A stretch of 64,000 nucleotides of DNA. Source: Gammaproteobacteria bacterium. GTDB taxonomy: Bacteria; Pseudomonadota; Gammaproteobacteria; GCA-001735895. Shown one piece after another: positions 1 through 64,000 of the stretch (positions are counted from its first letter, which is position 1; each line of letters opens with the position of its first letter). Both the position numbers and the translations under genes were made by a program. The notes beneath the pieces were generated by a model that was given only the letters and a program-made list of their open reading frames with translations, searched no databases and was not told the DNA's origin. The stretch is from positions 1 to 64,000 of the forward strand of contig JAHEKJ010000231.1 of the NCBI GenBank assembly GCA_024638385.1. The letters are read 5' to 3'.

Positions 1-42
1 CCTCGCCGGCCGCACCTCGCCGGCCGCACCTGGCCGGCCGCA
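1..42. repeat. 14-bp tandem repeat (cctcgccggccgca), 3 copies at window edge
   Basis: cctcgccggccgca / cctcgccggccgca / cctggccggccgca read directly; may extend beyond the window. Confidence 0.85.
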
Positions 43-43
43 C

Positions 44-1897
44 CTACCCCGGCGCGGCCAGCAGGCCGTGCTCGCGGCCGACCGTGCGCGCCAGTTCGCA
101 CTGCGACGGCGCGAGCCCGGTGCCGTCCGGCCGCGTCGCGCCCTGCATCAGATTGCTCGCGATCTCGACGTGCCCGCCGTCGTTGGCGAGCACATGGAAC
201 AGTTCGTGGGCGAGCGCGACGCCGGGGTCGTCGACGTCGAGCATCAGCCAGACGCTGTCGGCGAGCCACGGCCGGCGCACGGAATTGGCGCGGCCGAAGG
301 CTTCGCCGGTATAGGGCTGAGGGCGGTGCGTGTCGCGCGCGAACACGACCGACGGCCGGCGCCGGTCGAGCGCCGCGAACAGCGTACGCGCGTGACCGAC
401 CGTCAGGTCGCGCAGATAATCCGGGCCCTCGATAACGCTCAGCCGCACCTTACCGGGCACGATGCCGCACTGCGCCAGAATCTCGTAGGCCTGGCGCACG
501 GCGCTTTCGATCTGCGCGCGTTGCCAGCGCGGCTCGAGAACGAAGATATCGAGCGCCAGCAGCAGGCCATCGGCCGCCGGCGGCGCGTCGATTTCGAGCG
601 GCGGCAGAAACGCCTGCTCGAGCCGCGCGCCGGCGCGCGGGTCGGCGATGTAACCGCTGGCGGCCCAGCCGTGCGCGAGCGGATCGGCGTAGCGGCGCCG
701 CAGTTCGGCGATGATGTCGGCGGCATTCCAGTCCGGGTTCGCGGTCTTGAGCCGCGCCGCCAGCGCAAGCGTGCGCGATACCGCGTAGCTCGACCCCGAC
801 GCGAAGGTCCGCTCGCCCGAGTAATCGACTACCCGCAGGTTCTCCGCCGGCACGAGAAAATCGACCGATTCGCGGCCCCAGTTGGTGCGCACCGCCGGAC
901 GCGCGAAATCGTCGGCCGAGGTCACGACCAGCAGGTTGTCGAGTTCGAGCACCGCCGGGTAGACCGGGCGCTCGTCGATGTCCCAGCCGTCGTTGCCGGC
1001 CGACGCGACGAACAGCATGTCCGGGTGTGCGCGCGCGGCCGCGGCGAAGGCTTCCCACTCGGCGGCGCGGTAGCCGCCGAGCGGCAGGCCGACGAGCGCG
1101 ACGCCGTGGCGCGCCGCGTGCTCTACCAGATCTCGCATCCGGCGCATGTCGGGGCGCGGGTAGCGGTACGCCACCAGCTCGACGCCCGGCGCCTCGGCCA
1201 GCAGCAGCGACGCGGTGCGGGTGCCGTGGCGCTGGACGAAGAAGCCGCCACCGAGCAGGTGCGCGTCGTAGGGCAAGGCGTCGAGATCCCAGAAATCGTA
1301 GCCGATCAGCGCGCCGTCGGCGGCGCGCGCGAGCCGCGTATTGATCGCCGGCAGGCGATAGTTGACGCCCGAGTCGACCAGGCCGACGCGCAGCGGCGGA
1401 TTCGCGGGCGGAACTTCCTTGCGCGGGCGCCATTCGAGCGGCGGGTTCAGCCAGTCGGGCCGGCCGCGCGGGCGAAACCCGGAGTCGAGCGTATCGATCG
1501 TGCGCGCGATGCCGTCGGCGCTGTAGTTGATGCGGCGCGCGACCTGCGGCGCGCAATCTGCGTCGAGCGCCACCAGCAATTCGGGCTCGCCCGGTGCGCG
1601 GTACAGCCGGGCGACGAAGCGCAGTGTACGGCCGTCGCGCTCGACGACCTCGAGTTCGAGCGGCGCGCCGGCGTCGTTGCGAGCCCGGTGCAGCGTGCCG
1701 AAATCGACGCCGCGCATGACGATCGGCGAGGTCTCGACCGGGCCGCGAGTATAGCCTTCGGCCAGCGCGCGCGTGTCGGCCCATTGCCGACAGGTCTCGG
1801 CGGCGAAATCGCGCAGGCGCTCGGGCGTCCAGCCCGACGCCGCGACGACCTGCGCCAGCATTGTCAACGCCAGGCCAAATCGGATCGGTTGCAACAT
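44..1897 (-). CDS. S8 family (subtilisin-like) serine peptidase with C-terminal HExxH metallopeptidase-like region
   Basis: DSGVN, HGTRTA, GSSYA triad motifs; C-terminal AHELFHVLANDGGH; signal-like N-terminus MLQPIRFGLALTMLAQVVAA. Confidence 0.85.
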   Translation of the reverse strand: MLQPIRFGLALTMLAQVVAASGWTPERLRDFAAETCRQWADTRALAEGYTRGPVETSPIVMRGVDFGTLHRARNDAGAPLELEVVERDGRTLRFVARLYRAPGEPELLVALDADCAPQVARRINYSADGIARTIDTLDSGFRPRGRPDWLNPPLEWRPRKEVPPANPPLRVGLVDSGVNYRLPAINTRLARAADGALIGYDFWDLDALPYDAHLLGGGFFVQRHGTRTASLLLAEAPGVELVAYRYPRPDMRRMRDLVEHAARHGVALVGLPLGGYRAAEWEAFAAAARAHPDMLFVASAGNDGWDIDERPVYPAVLELDNLLVVTSADDFARPAVRTNWGRESVDFLVPAENLRVVDYSGERTFASGSSYAVSRTLALAARLKTANPDWNAADIIAELRRRYADPLAHGWAASGYIADPRAGARLEQAFLPPLEIDAPPAADGLLLALDIFVLEPRWQRAQIESAVRQAYEILAQCGIVPGKVRLSVIEGPDYLRDLTVGHARTLFAALDRRRPSVVFARDTHRPQPYTGEAFGRANSVRRPWLADSVWLMLDVDDPGVALAHELFHVLANDGGHVEIASNLMQGATRPDGTGLAPSQCELARTVGREHGLLAAPG

Positions 1898-2108
1898 CGA
1901 ATCCCCTGCGCTCGCACGAGCCTCGGATTCTATCAGCCCCGTCGCCGAATGATTGCCGCTCATCGAATTTTTATTAAGATCGAAATCTCCCGCCTCCCCG
2001 TTTCCGACAAGTTCTTGCCGTGAGTAGAAACCCCGGTGGGTGCGCGCGGCTGTGCAGTCGCGGAGATCGCGGGTAAAATGGCGGCGTCTCCGATTCGGGA
2101 TATCCGGC

Positions 2109-2906
2109 ATGCAGCTGACGTCCGCGCAACTCGACGAATTCGACCGCAGCGGTTATCTGTTCTTCCCCAACGCGTTCGACGCCGCCGAGGTGCGCGTGCT
2201 GAAAGGCGCCGCGACCGAAGTCTACGCGCTCGAACGCGACGAGGTCTGGCGCGAGAAAACCGGCGTCGCGCGCACCGCGTTCGCCGCGCACACCTACAAC
2301 GAAGCCTTCCGCCGCCTCGGCCGCCACCCGCGGCTGATCGGGCCGGTCATGCAGATCCTCGACGGCCCGGTCTACATGCACCAGTACAAAGTCAACGCCA
2401 AGGCCGCCTTCGACGGCGATGTCTGGCAATGGCACCAGGACTACGGCACCTGGGCGCGCGACGACGAGATGCCCGAGCCGCGGGCGATGAACATCGCGGT
2501 GTTCCTCGACGACGTCACCGCCGCCAACGGCCCGCTGATCTTCCTGCCCGGCAGCCACCGCCACGGCGTGGTCGACGCCGGCCACGATCTCGAGACCACG
2601 AGTTACCCGCTGTGGACGCTCGACCGCGACACCGTCAGTCGGCTCTACCGCGAGGGCGGCTGCGTCGCGCCGACCGGCGATGCCGGCTCGATGCTGCTGT
2701 TCTCGAGCCTGCTGGTGCACGCCAGCCCGCCCAACATCAGCCCGATGGACCGCACCATCGTGTACCTGTCGCTGTGTCACGTCGACAACCACATCCGCCA
2801 GTTCAAACGACCCGAATGGGTCGCGCACCGCGACTTCACGCCGATCGAACCGCTCGCCGATGACTGCCTGCGCGAGCTCGCCGCGCCGGCCGCGGCCGAG
2901 GCCTGA
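2109..2906 (+). CDS. Phytanoyl-CoA dioxygenase (PhyH) family protein
   Basis: WHQDYGTW, FLPGSHRHG, VHASPPN..DRT Fe(II)/2OG facial-triad context. Confidence 0.85.
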   Translation: MQLTSAQLDEFDRSGYLFFPNAFDAAEVRVLKGAATEVYALERDEVWREKTGVARTAFAAHTYNEAFRRLGRHPRLIGPVMQILDGPVYMHQYKVNAKAAFDGDVWQWHQDYGTWARDDEMPEPRAMNIAVFLDDVTAANGPLIFLPGSHRHGVVDAGHDLETTSYPLWTLDRDTVSRLYREGGCVAPTGDAGSMLLFSSLLVHASPPNISPMDRTIVYLSLCHVDNHIRQFKRPEWVAHRDFTPIEPLADDCLRELAAPAAAEA

Positions 2907-2910
2907 AGCG

Positions 2911-4225
2911 GGTGTATCTCTACTCCGACCTCGCCCGGCGCGCCGCCGAAGACAACCCGGTGCGCGTCGGCCTGATCGGCGCCGGCAAGTTCGGCGCGAT
3001 GTTCCTCGCCCAGGTGCCGAGCACGCCGGGTATCGAAGTCGGCGCGATCGCCGATCTCGACCCCGAGAACGCGCGCCGGCGCTGCGCCGAGGTCGGCTGG
3101 GACGAAAACCGGATCGAATCGGTCCGCTTCGGCGACGACGCGCGCGCGCTGATCGCCGCCGACGGCATCGACGTCGTCGTCGAGGCGACCGGCGACCCCG
3201 CCGTCGGCATCCGCCACGCGCTCGCCTGCGTCGAGCACGGCAAGCACGTGGTCATGGTCAACGTCGAGGCCGACGTGCTCGCCGGCCCGCTGCTCGCGCA
3301 AAAGGCGCGCGCCGCCGGCCTGGTCTACTCGCTGGCCTACGGCGATCAGCCGGCGCTGGTCATGGAAATGATCGACTGGGCGCGCTGCTGCGGCTTTCGC
3401 GTCGTCGCCGCCGGCAAGGGCACCAAGTACCTGCCCGAATACCACGCCTCGACGCCGGATACCGTCTGGTCGCATTACGGTCTGTCCGCCGACGAGGCGG
3501 CGGCCGCGGGCATGCGCAGCCAGATGTTCAACTCGTTCCTCGACGGCACCAAGTCGGCAATCGAGATGGCCGCGATCGCCAACGCGGCCGACCTGCAGGC
3601 GCCGGCCGGCGGCCTCGCGTTCCCGCCCTGCGGCGTCGACGACCTCGCCCACGTGCTGCGGCCGAAAAGCGCCGGCGGCCGACTCGACGGCGCCGGCATG
3701 GTCGAGGTCGTGTCGAGCCTCGAGCGCGACGGCCGGCCGGTACCGCGCGACCTGCGCTGGGGCGTCTACTGCGTGTTCGAGGCGCCCAACGATTACAGCG
3801 CGGCGTGTTTTCGCCAGTACGGCATGAACACCGACGCCAGCGGCCGCTACTCGGCTATGTACAAGCCGTTTCACCTGATCGGTCTCGAACTCAACGTGTC
3901 GATCCTCGCCGCCGCGCTCGACGGCCGTCCGACCGGCGCGCCGATCCGCTTCAATGCCGACGTCGTCGCAGTCGCCAAGCGCGACCTCGCCGCCGGCGAG
4001 TCCCTCGACGGCGAGGGCGGCTATACGGTCTGGGGCAAGCTGCAGCCGGCCGTCGCCAGCGTCAAGGCCAGGGCGCTGCCGATCGGGCTCGCCAGCGACG
4101 TCGAGCTGACCCGCCCGGTGGCGCGGGGAGAAACGGTCACGCTCGACGACATCGACGCCAACCAGGACGAGCTTGCCTGGCAAGTACGCGGCGAGCTGCT
4201 GCGCAGCTTCGCCCGGCCGGCCTGA
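2911..4225 (+). CDS. NAD(P)-dependent oxidoreductase with C-terminal SAF domain (homoserine dehydrogenase-like)
   Basis: N-terminal VGLIGAGKFGAMF Rossmann motif; C-terminal SAF-like segment RPVARGETVTLDDID; GTG start near 2911. Confidence 0.75.
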
Positions 4226-4306
4226 ACCAGCGAAGATTTCATACGCGCGGCTGGCGCGACTGGTGTATCGTTACAGGCCCCGGTCGAGCGTGAATAATCC
4301 GGTCCG

Positions 4307-5107
4307 ATGAGCCGTATCCTGATAGTCGAGAGCGAAATCCCGGACGTCATCGACGCGGCCGGCAACTCGCTCGCGATCGCCTTTGGCGAGACCCTGCGCG
4401 CTCTCGATGCGGGCATCGAAATCGAGTTCGCCGATCCCTATCTGAAACCGCTCGACGTGCGCCGCCTCGACATCGTCGACGCGGCGGTGTTTCCGGGCTC
4501 GCGGGTTCACTGGTCGGCCGCCGACGCCGACGCCGCGCCGCTGCGCCAGGCGATGGAGCGGGTGTTCGAGGTCGGCCTGCCTTGCTTCGGCTCGTGCAAC
4601 GGGCTGCAGCTCGCCGGCGTCGTGCTCGGCGGCCGGGTCGACGCCGCGGCCGAGCTCGAGGTCGGCGTCGCGCGCGAGGTGCACCTGACCGACGCGGGCG
4701 CCGATCACCCGATGATGGCCGGCCGCAGCCGGATCTACGCGGTCACCGCGGTGCATCGCGATCGGGTCGTCGAGCTGCCGCCCGGCGCGATCTGCCTCGC
4801 CGCCAACTGGCACAGCCCGCACCAGGCATTCGTCTACGAGGCCGACGGCATCGATTTCTGGGGCGTGCAATACCATCCCGAGATCGCGCCCGAGGAAATC
4901 GCTCAGTACCTGCGCTCGCGGCCGGAAATGTTCGCCGAACACCAGCATCTGGTCGCCGATCTGCTGGTCGCCGACCGCGACGACGACGCCGCGGCGAGGC
5001 TCGGCGCGAAGTCGAGCGAACTGCGACCGCCGGTGCGGGATACCGAACTGCGAAACTGGCTCGCCCACGTCGCCGCCCATCGCGCGCCCGGGCGACTGGT
5101 CGGCTAG
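4307..5107 (+). CDS. Class I glutamine amidotransferase-like protein
   Basis: GSCNGLQL nucleophile motif and GVQYHPEIAPEE His-Glu motif. Confidence 0.85.
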   Translation: MSRILIVESEIPDVIDAAGNSLAIAFGETLRALDAGIEIEFADPYLKPLDVRRLDIVDAAVFPGSRVHWSAADADAAPLRQAMERVFEVGLPCFGSCNGLQLAGVVLGGRVDAAAELEVGVAREVHLTDAGADHPMMAGRSRIYAVTAVHRDRVVELPPGAICLAANWHSPHQAFVYEADGIDFWGVQYHPEIAPEEIAQYLRSRPEMFAEHQHLVADLLVADRDDDAAARLGAKSSELRPPVRDTELRNWLAHVAAHRAPGRLVG

Positions 5108-5145
5108 CCCGACAGGCTTTTCCGCAACTTTAAAGAGTCGAAAAC

Positions 5146-5172
5146 AAAGACGCGGGGGCTTGCGCCCCCGCG
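5146..5172 (-). terminator. Rho-independent terminator downstream of DoxX gene
   Basis: cgcgggggc/gcccccgcg stem; minus strand continues tctttgtttt. Confidence 0.75.
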
Positions 5173-5203
5173 TGCAATGGTCGGTGCGGCCGGCGAGGTG
5201 GGT

Positions 5204-5611
5204 TCAGGCGTGACCGGCTGCGGGCTTGCCGCCGGCGCGGTAGCCTTCGATGCTCCAGGCGCCGGGTCCGTGGGTCGCGAGTAACAGCAAACCGCCGGCG
5301 ATGGCGACGTTCTTCATGAACATGATCGACTGCATCTGGTCGGCGAAATCGTTGTGGAAGATCGCCGCCGCGACGAGCGTGAAACCGGCCAGCGCCAGCG
5401 CCGCCCAGCGAGTTTGCCAGCCGACGAGAATCAGCACCGCGCCACCGATTTCGAGCGCGATGACCAGCGGCAACAGCATGCCGGGAACGCCCATCGCCTC
5501 CATGTAACCCTGGGTGCCGGCGTAGGCCGCTTCGCCGAGCTTGCTCAGGCCGGCGAGTAAAAACATGTGGGCGAGAAAAACTCGCGCAATCAACTGAATC
5601 GTGTTGTTCAT
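5204..5611 (-). CDS. DoxX family membrane protein
   Basis: Small multi-TM protein; FLLAGLSKLGEAAY and MEAMGVPG typical of DoxX. Confidence 0.85.
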   Translation of the reverse strand: MNNTIQLIARVFLAHMFLLAGLSKLGEAAYAGTQGYMEAMGVPGMLLPLVIALEIGGAVLILVGWQTRWAALALAGFTLVAAAIFHNDFADQMQSIMFMKNVAIAGGLLLLATHGPGAWSIEGYRAGGKPAAGHA

Positions 5612-5702
5612 TGGGGGCTCCGTTCTTGCTCCGTTGAATCCCGTTATCGGGATCGTCCGAGTGCATCGCGACCATCGCGATGCCGACGGTGCGCAGTATT
5701 CC

Positions 5703-5962
5703 CTATGAATACTTTGAAATAAACAACCTGGATAACAACTTATTGTTGCTGAAAAATATACAATATATCCGGCTTGCCCATGGCGCGCACGAAGTACCGG
5801 TCGATCGTATACAGATATGCGACGACCGGCAGCGCGACGATATCGACGTAGTCGCGGTCGATGATCGCGACGTCGGTCTTGCTTTCGAGCAATTGCTCGA
5901 GCAACGGGTAGCGGGCGGCGCCGACGTGGCAGAAGGAAGCGCGAAACCCCCGCCCGACAACG
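5703..5962 (-). pseudogene. Decayed gene fragment; start resembles patatin-like phospholipase motif GLALSGGGF|RASF with a frameshift
   Basis: Minus strand reads LGLALSGGGF, then in the adjacent frame RASFCHVGAARYPLLEQLLESKTDVAIIDRDYVDIVALPVVAYLYTIDRYFVRAMGKPDILYIFQQ. Confidence 0.35.
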
Positions 5963-6183
5963 CGAGGCCGAGCCCTGGATCAGAATCTACGGGTTACATC
6001 CTTGTCCTCCATTGGCACGGGCGCGCAACCGGCGCGGCCCGATAATGCCGCCTGTCCCGGGGCGATGGTATCGAAGGAGTTCACCCGCGCGAACCGCGGC
6101 GCACGGTAATGGTCGAAAGCTGTATCGGCCCGCGCACGGGAGTATACTAGCCGCTGCGAGCCCAATCACCGCGAGGAACTGCG

Positions 6184-6675
6184 ATGCTTACCCTTTCGTC
6201 ACGCACCGGCACGGCGCTGCTGGCGATCGCGCTGCTGGCCTGGGGTATGCCGGCAAGCGGCGACGGTGGCAAGGTCGTCAGCCTGTGGCAACCCGGGGAT
6301 CCCGGCGAGCGCATGGTCATTCGCGGCCGCGTCACGAATCTCGACGGCAGCCCGCTGCCGGGCGTGTCGATCTTCATCCGCCAGGCCGACGGCACCGGCG
6401 TCTACACCGAGCGCTACAGCACGGTGCTCGTCACCGACGATCGCGGCGTCTACCAGTTCGGCTCGGTCTTGCCCGGCCAGTATCTCGGGGTCAAGCACGT
6501 GCACGTGACGATCGCGCACGACGGCTACCGGTACTACGACTCGCGCATCCTGTTCAAGGGCGATCCCAACCTCGACGAGAGCACCGCGCCGCAGGCGATT
6601 TTCCTCGAGGAAGCCAGCGTCGACGGCGAAACCATCCGCTACGGGAGCTTCGACATCACCCTGACCCCGCAATAA
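6184..6675 (+). CDS. Secreted carboxypeptidase-regulatory-like (CarboxypepD_reg) domain protein
   Basis: Signal peptide; VIRGRVTNLDGSPLPGVSIFIRQADGTG...TDDRGVYQF. Confidence 0.75.
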   Translation: MLTLSSRTGTALLAIALLAWGMPASGDGGKVVSLWQPGDPGERMVIRGRVTNLDGSPLPGVSIFIRQADGTGVYTERYSTVLVTDDRGVYQFGSVLPGQYLGVKHVHVTIAHDGYRYYDSRILFKGDPNLDESTAPQAIFLEEASVDGETIRYGSFDITLTPQ

Positions 6676-6696
6676 TCCGTCGTCGGCGAACACGCA

Positions 6697-7512
6697 ATGC
6701 AATGCTCAACTATCCATCGAAATTTACTGCGCGCCGGCCTGCTCGGCCTGCTCGCCGCCGTCACGCTCGCGTCCACCGCGCGGGCCCAGAGCGCGATTGC
6801 CGAAGAGCCGATCGCCGGCGACGAGCGCATCCCCGGCAACGCGCACGAATTCTATTTCAGCCGCGGCATCTACAGCGGCGAGTTCGACGATTACGACCAG
6901 GGCGGCCGCTGGGCGATCGACTATCCCAAGGCCGACCGCCAGTTCCTGGTCGCGCTCAGGCGCCTGTCGGTGGTCGACGCCTACGGCTCCGACAACGCGC
7001 TCGAGCTGACCGACCCGCGGCTGCGCAGGTTTCCGCTTTTATACATGCTCGAGGTCGGCTCGATGGCGCTGACCGACGCCGAGATCGTCGCGCTGCGCAA
7101 TTACCTGCTCGCCGGCGGCTTGCTCGTCATCGACGACTTCTGGGGCAGCTGGGCCTGGGAAAATCTCGCCGCGCAGATGCAGCTCGTGTTGCCTGACCGC
7201 GCGATCGTCGACCTGCCGCCGGACCACCCGGTGTTCCACGCGTTCTACGATGTCGACGAGATCATCCAGGTGCCTAACATTCGCCAGGGCATCGCGTCGC
7301 GCTACGGCGGGCCAACCCACGAGTACGACGGCTACGTGCCGCGGGTGCGCGGGATCTTCGACGACGACGGCCGCCTGATGGTGCTGATCAACTGGAATAC
7401 CGACCTCGGCGACGCCTGGGAATGGGCCGACGACCCCGGCTACCCGCTGCGCTTTTCGACCTACGCGTTCGAGATCGGCATCAATTTCGTGATCTACGGC
7501 ATGACGCACTGA
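6697..7512 (+). CDS. DUF4159 domain-containing protein
   Basis: FYFSRGIYSGEF...YPKADRQFLVALRRLSVVD...LTDAEIVALRNYLLAGGLLVIDDFWG. Confidence 0.85.
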   Translation: MQCSTIHRNLLRAGLLGLLAAVTLASTARAQSAIAEEPIAGDERIPGNAHEFYFSRGIYSGEFDDYDQGGRWAIDYPKADRQFLVALRRLSVVDAYGSDNALELTDPRLRRFPLLYMLEVGSMALTDAEIVALRNYLLAGGLLVIDDFWGSWAWENLAAQMQLVLPDRAIVDLPPDHPVFHAFYDVDEIIQVPNIRQGIASRYGGPTHEYDGYVPRVRGIFDDDGRLMVLINWNTDLGDAWEWADDPGYPLRFSTYAFEIGINFVIYGMTH

Positions 7513-7531
7513 CGAGGCGCCGCGCGACGAC

Positions 7532-9793
7532 ATGTTCGAAACCCTGTTCAAATATCCCGCCCACGAGTTCGCCGCCGGCAAACTCGTGCTCGCGCTGCCG
7601 GCCTGGCAGTTCGCGCTGCTGCCGCTCGTGCTCGCGCTGATCGCGTTCCTCGCGCTCGGCTACGTCGGCCAGCGCGGCGGCAGCCGCCTGCCCGACCGGA
7701 TCGCGATCGCGACGCTGCGCGGCCTGGCGCTCGCGCTCGCGCTGTTGAGCCTGTCACAACCGGCGCTCGAAGTGCGCTCGCCGCTGGCGCAACCTGGCGT
7801 CGTCGGCGTGCTGGTCGACGATTCGCTGAGCATGCGCATCGACGATCGCGGCGACGGCACGCGCGCCGATTTCGTGCGCGCCCAGCTCGACCCCGCCAAC
7901 GGCGAGTTGCTGCGCAACCTCGCGCGCCGCTTCAGCCCGCGGCTGTTCGCCTTCGGCGCCGACACGCGCGAGCTCGACGACGGCTCGCAGCTCGGCTTCG
8001 ACGCCGCCGCGAGCAACCTGCCGGGCGCGCTCGGCGACGCGCTCGCGCGGCTCGCCGGGGAACCGCTGGCGGGCCTGATCGTCATCAGCGACGGCGCGGT
8101 CGATGCGCCGGCGCGACTCGACGAAGCGCTGCTCGAACTGCGCGCGGCCGGCGTGCCGGTGCACACGATCGGCGTCGGCGAGCCGGAGTTCACGCGCGAC
8201 ATCGAGGTCAGCCGCGTCGATCTGCCGCCCCGCGTGCTCGCCGGCAGCCGGATCGTCGCCGAGGTTACGCTCGACCAGCGCGGCTACGACGGACTGCCGC
8301 TCGAGCTCGTCGTCGAGGACGACAGCCGAATCCTGCACAAGCAACCGCTCGTATTGCGCGCCGGCAGCCAGCGGCTGCGCGTGCCGCTCGACACCGACGA
8401 GGCCGGCGCGCGGCGCCTGCGTTTCTCGGTCGCCGTACAGCCCGGCGAGCTGCTCGCCGCCAACAACGCGCGGCAAGCCGTGGTCGGAATCGATTCGCGG
8501 CAGATGCGAATTCTCTATTTCGAAGGCGAACCGCGCTTCGAGATGAAATTCGTGCGCCGCGCGGTCGCCGGCGACGAGCAGCTGCGGCTGCGCGGCCTGA
8601 TCCGTACCGCCGACGCCAAGTACTATCGCGTCGGCATCGAGTCCGAACGCGAGCTGCGGGAAGGATTCCCGTCCACCCGCGACGAGCTCTTCGCCTACGA
8701 CGCGCTGATTCTCGGCAGCGTCGACAGCTCGCTGCTGTCGCGTGAACAGCAGGCGCTGATCGTCGATTTCGTCAGCGAGCGCGGCGGCGGACTGTTGCTG
8801 CTCGGCGGCCGCCGGGCTCTCGCCGAGGGCGGTTACCGTGACTCGATGCTGCACGAAGTCATGCCCGTCGTATTGCCCGAGCTGCCGAGCCCCGAGTTCG
8901 CGCGCCGCGTCAAGGTCGAGCCGACGGCCGCCGGCTGGGCGCACCCGGCGCTGATGCTCGACGCCGACGTCGCCGCGTCGATCGAACGCTGGCGCAGCCT
9001 GCCGGCGCTGACCCTGGTCAACCCGATCGAGGAGATAAAGCCGGGAGCGACCTTGCTGCTCGAGGGCCGCGCCGGCCCGCGCGACGCGCCTTACGTGGTG
9101 CTCGCCGGTCAGCGTTACGGCCGCGGCAAGGTCGCGACTTTCGCGGTGCAAAACAGCTGGCTGTGGCAAATGCATCACACGATCGACGTCGACGACCGCA
9201 GCCACGAGCGCCTCTGGCGGCAACTGTTGCGCTGGCTGGTCGACACCGTGCCGCAACGACTCGAGCTGAGCCTGTCGTCGCAAACGCTGCCCGCCGGCGG
9301 CCGCCTGCAGCTGCGCGCCGAGCTGCTCGACGACGGCGGCGAGACCGGCGCGGCGGCGCCGACCGCCCGCGTCATCGCACCCGACGGCCGCGAACGCGTG
9401 CTGCCGCTCGCGCCGCACCCGCTCGCGCCGCGGGTCTACACGGCGGAACTGGGCGTCGACGAGCCCGGCGATTACGTCGTGCGCGCCGAAATCGAATCCG
9501 AGGCGGCATTCATCGACAGCCGCGAGGCGCGCTTGCACGTGTCGCGGGCGGGCAACGAGTTTCACCGCGCGCAAATGAACCCGGCGCTGTTGCAACGGAT
9601 CGCGGCGGCGACCGGCGGCGAATTTCACCGCGCCGCGGACGCCGGCCGGGTCGTCGCGGCGCTCGGCGCCAGCGAGCGAGGTTCGCACGCGCTCGTGCGT
9701 CTCGAACTGTGGGACATGCCGATTCTGTTCGCGCTGCTGATCGCGTTGCTCGGCGCCGAGTGGGTCTACCGGCGGCTGCGGGGTCTGGCCTGA
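7532..9793 (+). CDS. vWA/BatA-like membrane protein with glutamine amidotransferase-like middle domain
   Basis: TM helices at both ends; VGVLVDDSLSMRID MIDAS-like motif; GGGLLLLGGRRALAEGGY. Confidence 0.8.
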   Translation: MFETLFKYPAHEFAAGKLVLALPAWQFALLPLVLALIAFLALGYVGQRGGSRLPDRIAIATLRGLALALALLSLSQPALEVRSPLAQPGVVGVLVDDSLSMRIDDRGDGTRADFVRAQLDPANGELLRNLARRFSPRLFAFGADTRELDDGSQLGFDAAASNLPGALGDALARLAGEPLAGLIVISDGAVDAPARLDEALLELRAAGVPVHTIGVGEPEFTRDIEVSRVDLPPRVLAGSRIVAEVTLDQRGYDGLPLELVVEDDSRILHKQPLVLRAGSQRLRVPLDTDEAGARRLRFSVAVQPGELLAANNARQAVVGIDSRQMRILYFEGEPRFEMKFVRRAVAGDEQLRLRGLIRTADAKYYRVGIESERELREGFPSTRDELFAYDALILGSVDSSLLSREQQALIVDFVSERGGGLLLLGGRRALAEGGYRDSMLHEVMPVVLPELPSPEFARRVKVEPTAAGWAHPALMLDADVAASIERWRSLPALTLVNPIEEIKPGATLLLEGRAGPRDAPYVVLAGQRYGRGKVATFAVQNSWLWQMHHTIDVDDRSHERLWRQLLRWLVDTVPQRLELSLSSQTLPAGGRLQLRAELLDDGGETGAAAPTARVIAPDGRERVLPLAPHPLAPRVYTAELGVDEPGDYVVRAEIESEAAFIDSREARLHVSRAGNEFHRAQMNPALLQRIAAATGGEFHRAADAGRVVAALGASERGSHALVRLELWDMPILFALLIALLGAEWVYRRLRGLA

Positions 9794-10752
9794 TGCGCGC
9801 GCCGCTCGCCGCCTTGCTGTGGCTCGTCGCGCTGCCGGTGCTCGCGATCGAGCATCATTTGTTGATCGCCAGCGGCATCGGCGGCGACGACACCTATCGC
9901 GAGCAATTCACGCGCCACGCGCTGCAGCTGCGCGATGCCGCGCTGGCCGCGGGCATCGCCCGCGAGCGCATCGCCTGGCTCGACGCGACTCCGCATGCCG
10001 AGGCCGACGGCCGCGCCGACAAGTCCTCGCTGTTCGCCACGATCGCCTCGATCGGCGCCCGCGCCGGCGCCGACGACCGCGTCTTCATCGTGCTGATCGG
10101 TCACGGCAACGCGCGCGGCGACGGCGCCGTGTTCAACCTGCCGGGACCGGACATCGACGCCGCCGAGTTCGACGCGGCGCTCGCGGCGCTGCCGACGCAG
10201 ACGCTGACGCTGGTCAACACCGCGTCGGCCAGTGGACCCTTCGTCGCCGCGCTGGCCGGCCCGAACCGAATCGTCATCAGCGCCACCGCCAGCGCGCGCG
10301 AGTTTCACGCGCCGCGCTTCGGCGGGCACTTCGTCGCCGCCTTCACCGACGCGATCGCCGACCGCGACAAGGACGAGCGGGTCTCGATGCTCGAGGCTTT
10401 CGACTACGCGCGCCGCGAAGTGCGCCGCGAGTTCGAGACCGACAAGCGGATCCTGACCGAGCACGCGCTGCTCGACGACAATGGCGACGGCGATGGCAGC
10501 GGCGCGCCCGGAGAGACCGCCGCCGACGGCGCGCTGGCCGACCGCGTCCACCTGCAGCCGCCGGCGCGCGTCGCCGGGCTGCCGCCGCGGCTGGCAGCCA
10601 AGCTCGCGCGCAAGGCCGAGCTCGAGACCGACATCGGCGCGCTCAAGCGGCGGCGCGACGCGTTGTCCGTCGAGAACTACTACGCCGAACTCGAGCGCCT
10701 GTTGATCGAACTCGCGCTGCTGTCCCGCGATATCCGCGCCGGGGTAGACTGA
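9793..10752 (+). CDS. Caspase-fold (C13/legumain-like) protein, no canonical catalytic Cys
   Basis: VFIVLIGHGN, LTLVNTASASGPFVAALAGPNRIVISATAS, DRDKDERVSMLEAFDYARREV, TEHALLDDNGDG; signal peptide; TGATG overlap with upstream stop. Confidence 0.65.
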   Translation: MRAPLAALLWLVALPVLAIEHHLLIASGIGGDDTYREQFTRHALQLRDAALAAGIARERIAWLDATPHAEADGRADKSSLFATIASIGARAGADDRVFIVLIGHGNARGDGAVFNLPGPDIDAAEFDAALAALPTQTLTLVNTASASGPFVAALAGPNRIVISATASAREFHAPRFGGHFVAAFTDAIADRDKDERVSMLEAFDYARREVRREFETDKRILTEHALLDDNGDGDGSGAPGETAADGALADRVHLQPPARVAGLPPRLAAKLARKAELETDIGALKRRRDALSVENYYAELERLLIELALLSRDIRAGVD

Positions 10753-13247
10753 TGCGCTGCCTGCCGATTCTGTTATTAGTGTTCGTCAGCCTGGCGCGCG
10801 CCGCGCCGCTCGACGAGATCGATGCGCTGCGCCTCGCCGGCGACTACGCCGGCGCGATCGAGCGCGCGCGCAGCGAGCTCGCGACCGGCGGTGAGTCCGG
10901 CCCGCTGCTGAACCGGCTCGGCGAGCTGCTGCTGGAGACCGGCGAACTCGACGCGGCCGCCGCGCACTTCGACGCCGCGATCGCGCGCGACGACGGCGAC
11001 GATCTGCTGGCGCGCTTCAACCGCGCCCGCGTACACGCCGCGCGCGGCCAGCTCGAGTCCGCCCGCGCACACTGGCAAACGATTCGCGCGGCCTACCAGA
11101 GCCGGCCGCGGCTGTCGGCGCGCGACCTCTACGCGATCGCCGGCGCGACCCGCGGTCTCGGTCGCTCGGACCCGCAACTGTTTCAGCAGGCGGTCCGCCT
11201 CTACCAGCAGTCGAGCCGCCAGGACCCGGCGTTTCTCGACGCCGGCATCGCGCTCGGCGAACTGCTGCTCGAGAAATATAACAACCACGAGGCGCAACAG
11301 CAGTTCGCCGAGGTATTGCGCATCGACGACCGCCAGCCGCGGGCGCTGCTCGGGCTGGCCCGCAGCCAGCATTTCGATTATTCCACCGACGCCGTCGTGA
11401 CCGCGCTGCGGGCGCTCGAAATCAACCCCGACCTGGTGTCCGCGCGGGTCTTCATGGCGCGGCTGTTCATCGAGCTCGAGCAATACGATGACGCCCGCGA
11501 CGAGGCCAGGCGCGCGCTCGCGGTCAACCCGCGCTCACTCGAGGCGCTGGCGATGCTCGCGGTCGTCCATCACCTCGAGCGCGCCGACGACGAATTCGCG
11601 CGAATCGAGGCCCGGGTCCTCGCGCAAAACCCGCGCGACGCCGATTTTTACAACGACCTCGCCGAACTCGCGGCGCAAAACCGGCTGTACCGCGATGCCG
11701 CCGATTTCGCCGCGCGCGCGGTCGCGCTCGACGCCGAATCCTGGCGCGGCTACGGTCTGCTCGGCATGAACCAGCTCAGGCTCGGCGCGATCGACGCCGG
11801 CCGCGCCAACCTCGAACGCTCGTTCGCCGGCGACCCCTACAACGTCTGGATCAAGAATACTCTGCAGCTGGTCGACGGCTTCGACCAGTACGAACTGATC
11901 CGGAGCGGGCGCTTCGAGATCGTGCTGCATCGCGACGAGAAGGCGCTGCTCGGCGAATACATCGAAACCCTCGCCGGCGAGGCTTACCGCGAGTTCAGCG
12001 CGCGCTACCGGCACGAACCCGAGTCGACCGTGCGCATCGAGCTGTATCCCGACCACGCCGATTTTTCGGTGCGCACCGTCGGCCTCGCCGGCGTCGGCCT
12101 GCTCGGCGTCTGCTTCGGCCCGGTGGTGGCGATGGATTCGCCGGCGGCGCGCCCGCAGAGCGCGTTCAACTGGGGTTCGACGCTGTGGCACGAGCTGGCC
12201 CACGTCTACCACCTGTCGATGACCGACAATCGCGTGCCGCGCTGGTTCTCCGAGGGCCTCGCGGTATACGAGGAACATCGCGCGCGGCCGGGCTGGGGCG
12301 CCGACGTCGATCCCGGTTTTCTGCGCGCCTTTCTCGACGACAAGCTGCTGCCGGTCAGCAAGCTGAATAACGGTTTCGTGCGGCCGAGCTACCCGGAACA
12401 GGTGCAGTATTCCTATTTCCAGGCGTCGCTGGTGTTCCATTTCATCGAGTCGCGCTGGGGCTTCGACAGGATCCGCGAAACGCTCGCGGCCTACCGCGAC
12501 AGCGCCGATCCCGACGGCGTGCTCTACACGACCCTCGACATCGGCGCCGACGATTTCGATCGCGCCTTCGAACAATTTTTCGAGGCCCGCTATGCCGGGG
12601 CGCTCGCGGCGCTCGAGGGCGACCTCGACAGCGACAGCTCGGGCGCCGAGAGCAGCGAAATTCCGGACAAGTATTTCTCGCAGCTCGACTACGGCGTCGG
12701 GCTCTACGAGCAGGGCAATCTCGAGCTCGCCGAACTGTTCCTGAAACGCGCGCAGGCGCTGTTCCCCGAGTATGCGGGCGAGAATTCGAGCTACTGGATC
12801 CTGGCCGCGCTTTACCACCAACAGGGCCGCCTCGACGACGCCGAGCGCGAGCTCGCGGCGATGACCGCGATCAACGCCGAGCACTACGCCGCGCATATGC
12901 GCCTGGCCGAACTGCGCGCCGAGCGCGGCGATGCCGCCGGCGCGGCGGCGGCGCTCGAGGCCGCGCTCTACATTTATCCCTACGACCCGCCGCTGCACGA
13001 TATGCTCGCCGCGCAGTACGCCAGCCTCGGCGACTGGGACAGGTCCGCGCGCGAACGGCGCGCGCTGCTAGCGCTCGGGCCGGTCGATCGCGCCGAGGCC
13101 CACTATCAGCTGGCCTACGCCTACGAGCGCGTCGGCGATCGATCTTCGGCGCGCGAGCAGATACTATATGCGCTCGAGATCGCACCCGGTTTCACGCGCG
13201 CGCAAACGCTGTTGCTGGCGCTCCACGGATTCGCCGAACAGCCATGA
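10752..13247 (+). CDS. TPR-repeat protein with peptidase MA-like metallopeptidase domain
   Basis: Signal peptide, multiple TPRs, LWHELAHVYHLSMTDNRVPRWFSEGLAVYEE gluzincin motif. Confidence 0.85.
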   Translation: MRCLPILLLVFVSLARAAPLDEIDALRLAGDYAGAIERARSELATGGESGPLLNRLGELLLETGELDAAAAHFDAAIARDDGDDLLARFNRARVHAARGQLESARAHWQTIRAAYQSRPRLSARDLYAIAGATRGLGRSDPQLFQQAVRLYQQSSRQDPAFLDAGIALGELLLEKYNNHEAQQQFAEVLRIDDRQPRALLGLARSQHFDYSTDAVVTALRALEINPDLVSARVFMARLFIELEQYDDARDEARRALAVNPRSLEALAMLAVVHHLERADDEFARIEARVLAQNPRDADFYNDLAELAAQNRLYRDAADFAARAVALDAESWRGYGLLGMNQLRLGAIDAGRANLERSFAGDPYNVWIKNTLQLVDGFDQYELIRSGRFEIVLHRDEKALLGEYIETLAGEAYREFSARYRHEPESTVRIELYPDHADFSVRTVGLAGVGLLGVCFGPVVAMDSPAARPQSAFNWGSTLWHELAHVYHLSMTDNRVPRWFSEGLAVYEEHRARPGWGADVDPGFLRAFLDDKLLPVSKLNNGFVRPSYPEQVQYSYFQASLVFHFIESRWGFDRIRETLAAYRDSADPDGVLYTTLDIGADDFDRAFEQFFEARYAGALAALEGDLDSDSSGAESSEIPDKYFSQLDYGVGLYEQGNLELAELFLKRAQALFPEYAGENSSYWILAALYHQQGRLDDAERELAAMTAINAEHYAAHMRLAELRAERGDAAGAAAALEAALYIYPYDPPLHDMLAAQYASLGDWDRSARERRALLALGPVDRAEAHYQLAYAYERVGDRSSAREQILYALEIAPGFTRAQTLLLALHGFAEQP

Positions 13248-13318
13248 GCGCGCACGAGTCACTCTTTCAGGCGGCTGTCGCCGCCACCCGAATCCACCCA
13301 TACGAGGTCCCGCGGTGA
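13244..13318 (+). CDS. Putative 24-aa small ORF linking the TPR-peptidase and MoxR genes
   Basis: ATGA overlap at 5' end and GTGA overlap at 3' end; MSAHESLFQAAVAATRIHPYEVPR. Confidence 0.35.
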   Translation: MSAHESLFQAAVAATRIHPYEVPR

Positions 13319-14352
13319 ACGACAATCCCGAACCATCCCCCGCTGCCGATGCCGGCGACGACGTCGCGCTGGCGCAAGAACTGCGCGAACGCTACGACGC
13401 GACGCGGCGCGAACTGGCCAAGCTGATCGTCGGCCAGGACGGCGTCGTCGAACAGGTCCTGCTGACGATTCTCGCCGGCGGCAACAGCCTGATCGTCGGC
13501 GTGCCGGGCCTCGCCAAGACGCTGCTGATTCATTCGATCGCGCAGGTTCTCGATCTCGACTTTTCGCGCATCCAGTTCACCCCCGACCTGATGCCGTCGG
13601 ATATCACCGGCACCGACCTGGTGCAGGAAAACGCGGAGACCGGCCGCCGCGAGCTGGTCTTTCTGCCGGGCCCGATCTTCGCCAATATCGTGCTCGCCGA
13701 CGAGATCAACCGCACGCCGCCGAAGACCCAGTCGGCGCTGCTCGAGGCGATGCAGGAGCACCGCGTCACGGTGCAGGGCAAGACCTACGAGCTCGACGAG
13801 CCGTTCTTCGTGTTCGCGACGCAAAACCCGATCGAGCTCGAGGGCACCTACCCGCTGCCCGAGGCGCAGCTCGACCGCTTCATGTTCGAGATCGTCATCG
13901 ATTACCTGCCCGAGGACGAGGAACTCGAGGTCGTGCGCCAGACCACGTCGCTGCGCGAGATCCGCTTCGACTACGCGATGAGCGGCGCGCAGATCCGCGA
14001 GTTTCAGCGCCTCGTACGGCGCGTGCCGGTGGCCGACGCGGTCTCGCAGTACGCGCTATCGCTGGTGCGCGCGAGCCGCCCGGGCCAGGACGGCGCGCCC
14101 GAATTCGTGCGCGACTGGGTCGCCTACGGCGCGAGCACGCGGGCAGCGCAATACCTGGTGCTCGGCGGCAAGGCGCGCGCGCTGATCAACGGCCGCTACC
14201 ACGTAGAGTTCGACGACATCCGCGCGCTCGCGCGGCCGGTGCTGCGCCATCGCGTGCTGCGCAACTTCCACGCCGAGTCGGAGAAGGTCGGCACCGACGA
14301 CATTATCGACCGGTTGCTCGCGGCGGTGCCGCCGCCGGCATCGGGAATGTAG
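13315..14352 (+). CDS. MoxR family AAA+ ATPase
   Basis: GGNSLIVGVPGLAKTLL Walker A, VLADEINRTPPKTQSALLEAMQEHRVT Walker B/MoxR; GTG start. Confidence 0.95.
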   Translation: MNDNPEPSPAADAGDDVALAQELRERYDATRRELAKLIVGQDGVVEQVLLTILAGGNSLIVGVPGLAKTLLIHSIAQVLDLDFSRIQFTPDLMPSDITGTDLVQENAETGRRELVFLPGPIFANIVLADEINRTPPKTQSALLEAMQEHRVTVQGKTYELDEPFFVFATQNPIELEGTYPLPEAQLDRFMFEIVIDYLPEDEELEVVRQTTSLREIRFDYAMSGAQIREFQRLVRRVPVADAVSQYALSLVRASRPGQDGAPEFVRDWVAYGASTRAAQYLVLGGKARALINGRYHVEFDDIRALARPVLRHRVLRNFHAESEKVGTDDIIDRLLAAVPPPASGM

Positions 14353-14361
14353 GCGCGCGCG

Positions 14362-15285
14362 ATGCTCGGATGGCGCGACAGCGGCGGCCAGCTACCGGGG
14401 CAACGCTTCATCGATCCCGCGGTGTTGACGCGCGTCGATAACCTCGAACTGGTCGCGCGCGGGGTCGTCGACGGTTTCATCAGCGGTCTGCACCGCTCGC
14501 CGCTGCTCGGCATGTCGGTCGATTTCGCCGAGCATCGCGCCTACATGCCCGGCGACGACGTGCGCCGCATCGACTGGCGCCTGTTCGCGCGCACCGACCG
14601 GCTCTACGTCAAGGAATACGAGGCCGACAGCAATGCCAACCTGCACCTCGTGCTCGATATCTCGAAGTCGATGGATTACGGCAGCGGCGCGCTGACCAAG
14701 CTCGACTACGCGCGCTTCCTCGCCGCCAGCCTCGCCTATCTCGCGACGCGCCAGCGCGACCGCATCGGCCTGATCACGTTCAACGACGCCATCGTCGATA
14801 CGATCCCGACGTCGATCCGGCACTTCCGGCGAGTGCTGCACGCGCTCGAGAATCTCGAGGCGCACGGCGGCAGCGATTACGCCGGGCCGCTCGAACGCAT
14901 CGCCGAGAATCTGCGCCGGCGCAGCCTGGTCGTGCTGCTGTCCGATCTCTACGATACGCCCGAGCGGCTGCTGTCGGCGATCAACCAGTTGCGTTGCCGG
15001 GGCAATGACCTGATCGTTTTTCACCTGCTCGATCCGCTCGAGCTGACGCTCGAGCTCGGCGATGCGCGCAGCGTCGAAGACCTCGAGTCGGGCCGGCGTC
15101 TGCCGATCGCCGGCGGCGAATTCCAGCGCGACTACCGCCGACTGGTCGCGGAACACCGCGCCACGCTCGAACGCCAGCTCGGCGGCAACCAGATCGATTA
15201 CATCTTCGCCGATATCTCGGCGCCGCTCGATCACGCGCTGTTCGAATACCTGTCCGATCGGCAGCGGCAGATCAGGACGCGCTGA
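14362..15285 (+). CDS. DUF58 domain-containing protein
   Basis: GMSVDFAEHRAYMPGDDVRRIDWRLFARTDRLYVKEYEADSNANLHLVLDISKSMDYG. Confidence 0.95.
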   Translation: MLGWRDSGGQLPGQRFIDPAVLTRVDNLELVARGVVDGFISGLHRSPLLGMSVDFAEHRAYMPGDDVRRIDWRLFARTDRLYVKEYEADSNANLHLVLDISKSMDYGSGALTKLDYARFLAASLAYLATRQRDRIGLITFNDAIVDTIPTSIRHFRRVLHALENLEAHGGSDYAGPLERIAENLRRRSLVVLLSDLYDTPERLLSAINQLRCRGNDLIVFHLLDPLELTLELGDARSVEDLESGRRLPIAGGEFQRDYRRLVAEHRATLERQLGGNQIDYIFADISAPLDHALFEYLSDRQRQIRTR

Positions 15286-17369
15286 TGGGACTCGAGTGGA
15301 TCAACCCGCTGTATCTCGCCGGCATCGCGCTGCTCGCGGTGCCGGTGCTGATCCACCTCGTGCAGAAACAGGATTTCGGCGGCACCGGCTTTCCGTCGCT
15401 GATGTTCCTGCGCCGCATCGAGTTGCGCGAACGGCGCCGCGTCGAGATTCGCCACTGGCTGCTATTGCTGCTGCGCTGCCTGCTGTTGCTGTTGCTGGTG
15501 CTGGCCTTCGCGCGGCCCTTCTTCGACGACCCGGGCCGGGTCGAAGCGCCGGCGGCGAGCGGCAGCGACAGCGTGATCCTGCTCGACCGCTCGTACAGCA
15601 TGCGCCTCGGCGGGCGCTTCGAAACCGCGCGGCAACGGGCGCTCGAATTGCTCGACGCAGCCGATCCGGGCGCGCGCCTCGGCCTGATCGTCTTCGATCA
15701 CGAGACCGAGCTGTTGAGCGATCTGACCGCCGATCACGCGCAGCTGCGCGAACTGCTCGCGCGCACTACCGCCGGTCTCGGCACGACGCGATTCCGCGCC
15801 GCGCTCGAACAGGCCGCGCGGCTGCTCGAGGGCGGCAGCGCCGCGCGTCGGCGCATCGTCGTGCTGTCGGATTTCAGCGGTCGCGAGAGCGAGCCGCCGC
15901 GAATCGCCGCGGGTATCGATATCGAGCCAGTCGTCATCGGCGGCGGCGGCGACAACGCGACCGTCGCGGGTCTCGCGATCGGTCCGGCGGCAAGCGCCGC
16001 GGCCGACAAGTTCGCGCTCGAGGTCGACGTCGTCAACCACGCCGCGGCGCCGATGCGCCAGCGCCTGACGCTGGCGCTCGACGGCCGCAGGGTCGCGACG
16101 CGCGAGCTTGACCTCGAACCCGGCGAACGCCGCCGCGAGCGCTTCGACGGCCTGGGGCTCGGCGCGGGCCTGTCGCGCGGCCGCGTCAGCCTTGACGCCG
16201 ACGCGCTGGCGGTCGACAACGACGCCTATTTCGTGCTTTCGAGTCGCCGCCAGCTGCCGGTGCTGATCGTCGAGGCCGACGACGCGCGCAGCCACCAGTC
16301 GATTTATCTCGAGCGCGCACTGGCGCTCGCCGGCGATCCGCTGATCCGCACCCGGCGCGCGAGCTGGGACGAGCTCGACGCCGCCGACCTGGCCGGCGTC
16401 GCGATCGTCTTCGTCAACGATGCGGCGATTCCGGGCGGCGCGCTCGGCGACGCGCTCGGCGCCTTCGTCGAAGCCGGCGGCGGACTGCTGATCGCGCTCG
16501 GCGAACGCCAGCGGGCCGGCTGGCCGGCCGGCGTCGGCAGATACCTGCCGGGGCGCCTCGAGCCGCAGGTCGATGCCGCCACCGGCTTCGCGCACCGCCT
16601 CGGCGAATTCGAGCGCGCGCATCCGCTGGCGGCGTTTCCGGGCGCCGGCGGGCGCGATCTCGCCGGCGCGCGCATCTTCAGCTACCGCCGGCTCGTCGCC
16701 GGCGACGGCGACCGGGTCGTCGCGCGTTTTGCCGACGGCAATCCGGCGCTGCTCGAACGGCGCGTCGGCCAGGGCCGGGCACTGGTGCTCGGTACGACGC
16801 TGGATACCCACTGGAACGACCTCGCGCTGCAGCCGGCGTTCGTGCCGCTGGTGCACGAACTGGTGCGCTACCTCGCCGCCTGGGAACGCCTGCCGCATGC
16901 CTACACGGTCGGCGATGTCATCGACGCGCTGCGCTACGCGCGCGCCAGCGCCGGCGCCGACGCGGTGGTCGCCGCCGGCAGCGACGCCGCGCTGGTCGTC
17001 GAGACCCCGGATTCGCGCGAGCTGCGTCTGACGCGCGCCGCGCCGCTGCTCGAAATCGGCGCGGCCGGCTTCTACCAGATCCATCGCGCGACCCCGCCGG
17101 AGATCGACGTCGTGCTCGCGGCCAACGTCGACCCGGCCGAGGCCAGCCCGCTGCCACTTGACGTCACGCGCTACCTGGAGGACATTAGGGCAGCGGCGGA
17201 ACCCGCCGCCGCGGCGCCGGTCCTGACCGACCGGCAGGCCGCGGCCTACGAGCGGCAGCAACGGCTCTGGTTCTGGCTGCTCGCGGCGGCGCTGGCGTTG
17301 ATGCTGATCGAGTCGCTGGCCGCCAACTGGCTTTACCGGCGGGGCGCGGACAGACGCGCCGCCGCCTGA
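15285..17369 (+). CDS. BatA-domain/vWA membrane protein
   Basis: N-terminal FLNPLYL-like BatA motif (EWINPLYLAGIALLAVPVLIHLVQK), VILLDRSYSM vWA, C-terminal TM. Confidence 0.9.
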   Translation: MGLEWINPLYLAGIALLAVPVLIHLVQKQDFGGTGFPSLMFLRRIELRERRRVEIRHWLLLLLRCLLLLLLVLAFARPFFDDPGRVEAPAASGSDSVILLDRSYSMRLGGRFETARQRALELLDAADPGARLGLIVFDHETELLSDLTADHAQLRELLARTTAGLGTTRFRAALEQAARLLEGGSAARRRIVVLSDFSGRESEPPRIAAGIDIEPVVIGGGGDNATVAGLAIGPAASAAADKFALEVDVVNHAAAPMRQRLTLALDGRRVATRELDLEPGERRRERFDGLGLGAGLSRGRVSLDADALAVDNDAYFVLSSRRQLPVLIVEADDARSHQSIYLERALALAGDPLIRTRRASWDELDAADLAGVAIVFVNDAAIPGGALGDALGAFVEAGGGLLIALGERQRAGWPAGVGRYLPGRLEPQVDAATGFAHRLGEFERAHPLAAFPGAGGRDLAGARIFSYRRLVAGDGDRVVARFADGNPALLERRVGQGRALVLGTTLDTHWNDLALQPAFVPLVHELVRYLAAWERLPHAYTVGDVIDALRYARASAGADAVVAAGSDAALVVETPDSRELRLTRAAPLLEIGAAGFYQIHRATPPEIDVVLAANVDPAEASPLPLDVTRYLEDIRAAAEPAAAAPVLTDRQAAAYERQQRLWFWLLAAALALMLIESLAANWLYRRGADRRAAA

Positions 17370-17392
17370 GACCGAGACAGGGAGCGACGACG

Positions 17393-20300
17393 ATGAACAG
17401 CGAAACGGTCAATCTGACCACTCCCCCGCAAACGGCGAGCTCGCCGCCGCGCGCCGCCAGGCCCGTGGCGCTCGACGCGGTCGTTGCGCGCGTGCGCCGG
17501 CGCTGGCGCGCACGCCTTTTGCTGACCGGTCTGTTCTGGATCCTCGCCGTCGGCGGCGTGTCGTTCGTCGGCGCGGTCTGGTTGCTCGACCAGTGGCATT
17601 TTGCCCCGGGCGCGATCGTCGCGTGCCGCATCTTCCTGATCGCGGCGCTGGTCGCGTTGCTGTACGGCGGTTGCCTGCGACCGCTGCGTCGCCGCGCCGA
17701 CGACGCCCGGGTCGCGCTCTACCTCGAGGAGCACGAACCGCGGCTTCGGATGCTGCTGTCGAGCGCGATCGACGCGCGCGCGGCCAGCCGCCGCGATACC
17801 TCGGCGCAGCTGGTGCGCGATCTCGAGCAGCGGGCGCTCGCGGCCTGCGCCGAACTCGAGCGCGGCGACGGCGTCGAGCGCCCCGCCCTGCGGCGCGCCG
17901 GCGCGCGACTCGCGCTGATCGCCGGCGCGTTGCTCGCGCTCGGCCTGTGGCCGCCCGAATTCCTGCGCCTCGGCGCGCCGGCGCTGCTGATGCCGTGGAC
18001 CAGCGCCGCCGACTACTCGCCGTACCGGCTCGAGCTCAGCCCGGGCGACATCGAGATCGCGCGCGGCGGCGACCAGTTGATCAGCCTGCGCATCCCCGGC
18101 TACGACGGCGGCGACGTCTGGCTGTACACGTCGCCCGACGGCGGCGTCTCCTGGTCGCAGTCGACGATGGCGGCCGGCGACGCCGCCGGGCTCTACGAAA
18201 CCTTCCTGTTCGACATCGCGCGCGATGTCGACTATTTCGTGCGTGCCGCCGGGCAGCAGACCGCGACCTTTCGCATCAGCGTCACCGACATCCCGGTCAT
18301 CGAGACGTTACGGTTGCGTTATCACTACCCTGCCTATACCCGCCTCGAAGCCGAGGTCTTCGAAGGCAGCGGCGACATCAGCGCGCTCGTCGGCACCCGC
18401 GTCGAGGTGCTGGTCACGCCGACCGGGCCGATACCAGGCGGCGCGCTCATTCTCGACGACGGCAGTCGAATCGCGCTTACCGCCGGCGCCGACGGCGAGT
18501 GGACGGGCTCGATCGGCATCGAGCGCGACGGCGCCTACCGCATCCGGTTTGCACGTGCCGGCGGCGCCGCGGTCGACGCGTCGCCCGAGTACCGCATCAC
18601 CGCGCTCGACGACCGCCGCCCCGGCGTCGCGATCCTGAGCCCCGGGCGCGACGTCAAGGTCAGCATGGTCGAGGAGCCGGTCATGCGCGTGCGCGCCGAC
18701 GACGACCAGGGCGTCGCCCGCCTCGACCTCGTGCTGTCGGTCAACGGCGAACCCGAACAACGCATCCCGCTGCTGCGCGACGCCGACGGCGAATCCGCCC
18801 GCGTCGTCAGCGCCGATCACGTGCTGTTTCTCGAGAACCTCGATCTCGCGCCCGGCGATCTGATCTCCTATTACGTGCAGGCCGAGGACCGCGGTCCCGA
18901 CGGCGCCGCAAGGGTCGCGACCAGCGATATCTTTTTCTACCAGGTTCGCCCGTTCAGCCTCAACTATCGCAGCGCGCAGCAACAGGGCGGCGGTGGCGGC
19001 GGCCAGGGCGGCCAGCAACAACAGGGTTTCCTGTCCGAGCAGCAAAAGCAGTTCGTCGTCGCGACCTTCAAGATGATCCGCGACCGCGACCAGTACGACG
19101 ACAACGGCTATCGCGACAACCTCGAGCTGCTGGCGAAGGCGCAGGCGCGCATCCGCGACCGCGTCGAGGCCATCGTCCGGCGCATCAGCCGCCGGCCGAT
19201 GAACCAGCTCGACGAGCACTACAAGGTCATCACCGCCGAATTGCCGCGCGCCGCGGCGGCGATGCGCGAGGTCGAGCGCCAGCTCAAAGCCAGCGATATC
19301 GAGCCGGCATTGACCGATGCGCAGATCGCGCTCAAGCACCTGCAGCGCGCCGACGCCGCGTTTCGCGACATCAACGTCGCGCTCAGCAACCAGAACGGCG
19401 GCGGCGCCGGCGGCTCGAATCTCGAGGATCTCGCCAACCTGTTCCAGCTCGAGATGGACAAGTTGCGCAACCAGTACGACAGCGTGCAGCACGCGCGCCA
19501 GCAATCGCCCGAGCAATTGATCGACGAAACCCTGAAACGCCTGCAGGAACTCGCACGGCGGCAACAGCGCGAGCTCGAGCGCAGCCTGCGCCGGCTCGGC
19601 GGTAACCCGGAAGCCGGCAACGGCGAACGCCAGCGCGCGCTCGCCGAGGAGCTCGAGGAAATGGCGCGCCGGCTCGAACGCCTGACGCGCGACCAGCCCA
19701 ACGCGCAGATGCAGCAATCGATCCGGCAGATGCGCGAGGCCGCCGAGGCGATGCGCCGCGCGGCCGAAAACGCGAACGGCGGCGGTGGCGGCGGTACGCA
19801 GCAGGCGCGCGAGGCCGCCGAACGACTGCGCGAGGCGCAGCGGCTGCTCGATGAGAGCCGCGTGGCGCAGTTCGGCGACGAGGTCGAACGCACGCTGCGG
19901 CGCGCCGAGCTCGCGGAGAAACGCCAGCAGGCGATCCGGCGGCAGGTCGAGGAACTCGAGCGCCCGTGGGGCGATACCAAGAAGGCGCAACTGCGCCAGA
20001 TCGACGAGCGCAAGCAGGCGCTCAACGAGGAACTCGCAAGCCTCGAGGGCGAGCTCAACGAGCTGACCCGGGCGGCGCGCAGCGAACAGCCCGAGGCCGG
20101 CGAATCGCTCAAGCAGGCGATCCGCGCGGCGCGCGAGGCGCGCCTCGCCGACCGCATCGGCCGCACCCGCGAAATGATCCTGCTGAACCAGCAACAGGCG
20201 GCAGAGGACAACGAACGCGCGATCGAACAGGGCATCGGCCGCATGCGCGAGCGCATCGCCGATGCGCTCGAACGCGTCGACGAACCCGGCCGCCGGGGTC

Positions 20301-20851
20301 TCGAGCGCTCGCTCGAGGCAATGCGCGATCTCGCCCGCGAGCTGCGCACGCTGCGCGAGCAGGCGGCCGAGCAGGGCAGTGACGGCGACGGCCGCGGCGC
20401 GCGCGAGCCGCAGCGGGCCGACGCCGGGCGCGAGGGTGAAGGTCGCGGGCAACAGCAATCGGGCCAGGCCGGCAACGCCACGGCCGGCAACGCCGGCGAT
20501 CGCCAGTCCCGGGGACAGGCCGGTGCGGATGCCGAAGGCGGCGGCCGCGGCGCCTTTGACGGCATCGTCGAGCGCGCCGGCGAGATCGGCCGCAGCCTGC
20601 GCAACCACGGCGTCGATGCCGGCGATATCGATCCGGTGCTCGCGCAAATCGAGCGGCTCAAACGACGCGACGCGGATCTGGGCGAGGCTTCCGACCTCGC
20701 GCTGCGCGCGCTGCTGGAGCTCGAGTTCAGGCTGCGACGCCAGCTCGAACCCGAGAGCGATCCCGATTTGCTGATTGCCGACCCGCGCGAGCTGCCCGAC
20801 GAGTACCGCGACGAAGTCGCCGATTATTACCGCGAACTGAGCCGGCCCTGA
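17393..20851 (+). CDS. DUF4175 family membrane/coiled-coil protein
   Basis: N-terminal TMs, beta-rich middle, long Q/E/R-rich coiled coil at C-terminus; cluster context. Confidence 0.75.
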   Translation: MNSETVNLTTPPQTASSPPRAARPVALDAVVARVRRRWRARLLLTGLFWILAVGGVSFVGAVWLLDQWHFAPGAIVACRIFLIAALVALLYGGCLRPLRRRADDARVALYLEEHEPRLRMLLSSAIDARAASRRDTSAQLVRDLEQRALAACAELERGDGVERPALRRAGARLALIAGALLALGLWPPEFLRLGAPALLMPWTSAADYSPYRLELSPGDIEIARGGDQLISLRIPGYDGGDVWLYTSPDGGVSWSQSTMAAGDAAGLYETFLFDIARDVDYFVRAAGQQTATFRISVTDIPVIETLRLRYHYPAYTRLEAEVFEGSGDISALVGTRVEVLVTPTGPIPGGALILDDGSRIALTAGADGEWTGSIGIERDGAYRIRFARAGGAAVDASPEYRITALDDRRPGVAILSPGRDVKVSMVEEPVMRVRADDDQGVARLDLVLSVNGEPEQRIPLLRDADGESARVVSADHVLFLENLDLAPGDLISYYVQAEDRGPDGAARVATSDIFFYQVRPFSLNYRSAQQQGGGGGGQGGQQQQGFLSEQQKQFVVATFKMIRDRDQYDDNGYRDNLELLAKAQARIRDRVEAIVRRISRRPMNQLDEHYKVITAELPRAAAAMREVERQLKASDIEPALTDAQIALKHLQRADAAFRDINVALSNQNGGGAGGSNLEDLANLFQLEMDKLRNQYDSVQHARQQSPEQLIDETLKRLQELARRQQRELERSLRRLGGNPEAGNGERQRALAEELEEMARRLERLTRDQPNAQMQQSIRQMREAAEAMRRAAENANGGGGGGTQQAREAAERLREAQRLLDESRVAQFGDEVERTLRRAELAEKRQQAIRRQVEELERPWGDTKKAQLRQIDERKQALNEELASLEGELNELTRAARSEQPEAGESLKQAIRAAREARLADRIGRTREMILLNQQQAAEDNERAIEQGIGRMRERIADALERVDEPGRRGLERSLEAMRDLARELRTLREQAAEQGSDGDGRGAREPQRADAGREGEGRGQQQSGQAGNATAGNAGDRQSRGQAGADAEGGGRGAFDGIVERAGEIGRSLRNHGVDAGDIDPVLAQIERLKRRDADLGEASDLALRALLELEFRLRRQLEPESDPDLLIADPRELPDEYRDEVADYYRELSRP

Positions 20852-20870
20852 GCCCGGCGCATACCCCCGG

Positions 20871-21647
20871 CTATCCCGCCGCCTCGACCGGCTCGTCGAG
20901 CCAGTTCAGGCTGTGTGGATCGAAGTGCTGCGTGAGCGTCGGCTTGACGATCTCGAAGTATGGCGAGATGTCGAAATCGCGCGGTGCGAACAGGCTGTGA
21001 TGGCGAATGTGCAGCAATTCGTCGTAGCAATCGAGACACGCCGGGTCGCCGGAATGCCGGTAAACGACTTCCGGCAGGATTGGGTAGCGAATCGACTGGA
21101 ACGCCTGCGCGATCAGCGACGAGCAGATTGCGCGGGTCGGATCGCCGCTGCCGAGCGCGAGCATTCGCCGCCGCCAGCGCGTCGGCACCGGCGGGGTCTG
21201 CACCAGGTAGCGCGCGAGATCGAAGATGTTTTTGAGGTCGTAGAGCTGGCCGATGCGCGCCTCCGCGTAGGCGACGATTCGGTCGACTTCGCCGGCCGCG
21301 AGTCCGACCGGCCGGCAGATACGCGTGTGCAGTCGGGCATAGGGTTCAAGCGACACGCGGCGCACGCCGTCGACGACGTCGGCCTCGATCAGTTCGATCG
21401 CCGCGGGATCGGCCGGCTCGCGGCCGGCCAGGTCGACGCTGCACAGCGCGGCATGCGACCAGGTCGACTGGGTCAGGTACTTGACCGCGGTGCTGAAACG
21501 GCTCGAGCCTTCGACCAGCAGCACGTCGCCGCGACGCAAGGTCGCCGCGAGCAGATCGGGGCGGCAGGTCGCGACCCGCACCTCGCGGCTGCCCGGTGCG
21601 GCCAGATAGCGCGCCAGCAACCGGCCGCATCGCTCCAGAATGTTCAT
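20871..21647 (-). CDS. YiiX/YebB-like (C92 permuted papain fold) hydrolase
   Basis: RRGDVLLVEGSSRFSTAVKYLTQSTWSHAAL and AICSSLIAQAFQSIRYPILP. Confidence 0.7.
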   Translation of the reverse strand: MNILERCGRLLARYLAAPGSREVRVATCRPDLLAATLRRGDVLLVEGSSRFSTAVKYLTQSTWSHAALCSVDLAGREPADPAAIELIEADVVDGVRRVSLEPYARLHTRICRPVGLAAGEVDRIVAYAEARIGQLYDLKNIFDLARYLVQTPPVPTRWRRRMLALGSGDPTRAICSSLIAQAFQSIRYPILPEVVYRHSGDPACLDCYDELLHIRHHSLFAPRDFDISPYFEIVKPTLTQHFDPHSLNWLDEPVEAAG

Positions 21648-21793
21648 GATCCCGCCTCCCGCCCGCGTCGCGCCGGCGCCGTAGCCAATCGTCGATCTGT
21701 TTGATTGCCGATGGGTCCGATTGTTCGCCCGCGCTGCCGACCTCTCTCCAACGGGAGATTGATTGCGCCCCTGCGACGGCATAGATTGGATCC

Positions 21794-22144
21794 GTGATTG
21801 CAACCGACGCGACGACCGCGCTCGAGCAGGTGGCGCGCGACAACGAGGGATTCCTGCTCGACCCCGACGACTGGAGCCCGGCGCTCGCGTGCGCGCTGGC
21901 GCGCGAGTCCGGCCAGCCGCTCGACGACGAGCACTGGCAGATCATCGACTACATCCGCGACGCCTACGCGCGCACGCAGACCGTACCCGAGGCGCGCAAG
22001 CTGCTGCGGTTCATGCGCGAAGCCTGGGGCGACGAGCGCGCTACCCGCCGCTATCTGTATCGCCTGTTCCCGACCGGTTACGGCCAGACCGCGTGCAAGA
22101 TCGCCGGCATGCGCAAGCCGCTCAAGCTGATGCTCGACGTCTGA
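21794..22144 (+). CDS. TusE/DsrC/DsvC-like sulfur relay family protein lacking the penultimate C-terminal Cys
   Basis: NEGFLLDPDDWSPALACALA...DEHWQIIDYIRDAY...RYLYRLFPTGYGQTACKIAGMRKP; GTG start. Confidence 0.85.
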   Translation: MIATDATTALEQVARDNEGFLLDPDDWSPALACALARESGQPLDDEHWQIIDYIRDAYARTQTVPEARKLLRFMREAWGDERATRRYLYRLFPTGYGQTACKIAGMRKPLKLMLDV

Positions 22145-22172
22145 GCGCGACGCGGCAACCGTTTCCGAAGAC

Positions 22173-22826
22173 ATGAGCGACGACGACCCGATCAATCCCT
22201 ACGCATCGCCGGCCTGCGCCGCGCACGAACTCGACGCGCTCTACCGCGACCAGGCCCTGCCCGACGCCGAAACCCGGCGCGACGTCATGCGCTGGCGCCG
22301 CGCCGAGCGCGAACGGCTCTACCGGCTGCGCAACGCATTGCCGGCGGACGCGCGCGCCGACGCCGAAAGTGAATTGCAGGGCCGGCTCGAGCAGCTGGTC
22401 GAAGCGCGCGGCGCGCGCGTGGTCGGCGCCTACTGGCCGATTCGCGGCGAGCCTGATCTGCGGCCGTGGATGCGGGCAGCGGATGCCCGCGGCCTGGTCG
22501 TTGCGCTGCCGGTGGTCGTCGCCGAGGGCCGCCCGCTGCGCTACAGTCGCTGGCGCGCCGGCGCGACAATGCGCCGCGGCCGCTGGGGCATCGCCGAACC
22601 CGCCGTCGACGACTGGTGCGAGCCCGAGCTGGTGCTCGCGCCGCTGGTCGGCGTCGACGCCGGCAACTACCGTCTCGGCAACGGCGGCGGTTATTTCGAC
22701 CGCACGCTCGCCGCGGCCGAGCCGCGTCCGTTCGCGGTCGGCATCGGCTTCGGCTGCACCCGCATCGAAACGATCTACCCGCTGCCGCACGACGTTCCGA
22801 TGGACGAAGTGCTGTTTTCCAGATGA
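22173..22826 (+). CDS. 5-formyltetrahydrofolate cyclo-ligase
   Basis: YWPIRGEPDLRPWM, LVGVDAGNYRLGNGGGYFDRTLA, GIGFGCTRIETIYPLPHDVPMDEV. Confidence 0.9.
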   Translation: MSDDDPINPYASPACAAHELDALYRDQALPDAETRRDVMRWRRAERERLYRLRNALPADARADAESELQGRLEQLVEARGARVVGAYWPIRGEPDLRPWMRAADARGLVVALPVVVAEGRPLRYSRWRAGATMRRGRWGIAEPAVDDWCEPELVLAPLVGVDAGNYRLGNGGGYFDRTLAAAEPRPFAVGIGFGCTRIETIYPLPHDVPMDEVLFSR

Positions 22827-22885
22827 CGTTGGCTGGTCGAGTTCGCGGCCGCGCTCGAAAAAATCCGCGCCGGTCTCCTGTCACA

Positions 22886-23557
22886 TTGAAGTCGACGGGG
22901 TCAAACGACGCGAGGCGGCTGACCCTGGCCGCGATTGCTTTGCTGGTCATGGCGTCTGTGAGCTGGGACGCGAAGGCGGCATCCGGCGACGAGGCCGATG
23001 TGCGCTCGTCCTGGGAGCGCTACCGCACGGCGATTCTCGCGCAGGACGCCGATGCGGCTTACGCGCTGATCGATCGCACGACGCGAGAATACTACCGCGA
23101 ACTGCTGCAGGTCGTGCTGTTTGCAAGCCCCGAGGACATGGCGGGCCTGATGATCATGGTCAAGCTCGCGGTGGTGCAGAGCCGCCGCGAGATACCGCGC
23201 GAGCAACTGCTCGATTTCGACGCCGAGGCCTACTTCAAGCACAGCGTCGGGCGCGGCTGGTTCAGCAGGGACACGATGCGCAGGCTCACGCTGGTCGCAA
23301 TCGAGGTCGACGGCGACCGTGCCCGCTCGAGCGTCGAGCGCGACGGCCGGGTGGTGCGGTCGGGTTACGAGTTCAATCGCGAGGACGGCGCCTGGAAGAT
23401 CAACCTGATGCCGGCCCTGATCGCCGGCGAATGGGCGATGCAGCAAATCGTTACCGCGAGCGGCAAGGCCGAGGACGACTTCATCTTCGATCTCGTCGAG
23501 GCGCACAGCGGCACACGCCCGGACGCGTCGATCTGGGAGCCGATCGTCAGTCCCTAG
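22886..23557 (+). CDS. Hypothetical secreted protein (NTF2/SnoaL-like accumulation domain possible)
   Basis: Signal-like RRLTLAAIALLVMASVSWDAKA; TTG start tentative (ATG alternative at 22949). Confidence 0.5.
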   Translation: MKSTGSNDARRLTLAAIALLVMASVSWDAKAASGDEADVRSSWERYRTAILAQDADAAYALIDRTTREYYRELLQVVLFASPEDMAGLMIMVKLAVVQSRREIPREQLLDFDAEAYFKHSVGRGWFSRDTMRRLTLVAIEVDGDRARSSVERDGRVVRSGYEFNREDGAWKINLMPALIAGEWAMQQIVTASGKAEDDFIFDLVEAHSGTRPDASIWEPIVSP

Positions 23558-24380
23558 TCGCGATGCAATCGTAGCGCACCGTGCGCAGGCTGCGCGCGGC
23601 CAGATTTTGCAGGATGTTGCGCGCCATCAGCGGAAAGTCGTCGCCGAGGAAAATGGCGAAGCCGAGCGGCGGCGTTTGTGACTGCGCGAGCCGCGTCCGC
23701 ATGCGCTCGTACCAGGCCTGGCTTGCGGCGGTCGAATCCTCGACCGCGACGATCTCGAATCCGGCATCGGCCAGCAGAGATCGCATCTCGTCGGGCGTCG
23801 CCAGGTGGCTGATCGCCGGATCGCGCGCCCAGGGCACCGGGTAGACGATCTCGCCGCCGTCGCCGCGCAACACGTCGTAGATCGCAAAACGCCCGCCCGG
23901 TTTGACGACTCGCCGCGCCTCGGCGTAGAGCTCATGCTTGGCGCGAATGTTCATCGCGACGTGAATCGTGAAAGCCGCGTCGAAGCTCGCGTCGGCGAAG
24001 TCGAGCGCGGTCGCTTCGCCCGGCTCGAAGCGCGTCAGGCCTTCGAGACCGACCCATTGCGACATCGCGTTGGCCGCCTCGCAATAGGCCGGCGTCAGGT
24101 CGATGCCGGTAACGTGACAGCCATGACTCGCCGCCAGCGTGCGCGCCGGGCCGCCGAGACCGCTGCCGATATCGAGCAGGCGATCGCCGGCGCCGGCGCC
24201 GAGCGTGCGGCCGATTTCGAGGGTCGCCTCGCGCCCGCGAATGTGAAACTCGTCGATCGCCGCGAGATCGGCCGCATCGAGCTTGCGCAGGTCCATACCG
24301 GCGCGCTCGAGATTCGCCGCCAACAGTGCGACCAGGTCGCCCGTGCCCGAATAGTGTTCGATGATCTGCCTGTTCATCAA
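23547..24380 (-). CDS. Class I SAM-dependent methyltransferase
   Basis: LLDIGSGLGGPARTLAASHGCHVTGIDLTPAYCEAAN, VVKPGGRFAIYDV. Confidence 0.9.
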   Translation of the reverse strand: MMNRQIIEHYSGTGDLVALLAANLERAGMDLRKLDAADLAAIDEFHIRGREATLEIGRTLGAGAGDRLLDIGSGLGGPARTLAASHGCHVTGIDLTPAYCEAANAMSQWVGLEGLTRFEPGEATALDFADASFDAAFTIHVAMNIRAKHELYAEARRVVKPGGRFAIYDVLRGDGGEIVYPVPWARDPAISHLATPDEMRSLLADAGFEIVAVEDSTAASQAWYERMRTRLAQSQTPPLGFAIFLGDDFPLMARNILQNLAARSLRTVRYDCIATRD

Positions 24381-25010
24381 CCGGCCCTCGCCAGCGCCGA
24401 CGAAGTCGGGATTCTAGCATGCCGGGACCGCCGCTTCACCGTCCCCGGCCGCGGCCGGATTGCGTGCACTTTCGCCGTCGCGGGCTTCAGGCCGGACGCC
24501 GCTCCTGTTCTGAAGGCGGCACCGCAAGGATTAGGCCGCGAAGTCCGCGTTTGCAAAGCAAATACGGCGGGGCCCCGCACCGGTTCGGCGTCTCCGACTC
24601 CGACAACCGGGACCTCGGAGCCCGTCGGAATCCTCGCCGTCAGCGGCCGATTCGAAGGCGCAACCGGGTCTTTGCACGTGACCGGCCGGCCCGACGGGCA
24701 CGATGACGCGAAGCGATAGCACGACGGGGATTGCGGCCGAATCTGCCTCGAGTGCGTTTAGCAGACAGCTTGGCGATACAATATTCAGAAGATTATTATT
24801 TTTTATCATTCAGGTATCGTAAATTGCTACCTTTTCGTTGGGGGAAAATGTGAGTTAGTGCACACGATTTAACCCATTTGGGCGATGCACGGTATCGACG
24901 AATGTGTCTAGATTGATCATCCATTAACCAGCAAGAGACGCTAAGCGGCAAAAAATGGCAAGCGGCGCGAACGCGCCCGACAAGACCAGCCGCAAATTCG
25001 GCCGAATGAT

Positions 25011-25262
25011 ATGGATGACGACAAGCTAGAACTGGGAGCGGGGCTGATGCCGGAAACGGATCAGACCGATATCACCGATACCACCGATCGCAGCCTGATC
25101 ACCGATATCTCGGATGCGATGGGTCTCGGTTCGTCGAGCGAGCGGGCTCGCCGGCGCAAGCAAAAGCTGCGCGAAGCGCTCGTACAAGAGCACATCCAGG
25201 AGCGCGAGCGGCACAAGACGCGGCTCGCCTCGCTGCTCGGCCTCGGCGCGAAAAGGGAGTAA
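25011..25262 (+). CDS. Small hypothetical protein upstream of HigA-like gene
   Basis: Acidic N-terminus, basic C-terminus; stop 5 bp before the HigA-like start. Confidence 0.5.
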   Translation: MDDDKLELGAGLMPETDQTDITDTTDRSLITDISDAMGLGSSSERARRRKQKLREALVQEHIQERERHKTRLASLLGLGAKRE

Positions 25263-25267
25263 CCCGG

Positions 25268-25504
25268 ATGTCCGACAACAGTTTTCACCCCGGCGAATAC
25301 CTGCAGGAATTGCTCGTCTGGCAAAACACCAGCCCGGCCGATCTCGCGCGCATCACCGGCGTGCCCGAAACCAGCATCGTCGCCGTCACGCGCCAACGCC
25401 GCAGCGTCGACGCGGAGCTGTCGCGGGGACTCGCCGAGTACTTCGGCAATTCGCCGCAGTACTGGCTCGATTTGCAGCAATCCTACGACCGCGACCACGA
25501 TTGA
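25268..25504 (+). CDS. HigA-family XRE antitoxin-like regulator
   Basis: FHPGEYLQELLVWQNTSPADLARITGVPETSIVAVTRQRRSVDAELSRGLAEYFGNSPQYWLDLQQ. Confidence 0.85.
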   Translation: MSDNSFHPGEYLQELLVWQNTSPADLARITGVPETSIVAVTRQRRSVDAELSRGLAEYFGNSPQYWLDLQQSYDRDHD

Positions 25505-25932
25505 TCCGACGGCTCGCGTCGTTGCATCGCACCGCCGCTCGGCGCGCGTCGAGGCTCGACAATGCAACACGATCTCGACCGCTAGAGGACCCGGCCGGCT
25601 CAATACCGCGCGCCGCCCGACTGATTCGCAGCGCCCGTAAGCTCGCATTCGGGTCGCGGCGCCGAGCGGTGCTCGCGATGTTTTCTCCGCGCGCTCGACG
25701 CCGCGCGGTAACGCTTGACCTCCATCACATGAACGATTCGTTCAGCGGCTAAAATCATCGATTCAGCTGCGCGCGAAGCGATACGGTCCGCAACGACTGC
25801 TCCGGCGGAGCCGACGGATAAATGACCGGGCCGATTGCAGATCCGATCAAAGCCATGACTTCGATGCCACCGACAATTCCGGATACCCAGACGCTGCGGC
25901 GAATACCATCGCAGGCCGCCCTCCCCCGAGGA

Positions 25933-26146
25933 CTGGTCACGCGCGCATGCCGGCCCTGCCGACCTGCGCGACCTGATACTGGTGGCAAACTACGACGCCA
26001 TGCTGCGCTGCGATCTCGATCACAGGCTGCCGCGCGCCCGCGAGATTCCGGCGATCGCGCGACTCGGCGTGACTCCGGAGGAGAGCGTTCGCGCGATCAA
26101 GCAGGCGCCGATCGTAATCGGCAATACTCGCCGGCTGTTCGATTGA
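25933..26146 (+). pseudogene. Possible C-terminal gene remnant with no visible start
   Basis: One frame reads EDWSRAHAGPADLRDLILVANYDAMLRCDLDHRLPRAREIPAIARLGVTPEESVRAIKQAPIVIGNTRRLFD*, protein-like; upstream start not found. Confidence 0.3.
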
Positions 26147-26241
26147 TTCGGAAGGATTTTCCGGTGCAACGGACCAGCGGAAAAATCTCGCCGGGCCATT
26201 GTCGAAGTTCCAGTCGCAGCCCCACGGACGAACCGTCAGCG

Positions 26242-28302
26242 ATGCGGATCCGGGTTGTCGATCTCGCCCTGTTGGCGGTCGTCGCGGTCGGTGGGGGAGG
26301 CTGCGCGTCGAGCAACACGAATCTTTCGCCACCCGCGGCAGTGGCCGAGTACGACACGATGCCGATGCTTGCCACCGAAGCGCACCGCGACGCGACCCGG
26401 TTCTTCATCAGCTACCGCCAGGGCACGCGCCGGGTTTATGCCGGCGGCCGCTGGGGTGGAGTCGCGGCGTTTTCGTTACACACCGAATCGGAAAATTACG
26501 AAGTCCCGATACTCGCGGCAATCGAAACGCGCGCCGCAACACGCTGGAGCGACCTGCCGGGATCCGCCGTCGAATTGCCGGTACTCGACGTCGAACAGTG
26601 GCGGCGCCTGCGCGACCGCCTGCTGCGCGCGGCGGTCCCCGCCAGCGAAGCGGGTATCGCGGTCGATTTCGGTCACGCCGAGTATTTCCTTTACTACGAC
26701 GCCGAGGGCGTCTTCCAGGTCAGCCGTTTCATCGACAAACCGGCCGACTACGCGGTGCATGACATCTTCCGCTTTGGCGAATTCATGCGCCGAAGCCGTC
26801 CGATCCTCGACGCCTTTCTCGCCGAAGAAGACATCCGCCACCGCGAATTCCTGCTCAATACCGGCGACATCGGCCCGTTCTCGTTGCCCTTTATCTACCT
26901 CAACACCGACACCGAGCGGGTCGCCTTCGTGCGCAACGTGCCCGAGCGGCCCGGCAGCCTCGCGGCACTGCCCGGGCTCAAGGGCGGCCAGGCGTTCAGC
27001 CACGTCATGCACAGTCACCTGACCAATCTCGCGATGCGGCCGATCTCGTCGCTGTACCGCCTGTTCTTCGTCCTCACCGACACCACCGTGACGACCTTGC
27101 GCTTCGACTGGGCGACGGGATTGCTGGCGAAGCCGGTGCCCGCGCTCGGCGACGCGCCACCGATGGACCTCGCCCGCTGGGAACGCGACCTCGACGCGAT
27201 TTCCGGCCGTCCCCCCGTCCTCGGTACGGTCGACGTTCACGTCGACGGCGAGGCCTATTTCACTCGCCTGATCGATGTCGTCTCGTCGGCGGGAGAATCG
27301 GTGCACATGCAGACCTACATCTTCGACAACGACGACTACGCGGTGAAAATCGCCGAGCTGCTCAAACGGCGGTCCAACGAGGGCGTCGACGTCAAGATCT
27401 TGCTCGATGGATTCGGCACGATCGCCGGTACCATGGAGGACCCGGCGAGCCTGCCGGCGGAGCACGAAGCACCGGCTTCGGTGCGCAAGTTTCTGCAGCG
27501 AGATTCGAGGATCGAGGTCAGGCAAAAGCCGAATCCCTGGTTTACCGGCGACCACGTCAAGGCCACGATCGTCGACCGGGAGACGGCTTTCGTCGGCGGC
27601 ATGAACATCGGCCGCGAATATCGCTACGACTGGCACGACCTGATGCTGGAGCTGCGCGGGCCGATCGTCGACGCGATTCGGCGCGAGTTCCACGTCGCCT
27701 GGAGCCATGCCGGGCCGCTCGGCGATCTGGGTTTTCTCCTCGGCAAGGCAACCGCACCACGCGATAAGGCCGACCAACAGGGTTACGAGCTACGCCTGTT
27801 GTTGACGATGGCCGGCAACTACGAGATATACCGCGCGCAGCTCGACGCCATCCGCCGCGCGCAAAGCTACATCTACATCCAGAATGCCTATCTGACCGAC
27901 GACCAGCTGCTGCGCGAACTGGTGCTGGCGCGCCGGCGCGGCGTCGACGTGCGCGTCATCGTGCCGCTCGATACCGATCACGGCCCAATCACGCGCAGCA
28001 ACGTGCTGGCGATGAACCTGATGCTCGAACACGGAATCCGCGTTTTCATCTATCCGGGTTTCTCGCACGTCAAGGCGGCGATATACGACGGCTGGGTTTG
28101 CGTCGGTTCGGCCAACTTCGATCGCCTGAGCTTTCGACTCAATCGCGAGCTAAACGTCGCGAGTTCGGATCCGGCGATGACGCAGCTAATGCTCGAGCGC
28201 CTGTTCGAGCCCGATTTCGCGATCTCGCCCGAGCTGACCAAACCCGTACCGGATCAATGGCTGGATCACCTGGTCGAAATCGTCGGCGACTACCTGTTCT
28301 GA
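26242..28302 (+). CDS. Phospholipase D family lipoprotein
   Basis: Lipobox VAVGGGGCASS; two HKD motifs HVKATIVD and HVKAAIYD. Confidence 0.9.
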   Translation: MRIRVVDLALLAVVAVGGGGCASSNTNLSPPAAVAEYDTMPMLATEAHRDATRFFISYRQGTRRVYAGGRWGGVAAFSLHTESENYEVPILAAIETRAATRWSDLPGSAVELPVLDVEQWRRLRDRLLRAAVPASEAGIAVDFGHAEYFLYYDAEGVFQVSRFIDKPADYAVHDIFRFGEFMRRSRPILDAFLAEEDIRHREFLLNTGDIGPFSLPFIYLNTDTERVAFVRNVPERPGSLAALPGLKGGQAFSHVMHSHLTNLAMRPISSLYRLFFVLTDTTVTTLRFDWATGLLAKPVPALGDAPPMDLARWERDLDAISGRPPVLGTVDVHVDGEAYFTRLIDVVSSAGESVHMQTYIFDNDDYAVKIAELLKRRSNEGVDVKILLDGFGTIAGTMEDPASLPAEHEAPASVRKFLQRDSRIEVRQKPNPWFTGDHVKATIVDRETAFVGGMNIGREYRYDWHDLMLELRGPIVDAIRREFHVAWSHAGPLGDLGFLLGKATAPRDKADQQGYELRLLLTMAGNYEIYRAQLDAIRRAQSYIYIQNAYLTDDQLLRELVLARRRGVDVRVIVPLDTDHGPITRSNVLAMNLMLEHGIRVFIYPGFSHVKAAIYDGWVCVGSANFDRLSFRLNRELNVASSDPAMTQLMLERLFEPDFAISPELTKPVPDQWLDHLVEIVGDYLF

Positions 28303-28389
28303 TTCGCGCCCGGCGCGCAGCGACCGCGACATCGTTCGCTTCGGCCGCGTCCGGAACCGGGATCGCTCGCTCCCCGGCGACGACGGCCG

Positions 28390-29163
28390 TCAGCCCAGCG
28401 TCGCGTCGAGGTACATCATGCAGGCGAAGCCGATCAGCAGGCTGAAGGTCGCGAGGTTTTCATAGCCGCGCGAATGCGTCTCGGGGATGATCTCGTCGGA
28501 GATGATGAACAGCATCGCGCCGGCGGCGAACGCCAACGCCCACGGCATCAGCGGGCCGGCGAAAGAGACCGCGACGCTGCCGAACAGCCCGCCGACGGGC
28601 TCGGCGAGCCCCGTCAGCGTCCCCACCGCGAAAGCCTGCAGCCGCGTATAGCCGATCGCAAGCAAGGAAACCGCGACCGCGAGCCCTTCCGGGATATTCT
28701 GCGTGCCGATGCCGGTGGCGAGACTCATGCCGTTGCCGACGTCGCCGCCGGCGAAGCCGACGCCGACCGCCATGCCCTCGGGGAAGTTGTGCAGCGTGAT
28801 CGCGAATACGAACAACCAGATGCGCTTGACCGCGCTCGCCTCGGGGCCCTCGCGGCCGACGATGAAGTGTTCGTGCGGCACGTGGCGATGCATCAGGTAG
28901 AGCGCCCCCGCGCCGAGCAGGATGCCACCGATCACGACGAGCACGGCGACTTCCCGGCTCGAAAACTCGGCTTCGCCGTAGGCGATAGCCGGCAGGATCA
29001 GCGAAAAGAACGACGCCGCGAGCATGATGCCGGCGGCAAAACTCAGCAGCCCGTCCTCGAGCCGCGGCGATAGCCGGCGGATGAAGAATACGCCCGCCGC
29101 GCCGATGCCCGAGCACAGTCCGGCGGCGAAACTGGCGATGAAACCCATCCAGATGATACTCAT
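28390..29163 (-). CDS. ZIP family metal transporter
   Basis: FAITLHNFPEGMAVGVGFA...GIGTQNIPEGLAVAVSLL metal-binding helices. Confidence 0.95.
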   Translation of the reverse strand: MSIIWMGFIASFAAGLCSGIGAAGVFFIRRLSPRLEDGLLSFAAGIMLAASFFSLILPAIAYGEAEFSSREVAVLVVIGGILLGAGALYLMHRHVPHEHFIVGREGPEASAVKRIWLFVFAITLHNFPEGMAVGVGFAGGDVGNGMSLATGIGTQNIPEGLAVAVSLLAIGYTRLQAFAVGTLTGLAEPVGGLFGSVAVSFAGPLMPWALAFAAGAMLFIISDEIIPETHSRGYENLATFSLLIGFACMMYLDATLG

Positions 29164-29465
29164 GCGATTACTCCATCGACGGCGTGCCCCGACACGCCCG
29201 TTTCGTCGTCCCTGAACGTCGTCGTTCGAATCGTTACGCACTCGAACACCACGCGATACCTACGTGCCACGAAGCCCGTCGGATTGCGGGTTTGCGGCCA
29301 GTCACGGCATCCCCAGCCGGGATATGGTATCATTGCGCGGATGTAATCCCACCGAAACTCGCGGGCCAGGCGCGAAAAGTGCCAACATACGGCCGTCCGT
29401 GATCCGGCGTCGCGCCGCCTGCGTACCCATCCCGAATTCCGATCCAGCAACCGAGGCAGAGACCG

Positions 29466-30050
29466 ATGAGTAAACACACGTTACCCGAACTCCCATTCCC
29501 GAAAGATGCGCTCGAGCCGCATATCTCGGCCGAGACGCTGAAATATCACCACGGCAAGCACCACGCTTCCTACGTCAAGAAGCTCAACGACAAGATCGAG
29601 GATACCGATTTCGAATCGATGGAACTCGAAGACATCATCAGGCAGGCTCCGGCCGGCGGCGTCTTCAACAATGCGGCGCAAGTCTGGAATCATACGTTCT
29701 ACTGGAATTGCCTGAGCCCTGACAGTGGCAAGCCGAAGGGCGACCTCGCCGCCGTCATCGACCGAACCTTCGGCAGCCTCGACAACTTCAGGGAGGAATT
29801 TTCCGACGCCGCGTTCAGCAATTTCGGTTCCGGCTGGACCTGGCTGGTCAAAAACGGCGACGGCAGCATCGAAATCGTCAACACCGATGACGCCGGCAAC
29901 CCGCTGACCGAAGGCAAGCAGCCGCTGCTGACCTGCGACGTCTGGGAGCACGCCTACTATCTCGACCACCGCAATTCGCGGCCGAGCTACCTCGAAGCCT
30001 TCTGGCAGATCGTCAACTGGGACTTCGTCTCGGACAACTACAACCGGTAA
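29466..30050 (+). CDS. sodB: Superoxide dismutase [Fe]
   Basis: LPFPKDALEPHISAETLKYHHGKHHASYVKKLN; NAAQVWNHTFYW; DVWEHAYYLDHRNSRPSYLEAFW. Confidence 0.97.
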   Translation: MSKHTLPELPFPKDALEPHISAETLKYHHGKHHASYVKKLNDKIEDTDFESMELEDIIRQAPAGGVFNNAAQVWNHTFYWNCLSPDSGKPKGDLAAVIDRTFGSLDNFREEFSDAAFSNFGSGWTWLVKNGDGSIEIVNTDDAGNPLTEGKQPLLTCDVWEHAYYLDHRNSRPSYLEAFWQIVNWDFVSDNYNR

Positions 30051-30063
30051 TCGAGGTCTTCCG

Positions 30064-30090
30064 AAACCCGGCACCTGGCCGGGTTTCTTT
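30064..30090 (+). terminator. Rho-independent terminator after sodB
   Basis: AAACCCGGC acctg GCCGGGTTT CTTT. Confidence 0.85.
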
Positions 30091-30134
30091 GCGTCGACCG
30101 GCACGCGCACGACCGTCCGGCGCCCCTTCGCCGC

Positions 30135-31565
30135 TCAGTCGCGGTAACCGAAATACCGCTTTTCGATGATTCGCTCGGCGACGCCGGACGGCAGGCATTG
30201 CTCCCAGGCGCCGCGGCCGTCCGGCAACTGCTTGAGGACGTCGCGCGAAAAGATTTCGAACAGCGCGGGATCGCTGCATTCGATGCCGAATATGAAGTTG
30301 TTGGCCAGCAGGTGCCGATACAGGTGCTGCAGGTTCTCAGGCAGCACGACGTTGGTGTAATCGACGTATTCCCCGGTCGCACTCTTCTCCGGATAAACCA
30401 GCAACCGCGTATGGTCCGGAAACAGCTTGCCGAAGCCTTCGAGAATGCCGCCCTCGACTCCGCGATAACTCTTCTCGTCGAAGATCTGGCGGATGTTTAC
30501 GATGCCGACGACAATGCCGATCTGCATCTTCGTGAACTGGCGGAAATAGGCGCGCAACGAGAAGTAGCGCGTGTAGTCGGAGATCAAGACGCTGTAGCCG
30601 AGCGAATTGAGCAGATCGACGCGCGCGATCAGGTCTTCCTCCGACACCATCAGGTCGTTGCCCTGCAGGTCGTTGAGCGAAATTTCGGCAAGCGCGACGC
30701 TGTTGTCGAGCGACACGCCATCCATGGTCGTGAAAAATTTCAGACCCTGCTCGATCATGTCGACGTTGAGCCGGGTCACCGGCCGGAACGAGCCGCGGAT
30801 CGTCAGCACGTTTTTCTTGTAGAGCATGTCGGCCGGCACGACTACCGAACCGTCCGGCCTGAACATGATCGCGCGCGTCTTCCACGCGCGGATCAGGTGC
30901 AGGTTGATCGCGCGGTTGTCGACGTCTTCGAAGTAGGGCCCGTAGAACTCGATCGAATCGATCTCGATGCGATCCTGGTCGAGATTGTCGGTCAGCGAGT
31001 CGATCATCGACCGCGGATTCTCGAAGTAGTAATAGCCGGCATAGATCAGGTTGACGCCGAGCACGCCGAGCGCCTGTTGCTGGCGATCGGCGGTATCGTC
31101 GCGCATGCGCACGTGCACGACCACGTCCGACGGCTCGGCCTTCGGGTACATCTGCATGCGGATACCGCACCAGGCATGACATTCGTTGTCGCCCCTGAAA
31201 CTCCTCGCCGCGACGGTCGCGGCGTAGGCGAAAAAGCGCGAGGCCTTCGACCGGCTGGTGCCGACGCGGTCGAGAATCAGCTGAAACTCCTTCTCCAGCA
31301 TGGCGTTGAGACGCGCGCGACTGACGTAACGACCGTCTTCCTGCACGCCGTAGATCGCATCGGAGAACTTCATGTCGTAGGCCGACATCGTTTTCGCAAT
31401 GGTGCCGGCGGCGGCGCCGGTCTTGAAGAAATGGCGCGCGACTTCCTGGCCCGCGCCGATCTCGACGATGGTGCCGTACTTCTTTTCGTCGAGGTTGATG
31501 CGCAGGGCTTTCTCGAGCGTGCTGCGGCTGCTGACGTCTTTGGTCACGTTATCGTATCCGGGCAT
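30135..31565 (-). CDS. Conserved hypothetical protein (about 476 aa)
   Basis: Long ORF with non-shadow composition; no enzymatic motif recognised with confidence. Confidence 0.75.
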   Translation of the reverse strand: MPGYDNVTKDVSSRSTLEKALRINLDEKKYGTIVEIGAGQEVARHFFKTGAAAGTIAKTMSAYDMKFSDAIYGVQEDGRYVSRARLNAMLEKEFQLILDRVGTSRSKASRFFAYAATVAARSFRGDNECHAWCGIRMQMYPKAEPSDVVVHVRMRDDTADRQQQALGVLGVNLIYAGYYYFENPRSMIDSLTDNLDQDRIEIDSIEFYGPYFEDVDNRAINLHLIRAWKTRAIMFRPDGSVVVPADMLYKKNVLTIRGSFRPVTRLNVDMIEQGLKFFTTMDGVSLDNSVALAEISLNDLQGNDLMVSEEDLIARVDLLNSLGYSVLISDYTRYFSLRAYFRQFTKMQIGIVVGIVNIRQIFDEKSYRGVEGGILEGFGKLFPDHTRLLVYPEKSATGEYVDYTNVVLPENLQHLYRHLLANNFIFGIECSDPALFEIFSRDVLKQLPDGRGAWEQCLPSGVAERIIEKRYFGYRD

Positions 31566-31636
31566 GCGTGGCCGACGGTCGCGATTATAGCCGTGCTCCG
31601 CGGCTATCGCTATCGGTCAGGCCCGATCGGCCGCGC

Positions 31637-32017
31637 TCAGAACAACAACCTGAATCCCGCGACCAGCCAGCGCGTGCAGAGGATCGGGTTGGCCTGGCCG
31701 CTGCGTGGTCCGTCGCCGTCGAAGCGTTCGCGGTAGGCCAGCGAAAACGTCATCGGCGCCGCGCTCCGCTGGCGGCGGCAGGCGGGCAGCGTCGAGTAGT
31801 CGAGCGCGACGATGACGATCTGCTGGGTCGAATCGGTATCGGCCTCGAGGCTCGCATAGTTGAATCCGAGCTCGCCGTCGATGTCGTCCTTTTGCTCGCG
31901 GACGTAGTTCTCGTTCAGCGGCACGCTGGCCGAACGCTTCGGCTGCAGCCTGATCATGGCGATCCGGCCGTGGGAGGTCCGGGTTTTCGACCCACTGCGG
32001 CGCGAACCCAACGTCAA
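31637..32017 (-). CDS. Hypothetical, possibly a C-terminal outer-membrane beta-barrel fragment
   Basis: Ends in aromatic-terminal strand CTRWLVAGFRLLF*; plausible strands ELGFNYASLEAD, TQQIVIVALDYST. Confidence 0.35.
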   Translation of the reverse strand: MTLGSRRSGSKTRTSHGRIAMIRLQPKRSASVPLNENYVREQKDDIDGELGFNYASLEADTDSTQQIVIVALDYSTLPACRRQRSAAPMTFSLAYRERFDGDGPRSGQANPILCTRWLVAGFRLLF

Positions 32018-32198
32018 GCGCTTCTAGCCCAGGCGATCGCGTCCGGATCGCCGGCAGATTTTGTGCCGCCCGCCCGCCGTGGTATCTTTAGCCGGTCCGC
32101 AGTGTGGTGCATTGCGCGAACACGATGATTCACTTTACAAAGCGCCCCGTAACAGCGCAAGCTGGGCTCCTGTCTGCCGCCAAGCGAGGGACCGTATC

Positions 32199-33074
32199 AT
32201 GGTAAGCCAGATCTACGACCGCGTCGCCAGCCGCTACGACCGCGACTGGTCGGGCATCTACGCCGGTGCGCGCGCCCATTGCGTCGACCAGATCAGCGCC
32301 GAACTGACTGCGGCCGGGCCGGTCGACGCAATCGATCTGGGAATCGGCACCGGCAACGCCTTCAACGATTTACGCGCGCGTATCGAACTGGGCGACTGTA
32401 CCGGATTCGACGTGTCGCGCGGCATGCTCATGCAGGCTCGCCAAAAGCTCGGCGCGGACATCCGACTGGTCAATTCCGACGCCGCGCGTGCCGTCGACTT
32501 CGTGGCACCCGAATCGGTCGATCTCGTCCTGAGTCATTTCTTGCTGAGCTTTGTCGAGGCCGATCGCCTGTTGTCCACCGCGCACAGGGTGTTACGGCCG
32601 GGCGGGTTGATGTCGCTGGCTACCTCGACCCAGCGCTCACTGATCGAGTTGCACACCGGCCGCTTCCGCCGCGCGAGCAAGTTGTTTCGCGTCAAGCGCT
32701 CGCTGCACAAGGCGCATACGCCGCGCGACCACACGCATTGCCTGGAAATGCTCCGCCAGCACGGGTTCGAAATCGTCAGCGAGCGACTTCACCGCCAGCC
32801 CGTGTGCTTCGAGTCCTTCGACGACGTGCGCAGCTGGGCGCTCGATTCGGGCTGGGTCGCATCGAGGCTCGACGATAAAACCGGTCTGCGCGTCGTCTCG
32901 AGCCGGGTCCTGTTCGCACTCGCGCAGCTGTACTACCACCCGCTCTACCCGGTCGATGCGGTCAATGAGATCTCGATCGTGCTCGCGCGCAAGCCCGCGC
33001 ATCTCGACCGCTACGGCGATGCCGAAGCGCATACGCGGCAAGCGACCGGCCAGGACCTGCGACCCTCGGGATGA
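32199..33074 (+). CDS. Class I SAM-dependent methyltransferase
   Basis: DAIDLGIGTGNAFNDLRARIELGDCTGFDVSRGML; VLRPGGLMSLAT. Confidence 0.85.
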   Translation: MVSQIYDRVASRYDRDWSGIYAGARAHCVDQISAELTAAGPVDAIDLGIGTGNAFNDLRARIELGDCTGFDVSRGMLMQARQKLGADIRLVNSDAARAVDFVAPESVDLVLSHFLLSFVEADRLLSTAHRVLRPGGLMSLATSTQRSLIELHTGRFRRASKLFRVKRSLHKAHTPRDHTHCLEMLRQHGFEIVSERLHRQPVCFESFDDVRSWALDSGWVASRLDDKTGLRVVSSRVLFALAQLYYHPLYPVDAVNEISIVLARKPAHLDRYGDAEAHTRQATGQDLRPSG

Positions 33075-33145
33075 GGCGGACGGCCGCTTAGATCCAGGGA
33101 TATCCGGCGTTCGCCGAACCTCCCAGCCGCTAGCGCATTTGCGCG

Positions 33146-33610
33146 TCAGCGCAGCGTCACCTGACCGCGGCGCTCGATATGGATGACCGGGTAGAACGCG
33201 CCGACGTCGATTCGCGCAACCAGTTCGAAATCGATCGGTCTGTCGGCATTCGCCAGCAGGCCGGCGAGGAAATTAATGCCGCCGAGCAGGTTGGCGCGCG
33301 CGCGCAGCGTGACCTCGGCCTCGCCGTAGGGCGCGATAACCGGGACATCACTGGCGACGCCATCGATGACTTCGCTGCCGGCGAGCCGAATCCGGTAGGT
33401 CAGCCCCTCGATCGCGAGCCGCTTGCGATTCGGATTGGCGATGCGCAGTACGACGTCGAACTCCGGCGACAGGCCCTCGGCGTCGCGCGGCGAGACCGCG
33501 ACCAGCGACACCGTCGGCCGGATAAAATCCTCCGGCATCGAGGCGCAGCCGCCGGCAAGCACCATCGCGGCGACAAGCGTAAGAATCAGATTGCGAAAGC
33601 TCGGGATCAT
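33146..33610 (-). CDS. LEA type 2/WHy-domain lipoprotein
   Basis: Lipobox MVLAGGCASM; FDVVLRIANPNRKRLAIEGLTYRIRLAGSEVIDGV. Confidence 0.8.
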   Translation of the reverse strand: MIPSFRNLILTLVAAMVLAGGCASMPEDFIRPTVSLVAVSPRDAEGLSPEFDVVLRIANPNRKRLAIEGLTYRIRLAGSEVIDGVASDVPVIAPYGEAEVTLRARANLLGGINFLAGLLANADRPIDFELVARIDVGAFYPVIHIERRGQVTLR

Positions 33611-33660
33611 GTTTTCCTCCGGGATCGGCGGATTCTAGTCTATCGGCCCGACCGGCGGCA

Positions 33661-33846
33661 ATGCTGGCCGCGCGGCTCGAGACGCATTCCAGGGCGCTCG
33701 ACTGCATCGCCGTCATCACCGACGACGTCGCCGAAAATGCCGGCGTCGACCTCGGCCGCTTTCCGTCGATGACGATCAGCCTGCGCGGCAAGCAAACGTC
33801 GGTCGTCGCCTACATGGTTCGCGATCCGCGGGAGATCGCCGCGTAA
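33661..33846 (+). pseudogene. C-terminal remnant resembling class III adenylate/guanylate cyclase
   Basis: MLAARLETHSRALDCIAVITDDVAENAGVDLGRFPSMTISLRGKQTSVVAYMVRDPREIAA resembles the cyclase (N)xAARLE...LRG motif region. Confidence 0.45.
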
Positions 33847-33901
33847 AGCGGCGCCGCCGGGAATCCGTTCCCGGCCCGCGACCCGGTTCGAATGAACCGG
33901 A

Positions 33902-34333
33902 TCAGTCGTCCTCGTCTTCCTCTTCGTCCTTGTCACCCTCGTCATCTTCATCCTCGTCATCCTTGTCGTCCTTATCGTCATCGTCGTCCTCGTCATCCCT
34001 GTCATCGTCGCTGGACTTTTCCTTCTTGTCTTTCTTCTTCTTGTCTCGCTTGTCCTTTTTCTGCTTTTTGTCCTTCTTCTGTTTCTTGTCCTTCTTTTCC
34101 TTTTTGTCTTTTTGCTTTTCGTGGCCTTTCTTCTTGCCGTGCTCCTGGTCACCGAACTGTTTCGCCTCCTCGGAGCGTTCGTCGCCGATTCCCCGGTTTT
34201 CTTTCTCGTCGACGGAGTGCGAATCGGCGACGATGAAAGTCCCGGTTTCAGGCTGGTTATCGCTCGCCAATACCGTCGTCGCAGCGAAACAGGCCAGTAA
34301 AAAAGTCAGCATCAAGTTTTTCATAAAGTTCAT
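33902..34333 (-). CDS. Secreted low-complexity charged protein (Lys/Asp-rich block, then Asp/Glu-rich tail)
   Basis: Signal peptide MKNLMLTFLLACFAATTVLA; KKDKKEKKDKKQKKDKKQKKDKRDKKKKDKKEK then DDDRDDEDDDDDKDDKDDEDEDDEGDKDEEEDEDD. Confidence 0.65.
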   Translation of the reverse strand: MNFMKNLMLTFLLACFAATTVLASDNQPETGTFIVADSHSVDEKENRGIGDERSEEAKQFGDQEHGKKKGHEKQKDKKEKKDKKQKKDKKQKKDKRDKKKKDKKEKSSDDDRDDEDDDDDKDDKDDEDEDDEGDKDEEEDEDD

Positions 34334-34654
34334 TCCATAAGTATCGATGAGAATTTTGCCGGGCGAGTGTGCCAGTACTCGCGCCGAAAATCAGTACAAG
34401 TTTTTCGATGTTGTCGAATTCTGGCAGCCAGCCCGCAGCGCGCGGCATTTTCGTCGCGCCAACCTGAACCCAGCGTGAACGGGCTGATTACCCGAATGAT
34501 CATCGAAATACGGGATCGTCGATGGCCGATATCGACGGCTCACGGCATCGGTCGTGTCTATCCGCAGGTCAGCCCTGACGCGGGCGTTACCGCGATCGGC
34601 AAATTTGTTAGAGTCGGTTATCTTCGCGAACCGGCGACAGTGGGGTCGACGCCG

Positions 34655-35251
34655 ATGAACGACAAACTGAATGCTTATCGCGACAAGCGCGACTTCGACA
34701 AGACCCGCGAACCGGCCGGCGACGAGGGTGCAAGCCGCGGCGGGCGCCGCTTCGTGATCCAGAAGCACGACGCGTCGTTGCTGCACTACGATTTCCGGCT
34801 CGAGATCGACGGCGTGCTCGTGTCCTGGGCGGTGCCGAGGGGATTGTCGACCGACCCGTCGGTCAGGCGCCTCGCGATCCGGACCGAGGACCACCCGCTC
34901 GACTACATCGACTTCGAGGGCGTGATTCCCGAAGGCGAGTACGGCGCCGGCGCGGTGCTCGTCTGGGATACCGGCAGCTATCGCAACCTGCGCGCCGACA
35001 AGGGCCCGCACAGCGTCGGCATGGAGGACGCCCTCGAAGACGGCCTGATCAAAGTCTGGCTCGAAGGCGAAAAACTGCGCGGCGGTTACGCGCTCAAGCG
35101 CACCGACGACGGCGAACAGTCGCGCTGGCTCGCAATCAAGATGAAAGACGACGCAGCCGACGCGCGCCGTAACCCGGTCAGCACCGAGCCCGAATCGGTA
35201 CTGACCGGGCGCAGTCTCGACGATATAGCAGACGAGTCTGCGAATGACTGA
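34655..35251 (+). CDS. LigD-type 3'-phosphoesterase domain protein
   Basis: RRFVIQKHDASLLHYDFRLEIDGVLVSWAVPRGLS; EDHPLDYIDFEGVIPEGEYGAG. Confidence 0.95.
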   Translation: MNDKLNAYRDKRDFDKTREPAGDEGASRGGRRFVIQKHDASLLHYDFRLEIDGVLVSWAVPRGLSTDPSVRRLAIRTEDHPLDYIDFEGVIPEGEYGAGAVLVWDTGSYRNLRADKGPHSVGMEDALEDGLIKVWLEGEKLRGGYALKRTDDGEQSRWLAIKMKDDAADARRNPVSTEPESVLTGRSLDDIADESAND

Positions 35252-36167
35252 CGCGCGATTGCGAATCGGCAGGCGCCGCGTCGAACTGTCGAATACCGAC
35301 AAGCCGCTGTTCCCCGACGACGGCATCAGCAAAGGCGATCTCATCGACTACTACCGGCGCGTCGCCGACTACTTGTTGCCGCATGCCGAAAACCGGCCGC
35401 TGACGCTGCACCGGTTTCCCGACGGTATCGGCGCCGACGGTTTCTACCAGCAGCAGGCTTCGGATTACTTCCCGGACTGGATCGCGCGTTGCGAAACGCC
35501 GCGCGCGGGCGACCCGCGCAAGCGCGTCGTGCACGTGCTCGCCAACGACGAGGCGACGCTCGCCTACCTCGCCAACCAGGCGACGATCGCGCTGCACGGC
35601 TGGAGCGCGCGCGCGCCGAAAATCGACCGTCCCGACCAGCTGGTCTTCGATCTCGACCCGGCGGGCGGGGATTTCGGCGCGGTGCGCCGCGCCGGACGCC
35701 GGGTCGCCGAACTGATGCAGTCGCTCGGCATGAATCCGTACGCGATGACGACCGGCTCGCGCGGCCTGCACGTCGTCGCGCCGCTGCGCGCGGACGAGGA
35801 ATTCGACGCGGTGCGCGCGGTCGCGCGCGACATGGCGGCACGACTTGCCGCGCGCCACGCCGATCAACTGACCGTCGAGCAGCGTAAAAACAAGCGCGGT
35901 GGGCGCCTTTACCTCGACATGTCGCGCAACGCCTACGGCCAGACTCGGGTGCTGCCTTACTCGCTGCGCGCGCTGCCGGGCGCGCCGGTGGCGACCCCGA
36001 TCGCACTCGCCGAACTCGAAGACTCGAATCTCGATCCGCGGAAATGGCGCGTCGACAACCTGTTTCGGCGGCTCGCGCAGACCGGCGATCCGTGGGCGGA
36101 CTTCCGCCGCCGGGCGACGAAAATCGATACCGCGCGACGCGCGCTGGCAAAGCTCGCGCGCAAATAG
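35244..36167 (+). CDS. LigD-type polymerase (PolDom/AEP primase) domain protein
   Basis: LTLHRFPDGIGADGFYQQ; QLVFDLDPAGGDF DxD motif; TGSRGLHVVAPL. Confidence 0.95.
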   Translation: MTDARLRIGRRRVELSNTDKPLFPDDGISKGDLIDYYRRVADYLLPHAENRPLTLHRFPDGIGADGFYQQQASDYFPDWIARCETPRAGDPRKRVVHVLANDEATLAYLANQATIALHGWSARAPKIDRPDQLVFDLDPAGGDFGAVRRAGRRVAELMQSLGMNPYAMTTGSRGLHVVAPLRADEEFDAVRAVARDMAARLAARHADQLTVEQRKNKRGGRLYLDMSRNAYGQTRVLPYSLRALPGAPVATPIALAELEDSNLDPRKWRVDNLFRRLAQTGDPWADFRRRATKIDTARRALAKLARK

Positions 36168-36175
36168 CCGGTCGT

Positions 36176-36622
36176 CTAGCCGCTCGGCTGAATGCCACAA
36201 ACGATCGCGGTCGCCGGCTGGTCGGTCCGGTTGTAGACCCGGTGCAGCGTATCCTTGTCCTCCGGCATCGTCTCGTCGACGCCGGCGCGATAAGTCGTCT
36301 CGCCGTCGGGCCGGCCTTCGACCCAGGTGCCGTCAACCATGTAAACCAGCCCGGGCCGCGTGTAGTGATCGTGCTCGCGAATATGGCCGCCGCGCTGGAT
36401 CGTTACCGCCCGCATGCGCAGGATCAATCCCTCGAGGCCGAGCTGCGCGTTGAGCGAATCCGCGTCGATGATGCCGAGCTCGGTGACGCTGACCCCCCTG
36501 TGCTCGGCCGGCTCGTCGTCGCGCTCGACGTCAGGGGCGCGACGGCGCTCTATTACACGCTGAGCTGCATCGACGGCTGGCAACGCCGGCCGCGCATCCT
36601 CGCTTTTCGCCAGTGGCTGCAC
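36176..36622 (-). CDS. Cupin-domain protein, 5' part doubtful
   Basis: LILRMRAVTIQRGGHIREHDHYTRPGLVYMVDGTWVEGR; N-terminal about 40 aa lie antisense to a LysR-like remnant. Confidence 0.65.
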   Translation of the reverse strand: MQPLAKSEDARPALPAVDAAQRVIERRRAPDVERDDEPAEHRGVSVTELGIIDADSLNAQLGLEGLILRMRAVTIQRGGHIREHDHYTRPGLVYMVDGTWVEGRPDGETTYRAGVDETMPEDKDTLHRVYNRTDQPATAIVCGIQPSG

Positions 36623-36688
36623 GACGCGCTCGGCGAATGCTCGTGCATGGACATGTCGCTACACGAGCAGTCGCTGACGGCGCTCTGA
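36503..36688 (+). pseudogene. C-terminal LysR-family regulator remnant
   Basis: LGRLVVALDVRGATALYYTLSCIDGWQRRPRILAFRQWLHDALGEC resembles LysR GRLV...YYL...P.i.aFrdWL C-terminus. Confidence 0.5.
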
Positions 36689-36736
36689 CTCGACGAGTCA
36701 TTCGCCGGATACAGGCCACTCGGCGCGGACGCTCGG

Positions 36737-37333
36737 TCAGTACTTCTCGCACAGGAAATTCTCGCGGTGCGAGCGCTTGATGAAATGGTCGCCCCAGACC
36801 ATGACTTCGAAGGCGTCGCCCGGATTGGGAAACGCGAAATTCTGGCCGATCAGATCGTGACCCTTGCGAACTTCGATATAGATGATATCGGCCGAACCCG
36901 GCTTGATCGTGCCGCGGTAAGTCGCCGGCTTGCCGCGCACCGCGAGCCGCCACTCGAGGTCCTCGCACTCGACGACCTCGGGCGGCAGTACGTGCGCAGA
37001 CAGCAGGCCGAACTTCAGGAACAGGTTGGCCTGCTGATTCAGGAAGAACAGCTGGCGCATGAAATCGTAGGGGTGGTTGGCCGCGACGTTGATCCGGATG
37101 CGATTGATTACGTTCCTCGGGACATCCGCATTCCTGTACTCCTGGAGTGAACGGTAGGCGTCGGACTGTTCGCGGACGAAACGTTTTTGATTCGAACGAC
37201 TGCCGGGATGAACCTCGGCCGCGCGGGCCTCGATTCCGGCGAGCACGTCGCGCGGGATTGCCGTGCCGGCGGCCGCGCCGGCTAGCGGCAACAGCAGCAA
37301 GCTTGACAGGGCCAGGCGGATGACGGACTTCAT
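36737..37333 (-). CDS. Hypothetical secreted protein
   Basis: Signal peptide MKSVIRLALSSLLLLPLAGAAAG; coherent ORF. Confidence 0.7.
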   Translation of the reverse strand: MKSVIRLALSSLLLLPLAGAAAGTAIPRDVLAGIEARAAEVHPGSRSNQKRFVREQSDAYRSLQEYRNADVPRNVINRIRINVAANHPYDFMRQLFFLNQQANLFLKFGLLSAHVLPPEVVECEDLEWRLAVRGKPATYRGTIKPGSADIIYIEVRKGHDLIGQNFAFPNPGDAFEVMVWGDHFIKRSHRENFLCEKY

Positions 37334-37637
37334 CGCGTTCCTCCCGTTATCTCGTCGACGGAGAGACGTGCCACCGACCGCCTCGCTCCGAACCCGATAA
37401 CCATACGCCCGCCGCAACCGATCGGCAACCGCGGCCGGATTCGAGACCGGTCCCGGCGCGAACCCGCGACCGTATCGCAGGCTCGCTTCCGTTCACTTCA
37501 CGAGTCGATCTGATAACCCAGGCCTGGGAAATCGCGCCGGCTATAGCCAGCCATCTTCCTGTTCGCTATCGCGCGCCGCTATACTGGCCCGGCGAACTCG
37601 CCGCGCGAGCGCTACCCAACGACGACGGGAGGAGACG

Positions 37638-38363
37638 ATGCTTGCGGCTGAATACCAACTTTCCGGCAAGGCCATGGTCGTCGGCGCGACCGGCGGCATG
37701 GGCAGCTCGATCGCGCGAGCCCTGGCACGCGTCGGCGTCGACGTCGCGCTGCTCGGCCGCAACGAGGCGAAGCTCGAGCACGTGACGCGCGAGTGTCGCG
37801 AGGCCGGCGTCGACGCGTTCGCGATCGGCTGCGACCTTGCCGATATCGCCCGGATCGAAGGCGTCGTAACCGATTCAATCGGCAAGCTCGGCGGCCTCAA
37901 TTTCCTGATCAACTGCGCCGGCATTTCGCGCGCCGGCAAATTGCACGAAACCGATCTCGCCGACAGCGATGCGATCCTCGACACCAACCTGCGCGCGCAT
38001 CTCCATCTCGTGCGCCATGCGGTGCCCGAAATCAACAAGACGCCGGGCGGCGCGGTCATCAAGATCGGTGCGGTCAATCACCCCTACTCCGGAGTCAACA
38101 CCTATCTCGCGGCGAATCGAGGCGGCGAGGGATACGCCGAGGCGCTGTTCGAGGACGTGCGCGAATTCGGTACCCGGGTCTGCAACATCAGGCCCGGGTG
38201 GGTCAACACGCCACTGGTCAAATCCGAGGGCATCGACAAGGCGCTGATGATCCAGCCCGACGACATCGCACAAACCGTGCTGTTCGTGCTGACGCTGCCG
38301 ATCACCGCCTGCGTGACCGAGCTGACGATCCTGCCGCAGCGCTCGCCTTACGTTCAGGAATGA
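37638..38363 (+). CDS. SDR-family protein with non-canonical catalytic residues
   Basis: VVGATGGMGSSIARAL; INCAGISRAG; YLAAN in place of YxxxK; NIRPGWVNTPL. Confidence 0.85.
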   Translation: MLAAEYQLSGKAMVVGATGGMGSSIARALARVGVDVALLGRNEAKLEHVTRECREAGVDAFAIGCDLADIARIEGVVTDSIGKLGGLNFLINCAGISRAGKLHETDLADSDAILDTNLRAHLHLVRHAVPEINKTPGGAVIKIGAVNHPYSGVNTYLAANRGGEGYAEALFEDVREFGTRVCNIRPGWVNTPLVKSEGIDKALMIQPDDIAQTVLFVLTLPITACVTELTILPQRSPYVQE

Positions 38364-38376
38364 TTTCGGGAAATTC

Positions 38377-38408
38377 GTTGACGGCGAATCGTCGCCATGG
38401 CCGTCAAC
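38377..38408 (+). terminator. Stem-loop downstream of SDR gene (possible terminator)
   Basis: GTTGACGGC gaatcgtcgccatg GCCGTCAAC perfect 9-bp stem; no U tract. Confidence 0.4.
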
Positions 38409-38646
38409 GCGCGCCAGGATCCCGGCCGGGCACTTCTCGACTTCCGAGTCCTTCAGGATTTGCATCGCAATCGCTTCGAACCAGGCCAACGACGCGCGGC
38501 GAGGTCGGGATCGGCCAGCGCCGAGCCCCTGGCTGGTCTCGTCAGGAATTTGTAGGACTTATCCTACACGCGCCGTCGTGCCTGCCCGATAGCAAACGCC
38601 GCGGCAATGCGGATAATTTGGACTTTCACGCTAGGACTAGCCCTCC

Positions 38647-38877
38647 ATGGATACCCGCTCTCACGAGGAACCCGTCTCGACCGACCGCCTGTTGACGAGC
38701 CTGACGCTGGCGATCGAGGAAGCCAAGCTGGTGCGCTCGATCATCGAATCGAAAAGCATTGCCGACCTCCTGAAGTCGGAGCAACCGCTGTCGAAGCGGC
38801 TCGCGCACATCAACCGCGAGATCGAGTACCTCGAGACCAAGCTCGCGCAGCTGCGCAGCCGCGCGAACCGGGCCTGA
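38647..38877 (+). CDS. Small hypothetical coiled-coil protein
   Basis: 76-aa helical ORF LTLAIEEAKLVRSIIESKSIADLL...INREIEYLETKLAQLRSR. Confidence 0.55.
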   Translation: MDTRSHEEPVSTDRLLTSLTLAIEEAKLVRSIIESKSIADLLKSEQPLSKRLAHINREIEYLETKLAQLRSRANRA

Positions 38878-38911
38878 TCCGGCGCCCGGGCCCGCTGGCC
38901 CCGGGGCAGGC

Positions 38912-39232
38912 TCAGATCAGCAAAATGATGATGATGATGATCAGCAGCAGGTTGGTCGTGCTCATGTCGCCGCCGGCCGGCAGCGTCTCGAGTTTGCCGT
39001 CGAGCGCCGCGACCTGACGGTCGGTCATGCGCGCGATGCGCGCGGCCGCCTCGGCCGGCCCGACGCCGCGCGCGACCAGTTCCTGCGCGACGCGCTGGCG
39101 CTGCGGCTCGATCGTAACCGCCGGCGGCGCGGTTTGCGCCGCCGACTCGGCGGTCGAAACCATCCCCGCCTGCGCCGGCAGCAGCATCAGCCACAGCAGG
39201 CCGATCAGGCCCAGTTTTCCCCAGTATCGCAT
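38912..39232 (-). CDS. PA2779 family protein
   Basis: Signal peptide; RVAQELVARGVGPAEAAARIARMTDRQVAALDGKLETLPAGGD followed by hydrophobic C-terminal tail. Confidence 0.7.
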   Translation of the reverse strand: MRYWGKLGLIGLLWLMLLPAQAGMVSTAESAAQTAPPAVTIEPQRQRVAQELVARGVGPAEAAARIARMTDRQVAALDGKLETLPAGGDMSTTNLLLIIIIIILLI

Positions 39233-39375
39233 CGTCTACCCCACTGTCGTTCCGGTTATCGATACGCCGATATTAACTCAATTCTCCGCGCTTGGCTCGA
39301 GCGCGCGCGCCGCCGCGCCAATTGGCGGCCGATCGTGTAACATCCAGCCATTTCCGGGCGCCAGGAGCCGCTTTC

Positions 39376-40179
39376 GTGCCGATTCGAAACCGCGACCCCG
39401 CCGACCGCGAAGCGCGACGGGCAGCGTCGCTGTCGCAGGCGATCGACGCCGTCGGGCAGTCCCGTTTCCTGCCCGGCCTGCTCGACTACCTGCGCGTCGA
39501 CGTGCCGTTCGTCGGTATCCTGCTGCTGATGCTCGACGACCGCAACCGGCCGCTGCACATCTACGATACAATTCGCACGCCGTACCGCATCAATCTCGAC
39601 CTCTACCTCGACGGCGTCTACCAGCTCGATCCCTTCTACACCCGTTTCTGCAAGTTACCCGAGACCTGCGCGCTGCTGATCCGCGACGTCGCGCCCGATC
39701 GGTTCCAGCTGACCGAATACTACCGCCGCTTCTACAGGAACATGGAACTCAGAGACGAGATGGCGATCTTCACCGACCTGCACGACGGCCGTCACCTGTT
39801 TTTCTCGATCGGCCGCCGGCGCGCCGAGCCGCGCTTCCGCCGGCGCGAGCTCGCCGCCATGCGCCGCGACCTGCCGGTGGTTGCCGCGCTCTGCCGCCAG
39901 CATTTCGGCACCGCATCCTACTCCGCCGAGCGCCTGCGCAAGCTTGCCGGCGGCAACCGGCTCGAGTTCGCGCTCGAGCGTTTCGGCGAAAACACGCTGA
40001 CGCCGCGCGAACACGAGGTCGCGGTCTGCATTCTCAAGGGCCACTCGTCGAAGTCGCTCGCGCGCGAGATCGACATCAGCCCGGAAACGGTCAAGATTCA
40101 TCGCCGCAACCTCTATCGCAAGCTCGGCGTATCCTCGCAAAGCGAGCTGTTCGTCAGGTTTCTGAACACGCTGGGATGA
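39376..40179 (+). CDS. LuxR family transcriptional regulator
   Basis: C-terminal LTPREHEVAVCILKGHSSKSLAREIDISPETVKIHRRNLYRKLGVSSQSELF; GTG start. Confidence 0.9.
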   Translation: MPIRNRDPADREARRAASLSQAIDAVGQSRFLPGLLDYLRVDVPFVGILLLMLDDRNRPLHIYDTIRTPYRINLDLYLDGVYQLDPFYTRFCKLPETCALLIRDVAPDRFQLTEYYRRFYRNMELRDEMAIFTDLHDGRHLFFSIGRRRAEPRFRRRELAAMRRDLPVVAALCRQHFGTASYSAERLRKLAGGNRLEFALERFGENTLTPREHEVAVCILKGHSSKSLAREIDISPETVKIHRRNLYRKLGVSSQSELFVRFLNTLG

Positions 40180-40270
40180 GCCCCGCGATTAACCCTTTGG
40201 GGTTATGTACACCCGGTCCGGTGCAGATTTAAGCTTGCCCGAACAATAAGCAATAGCGAGGAGTCGGGGG

Positions 40271-41374
40271 GTGTCCGCGAACACGGCGCAAGCCGCCATC
40301 GACGTTTGCGAAATTTCCAAGATCTACGGCCGCGACCGCGCCAGCGGCGTGGTCGCGCTGGATCGCGTATCTATCGCCATCCGCGACAACGAATTCTTCA
40401 CGCTGCTCGGGCCGTCCGGTTGCGGCAAGACCACGCTGCTGCGCCTGATCGCCGGCTTCGAACAGCCCGACGAAGGCGAGATCCTGCTGTTCGGCGAACA
40501 CCTCGAGGGCTTGCCGCCGTACCGACGCCCGGTCAATACCGTGTTCCAGCACTACGCGCTGTTTCCGCACATGACCGTCGCCGGCAACATCGGCTTCGGC
40601 CTCGAGATGCTGGCGACGCCGCGCGCGCAAATCGATGCGACCGTCAACGAGGTGCTCGAACTGGTGCAGATGCAACGGCTCGCCGGGCGTCGCGTCGACC
40701 AGCTCTCCGGCGGCCAGCAGCAGCGCGTCGCGCTGGCCCGCGCGCTCGCGCCCCGGCCCAAGGTGCTGCTGCTCGACGAGCCGCTGTCGGCGCTCGATTT
40801 CAAGCTGCGCAAGGAAATGCAGGTCGAACTCAAGCGCCTGCAGCACGAGACCGGCATCACCTTCATCTTCGTCACCCACGACCAGGAAGAAGCCCTGACC
40901 ATGTCCGATCGCGTCGCGGTCATGCGCGACGGCCTGATCCTGCAGGTCGGAAATCCGCGCGAAATCTACGACCGCCCCGCGCGGCGCTTCGTCGCCGACT
41001 TCATCGGCGATATCAATATCCTCAAGGGCCGCATCCTTGCCCGCGAGGGCGCGCGCGCGCGCGTCAGGCTCGACGCCGGCTACGAGGGCGAGGCCGGGCT
41101 GCCGCTCGAAGACGCGGACGTCGGCGGCGAAGTCAGCATCGCGATTCGCCCCGAACAACTGAGCTTTACCGACGCCGGCGCGGCGCACCTGTCCGGCGCG
41201 ATCCGGCAGATTTCGTACTATGGCTCGGGATTCGACTACGACATCGATCTCGCCAACGGCGAGAGCCTGTCGTTGCGCCTGCAAAACCGAGCCGACGAAC
41301 AACGCAGCTTCGCGATCGGCGACACCGCGCACGTCGCGATCGGCGCGCGCAGCATGCAGGTGCTGACGGATTGA
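40271..41374 (+). CDS. potA: Polyamine-type ABC transporter ATP-binding protein
   Basis: LLGPSGCGKTTLLRLIAG, QLSGGQQQRVALARALAPRPKVLLLDEPLSALD; C-terminal TOBE-like domain; GTG start. Confidence 0.9.
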   Translation: MSANTAQAAIDVCEISKIYGRDRASGVVALDRVSIAIRDNEFFTLLGPSGCGKTTLLRLIAGFEQPDEGEILLFGEHLEGLPPYRRPVNTVFQHYALFPHMTVAGNIGFGLEMLATPRAQIDATVNEVLELVQMQRLAGRRVDQLSGGQQQRVALARALAPRPKVLLLDEPLSALDFKLRKEMQVELKRLQHETGITFIFVTHDQEEALTMSDRVAVMRDGLILQVGNPREIYDRPARRFVADFIGDINILKGRILAREGARARVRLDAGYEGEAGLPLEDADVGGEVSIAIRPEQLSFTDAGAAHLSGAIRQISYYGSGFDYDIDLANGESLSLRLQNRADEQRSFAIGDTAHVAIGARSMQVLTD

Positions 41375-41376
41375 CG

Positions 41377-42324
41377 ATGGCCGCGCCGTCCGTCTCCACG
41401 CAACCCGCCCTGTCGACGAGTATCGTCGAAAACGAACGCCGGCTCAGGCGCACGCGCGCGTGGCTGCTGGCGCCGGCGGTGCTGACCATTCTCGGCGTCG
41501 GCATCCTGCCGCTGTCGATCGTGCTGGTCTACTCGTTTCTCGAGCCCGGCTCCTACGGCGGCGTGCGCTGGAACTTTTCGACCGACGCCTACGTGCAGCT
41601 GTTCTTCGAGGAGGACATCTTCGACGAGACTTTCAAGTTCACGACGTCGTACATCGAGATCTTCATGCGCTCGGTCGGGCTCGGCCTGTTTGCGACCATC
41701 GCCTGCCTGCTGGTCGGGTTTCCGACCGCCTACTACATCGCGACTCGCCCGCCGGCGCAGCGCAACGCGTGGTTGTTCCTGATCACGATTCCGTTCTGGA
41801 CCAACCTGCTGATTCGCACCTACGCGATGCTGCTGATCCTGCGCGACCAGGGCGTGATCAACCTCGCGCTGATCGAGATCGGCCTGATCGAGCGCGCGAT
41901 CCCGATGCTGTACACCGACTTCGCGGTCGGCCTCGGCCTGGTCTACGCGTTCCTGCCGTTCATGGTGCTGCCGATCTTCGCGAGCCTCGAAAAGCTCGAC
42001 TTCCGCCTCGTCGAAGCCGGCTTCGACCTCTACGCCAACCGTTTCATGGTCTTGCGCCGGATCATCGTGCCGCTGGCGCGGCCCGGCATCGCCGCCGGCT
42101 GCATCCTCGTTTTCATCCCGAGTCTCGGCGCCTACATCACGCCCGAGCTGCTCGGCGGTGGCAAGTCGCTGATGATCGGCAACCTGATTTACCTGCAGTT
42201 CGGCAGTTCGCGCAACTGGCCGTTCGGCTCGGCGATCGCGCTGATCCTGATGGCGATGGTGCTGTTGTCGCTGCTCTACTACCTGCGCGCCAGCGGCCGC
42301 CAGAGCCGAGAACACCATGGCTGA
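41377..42324 (+). CDS. potB: Polyamine-type ABC transporter permease
   Basis: Multi-TM; LLIRTYAMLLIL, LRRIIVPLARPGIAAGCILVFIPSLGAYITPELLGG. Confidence 0.9.
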   Translation: MAAPSVSTQPALSTSIVENERRLRRTRAWLLAPAVLTILGVGILPLSIVLVYSFLEPGSYGGVRWNFSTDAYVQLFFEEDIFDETFKFTTSYIEIFMRSVGLGLFATIACLLVGFPTAYYIATRPPAQRNAWLFLITIPFWTNLLIRTYAMLLILRDQGVINLALIEIGLIERAIPMLYTDFAVGLGLVYAFLPFMVLPIFASLEKLDFRLVEAGFDLYANRFMVLRRIIVPLARPGIAAGCILVFIPSLGAYITPELLGGGKSLMIGNLIYLQFGSSRNWPFGSAIALILMAMVLLSLLYYLRASGRQSREHHG

Positions 42325-43150
42325 GCGCGCGCCGCATCGCACCGCCTCGCCGGCGAAGCTCAAGGACCTGAAATACCAGCCCGGGTTTTCGCAGGTCGCG
42401 TGGTTTTGCATCGTCGTGCTGTACGCGCCGATCGCGGTGCTGGTGCTGTTTTCGTTCAACGAGAATCGCTCGGTTACCGTGTGGACCGAGTTCAGCCTCG
42501 ACTGGTACGTCAGGGCCTGGAACAACGAAGGCATCCAGAACGCCGCGCTGGTGTCGCTGCAGGTCGCGGTCGCGGCGATGGTGCTGGCGACGATCATGGC
42601 GACGATGGCGGCGCTGGTGACGACGCGCACCCCGCCCTACCGCGGGCTCGACCTCGCGGTGACGATCATCAACCAGCCGCTGATGGTGCCCGAGATCGTC
42701 ACCGCGGTCGCGACCCTGACTTTTTTCGCGATCATCAAGCAGGCGACCGGCGTGACCGGCATCGGCTACCTGATCATCGCGCACACCGTGTTCTGCATTC
42801 CGTTCGCGTACATGCCGATCCGGGCCCGCCTCGAGGACATGGACCTGAGCCTCGAACAGGCCGCCGCCGACCTCTACGCGCCGCCATTCAAAGTATTCCG
42901 GCGAGTTACGCTGCCATTGTTGCTGCCGGGCATTCTGGCCGGCGCGATGCTGGCGTTCATCGTTTCGCTGGACGACGTGATCATCACGTTGTTCGTCGCC
43001 GGCCCCGGCGAGACGACCCTGCCCCTGTACATCCTCGGGCAGATCCGGCGCGGGGTGACGCCCGAGGTCAACGCGGTTTCGACCGTGTTCCTCGGAATTT
43101 CGGTCATCCTCGTAACCTTCATCTTTCTGTTCGGCAAGGCCAGGAAGTAA
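42317..43150 (+). CDS. potC: Polyamine-type ABC transporter permease
   Basis: FSFNENRSVTVW, FRRVTLPLLLPGILAGAMLAFIVSLDDVIITLF. Confidence 0.9.
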   Translation: MAERAPHRTASPAKLKDLKYQPGFSQVAWFCIVVLYAPIAVLVLFSFNENRSVTVWTEFSLDWYVRAWNNEGIQNAALVSLQVAVAAMVLATIMATMAALVTTRTPPYRGLDLAVTIINQPLMVPEIVTAVATLTFFAIIKQATGVTGIGYLIIAHTVFCIPFAYMPIRARLEDMDLSLEQAAADLYAPPFKVFRRVTLPLLLPGILAGAMLAFIVSLDDVIITLFVAGPGETTLPLYILGQIRRGVTPEVNAVSTVFLGISVILVTFIFLFGKARK

Positions 43151-43180
43151 CGACCCATGCAATACCAAGAGGAAAACACC

Positions 43181-44212
43181 ATGAAAAAACCGATACTCAC
43201 ACTGATAACGGCGATCGGCCTCGGCCTCGCCGTCACCGCGGCGCAGGCCGCCGGCGAACTGCACATCTACAACTGGGGCAACTACACCAGCCCCGAGATG
43301 ATCGAGAAGTTCGAGAAGCAGTACGACGTCAAGGTGACGATCGACGGCTACGATTCCAACGAGACGATGCTCGCCAAGGTCGAACAGGGCGGCTCCGGCT
43401 ACGACATCGTCGTACCGGGCGACTACATGATCGCGATCATGATCGAGAAAGGCCTGCTCGAGAAAGTCCGGCCGAACCAGATGTCGAACTTCAAGAATCT
43501 CGATTCGAAGTGGGTCGACGTCTACTGGGACCCGGGCCGTGAATACACGATTCCGTACCAGTGGGGTACGACCAACTTCACCGTCGACCGCACGGTCTAC
43601 GACGGCGACGTCAATACGCTCGCGCTGATGTTCGATCCGCCGAAGGAACTGCAGGGCCGAATCAACATGTTGAACGACATGAACGACGTCATCAACGCCG
43701 GCCTGCGCTACCTCGGCTATCCGCGCTGCAACTCGAACAAGGCCCAGCTCAAGGAGCTGAACGACATGCTGCTCAAGGCCAAGACCCACTGGCGGACGAT
43801 GGATTACTCGACGATCGAGAAGCTGACCTCGCGCGACGTCGACCTGTCGCAGAACTGGAACGGCGCCGCGATGCGTGCGCGCAAGGACCGCCCGGAACTG
43901 GTTTACGCCTACCCGAAGGAAGGCTTCACCGGCTGGATGGACAATGTCGCCGTGCTCAAGGGCGCGCCGAATCTCGAGAACGCCAGGCTGTTCATGAACT
44001 TCATGATGACGCCGGAAGCCGCGGCGATGACGTCCAATTTCGCCAACTACGCCAACGGCGTGAAGGGCAGCGAAAAGTACATGGACGAGAAGCTGACCAA
44101 GGCGCGCGAGATCGTCATGCCGGCCGACGCGCCGACCCCCGAGTTCGTGCCACCGTGCCCGCAGGAGGTCGTCGATCTGTACAACAAGATCTGGACCAAC
44201 CTGAAAAAGTGA
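43181..44212 (+). CDS. potD: Extracellular polyamine-type substrate-binding protein
   Basis: Signal peptide; GELHIYNWGNYTSPEMIEKFEKQYDVKVTIDGYDSNETMLAK. Confidence 0.9.
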   Translation: MKKPILTLITAIGLGLAVTAAQAAGELHIYNWGNYTSPEMIEKFEKQYDVKVTIDGYDSNETMLAKVEQGGSGYDIVVPGDYMIAIMIEKGLLEKVRPNQMSNFKNLDSKWVDVYWDPGREYTIPYQWGTTNFTVDRTVYDGDVNTLALMFDPPKELQGRINMLNDMNDVINAGLRYLGYPRCNSNKAQLKELNDMLLKAKTHWRTMDYSTIEKLTSRDVDLSQNWNGAAMRARKDRPELVYAYPKEGFTGWMDNVAVLKGAPNLENARLFMNFMMTPEAAAMTSNFANYANGVKGSEKYMDEKLTKAREIVMPADAPTPEFVPPCPQEVVDLYNKIWTNLKK

Positions 44213-44221
44213 TCGCCATCC

Positions 44222-44250
44222 GACCCGGCGGGGCCATGTCTCGCCGGGTC
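44222..44250 (+). terminator. GC-rich stem-loop after potD-like gene (attenuator or terminator)
   Basis: GACCCGGCG n11 CGCCGGGTC; no U tract. Confidence 0.45.
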
Positions 44251-44276
44251 GTCCGCCACCTCATGAGAGCGTAACC

Positions 44277-45491
44277 ATGGATTCCGTGAACGTCAGTCCC
44301 CGCACCGCGCGCGAGCTCGGCATCATGCGCGGCTTCCCGCCGCCGCCCGAGAAAAGACCCGATCTGCAGAACTGGGATTTGCCGCCGTTCAATCGCTGGT
44401 CGTTCCAGAACGTCCGCAGCCTGTTCCCGACGGTCGACGTCAGGACCGACAGCCGCCGATCGCGGCCCCTCGCGAAGGCCCTGCGGGACCTGTCGGCGAT
44501 CGAGTTTCGCGATCATGCGGGCGATGCGATCGCGCTGCCCGATTTCCTCGAAAGGTCCTATACCGACGGCTTTCTCGTGCTGCATCGGGGTCGCGTCGTC
44601 AGCGAGGAATATTTCAACGACATGCGGCCGGATACGCCGCACCTGTCGCAATCGGTCGCCAAGTCGATCGTCGGCGCGCTCGCCGGGATCCTGCACGCCC
44701 GGGGTCTCGTCGACCCGGACGCACCGCTGGTCGACTACGTGCCGGAACTGGCGCACTGCGGCTACCACGACGCCAGATTGTCCCATGCGCTCGACATGAC
44801 CAGTGGCGTGCGCTTCAGCGAGGACTACAACGCGGCGCAATCGGACATGACGCGCATCGACATCGCGGCGGGCTGGCGACCGGTGCCCGACGGCGATTCG
44901 CCATCGACGATTCGCGACGTGATCCTGTCACTGCCGAAGGTCCGCAAGCATGGCGACCATTTCGAATACAAGTCGATCGAGACCGACGTCGTCGCCTGGG
45001 CGCTCGAACGCGCCGCCGAGCAAACGCTCGCCGAACTCGTCAGCGAAAACATCTGGAAACCGATCGGCGCCGAGCACGACGGTTTCTTCACCGTCGATCG
45101 CGCCGCGACCGCGCTCGCCGACGGCGGCTTCAACGCGACCCTGCGCGACTACGCGCGCTTCGGCCTGATGATGCAAAACGACGGCCGCGCCGGCGACGCG
45201 GAGGTCGTGCCGGCAACCTGGGTCGACGAATGCGCGAGGGGCCGCGTAGCGGTCGAGATCCCGCCGTACTGCGACATCTGCCCCGAGGGCGCCTACGGCA
45301 ATTTCTGGTGGGTACACAACGCGGTGCCCGGCGACTTCATGGCGCGCGGAGTATTCGGGCAGATGATCTACATCGACCGCGCGGCCGAGCTGACCATCGT
45401 CAAACTGTCGACCTGGCCCGACTACCTGATCCCGAGCTTCACCCGCGACGCGCTCGCCGCGTTCGCCGCGATCCGCGAGCACCTGGCCTGA
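44277..45491 (+). CDS. Serine hydrolase (beta-lactamase-related)
   Basis: SQSVAKSIVGALAG SxxK motif; class C-like fold sequence. Confidence 0.9.
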   Translation: MDSVNVSPRTARELGIMRGFPPPPEKRPDLQNWDLPPFNRWSFQNVRSLFPTVDVRTDSRRSRPLAKALRDLSAIEFRDHAGDAIALPDFLERSYTDGFLVLHRGRVVSEEYFNDMRPDTPHLSQSVAKSIVGALAGILHARGLVDPDAPLVDYVPELAHCGYHDARLSHALDMTSGVRFSEDYNAAQSDMTRIDIAAGWRPVPDGDSPSTIRDVILSLPKVRKHGDHFEYKSIETDVVAWALERAAEQTLAELVSENIWKPIGAEHDGFFTVDRAATALADGGFNATLRDYARFGLMMQNDGRAGDAEVVPATWVDECARGRVAVEIPPYCDICPEGAYGNFWWVHNAVPGDFMARGVFGQMIYIDRAAELTIVKLSTWPDYLIPSFTRDALAAFAAIREHLA

Positions 45492-45504
45492 AACGATTAC
45501 CGCC

Positions 45505-45586
45505 CCGCCACATCCGGCAAGAATTTATACGCAGAATAAAATCTATTCGCGAGGTCTTTGACCCGGATAACTTTTACCCAGGGTAA
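45505..45586 (+). pseudogene. Possible C-terminal remnant of FAD-linked oxidase
   Basis: RHIRQEFIRRIKSIREVFDPDNFYPG* resembles (M)xxIKxxFDPxNxxNPG end of FAD-oxidase C domain; AT-richer codons than neighbours. Confidence 0.35.
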
Positions 45587-45597
45587 AAAAATCCGGG
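45562..45597. repeat. 36-bp imperfect palindrome with TTTTACCC/GGGTAAAA core
   Basis: cccggat aac ttttaccc a gggtaaaa aa atccggg. Confidence 0.85.
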
Positions 45598-45805
45598 AAA
45601 GCAGTGAGCAATTCTCCCGCTTGAACAGTGGAACGACCGCGGCGCGCGGCAACAGCCGCTGCTCGAATTGTTGCACCCGATGGCGGCTTGTCCGGCGGTG
45701 AGATACCTCCTATCATGCGCGTTTCGCGCCAGGCCGGATTCTTCTTTGACCCCGGTCGCCCGCGCCCCCGGCAATCGACCGTCACGACGCGAGCAGGATC
45801 GCCGC

Positions 45806-46492
45806 ATGATCGAAATCGACAACCTGAGCATGTCCTTCGCCATCGCCAGCGGGCGACTCGACGTCCTGCGTGGCGTCGATCTCGAACTCCGCGATGGCCA
45901 AACCGCCGCGATCGTCGGTCCGTCGGGATCGGGCAAAACGACGCTGCTGCTGCTGCTCGCCGGACTCGAGCAACCGGAGTCCGGCACGATCCGTATCGAC
46001 GGGATCGCGCTCGATTCGCTGGATGACGACGGCCTCGCCGACCTGCGGCGCGACCGCCTGGGCATCGTGTTTCAATCGTTTCACCTCGTGCCGAGCCTGA
46101 CCGCGCTCGGCAACGTCGCGCTGCCGCTCGAAATCGCCGGGGCCGACGACGCCGAGGCGCGTGCCGGCGAGATGCTCGCGCGGGTCGGCCTCGGCGATCG
46201 CCGCGACCATTTCCCGATGCAGTTGTCGGGCGGCGAACAGCAGCGGGTCGCGATCGCGCGCGCGCTGGTGCATTCGCCGGCGGTGCTGCTGGCCGACGAA
46301 CCCACCGGCAATCTCGATCTCGAGACCGGGGCGCGCATCATCGAGTTGCTGTTCGGCCTGCACGCCGAGACCGGTTCGACGCTCGTGCTCGTGACCCACG
46401 ACGAGGCCATCGCCGGCCGCTGCCAGCGCGTGCTGCGGCTGCATCAAGGCCGGCTGGTCGAAGACGCCGATCGACATGCGATTCCTGCTTGA
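45806..46492 (+). CDS. ABC transporter ATP-binding protein (LolD/YbbA-like)
   Basis: VGPSGSGKTTLLLLLAGLE, QLSGGEQQRVAIARALVHSPAVLLADEPTGNLD. Confidence 0.92.
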   Translation: MIEIDNLSMSFAIASGRLDVLRGVDLELRDGQTAAIVGPSGSGKTTLLLLLAGLEQPESGTIRIDGIALDSLDDDGLADLRRDRLGIVFQSFHLVPSLTALGNVALPLEIAGADDAEARAGEMLARVGLGDRRDHFPMQLSGGEQQRVAIARALVHSPAVLLADEPTGNLDLETGARIIELLFGLHAETGSTLVLVTHDEAIAGRCQRVLRLHQGRLVEDADRHAIPA

Positions 46493-49001
46493 GCTGGCCT
46501 GGCGCGACCTGCGCGCGAGCGGCCGCTCGCTGTGGGTCTTCTGCGCCTGCCTCGCGCTCGGCGTCGCGCTGGTGTCCGCCAGCGGCGGGCTCTACCGGCT
46601 GGTCAGCGCGGGCCTGCTCGCTGACACGCGCGAACTGATGGGCGGCGACCTCGAGGTCGATGCCCGGCAGCCGCTGCCGGCCGAGGCGCTCGGCTGGATG
46701 CGCGCGCGCGGCGAGGTGTCGCTGGTGACCGAACTCTATACGATGCTCGGCACCGCGGACGGCAGCTTTTTGCGCGTCGAACTGCAGAGCATGGATGCGA
46801 ACTACCCGCTCTACGGCAGGCTCCGGCTCGAGCCTGACGCGCCGCTGGCGAAGGTCACCGCGTTTTCCGGGGACCGCTGGGGCGTCGCCGTCGACCGCGC
46901 GCTCGCGGCGAGGCTCGGCATCGGGCTCGGCGACCGCATTTTCATCGGCGCGCTCGAGATGGAGGTGCGCGCGCTGATCGTCGAGCAACCCGACCGCAAT
47001 TTGACCGCCGACTGGCGCGGGCCGCCGGTGCTGCTCACCGAATCGGCGCTCGACGCGACCGGCCTGATTCAGCCGGGCAGCCGGGTCGATTACGACTATC
47101 ACGTCGCGACCGATATCGCTCCGGCGCGCTGGCGGTCGGATTTCTATGCCCGTTTTCCGGACGAGACCTGGGAAGTGCGGACCTTCGAGGATCGCAGCGA
47201 ACGCATCGCCGAACGGCTCGGGCAAATCGCTTCGGGCCTGCTGATCATCGCCTTCAGCACGCTGTTCATCGGCGGTCTCGGCGTGTTCAACAGCATTCGC
47301 TCGTACCTGCAGCGCAAGCTCGGCACGATCGCGACGCTGCGCGCGCTCGGCCTGCGCAATCGCCGGCTCGCGGCGGTTTACCTGCTGCAGGTCGGCATGC
47401 TCGCCGGCGGCGCGAGCCTCGCCGGTTGCGTCGTCGGCAGCGGACTCGCGTTGCTCGGCGCCGCCGCGGTGGCGGCCGAAGTGCCGATCCGGACCACCCT
47501 GCAGGCCCTGCCCCTGCCGAATTTCGGCGCGCTGCTGTTCGGCTTGCTGACGGCCTATACCTTCGCCCTGCCCGCGATCGGGCGCGCGCTCGCGGTGCCG
47601 CCGGCGATCCTGTTTCGCGACGGCGGCGGCGAGCTTGCGCAAACGCCGCGCGGCTGGTGGTTCGCGGCCATCGCCGGTGCCGGCCTGATCGCGCTACTGG
47701 TCGTGCTGGCGCTGCCCGACTGGCGCTTCGGCATCGGCTTCGTCGGCGTCGTCGCGTTGCTGCTGATCCTGCTCGACGGGGTCGTGCGCGGATTGCGCCG
47801 CGGCGCGCGCCGCCTCGATCAGCCGCGACGCTTTCGCCGACGACTGGCGCTGCGGCTCGCGCTCGCCAACCTGCACCGACCCGGCACGCCGCTGCGCGCC
47901 TCGCTGCTGTCGCTCGGCTCGGCGCTGACGCTGATCGTGGCCTGTACGCTGGTTGTCGCGTCGCTGCTGCGCGAGATCAGCCTGACCATACCAGCGCAGG
48001 CGCCAGCGCTGATCCTCTACGACATCAACAGCAACCAGCTCGATGCCGTTGCGCGCGCGGTCGCGGCCGAGTCCGACGATGCCGAGGTGCAGACGGCGCC
48101 GCTGGTGCGCACGCGGCTGGTCGCGATCAACGGCCGGCCGTTGACCGAGCACGCAAGGCTGGCCGCCAATCTCGACGAATACCGCGACGCGGTCAACGAC
48201 GATTTCAAACTCAGCTACCGCGACGGCAACATCGATAACCTGACGCTGGTCGAGGGTGCCTGGTGGGACCCGACGGCCGCCGGCCCGGCGCGGCTCGCCT
48301 TCGAGGACCGCGAAGCGCGGCGCCTCGGGGTCGGTATCGGCGATCGCCTGACTTTCGCCGCCGAGGGCCGTTCGATCGAGGCCGAGATCGCCGCGATTCA
48401 CCGGCAAAAGGGCTTGCAGACCCGCTTCTGGTTCGAGGGAATCCTGTCGGAGGGCGCGCTCGGGCCGCTGATCCACCGCCACGTCGGCACGGTGTTCATG
48501 GACGACGCCGGAACTTTCGAAGCCCAGCGTCGCATCGCCAGGGTCGCGCCCAACGTCGTTTCGGTGCCCACGGCCTCGCTGCTGGCGACCGCGCAACGGC
48601 TGCTCGGCCAGGCCAGCGCCGGTCTCGCGGTGGTCGCCGCGGTCAGCCTCGCCGCGAGCCTGCTGGTGCTCGCCAGCGTGATGGCCGCCGGCCGCAGCCG
48701 CCAGGTTTACGACGCGACCGTGCTCAACACGCTCGGCGCGCGCATGTCGACGATTCGCCGCAGCCTGTTGCTCGAATACCTGCTGCTGGCGCTGATCACG
48801 TCGGTTTTCGCGCTCGCGCTCGGCGCCGCGATCGCGCTGCCGTTGCTGCACTGGCGGCTGAAATTGCCGGGCGACGACCTGCTCTGGCTCGGCCTGGCGA
48901 GCGCGGTCTTCGTCAGCTCGATCTCGCTCGGACTCGGCGCGCGCTACCTGATGCGCCGCCTGCGCACGCAACCCGCCGCGCTGCTGCGCGCCCCGAACTG
49001 A
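46476..49001 (+). CDS. FtsX-like ABC permease (YbbP-like)
   Basis: Two FtsX domains; FIGGLGVFNSIRSYLQRKLGTIATLRALG; VYDATVLNTLGARMSTIRRSLLLEYLLL. Confidence 0.9.
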   Translation: MRFLLELAWRDLRASGRSLWVFCACLALGVALVSASGGLYRLVSAGLLADTRELMGGDLEVDARQPLPAEALGWMRARGEVSLVTELYTMLGTADGSFLRVELQSMDANYPLYGRLRLEPDAPLAKVTAFSGDRWGVAVDRALAARLGIGLGDRIFIGALEMEVRALIVEQPDRNLTADWRGPPVLLTESALDATGLIQPGSRVDYDYHVATDIAPARWRSDFYARFPDETWEVRTFEDRSERIAERLGQIASGLLIIAFSTLFIGGLGVFNSIRSYLQRKLGTIATLRALGLRNRRLAAVYLLQVGMLAGGASLAGCVVGSGLALLGAAAVAAEVPIRTTLQALPLPNFGALLFGLLTAYTFALPAIGRALAVPPAILFRDGGGELAQTPRGWWFAAIAGAGLIALLVVLALPDWRFGIGFVGVVALLLILLDGVVRGLRRGARRLDQPRRFRRRLALRLALANLHRPGTPLRASLLSLGSALTLIVACTLVVASLLREISLTIPAQAPALILYDINSNQLDAVARAVAAESDDAEVQTAPLVRTRLVAINGRPLTEHARLAANLDEYRDAVNDDFKLSYRDGNIDNLTLVEGAWWDPTAAGPARLAFEDREARRLGVGIGDRLTFAAEGRSIEAEIAAIHRQKGLQTRFWFEGILSEGALGPLIHRHVGTVFMDDAGTFEAQRRIARVAPNVVSVPTASLLATAQRLLGQASAGLAVVAAVSLAASLLVLASVMAAGRSRQVYDATVLNTLGARMSTIRRSLLLEYLLLALITSVFALALGAAIALPLLHWRLKLPGDDLLWLGLASAVFVSSISLGLGARYLMRRLRTQPAALLRAPN

Positions 49002-49075
49002 AGCAACTCGTCCCCGAATATCTCGATCAGTCTTAGTTCAGATCAAAAACCTGAATACTTGCCGACCCGAATTAA

Positions 49076-49506
49076 ATTCGGGTCAGAGCAGAATGGCACT
49101 TACTTATGCCCTGATAACGGCGTCATTGCGAGCTGCGAAGCAGCGAAGCAATCCGCCGCAGGCGTCCCGAGCGCAGCGAGGGATCTCCCGATACTCGCCG
49201 TCATTGCGAGCTGCGAAGCAGCGAAGCAATCCGCCGCAGGCGTCCCGAGCTCCGGCTGAAGTTTACCCCGGCCCTCGAGCCGGGGCCGGGGCAGGCTCCG
49301 CGAAGGGATCTCGCGATACTCGCCGTCATTGCGAGCTGCGAAGCAGCGAAGCAATCTCCCGAGATCGGGCCGGGCCAGGGAGATTGCTTCGTCGCTATCG
49401 CTCCTCGCAATGACGCCTCGTTATCGGCTGGCGCCTCCTCGCAATGACGCTGCGTCCTGGCCGCAAGGACAATCTAAAGCAAGCGCCATTCGGGTCAGAG
49501 CAAAAT
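49076..49506. repeat. REP/palindromic repeat array flanked by attcgggtcagagca(g/a)aat
   Basis: Three forward GTCATTGCGAGCTGCGAAGCAGCGAAGCAATC copies (from 49122, 49200, 49325) and two inverted CTCGCAATGAC copies (49404, 49438). Confidence 0.85.
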
Positions 49507-49516
49507 TTAATCGGGT

Positions 49517-52500
49517 TCAGGCGCGGTCGGCGGGGGCATGCGGGCTCGCCGGGCCGGGTTGCAGGCCGGCGCCGGCGGCGGGCGTCGGCGCGGACTCGAA
49601 GCGCTTGACCCAGCCGAGCACCGTGACGGTCATCGCCGGCAGGAAGGTCAGCGTGACGACCGCCGCGCCGGCCAGTCCGAACAGCACGATCGCGCCGACG
49701 CCGCGGTAGAGCTCGGTGCCCTCGCCCGGTATGAACACCAGCGGCGCGAGACCGAAGATCGTCGTGCACGCCGACATCGCGATCGGCCGCAGCCGCGATT
49801 CGACCGCTTCGCGCACCGCGTCGGCCGCGCTCATGCCGCCGGCGCGGTAGTTGTCGGCCGCGCGGTGTACGATCAGGATCGGGTTGTTGACCACCGTGCC
49901 CATCAAGATCAGGAAACCGAGCATCGAAATCATGTCGAAAGGCTGGTGCACCGCGGCGATGCCGATCATCGGAAGGGCCGCGCCGGCCGCATTCAGCAGC
50001 GCGAGGCCGGCGATGCCGCCGGCAACGCCGAGCGGAATCGTCGTCATGATCAGCAGCGGAAAGCCCCAGTGGGTGAAGATCGCGACCATCACGAGGTAGA
50101 CCAGGATCAACGCGACCAGGTAGTTGCCCCACAGCGCCTCGCGGGTCGCGTCGAGCTGGTCGCTCGCGCCGGAAATTTCGATATTGACGCTCGCCGGGAT
50201 CGCGCCGCTGTCGCGCAGGTAGCCGAGCACGTCGGCGCGCACGATCTCGACGCCGGTCTCGAGCGCGACCGCCGGCGGCGGGATGATCGACAGCGTCACG
50301 GTGCGGCGGCCGTCGATGCGGCGCACGGTGCTGGTGTCGACGGTTTCGATCACGCTGGCGATGCTCGACAGCGGCAGCACGCCGCCGCGGGTGTAGATCG
50401 GCAGGTCGAGCAACGCCAGCGGCGCCGCTTCGGGCCCCTCCTTGCTGAAGACGTACATATCGATCTTGTCGTCGGCGAGGAAGAACTCGTCGACGAAGGC
50501 GCCGTCGGTCAGCGCGGCGACGGTGAAGCCGATGTCGCTCGCGGTCATGCCGAGTTCGGCCGCGCGCTCCCAGTCCGGGTGGATTTCGATCAGCGGCTGC
50601 GACAGCGACAAGGTCGGCGGGTTGGCCTGGATGCGCGGATTGCCGAATACTTCGCGTGCGCGGTTGTAGGCCGAGGTCGCGGCGGCGTAGATCGGTTCGA
50701 GTTCGGGCCCTGAAATATCGAGGTTGATACTGCGCGTACCGCCGTCGTTGCTGGTGATGATCGAGCCGCGGGTCGAAAACGAGCGCATGCCGGCATACTC
50801 GGCGTACTTGGCGTCGATCGCGTCCATCAGCGCATCGGTCTGCGACTTGTCTTTCGGCTCGCTGATCAGGAACAGCCCGCTCGCGCGGATCGAGATGATC
50901 AGGTAATCGAGCGCCGGCACGCGCGTCTCGCCACGCGCGAACTGCTCCGGGTCGTCGTCGAGATACTGCAGGAAGTAATCCTGCACGTCGTAGCCGATCT
51001 CGCGCATGGTCGCGAGGTTGTAACCCGGCGGCGCGTTCATGCGGCCGAACACCTTCGGTTCCTCGCCAGGCGGCAGGTATTCCGCCGGTGGCGTCAGGGT
51101 CAGAATGATCGCGGCGCTGAGCGCCGCGGTCGCGAGCATCACGGTCACCCGGCGCAGCGGCGTCGCGATCAGCCAGTCGATCGCCGCGAGGGTCCGCCGT
51201 GGGCCGCCGCGGGCCGCGCCCGCGTTCGCATCGCCGTCGACGTCGCGCAACGCGAAGTTCGCCGCCGCGGTCGGCACCACCGTGATCGCGACCAGCATCG
51301 ATACCAGGATCGTCGCCGATACGCCGATCGCGATGTCGCCGTAAAGCTGCCCGGCCTCTTCCTTGATGAACACGATCGGGATGAATACGAGTACCGTGGT
51401 CATGGTCGACGCGAGCACCGCCGGCCACACGCGGCGCACGCCGGTGATCGCGGCCTGCAGGCGCTTCAGGCCCTTGCGCCGCTCCCACTCGATGCTCTCG
51501 AGCACGACGATCGTGTTGTCGAGCGTCATGCCGATCGAAAACGCGACGCCGGCCAGCGAGATCACGTTGATCGTGCGCCCGAACAGCAGCAGGCCAAGGA
51601 ACGCCGAGATCGTGCAAATCGGGATTCCGATCACGCCGACCAGCGTCATCCGGCCCGAGCGCAGGAACAGGAACATGACCAGCGTCGCCAGCACCGCGCC
51701 GATCGCGAGGTTGCGCCAGACCGTCGCGATCGACTGTTCGACGTAAACCGTGTCGGTCGCGTTGAGTCGCAGCTCCATGCCGGCGGGATTGAGCAACTCG
51801 GCGTTGATCCGCTCCATCTCGACGAACATCGCGTCCTTGATATCGATGACGTTGGAACCGAGTTCGCGGTTGACGGCGAGGAACAGCACCGGCTTGCCAT
51901 TGACGAAGGCTTCGCGCTCGACTTCGAAGTGGTCGAGGCGCACGCGGGCGACGTCGCCGAGGCGAATCACGGTATCGCCGCTGCGCTCGAGGATCAGGTC
52001 GTGCAACGATTCGACGCCGTCGAAGCGGCCGATCGTGCGCAGCAGGTAACGCCGCTTGCCGGCCTCGAGCTCGCCACCGGTCACGTCGCGGTTGCGCGCG
52101 CGGACCGCGCTGCGGACGTCGGCGACGGTCAGGCCGCGCTCGGCCAGCGCCGCCGGGTCCAGCAGGATTTGCACCTGGCGGTCGGCGCCGCCCCAGACCT
52201 CGACGCTGGATACGCCGGGCACGGTTTCCATGCGCGTGCGCACGTTGTCGGAGACGTAGTCGCGCATCATGTCCATGTCGAGCCCGCGCGGGTTGCCGTC
52301 GAGCGGCGCGACGCGGAAATACATGAACGAGTTGCTCGAGAACGACTCGGCGTTGATCCGCGGCTGGTTGACCGTGTCCGGGTAAGACGGCACCTGCGAC
52401 AGCGCGTTGTTGACCCGGATCAGGGTCTCGTTGATGTCGACGCCGGGCGGAAACTCGAGCTCGACGCGGGCGCTGCCGGTCGACGCGGTCGCTTCGATGC

Positions 52501-52729
52501 GGGTCAGGCTCGGGATGCCGCGCAGGTATTCTTCCTGCTCGATCAGGATTTCCTTCTCGATGTCCTGCGGCGTCGCGCCGGGCCAGCTGGTGCGAACCTG
52601 TACCTCGCGCACGTCGAGGTCGGGAATCATCTGCACCGGCACGTTGAGCGTCGCGACGATGCCGAGCACGACGACGACGCCGACGACGACCGTCATCAGC
52701 GTGCCGCGATTGATGATTTTCTCGAACAT
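49517..52729 (-). CDS. RND family efflux transporter permease
   Basis: 1070 aa; VVLGIVATLNVPVQMIPDLDVREVQVRTSWPGATPQDIE; AcrB-type repeats. Confidence 0.97.
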   Translation of the reverse strand: MFEKIINRGTLMTVVVGVVVVLGIVATLNVPVQMIPDLDVREVQVRTSWPGATPQDIEKEILIEQEEYLRGIPSLTRIEATASTGSARVELEFPPGVDINETLIRVNNALSQVPSYPDTVNQPRINAESFSSNSFMYFRVAPLDGNPRGLDMDMMRDYVSDNVRTRMETVPGVSSVEVWGGADRQVQILLDPAALAERGLTVADVRSAVRARNRDVTGGELEAGKRRYLLRTIGRFDGVESLHDLILERSGDTVIRLGDVARVRLDHFEVEREAFVNGKPVLFLAVNRELGSNVIDIKDAMFVEMERINAELLNPAGMELRLNATDTVYVEQSIATVWRNLAIGAVLATLVMFLFLRSGRMTLVGVIGIPICTISAFLGLLLFGRTINVISLAGVAFSIGMTLDNTIVVLESIEWERRKGLKRLQAAITGVRRVWPAVLASTMTTVLVFIPIVFIKEEAGQLYGDIAIGVSATILVSMLVAITVVPTAAANFALRDVDGDANAGAARGGPRRTLAAIDWLIATPLRRVTVMLATAALSAAIILTLTPPAEYLPPGEEPKVFGRMNAPPGYNLATMREIGYDVQDYFLQYLDDDPEQFARGETRVPALDYLIISIRASGLFLISEPKDKSQTDALMDAIDAKYAEYAGMRSFSTRGSIITSNDGGTRSINLDISGPELEPIYAAATSAYNRAREVFGNPRIQANPPTLSLSQPLIEIHPDWERAAELGMTASDIGFTVAALTDGAFVDEFFLADDKIDMYVFSKEGPEAAPLALLDLPIYTRGGVLPLSSIASVIETVDTSTVRRIDGRRTVTLSIIPPPAVALETGVEIVRADVLGYLRDSGAIPASVNIEISGASDQLDATREALWGNYLVALILVYLVMVAIFTHWGFPLLIMTTIPLGVAGGIAGLALLNAAGAALPMIGIAAVHQPFDMISMLGFLILMGTVVNNPILIVHRAADNYRAGGMSAADAVREAVESRLRPIAMSACTTIFGLAPLVFIPGEGTELYRGVGAIVLFGLAGAAVVTLTFLPAMTVTVLGWVKRFESAPTPAAGAGLQPGPASPHAPADRA

Positions 52730-52740
52730 GGTCGACCGCC

Positions 52741-53826
52741 TCAGGTTTCGCCGATGACCCGTACTTGCTGACCTTCGCGTAGCGCTTCGTTGCCGCGGAT
52801 CACGACGCGCTCGCCGACGACCAGTCCATCGACGATCTCGACGCTGCCGTCGAACAAGAGCCCGGTTTCGACCCGGCGCTCGCTGACGATATAGCGGTCG
52901 CCGTCGACCCGCGCGACCCAGACGACCGTGCGCCCGTCGGGATAGCGGATCAGCGCGTCGCGCGGTACGACTTCGGCCTCGCGATCGGTGCCGAGCCGCA
53001 GCGTCGCGCGCACCGACATGCCGGGTGCGAGCCTGTTCTCCCGATTGTCGATCTCGGCGCGCGCGACGAAGGTGCGCGTGCCGGGATCGCTGACCGGCAC
53101 CACGCGCGTGACCCGCGCGTCGATCTCACGGCCGGGCAGCGCATCGAGCGTGACGCTCAGCGGCGTGCCGACGTCGACCCGCTGGAAATAGCCCTGCGGC
53201 ACCGCGAGGTCCAGTTCCAGCCGGTCGGTCGCGACCAGCACCAGCACCTCGGTATCGGTATCGACGCGCTCGCCGGGATCGGCGTTGCGCGCGGCGATGA
53301 CGCCGGCGAACGGCGCCTTGAGTTCGTGCCGCGCGAGCTTGGCGGCGGCATAGGCGCGCTCGGCGCGACGGCGCTCGAGGGTGGCCTGGCTGCGTTCGAC
53401 CAGTGCTTCGCGGCTGCGCGCTTCGCTCTCGGGAAAGGTCTTGTCGGCGACCAGGCGCCGCGCCTCGGCGGCGCGCCGCCTGGCGTCGTCGAGGTCGGCG
53501 ACGGCTTCGTGCTCGGCCGCGACCGCCTGCGCAAGCTCGAGTCTCGAGAGTTCGTCATCGAGCCGAAACAGGGTGTCGCCGGCGCGCACGCGTTCGCCGG
53601 CGTCGACCGCGAGGCTCACGAGCCGGCCCTCGACGTCGGGCGACAGGCGTGCGCTGTAGGGCGCGCGCAGCGAACCGGACAGGCGCAGGTTTTCGACGAT
53701 GGCGCGACGCTCGACCGGCGCGAGCTCGACCGGCGCGACCTGCGCAGCGATTGCCGGCGACAGCGTCGCGAGCAACAACGCGGCGAGTGCGCCGCGGGTA
53801 CGGCGATTTGATTGTCGACCCAACAT
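52741..53826 (-). CDS. RND efflux periplasmic adaptor subunit
   Basis: Signal peptide, ELKAPFAGVIAARNADPGERVDTDTEVLVLV lipoyl/hairpin motif. Confidence 0.95.
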   Translation of the reverse strand: MLGRQSNRRTRGALAALLLATLSPAIAAQVAPVELAPVERRAIVENLRLSGSLRAPYSARLSPDVEGRLVSLAVDAGERVRAGDTLFRLDDELSRLELAQAVAAEHEAVADLDDARRRAAEARRLVADKTFPESEARSREALVERSQATLERRRAERAYAAAKLARHELKAPFAGVIAARNADPGERVDTDTEVLVLVATDRLELDLAVPQGYFQRVDVGTPLSVTLDALPGREIDARVTRVVPVSDPGTRTFVARAEIDNRENRLAPGMSVRATLRLGTDREAEVVPRDALIRYPDGRTVVWVARVDGDRYIVSERRVETGLLFDGSVEIVDGLVVGERVVIRGNEALREGQQVRVIGET

Positions 53827-54122
53827 GTCGGAGTTCCTGTCGGCTGATGCCGGATGCGAAGCTCCGGCAAGCCCTGTAAACTATCACATTTCGGGCCCGT
53901 GAAACGGAAAAATTGGCCGGCGCCGGCAACGTCGCACACTCTCGCCGGCGGCCGGACCCCGGCCGCGCCAAACCGGTGCGCGGCTCTCGATAACGACCCC
54001 GTACCGCGGTTCGGCCGGCCGTCCGCCAGACGCCTTCGCCGCCAACGGGAACCCGGTCTGACATCTGGCACGAGGTTCGACATGAGCAGCACCTTCATCG
54101 GCGGCACCGCCGTATCAACGGA

Positions 54123-54587
54123 ATGAGCAAGTTCCTGTTCGCGCTCGCGTTCGTCGCCGTCATCATCCTCGTGCTGCTCGCGTGGCAGGCGCAGCAATCG
54201 CGCGCCGGCAAGCCGCCCGGACTGTTCGACGGTCAGCTCCGCCCCTGTCCCGGACCGCCCAATTGCGTTTGCAGCGAATATCCCGGCGACGGCGAGCACT
54301 ACGTCGCGCCGCTCGATATAGCCGGCCAGCCGGCCGACGACGCGATGCGCCTGCTCAGGGACGTCATCGCCGACCTCGGCGGCACGATCGAGATCGACTA
54401 CGGCGACTATGTCGCCGCGACGTTCACCTCCGACCTGTGGGGCTTTGCCGACGATGTCGAACTGCGCGTCGACGCCCGGGCCAGCCAGGTTCACATCCGC
54501 TCGGCGTCGCGTGTCGGCTACGGCGACATGGGGGCGAACCGTGAGCGTGTCGAAGGGATCAAACGCAAATATCGGGAAAAAACCTGA
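54123..54587 (+). CDS. DUF1499 domain-containing protein
   Basis: LRPCPGPPNCVCSEYPG...SDLWGFADDVELRVDARASQVHIRSASRVGYGDMGANRERVE. Confidence 0.92.
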   Translation: MSKFLFALAFVAVIILVLLAWQAQQSRAGKPPGLFDGQLRPCPGPPNCVCSEYPGDGEHYVAPLDIAGQPADDAMRLLRDVIADLGGTIEIDYGDYVAATFTSDLWGFADDVELRVDARASQVHIRSASRVGYGDMGANRERVEGIKRKYREKT

Positions 54588-54666
54588 GCGCGGCGCGGCG
54601 ACGGATTTTGGGTCCGTTGCGCCCGGATTCGCTATAATCACCGGCCCAGGGAACGAGGTTCGCACG

Positions 54667-55044
54667 ATGCCAGAATCCATTATCAACATCCGACGTGGCG
54701 GTACCCTCTTGATCGCCCTCACGCTGCTCGGCGGCTGCGCCGGCGGCGGATCGAAGCCGATCGTCGATCCCGCCGGCGTCGACATGGGCCGCTACCAGGC
54801 CGATCTCGCCGACTGCCAGCAGATCGCCAAACAGGTCGACCAGAAGGCCGGCGCCGGCGCGGCCGGCGGCGCCGTGGTCGGTGGCCTGATCGGCGCGATC
54901 ACCGGCGACAGCGATCGAGTCAAGCGGTCCGCCGGCGTCGGCGCGGTGCTCGGCGGCGCCAGGGGCGCCGGCGCGACGCAGCGCGAGCGCGATGTCGTGG
55001 TCAAGAATTGCCTGCGCAATCGCGGCTACCGGGTGCTCAACTAG
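54667..55044 (+). CDS. Glycine-zipper family lipoprotein
   Basis: Lipobox LTLLGGCAGG; GAGAAGGAVVGGLIGAITG. Confidence 0.85.
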   Translation: MPESIINIRRGGTLLIALTLLGGCAGGGSKPIVDPAGVDMGRYQADLADCQQIAKQVDQKAGAGAAGGAVVGGLIGAITGDSDRVKRSAGVGAVLGGARGAGATQRERDVVVKNCLRNRGYRVLN

Positions 55045-55055
55045 GTCTATTCGAG

Positions 55056-56504
55056 GTGTTCGATCTCCTCAAAGAAGCCTGCGAGCGTGCCCGCCGCGAC
55101 GGCGCCGACTACGCCGACGCGCGCTATCTCGCGATCACCAGGCAACGCGTGAGTTCGCGCGACCATGCGCTGTCCGGCTCGAGCGACAGCGACGATCGCG
55201 GCTTCGGCGTGCGCGTGCTGTGCCGCGGCGCCTGGGGTTTCGCGTCGTCGCCGACGTTTACCGCGGCCGAGGTCGAGCGCGTCGTCGCAACCGCGCTGCG
55301 CATCGCCGGGGCCTCGGCGCTGGCGCCGCGCGCCGGCGGCGTGCGCTGGGCTCCCGAGGATGCATTCACGCTCGAGTACCGCTCCGACTGCCGGGTCGAC
55401 CCGTTCACGGTGCCGCTCGAGGACAAGGCCGATCTGCTGATCGCGGCCAACGACGAGATGCTGAAAAACCGGTCGGTCAAACGCGCGCAGGGATTTCTCG
55501 CCTTCAATCGCGTCGAGCGCTGGTACGTCAACACCGAGGGCAGTGAACTCTACAGCGACGTGACTGCGTCGGAAGCGATGATCTGGGCGGTCGCGGTCGG
55601 CGACGACGATTTCCAGACCCGCGCGTGGCGGGCGCCGAACGGCAGCTTCGGTTTCGAACGCTACGACAAGGCCGCCTTCGTCGGCGAGGCCGAGCGCATC
55701 GCCGCCGAGGCCGAGGAAAAACTCAGGGCGAAGCTTGCGCCCGAGGGCGAGTTCGACATCGTCACCGATCCCGAAAACCTGTCGCTGACAATCCACGAAT
55801 CGGTCGGCCACGCGACCGAGCTCGACCGCGTCATGGGTTACGAGGTATCGCTCGCGGGCTCGTCGTTCGTCACGCGCGACAAGATGGGCAGCTTCCGCTA
55901 CGGCAGCGAGGCGGTCACGCTCACCGCCGACAACACGCTCGAGCACGGCCTCGCGACCCAGGGTTTCGACGACGACGGCGTGCCGGCGCAGCGCTGGAAC
56001 ATCGTCGAGGACGGCATCTTCCAGACCTATAGCAGCGGGCGCGAATTCGCGCACTACGCCGACGAGGCGCGCAGCCGCGGCGCGTGCCGCGCCGATCACT
56101 GGTCGAGCATTCCGATCGTGCGCATTCCGAACCTGTATCTCGCGCCGGGCAGGCAGTCGCTGACCCCCGACGAATTGATCGGCGACATCGACCACGGCTT
56201 CTACTTCGAGGGCATGGACAGCTTCTCGATCGACCAGTGGCGGCTCAACTTTCAGTTCGGCGGCAACGCGGTCTGGGAAATCAGAAACGGACGCCGCGTC
56301 GGCATGGTCAAGGCCGCGCTCTACCAGAGCAGCACGCCGACCTTCTGGAACGCCTGCATTGCCACCTGCGATGCGCGCTTCTGGGAGCCGCACGGTGTCA
56401 CCACCTGCGGCAAGGGCGACCCGATGCAGGTCGCGCAAATGACCCACGGCGCGGCGCCGACGCGATTCCGCAAGATTCGCATCTGCCGGGGGCGCGACGC
56501 ATGA
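55056..56504 (+). CDS. TldD/PmbA family protein (TldD-like)
   Basis: LTIHESVGHATELDRVMGYE HExxxH motif; GTG start. Confidence 0.92.
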   Translation: MFDLLKEACERARRDGADYADARYLAITRQRVSSRDHALSGSSDSDDRGFGVRVLCRGAWGFASSPTFTAAEVERVVATALRIAGASALAPRAGGVRWAPEDAFTLEYRSDCRVDPFTVPLEDKADLLIAANDEMLKNRSVKRAQGFLAFNRVERWYVNTEGSELYSDVTASEAMIWAVAVGDDDFQTRAWRAPNGSFGFERYDKAAFVGEAERIAAEAEEKLRAKLAPEGEFDIVTDPENLSLTIHESVGHATELDRVMGYEVSLAGSSFVTRDKMGSFRYGSEAVTLTADNTLEHGLATQGFDDDGVPAQRWNIVEDGIFQTYSSGREFAHYADEARSRGACRADHWSSIPIVRIPNLYLAPGRQSLTPDELIGDIDHGFYFEGMDSFSIDQWRLNFQFGGNAVWEIRNGRRVGMVKAALYQSSTPTFWNACIATCDARFWEPHGVTTCGKGDPMQVAQMTHGAAPTRFRKIRICRGRDA

Positions 56505-57787
56505 ACCGGCGCGACGCGCAGGACCGCATCGCCCGCATCCTCGAGTTGCCGCGCGACGGCGAGCTGCAGGTGCTGATCGCCGATACCCGCCGGCTCGGCA
56601 CGCGCTTCAACGATTGCGCGATCTCGCAAAACGTGCTGCGCGAGCAGACGACGCTGACGCTGACCGCGCGGCTCGAGCAAAAGCAGACCGCGATCACGTT
56701 GAATTCGCTCGACGACGAGGACGCGATCCGGCGCGCCATCGAGCAGGTGTTCGCGACCTGCCGCCACATGCCCGACGACGAAGAGGTCATGCCGGCGCCG
56801 GGCGAAGTCATCGACGAATCCGAGCAAGCCTTCGACCCGGCGACCGCCGCACTCGACATCGAAACCGCGGGCCTTTGGGTCGCCGCGGCCTGTCGCGACG
56901 GCGCCGCCGCCGGCATCGACCTCGCCGGGCTGCTGTCGGTGAGCAAACTGTCGAGCGCTTACGGCGACAGCGCCGGCGGCTTCGCCTGCGAGCGCTTTCA
57001 CCGCGTCGACTATCACGTCACCGCGAGCGGCGCGGCCGGCAGCGGCTGGGCCGAGCACCAGGGCGTGAGCGCGAGCGACGATACGATCCTCACGGCGACG
57101 CGGCGCGCGATCGACAAGTGCGCGCGGGCGCAAAACCCGGTCGGATTCGAGCCGCGACCGGTCACCGTGATTCTCGAGCCGCAGGCGGTCGGCGACCTGC
57201 TCGGCATGGCCTTCTGGTACGGCTTCGACCAGCGCGCGAAGGACGAGGGACGCTCGGCTTTCGCGCATCACGACGCGCCGCTAGGGCAACTGTCGCTGTA
57301 CTCCGACCCGGCCGACCCGACTTTTCCGATGGTCTCGTTCCTGCCGGACGGCCAGCGCCTGGGCCGTTCGACCTGGCTCGATCGCGGCGTGCTGCAGCAA
57401 CTGCCGACCAGTCGCTACTGGGCCGCGAAACAGCAATTGCCGGTCAGGCCGGAACCGAACAACCTGGCGCTCACCGGCGACGGCACCCCGCTCGACGAAC
57501 TGATCGGCTCTACTGAAGACGGCATTCTGGTCACGCGCTTCTGGTATATCCGCGCGACCGACCCGAATACGCTCGGCTTCACCGGCATGACCCGCGACGG
57601 CACCTTCCGCATCGAGGGCGGCGAGATTACGCAACCGGTGGTCGACATGCGCTGGAACGAATCGGTGCTGCGCGTGCTGAACAACGTCGCCGCCAGCGGC
57701 GCGGCGCTCGCGACCGGCGAATTCTTCCCGATGGCGATGCCGGCGCTGAAAGTCGACGACTTCCGCTTTTCGTCGCTGTCACGCTAA
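56501..57787 (+). CDS. TldD/PmbA family protein (PmbA-like)
   Basis: VTVILEPQAVGDLLG; ATGA overlap with preceding gene. Confidence 0.88.
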   Translation: MNRRDAQDRIARILELPRDGELQVLIADTRRLGTRFNDCAISQNVLREQTTLTLTARLEQKQTAITLNSLDDEDAIRRAIEQVFATCRHMPDDEEVMPAPGEVIDESEQAFDPATAALDIETAGLWVAAACRDGAAAGIDLAGLLSVSKLSSAYGDSAGGFACERFHRVDYHVTASGAAGSGWAEHQGVSASDDTILTATRRAIDKCARAQNPVGFEPRPVTVILEPQAVGDLLGMAFWYGFDQRAKDEGRSAFAHHDAPLGQLSLYSDPADPTFPMVSFLPDGQRLGRSTWLDRGVLQQLPTSRYWAAKQQLPVRPEPNNLALTGDGTPLDELIGSTEDGILVTRFWYIRATDPNTLGFTGMTRDGTFRIEGGEITQPVVDMRWNESVLRVLNNVAASGAALATGEFFPMAMPALKVDDFRFSSLSR

Positions 57788-57804
57788 TATCCGGAAATTT
57801 GCAG

Positions 57805-57925
57805 GTCATTGCGAGGCGTTCGCGGCCGCAGGCCGCGCGCGACGAAGCATCCTCCGGACGCTCGCCCGATCCCGGGAGATTGCTACGCGCAGCCTGCCCC
57901 GGCGAAAGCCGGGGCTCGCAATGAC
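57805..57925. repeat. REP-like palindromic element (same family as the 49-kb array)
   Basis: Perfect 11-bp termini GTCATTGCGAG/CTCGCAATGAC; internal GCCCCGGC-gaaa-GCCGGGGC hairpin. Confidence 0.85.
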
Positions 57926-58117
57926 GCGGGTGCCGACGGGACCGCGGTAATCATTGCAATCGATGGGGCCTCGTGTCGCAGTCGAATTTTCCCCGGATCC
58001 CGCGGCCGCCCGTCGGAAACTGCCGGAATCTCGGCGCTTCAGGGTCAAATCGTTGACGAAATGGTGTAGACTGTCCGGCGATCCCCCGGCCACCGGCTTA
58101 CAACAATATCCGCTCGT

Positions 58118-60247
58118 ATGTATGAAATAGGGAGCCCGCCGAAGTCCATCCTGGAATCAATGGAACTGATTCGGCTTCCGAGTCCCCCGCATATGCTGAG
58201 CGAATTGCTCGACGTCTGTCACGACCCCGACAGCTCCGCCGCCGACCTGGCGACGCTTATCAGCGTCGACCCGGCGCTGACGATCAAGCTGATCATGGCG
58301 ATGAACTCGCCGGCCTTCGACATCGACGAACCGACCCAGGACATGGAACAGGCGGTCAAGCTGATCGGGCCCGATCTGGTCAAGAACATGGTCATCACGT
58401 CGGCGATCCAGCAGCTGTTCGCCGGCCTGATCAACTCGCAGAAGGAATACGTCTGCAATGCGTGGCTCGACTCGCTTTACTGCGCGGTGTTCGCGCGTGA
58501 CGTCGCGATTGCGATCGGTTACGAGCGCCCCGCCGACGCCTATCTCGCCGGCATGCTGCACGATCTCGGCCAGATCGTGTTCGACGCCAAGTACCATGAT
58601 CAGTACGTCAAAATCATCAACCTCGACACCGAGTCCAAAACCATCGCCCAGGAAGTCTCGATGTTCGGCGAAAGCCACACCGAGCTCGGCGCGAGCATCA
58701 TCGAGCAATGGCCGTCGGTCAGCCCCGCGATCGCCGACGCGGTACGTTTCCACCACGAAGAAGACGAGCAGCTTGCCGGCTGCGACCTGCTCTGCCAGAT
58801 CGTCGCCGAGGCGAGCCTCGCCGCGCGCCACTGGAGCCACGCCGGCCGTGCCGACCCCGACTGGCGCTCGGCGCTGGTCACCGACAAGGACCTGAAAAAC
58901 ATCTACCTGCACGTGCAGGACAAGGTCATGCAGACCGCGGTCGCGCTCGGCATCACGCTGCCGCGCTCGAGCTGCCTGACCCAGGAGCACCTGTCGCGCG
59001 ATATCGAGAAGGAAACCATCAAACTCGCGCGCAAGATTCGCGACGCCACGCTGATCAAGGTCATCAACCTCGAGGAGACGCATGTCCCGAGCGTCAATTC
59101 GCCGCGCGCGCTGATCGCCAAGGTTGCACAGGAGATGCAGTTGTTTTTCTCGGTCGCCGATCTCGTGTTGCTGTATCACGACCCGGCCGATTCCGAACAC
59201 CTGGCCCTGCACGAGATCGGCCGCACCGAACCGGCCAGCAAGTTCAGGATCGAGGGCAATGCCGGGCTTGCAACGCGCTGCTTCGTCGAGCGCCAGCGAA
59301 TCTGGCTCGAGCCGGGCGAGTCCGAGGCGGCGCGCACCGCGGTGTCCGATCGCCAGATCCTGCGCCGGCTGAAACACGACATCGGCCTCGCCTGCCCGAT
59401 CGCCTACGAGGACGACATCATCGGCGTGGTCGTGATCGGCGCCCACCGGACGCAGAAGAACACGCTCGACAAGCTCGCCAACATCATCTCGAGCTATCTC
59501 AAGAACGTCGCCGACACCTGGCTGCGCACCCGCCACAGCCTCGACCAGCAGTCGCTCGCCGACAGCGCGCGCAAGGAGTACGAGCAGCGCGACATCGACA
59601 AGCTGATCCACGAGATCTCGAACCCGCTGTCGGTCATCGGCAACTACATCGAGATCGTGCGCATGAATTCCGAGACCGGCAGCGGCGACGGCCCACGCGA
59701 GATCGAACTGCTCAAGGAGGAACTGCAGCGCATCCGCAACATCGTGGTCGAGTTCAAGGACGCCAAGGCAAGCGACCCGTCAGCGGTTTTCCTCAACGTC
59801 GAGCTCGAGACCAGTATTCCGCTCTACGTCAAGTCGTTCGGCGAGGACAAGGACGTGCAGGTGCTGTGGGAGCTCGACCGTGACGACGCACAGATCGACA
59901 TCACGCGCGATGCGCTGCGGCAGATCATTCTCAACCTGGTCAAGAACGCGGTCGAGGCGCAGACCGACGACGCCGCGATCATGGTCTCGAGCCATTCGTT
60001 CGTCAACATCAACGGCCGGACCTATGCCCAGTTCGCGGTCGCCGACCGCGGCCGCGGCGTGCACAGGGAGCGCCGCGAGCACCTGTTCTCGCCGCTGATC
60101 AGCGTCAAGGAGGGGCCGGGTCGCGGCCTCGGCCTGTCGGTCGTCGCCGACCTGCTCAAGCGCTTCGACGGCCAGATCAAGTACATGAAAAACGAAGCCG
60201 GAGGCGCGCTGTTCGAGGTGCTGATCCCGCTTTCCGTCAAACCCTAG
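58118..60247 (+). CDS. HDOD domain - GAF-like - sensor histidine kinase fusion
   Basis: HDOD region RLPSPPHMLSELL..LAGMLHDLGQIVFD..VRFHHEED; H-box LIHEISNPLSVIGNY; N-box IILNLVKNAVEA; GRGLGLSVVADLL. Confidence 0.9.
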   Translation: MYEIGSPPKSILESMELIRLPSPPHMLSELLDVCHDPDSSAADLATLISVDPALTIKLIMAMNSPAFDIDEPTQDMEQAVKLIGPDLVKNMVITSAIQQLFAGLINSQKEYVCNAWLDSLYCAVFARDVAIAIGYERPADAYLAGMLHDLGQIVFDAKYHDQYVKIINLDTESKTIAQEVSMFGESHTELGASIIEQWPSVSPAIADAVRFHHEEDEQLAGCDLLCQIVAEASLAARHWSHAGRADPDWRSALVTDKDLKNIYLHVQDKVMQTAVALGITLPRSSCLTQEHLSRDIEKETIKLARKIRDATLIKVINLEETHVPSVNSPRALIAKVAQEMQLFFSVADLVLLYHDPADSEHLALHEIGRTEPASKFRIEGNAGLATRCFVERQRIWLEPGESEAARTAVSDRQILRRLKHDIGLACPIAYEDDIIGVVVIGAHRTQKNTLDKLANIISSYLKNVADTWLRTRHSLDQQSLADSARKEYEQRDIDKLIHEISNPLSVIGNYIEIVRMNSETGSGDGPREIELLKEELQRIRNIVVEFKDAKASDPSAVFLNVELETSIPLYVKSFGEDKDVQVLWELDRDDAQIDITRDALRQIILNLVKNAVEAQTDDAAIMVSSHSFVNINGRTYAQFAVADRGRGVHRERREHLFSPLISVKEGPGRGLGLSVVADLLKRFDGQIKYMKNEAGGALFEVLIPLSVKP

Positions 60248-60264
60248 CCCGATGAAACGTCATT

Positions 60265-62460
60265 ATGGTTGAAAAGTTGATCGATCACGAAAAACAACCA
60301 AACCGATTCGACACACCGCAAACTTTTCTCGTCGTCGACGACGAACCCAGAGCAAGGGAAAGCCTGGTCAAACTGCTCAGGCACAAGTGGCCCGATATTG
60401 TCGAGGCCGAGGATGGCGAACAGGCGATCGAGCTGATCGGTCAGCGCCGTTTCAGCCTGATCATTCTCGATCTGAACATGCCGAAGAAATCCGGCGACCA
60501 GGTGCTCGCCTACATTCGCGATCATCGCATCACGACGCCGGTCATCGTCATCAGCGGCGAGACCTCGATCAACAAGGTCACCGAGGCGGTGCGGCTCGGC
60601 GTCTACGATATCTTCCGCAAGCCGTTCAATTTCGACGAGCTCGAGCACTCGATTCACAATGCGCTCGACAAGATGCGCATCGAGGAAGAAAAGGCGCAGA
60701 TCCAGAACCAGCTCGAGCATTCCGAGCGCCTGCATCGCTACATGGTCGACAACTCGCCGGACCTGATCTATATCCTGAACCTCAACGGCGAATTCACCTT
60801 CGTCAACGACAGCGTCATGCGCCTGCTCGGCTACGAGAAACGGGACCTGATCGGCCATCACTACAGCGAATTCATCGCCGACGAAGACCGTATGAAGGCC
60901 GAGTTCCTGTTCAACGAGCGGCGCCGCTCGAGCCGCTCGAACCGCACGATCGAGCTGCGGCTGAAGTGCAACCCGGCGAACCCGGCGAAGCCCTTCGAGG
61001 TCGCCTCGCGGCCGATCGAGCTGAATTCGATGGGGATCTACTCGGTCGACGCGGCCGACGATGAGCGCGTCGGCGCCTACCAGGGCACCTACGGCGTCGC
61101 GCGCGATATCTCGATGCGCAAAAAGGCCGAAAAGTTGATCCGCTACCAGGCTTACCACGACCTGCTGACCAAGTTGCCGAACCGGGCGATGCTGCTCGAC
61201 CGCCTCGACCTCGCGATCAAGCAGGCGCGGCGCAGCGACGAGTCGCTGATCATCATGTTTCTCGACCTCGATCGCTTCAAGCTGATCAACGACAGCTTCG
61301 GCCACGTGGTCGGCGACCAGCTGCTGGTCGAGGTCGCCGAGCGGCTCAAGCACGAGATCCGTAACGGCGATACGCTCGCGCGCCTCGGCGGCGACGAGTT
61401 CATGCTGCTGCTGCCGCAGCCGACCTCGCGCGAACAGGCCGAGCGCGTCGCGCAGAAGCTGATCGCGAGCCTGCAGCGACCGTTCTACCTGCGCGGACGC
61501 GAAGTCTACGTCAACGTCAGCATCGGGCTCGCCGAGTTCCCGGCCGACTCGGACGACCTCAACTCGCTGATCCAGAAGGCCGACATGGCGATGTACGAGG
61601 TCAAGTCGACCGGCAAGAACGGTTACGCGTTCTTCAACGACAAGCTCGAGCACGCGGCATCGGAAAAAATCTCGATCGAGAGCGGCCTGCGTAACGCGAT
61701 CAAGAACAACGAATTCGAGATTTACTACCAGCCGCAAATCAACACCGAGACCCGGCGCATCGTCGGCGTCGAGGCGCTGTTGCGCTGGAACCACCCGCGA
61801 CTGGGATTGCGTTCGCCGAGCTACTTCATCGAGCAGGCCGAGGAATCGCGGATCATCGAGCAGCTCTCGGAATGGGTGTTGAACCGAGTCGCCGAAGACC
61901 TGTTCCACAACCAGATTTTCATCGACAGCGGCATCACGGTCAGCATCAACCTGTCGGCGACCGATATCCGCAAGAAAGAGTTTCCCGAGAACCTCGTGTC
62001 GTTCACCGAGAGTCACGGCATCGCGCCGGGGCGGCTCGAGATCGAGATCACCGAAAACATGTTCATGGGCGATATCCAGGCCTGCATCCACAAGCTGCAG
62101 GTGCTGTCGAACAAGGGCATCTCGATTGCGATCGACGATTTCGGCACCGGCTACTCGTCGCTGAACTACCTGCGCGAGCTGCCGGTGCACACGGTCAAGA
62201 TCGACTACTCGTTCGTCTCCGAGATCGAGCGCTCGAAGAAGGGCGCGGCGCTGGTCGCGGCGATCATCGGCATGGCGCAGGGTCTCGGCATCAACATCAT
62301 CGCCGAGGGCGTCGAGAGCGAGGGACAGTCGCAATACCTCGAGGGGCTGGGCTGCCCGGTCATGCAGGGATTTTTGTTCAGCAAGCCGTCGAACAAGACC
62401 GTGTTCCTGGCCGCGGTCGCGAAACAGCACAAGCAATCTCCCGACACCGTCCACGCCTGA
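60265..62460 (+). CDS. REC-PAS-GGDEF-EAL protein
   Basis: REC LVVDDEPRARESLVKLL..LIILDLNMPKKSG; PAS DNSPDLIYILNLNGEFTFVND; RLGGDEF; VGVEALLRW. Confidence 0.97.
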   Translation: MVEKLIDHEKQPNRFDTPQTFLVVDDEPRARESLVKLLRHKWPDIVEAEDGEQAIELIGQRRFSLIILDLNMPKKSGDQVLAYIRDHRITTPVIVISGETSINKVTEAVRLGVYDIFRKPFNFDELEHSIHNALDKMRIEEEKAQIQNQLEHSERLHRYMVDNSPDLIYILNLNGEFTFVNDSVMRLLGYEKRDLIGHHYSEFIADEDRMKAEFLFNERRRSSRSNRTIELRLKCNPANPAKPFEVASRPIELNSMGIYSVDAADDERVGAYQGTYGVARDISMRKKAEKLIRYQAYHDLLTKLPNRAMLLDRLDLAIKQARRSDESLIIMFLDLDRFKLINDSFGHVVGDQLLVEVAERLKHEIRNGDTLARLGGDEFMLLLPQPTSREQAERVAQKLIASLQRPFYLRGREVYVNVSIGLAEFPADSDDLNSLIQKADMAMYEVKSTGKNGYAFFNDKLEHAASEKISIESGLRNAIKNNEFEIYYQPQINTETRRIVGVEALLRWNHPRLGLRSPSYFIEQAEESRIIEQLSEWVLNRVAEDLFHNQIFIDSGITVSINLSATDIRKKEFPENLVSFTESHGIAPGRLEIEITENMFMGDIQACIHKLQVLSNKGISIAIDDFGTGYSSLNYLRELPVHTVKIDYSFVSEIERSKKGAALVAAIIGMAQGLGINIIAEGVESEGQSQYLEGLGCPVMQGFLFSKPSNKTVFLAAVAKQHKQSPDTVHA

Positions 62461-62486
62461 ACCGGCATTCGTTCATCCCGCGGCCT

Positions 62487-62521
62487 GGCCGGGCCGCGCA
62501 GGCCGGGCCGCGCAGGTCGGG
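62487..62521. repeat. 14-bp tandem repeat (ggccgggccgcgca), about 2.5 copies
   Basis: ggccgggccgcgca ggccgggccgcgca ggtcggg. Confidence 0.8.
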
Positions 62522-62597
62522 TATCCGGTGCTCACCGTCCTCGCCCCCGGGCGGATGCCGATATCGAGTCGCGGCACGACAGCCACGACCGGCGTGA

Positions 62598-63185
62598 TCA
62601 GATCGGGTCGAGGCCGAGGGCCGCGCGGAAACGATTCTTGACGTAAACGCCGTCGCGCGGGGCGAGCACGCGCGGCGGGTCGTCGGCCTCGATCTTGATC
62701 GCGGCAAAGCTCGCGTCGTCTTTCGCATGGAGCCGCGCGCGAAAGGTCGCGAGCGCCTCGAGATCGGCGATCTCCTCGCTCGCGGCGATGCCGCAGTCGC
62801 GCGCGACCGCGTCGAGACGCAGACCGGTCGCGGTATGGCTCGGTTGCATGCCGGTTTCGCCGTAATGCTCGTTGTCGAGCACGGCGATGGCGAGATTCGG
62901 CGGCCGGCGGCTACCGATCGTCGCGAGCGCGCCGAGTCCCATCAGCATTTCGCCGTCACCGGTAATCACGAGCACCGGCCGGTCGCGTTGCGCCAGCGCG
63001 AGCCCGAGGCCAATCGTCGCGGCGGCGCCCATCGCGCCCCACAGGTAGCAATTCAGGTCATGATCGCCGGACGCCATCAGATCCCAGGTCGGCGAGCCGA
63101 GGCCCGACACGACGAGCAGGTCGCCGCGATCGCGTACCAGTTCGGCGACGACCGTGCGCCGTTCGAGCCTGTTTTCGGCGCTCAC
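62598..63185 (-). CDS. Thiamine-pyrophosphate-dependent decarboxylase, C-terminal/beta subunit (sulfo- or phosphonopyruvate decarboxylase-like)
   Basis: VLVITGDGEMLMGLGALATIGSRRPPNLAIAVLDNEHYGETG ThDP motif; GTGA overlap with upstream subunit. Confidence 0.85.
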   Translation of the reverse strand: MSAENRLERRTVVAELVRDRGDLLVVSGLGSPTWDLMASGDHDLNCYLWGAMGAAATIGLGLALAQRDRPVLVITGDGEMLMGLGALATIGSRRPPNLAIAVLDNEHYGETGMQPSHTATGLRLDAVARDCGIAASEEIADLEALATFRARLHAKDDASFAAIKIEADDPPRVLAPRDGVYVKNRFRAALGLDPI

Positions 63186-63715
63186 TCGACCCACTCCTTG
63201 CGTCCGATCAGGCGCTGCCCGAGCAACAGCGCGCAGGCACCGTCACCGTCGTACGCCATCGTCGCCGCGCCGGCGGCCAGCGGCTCGACGTCGGCGGCGC
63301 GGTCGGCGCGCCAGCAACGCACGCCCATCAGCTTCATCGCGTCCTCGGCGGCTTGTCCCATCGCGTTTTGCCACGGGTTGAACTCGGCCCAGTCACCGCG
63401 CAGGGTCACGAGCATCAGCAGCGGGAAGCGCATCGCCGAGTGCAGCGACAGCATGTTAATGCAGTTGCCGACGCCGCTCGACTGCATCAACAACACGCCG
63501 CGCTCGCCGCCGAGCCAGGCGCCGGCGAGGTAGCCGATGCCTTCCTCTTCGCTGGTCAGCGCGATCGATTCGATCTGCGGGTCGTCCGCTGCCAGGCGGA
63601 TTAGCGTCGAGTGCCCCGCGTCCGGTACGTAAACGACGTGGCGCACGGCGAAGCTTTGCAGGGTGTCGAACAGCTGCCTTTGCCAGCTGGAATCGGGATT
63701 CCGGGTCGGTGCCAT
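63182..63715 (-). CDS. Thiamine-pyrophosphate-dependent decarboxylase, N-terminal/alpha subunit
   Basis: VVYVPDAGHSTLIRLAADDPQIESIALTSEEEGIGYLAGAWLGGERGVLLMQSSGVGNCINML. Confidence 0.85.
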   Translation of the reverse strand: MAPTRNPDSSWQRQLFDTLQSFAVRHVVYVPDAGHSTLIRLAADDPQIESIALTSEEEGIGYLAGAWLGGERGVLLMQSSGVGNCINMLSLHSAMRFPLLMLVTLRGDWAEFNPWQNAMGQAAEDAMKLMGVRCWRADRAADVEPLAAGAATMAYDGDGACALLLGQRLIGRKEWVE

Positions 63716-63823
63716 AACGTCCAGGGTCGCTCGGGAAGTCGCTCAAGCATAATTAGCCCGATCCTTCGGGTCCAGTGCAGACGGAGTATTTGATCTGATC
63801 AGATCTTATCGGGTCGCGATTGC

Positions 63824-64000
63824 CTAGAGATCGACATGGAAATGGTTGTCGTGCTTCTCCGCGTAGCTGGCGCGGCCGGGGATGCCGTTGAGTTCGGCCC
63901 ACGCGTTGACCGTATCGACCGCGTCGTGATCGGTGAACAGCACGCGCGAGAATCCGGCCTCGAGGCAACACTTCATGAACTTGACGCACTTGGCGCGCTT
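63824..64000 (-). CDS. Partial CDS (window edge), hypothetical ending in NHFHVDL
   Basis: Minus-strand frame KRAKCVKFMKCCLEAGFSRVLFTDHDAVDTVNAWAELNGIPGRASYAEKHDNHFHVDL*; 5' end outside the window. Confidence 0.6.
   Translation of the reverse strand, partial: KRAKCVKFMKCCLEAGFSRVLFTDHDAVDTVNAWAELNGIPGRASYAEKHDNHFHVDL

Follow-up and report, generated by a model that had tools for sequence, protein, structure and literature searches.

Single polypeptide chains that carry two different protease chemistries are, to our knowledge, rare outside peptidoglycan hydrolases. Bacillopeptidase F, an S8 enzyme, may possess an M6-like C-terminal region and would then be a precedent for combining an S8 protease with a metallopeptidase-type region. 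Its additional region would be of the M6 type, unlike the metzincin-like fold family of the C-terminal domain described in this study.

Two groups of proteases are relevant for comparison. Subtilases of MEROPS S8A, including deseasin MCP-01, subtilisin BPN', and PatA/PagA-type enzymes, have an Asp/His/Ser triad, an oxyanion Asn, and a fold in common with the S8 domain investigated here. The adamalysin/reprolysin-type metzincins (M12B, comprising ADAM, ADAMTS, and snake venom metalloproteinases, as well as bacterial fragilysin) share their fold, as predicted, with its C-terminal partner. Both place HExxH in an active-site helix, followed by a third His, a conserved Met past it, and a C-terminal helix. 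The general metzincin rule is HExxHxxG/NxxH/D (PMC11674741).

Here, we describe a gene in the window, which denotes the whole 64,000-nucleotide stretch of DNA that was analyzed. Its product is probably an exported compound endopeptidase, in which an S8 subtilase is joined to a separately folded zinc peptidase of metzincin fold with variant spacing of the third ligand (HExxHx5GxH).

Results

Positions 44 to 1897 of the window form one open reading frame on the reverse strand, encoding 617 amino acids (stop codon, 44 to 46; coding sequence, 47 to 1897). The upstream ATG at 2110 represents an alternative start for this S8-metzincin-like reading frame. Two observations favor the start at 1897: the N terminus resembles a signal peptide, and homologues begin at about the same place. 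The fusion protein would be exported to the periplasm or beyond. The opposite strand is likewise open, from 2 to 2023. A gene-prediction artifact in GC-rich DNA was ruled out by the existence of about 35 homologues and by low dN/dS values.

Directly after the stop codon, a 14-bp tandem repeat, AGGTGCGGCCGGCG, occupies positions 1 to 43 of the window. This repeat is the probable reason why the assembly stops here, at the end of the contig. The same repeat is present in 5.4 copies at positions 181 to 256 of L062, a locus at the start of another contig in the same genome bin (L002/L062, G000:C8). At positions 3 to 179, immediately before the repeat, this contig harbors a second copy of the final 59 codons, with 94% DNA identity to the window gene over 225 bases and 92% identity at the protein level. 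The copy is more likely to be a strain variant within the bin than a true paralogue.

The protein is organized, from N to C terminus, into a signal peptide-like leader, a small beta-rich domain, the S8 subtilase, a linker, and a zincin-like domain:

1835 to 1897, reverse strand: signal-peptide-like N terminus, residues 1 to 21 (MLQPIRFGLALTMLAQVVAAS), as read from sequence; similar hydrophobic leaders in homologues
1478 to 1831, reverse strand: N-terminal helix and antiparallel beta domain, residues 23 to 140; AF2 strands at model residues 31 to 130
647 to 1405, reverse strand: S8 subtilase domain, residues 165 to 417, by Pfam PF00082, PDB phmmer, and Foldseek
560 to 640, reverse strand: variable linker, residues 420 to 446 (PRAGARLEQAFLPPLEIDAPPAADGLL)
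47 to 559, reverse strand: C-terminal metzincin-like zincin domain, residues 447 to 617, by AF2, Foldseek, and 36 related domains

The AF2 model of the full-length fusion protein reached a pLDDT of 89 and a pTM of 0.85. No Pfam match was obtained for the N-terminal beta domain. The linker between the S8 and C-terminal domains varies from 25 to 42 residues among the fusion relatives and exhibits little conservation.

Residues 171 to 397 matched the Pfam model PF00082 (Peptidase_S8) with an E value of 7.1e-9 and 35.8 bits, exceeding the curated cutoff of 21.8. A phmmer search of the PDB matched the S8 domain to deseasin MCP-01 (E = 1.8e-12). When the S8 part of the full-length model was submitted to Foldseek, the top 50 were all subtilisin-type proteases, with E values down to 1e-15. 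The catalytic residues follow in the order D, H, S, accompanied by the oxyanion Asn, and all 36 S8 domains spanning these positions retain the full set:

1373 to 1375, reverse strand: codon of the catalytic Asp, D175 (DSGVN), invariant in alignments
1226 to 1228, reverse strand: codon of the catalytic His, H224 (HGTRTA), invariant
992 to 994, reverse strand: codon of the oxyanion-hole Asn, N302, invariant
788 to 790, reverse strand: codon of the catalytic Ser, S370 (GSSYA), invariant

By profile, catalytic residues, and predicted fold, the S8 half belongs among the ordinary S8 subtilases, with proteolytic activity predicted. In contrast to the S8A enzymes, the fusion protein displays the motif variants HGTRTA and GSSYA and a second protease-like domain, and the place of the propeptide is taken by the N-terminal beta domain or by none. 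Inhibitor and propeptide models of Pfam had no match in the fusion protein.

Pfam and NCBIfam scans returned nothing above cutoff for the last about 190 residues of the protein. The reprolysin-like families of Pfam (PF13582, PF13583, and relatives) had no match above cutoff in any of 19 members. An AF2 model of the C-terminal domain, based on a 19-row alignment, achieved a pLDDT of 92.2 and a pTM of 0.90. Its elements are arranged in a metzincin-like order: beta-alpha-beta-(alpha, alpha)-beta-beta-beta-alpha(HExxH)-loop-alpha. The top 50 Foldseek matches in the PDB were exclusively metzincins of the adamalysin, ADAM, ADAMTS, and fragilysin types (E = 1.1e-6 to 5e-5; TM-scores of about 0.55 to 0.66). 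Independently, a sequence profile search weakly matched the greater part of the domain to a structure of the reprolysin type (E = 0.7). The two-subdomain metzincin fold, with its beta sheet, backing and active-site helices, and C-terminal helix, was found in the AF2 model and by Foldseek.

The putative metal site and a pair of cysteines were located as follows:

467 to 469, reverse strand: C477, possible disulfide partner of C600 (window 98 to 100); both Cys in all aligned C-terminal domains
194 to 208, reverse strand: HELFH, with putative Zn ligands H564 and H568 and general base E565; predicted helix 558 to 571; conserved in 36/36 relatives
170 to 172, reverse strand: H576, putative third Zn ligand at +8 from H568; 36/36 relatives and a weak HH alignment
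146 to 148, reverse strand: M584 in NLM, putative Met-turn; 36/36 relatives

The arrangement HEL-x-H-x5-G-x-H-x5-NLM is intact in all 36 related C-terminal domains. H564, H568, and H576, with E565 as the base, are likely to form a zinc site, and a disulfide may link C477 to C600. A further candidate ligand, E532, was rejected; it is invariant in the first 25 rows of the alignment but replaced by V or F in the deeper relatives L046, L049, L050, and L051. We also considered whether the subtilase might simply have an unrelated extension at its C terminus in which HExxH arose by chance. The lack of a Pfam or NCBIfam match would be in keeping with such an origin, which is nevertheless refuted by the 36/36 conservation and is further opposed by the metzincin-only fold matches, leaving it very improbable.

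It should be noted that the spacing departs from the metzincin rule, with HExxHx5GxH in 36/36 domains. Counting from the second His, A, T, S, V, M, or L occupies position +3, and the invariant Gly and His follow at +6 and +8, respectively; in M12B enzymes and fragilysin, the Gly is at +3 and the third His at +6. The domain is also smaller than these metzincins (about 165 to 190 residues), has no Pfam reprolysin match, and is fused behind a subtilase. HHalign against canonical bacterial reprolysins placed H576 on the third His via a two-residue gap, although this alignment was weak (Prob 5.9; single-pair P of 0.0064). The C-terminal domain thus looks like a metzincin in its predicted fold, yet it fails the strict motif. 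Since the motif and all Pfam reprolysin models failed, we did not file it as a metzincin clan member on motif grounds. The motif failure, the TM-scores of about 0.55 to 0.66, and the weak HHalign result count against reading it as a metzincin zinc peptidase.

Canonical bacterial Reprolysin_3 and Reprolysin_4 domains (PF13582/PF13583), which are of metzincin type, occur in the same organisms. The aligned proteins of this kind carry HExxHxxGxxH, are encoded by separate open reading frames, and have weak profile-profile similarity to the C-terminal domain. A separate Reprolysin_3/4 protein is encoded in the window's own genome (L071, G000:C216:55814-56425) and is possibly a second metzincin of this organism.

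The initial annotation had combined intact S8 motifs with a metallopeptidase-like C terminus. DSGVN (D175), HGTRTA (H224), and GSSYA (S370) are all present, with PF00082 above its cutoff, and the quoted C-terminal text was exact (HELFH, a downstream His that is H576, the NLM Met that is M584, and the QC tail). Structure comparison with AF2 and Foldseek bears out the metallopeptidase-like assignment in the form of a metzincin fold. The proposed check on homologues also turned out in its favor, HExxH and the third His being invariant (36/36). The annotation did not mention the +8 spacing of the third His, the missing match to any curated family, or the relatives that have S8 or the metallo domain alone.

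Several sets of genomes were surveyed for relatives. Scanning contigs of the genomes yielded 23 loci, which overlap in part with the matches from a search of relatives in 17 of 115 genomes (the genome itself, 15 of the same genus, and one of another family). The C-terminal domain profile matched 10 of 369 genomes of the class, and in a phylum sample of 399 genomes, the window's own genome alone was matched, and phylum-wide spread was rejected. A mobile-element origin was rejected, as C-terminal domain relatives were absent from viral contigs and plasmids gave generic S8 matches only. After removal of duplicates, the alignment comprised 36 C-terminal and 37 S8 domains.

Four arrangements were observed. 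The N-terminal beta domain, S8, and the C-terminal domain are combined in the window gene and most relatives. Five relatives have S8 and the C-terminal domain without the N-terminal domain (the Granulosicoccus-type L013, L015, and L017, together with L043 and L044). S8 is found without the C-terminal domain in SAR116 (L021 to L023) and Litorivicinus (L024), and HExxH is absent from all four of these proteins. Finally, the C-terminal domain stands alone behind its own leader in two genomes (L047 and L048), with no S8-domain relative detected within the 10 kb and 14 kb, respectively, fetched around them. Because these proteins have their own leader and no S8 relative detected nearby, the C-terminal domain can be regarded as an autonomous unit. 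The S8 and C-terminal domain trees have the same main clades, which indicates that its two parts have been passed on together for most of the history sampled. The S8-metallopeptidase-like fusion in one polypeptide, which had been flagged as unusual, is real, conserved, and modular among relatives, and the recommended search for the same two-domain architecture recovered it from several groups of Gammaproteobacteria, in which the pairing is kept.

Across nine pairs, dN/dS ranged from 0.08 to 0.18 for S8, from 0.11 to 0.25 for the C-terminal domain, and from 0.12 to 0.38 for the N-terminal domain. Judged by these ratios, S8 and the C-terminal domain are both under purifying selection and maintained. 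These data bear on the possibility that S8 is the sole working protease and that the metzincin fold serves in metal sensing or binding, substrate docking, or stabilization, its HExxH being kept for metal binding and not for catalysis. The departure from the metzincin rule, the somewhat higher dN/dS of the C-terminal domain than of S8 in most pairs, and the S8-only relatives that do without it all point in this direction. Pure metal binding, however, would not need E565, the catalytic-base position, which is invariant in 36/36 domains, and the C-terminal domain is also found by itself, behind a leader of its own. We consider a purely noncatalytic role unlikely.

Discussion

In the compound endopeptidase that we favor, zinc would be bound by H564, H568, and H576, and E565 would act as the base. 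Both units would be catalytic, providing two independent active sites, and might together attack a shared set of protein substrates, in nutrition or in turnover of the envelope. It is conjectured that the S8 unit could additionally cut the linker, freeing or activating the metallo unit.

Taken further, this conjecture becomes a self-maturing enzyme, in which the S8 unit stands where a metzincin prodomain would be and cleaves the linker to activate or release the C-terminal domain. The order of S8, variable linker, and metallo unit would suit such a scheme, and cytophagalysin, a metzincin made as a zymogen that is activatable by the serine protease trypsin, offers a precedent (PMC11674741). Self-maturation is nonetheless pure inference. 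C-terminal domain-only relatives lack a detected S8 relative nearby, and the full-length pTM of 0.85 is more suggestive of fixed packing than of release, so that this scheme appears quite improbable. A broader proposal, in which the C-terminal domain represents a new metzincin family whose third ligand is displaced (HExxHx5GxH) and its fusion to a subtilase yields a dual-mechanism protease, with the metallo unit activated or fed in cis by the serine unit, is possible but doubtful.

Searches of the open-access literature turned up no S8-metzincin fusion. The conserved chain presents a natural test for selection in favor of coupling two cleavage specificities or of cis-activation. Its C-terminal domain, invisible to Pfam and NCBIfam, extends the zinc-site spacing known in the metzincin-like fold and could define a new family. 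Recognizing it would likewise amend the bare "S8 family peptidase" annotation that current profiles would assign to such genes.

Operon context was rejected as a clue to function, as neighbors are clade specific, share no pathway, and give no hint of a substrate. They include a LysE-type exporter, PhyH, HlyU, a FecCD/ABC transporter, and purB-cupin-GNAT, depending on the clade; only PhyH, HlyU, and FecCD were Pfam scanned, and several other names were read from sequence. In one clade (L011, L012, L016, L019, and L020), the gene is followed directly, at about 7800 to 9730, by genes for a FecCD-type metal or siderophore permease, identified by Pfam on L011, and for an ABC ATPase, read from sequence. 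A similar pair adjoins the gene in the opposite orientation in L009 (1521 to 3310); the pair is not general. A small HlyU-family gene is located immediately upstream in the same orientation in L008 (1462 to 1770), L015 (3096 to 3401), and L017 (5576 to 5884), with PF10115 confirmed for L008. In the window itself, the divergent neighbor at 2040 to 2906 on the forward strand encodes a member of the phytanoyl-CoA dioxygenase family (PF05721; E = 1.3e-32).
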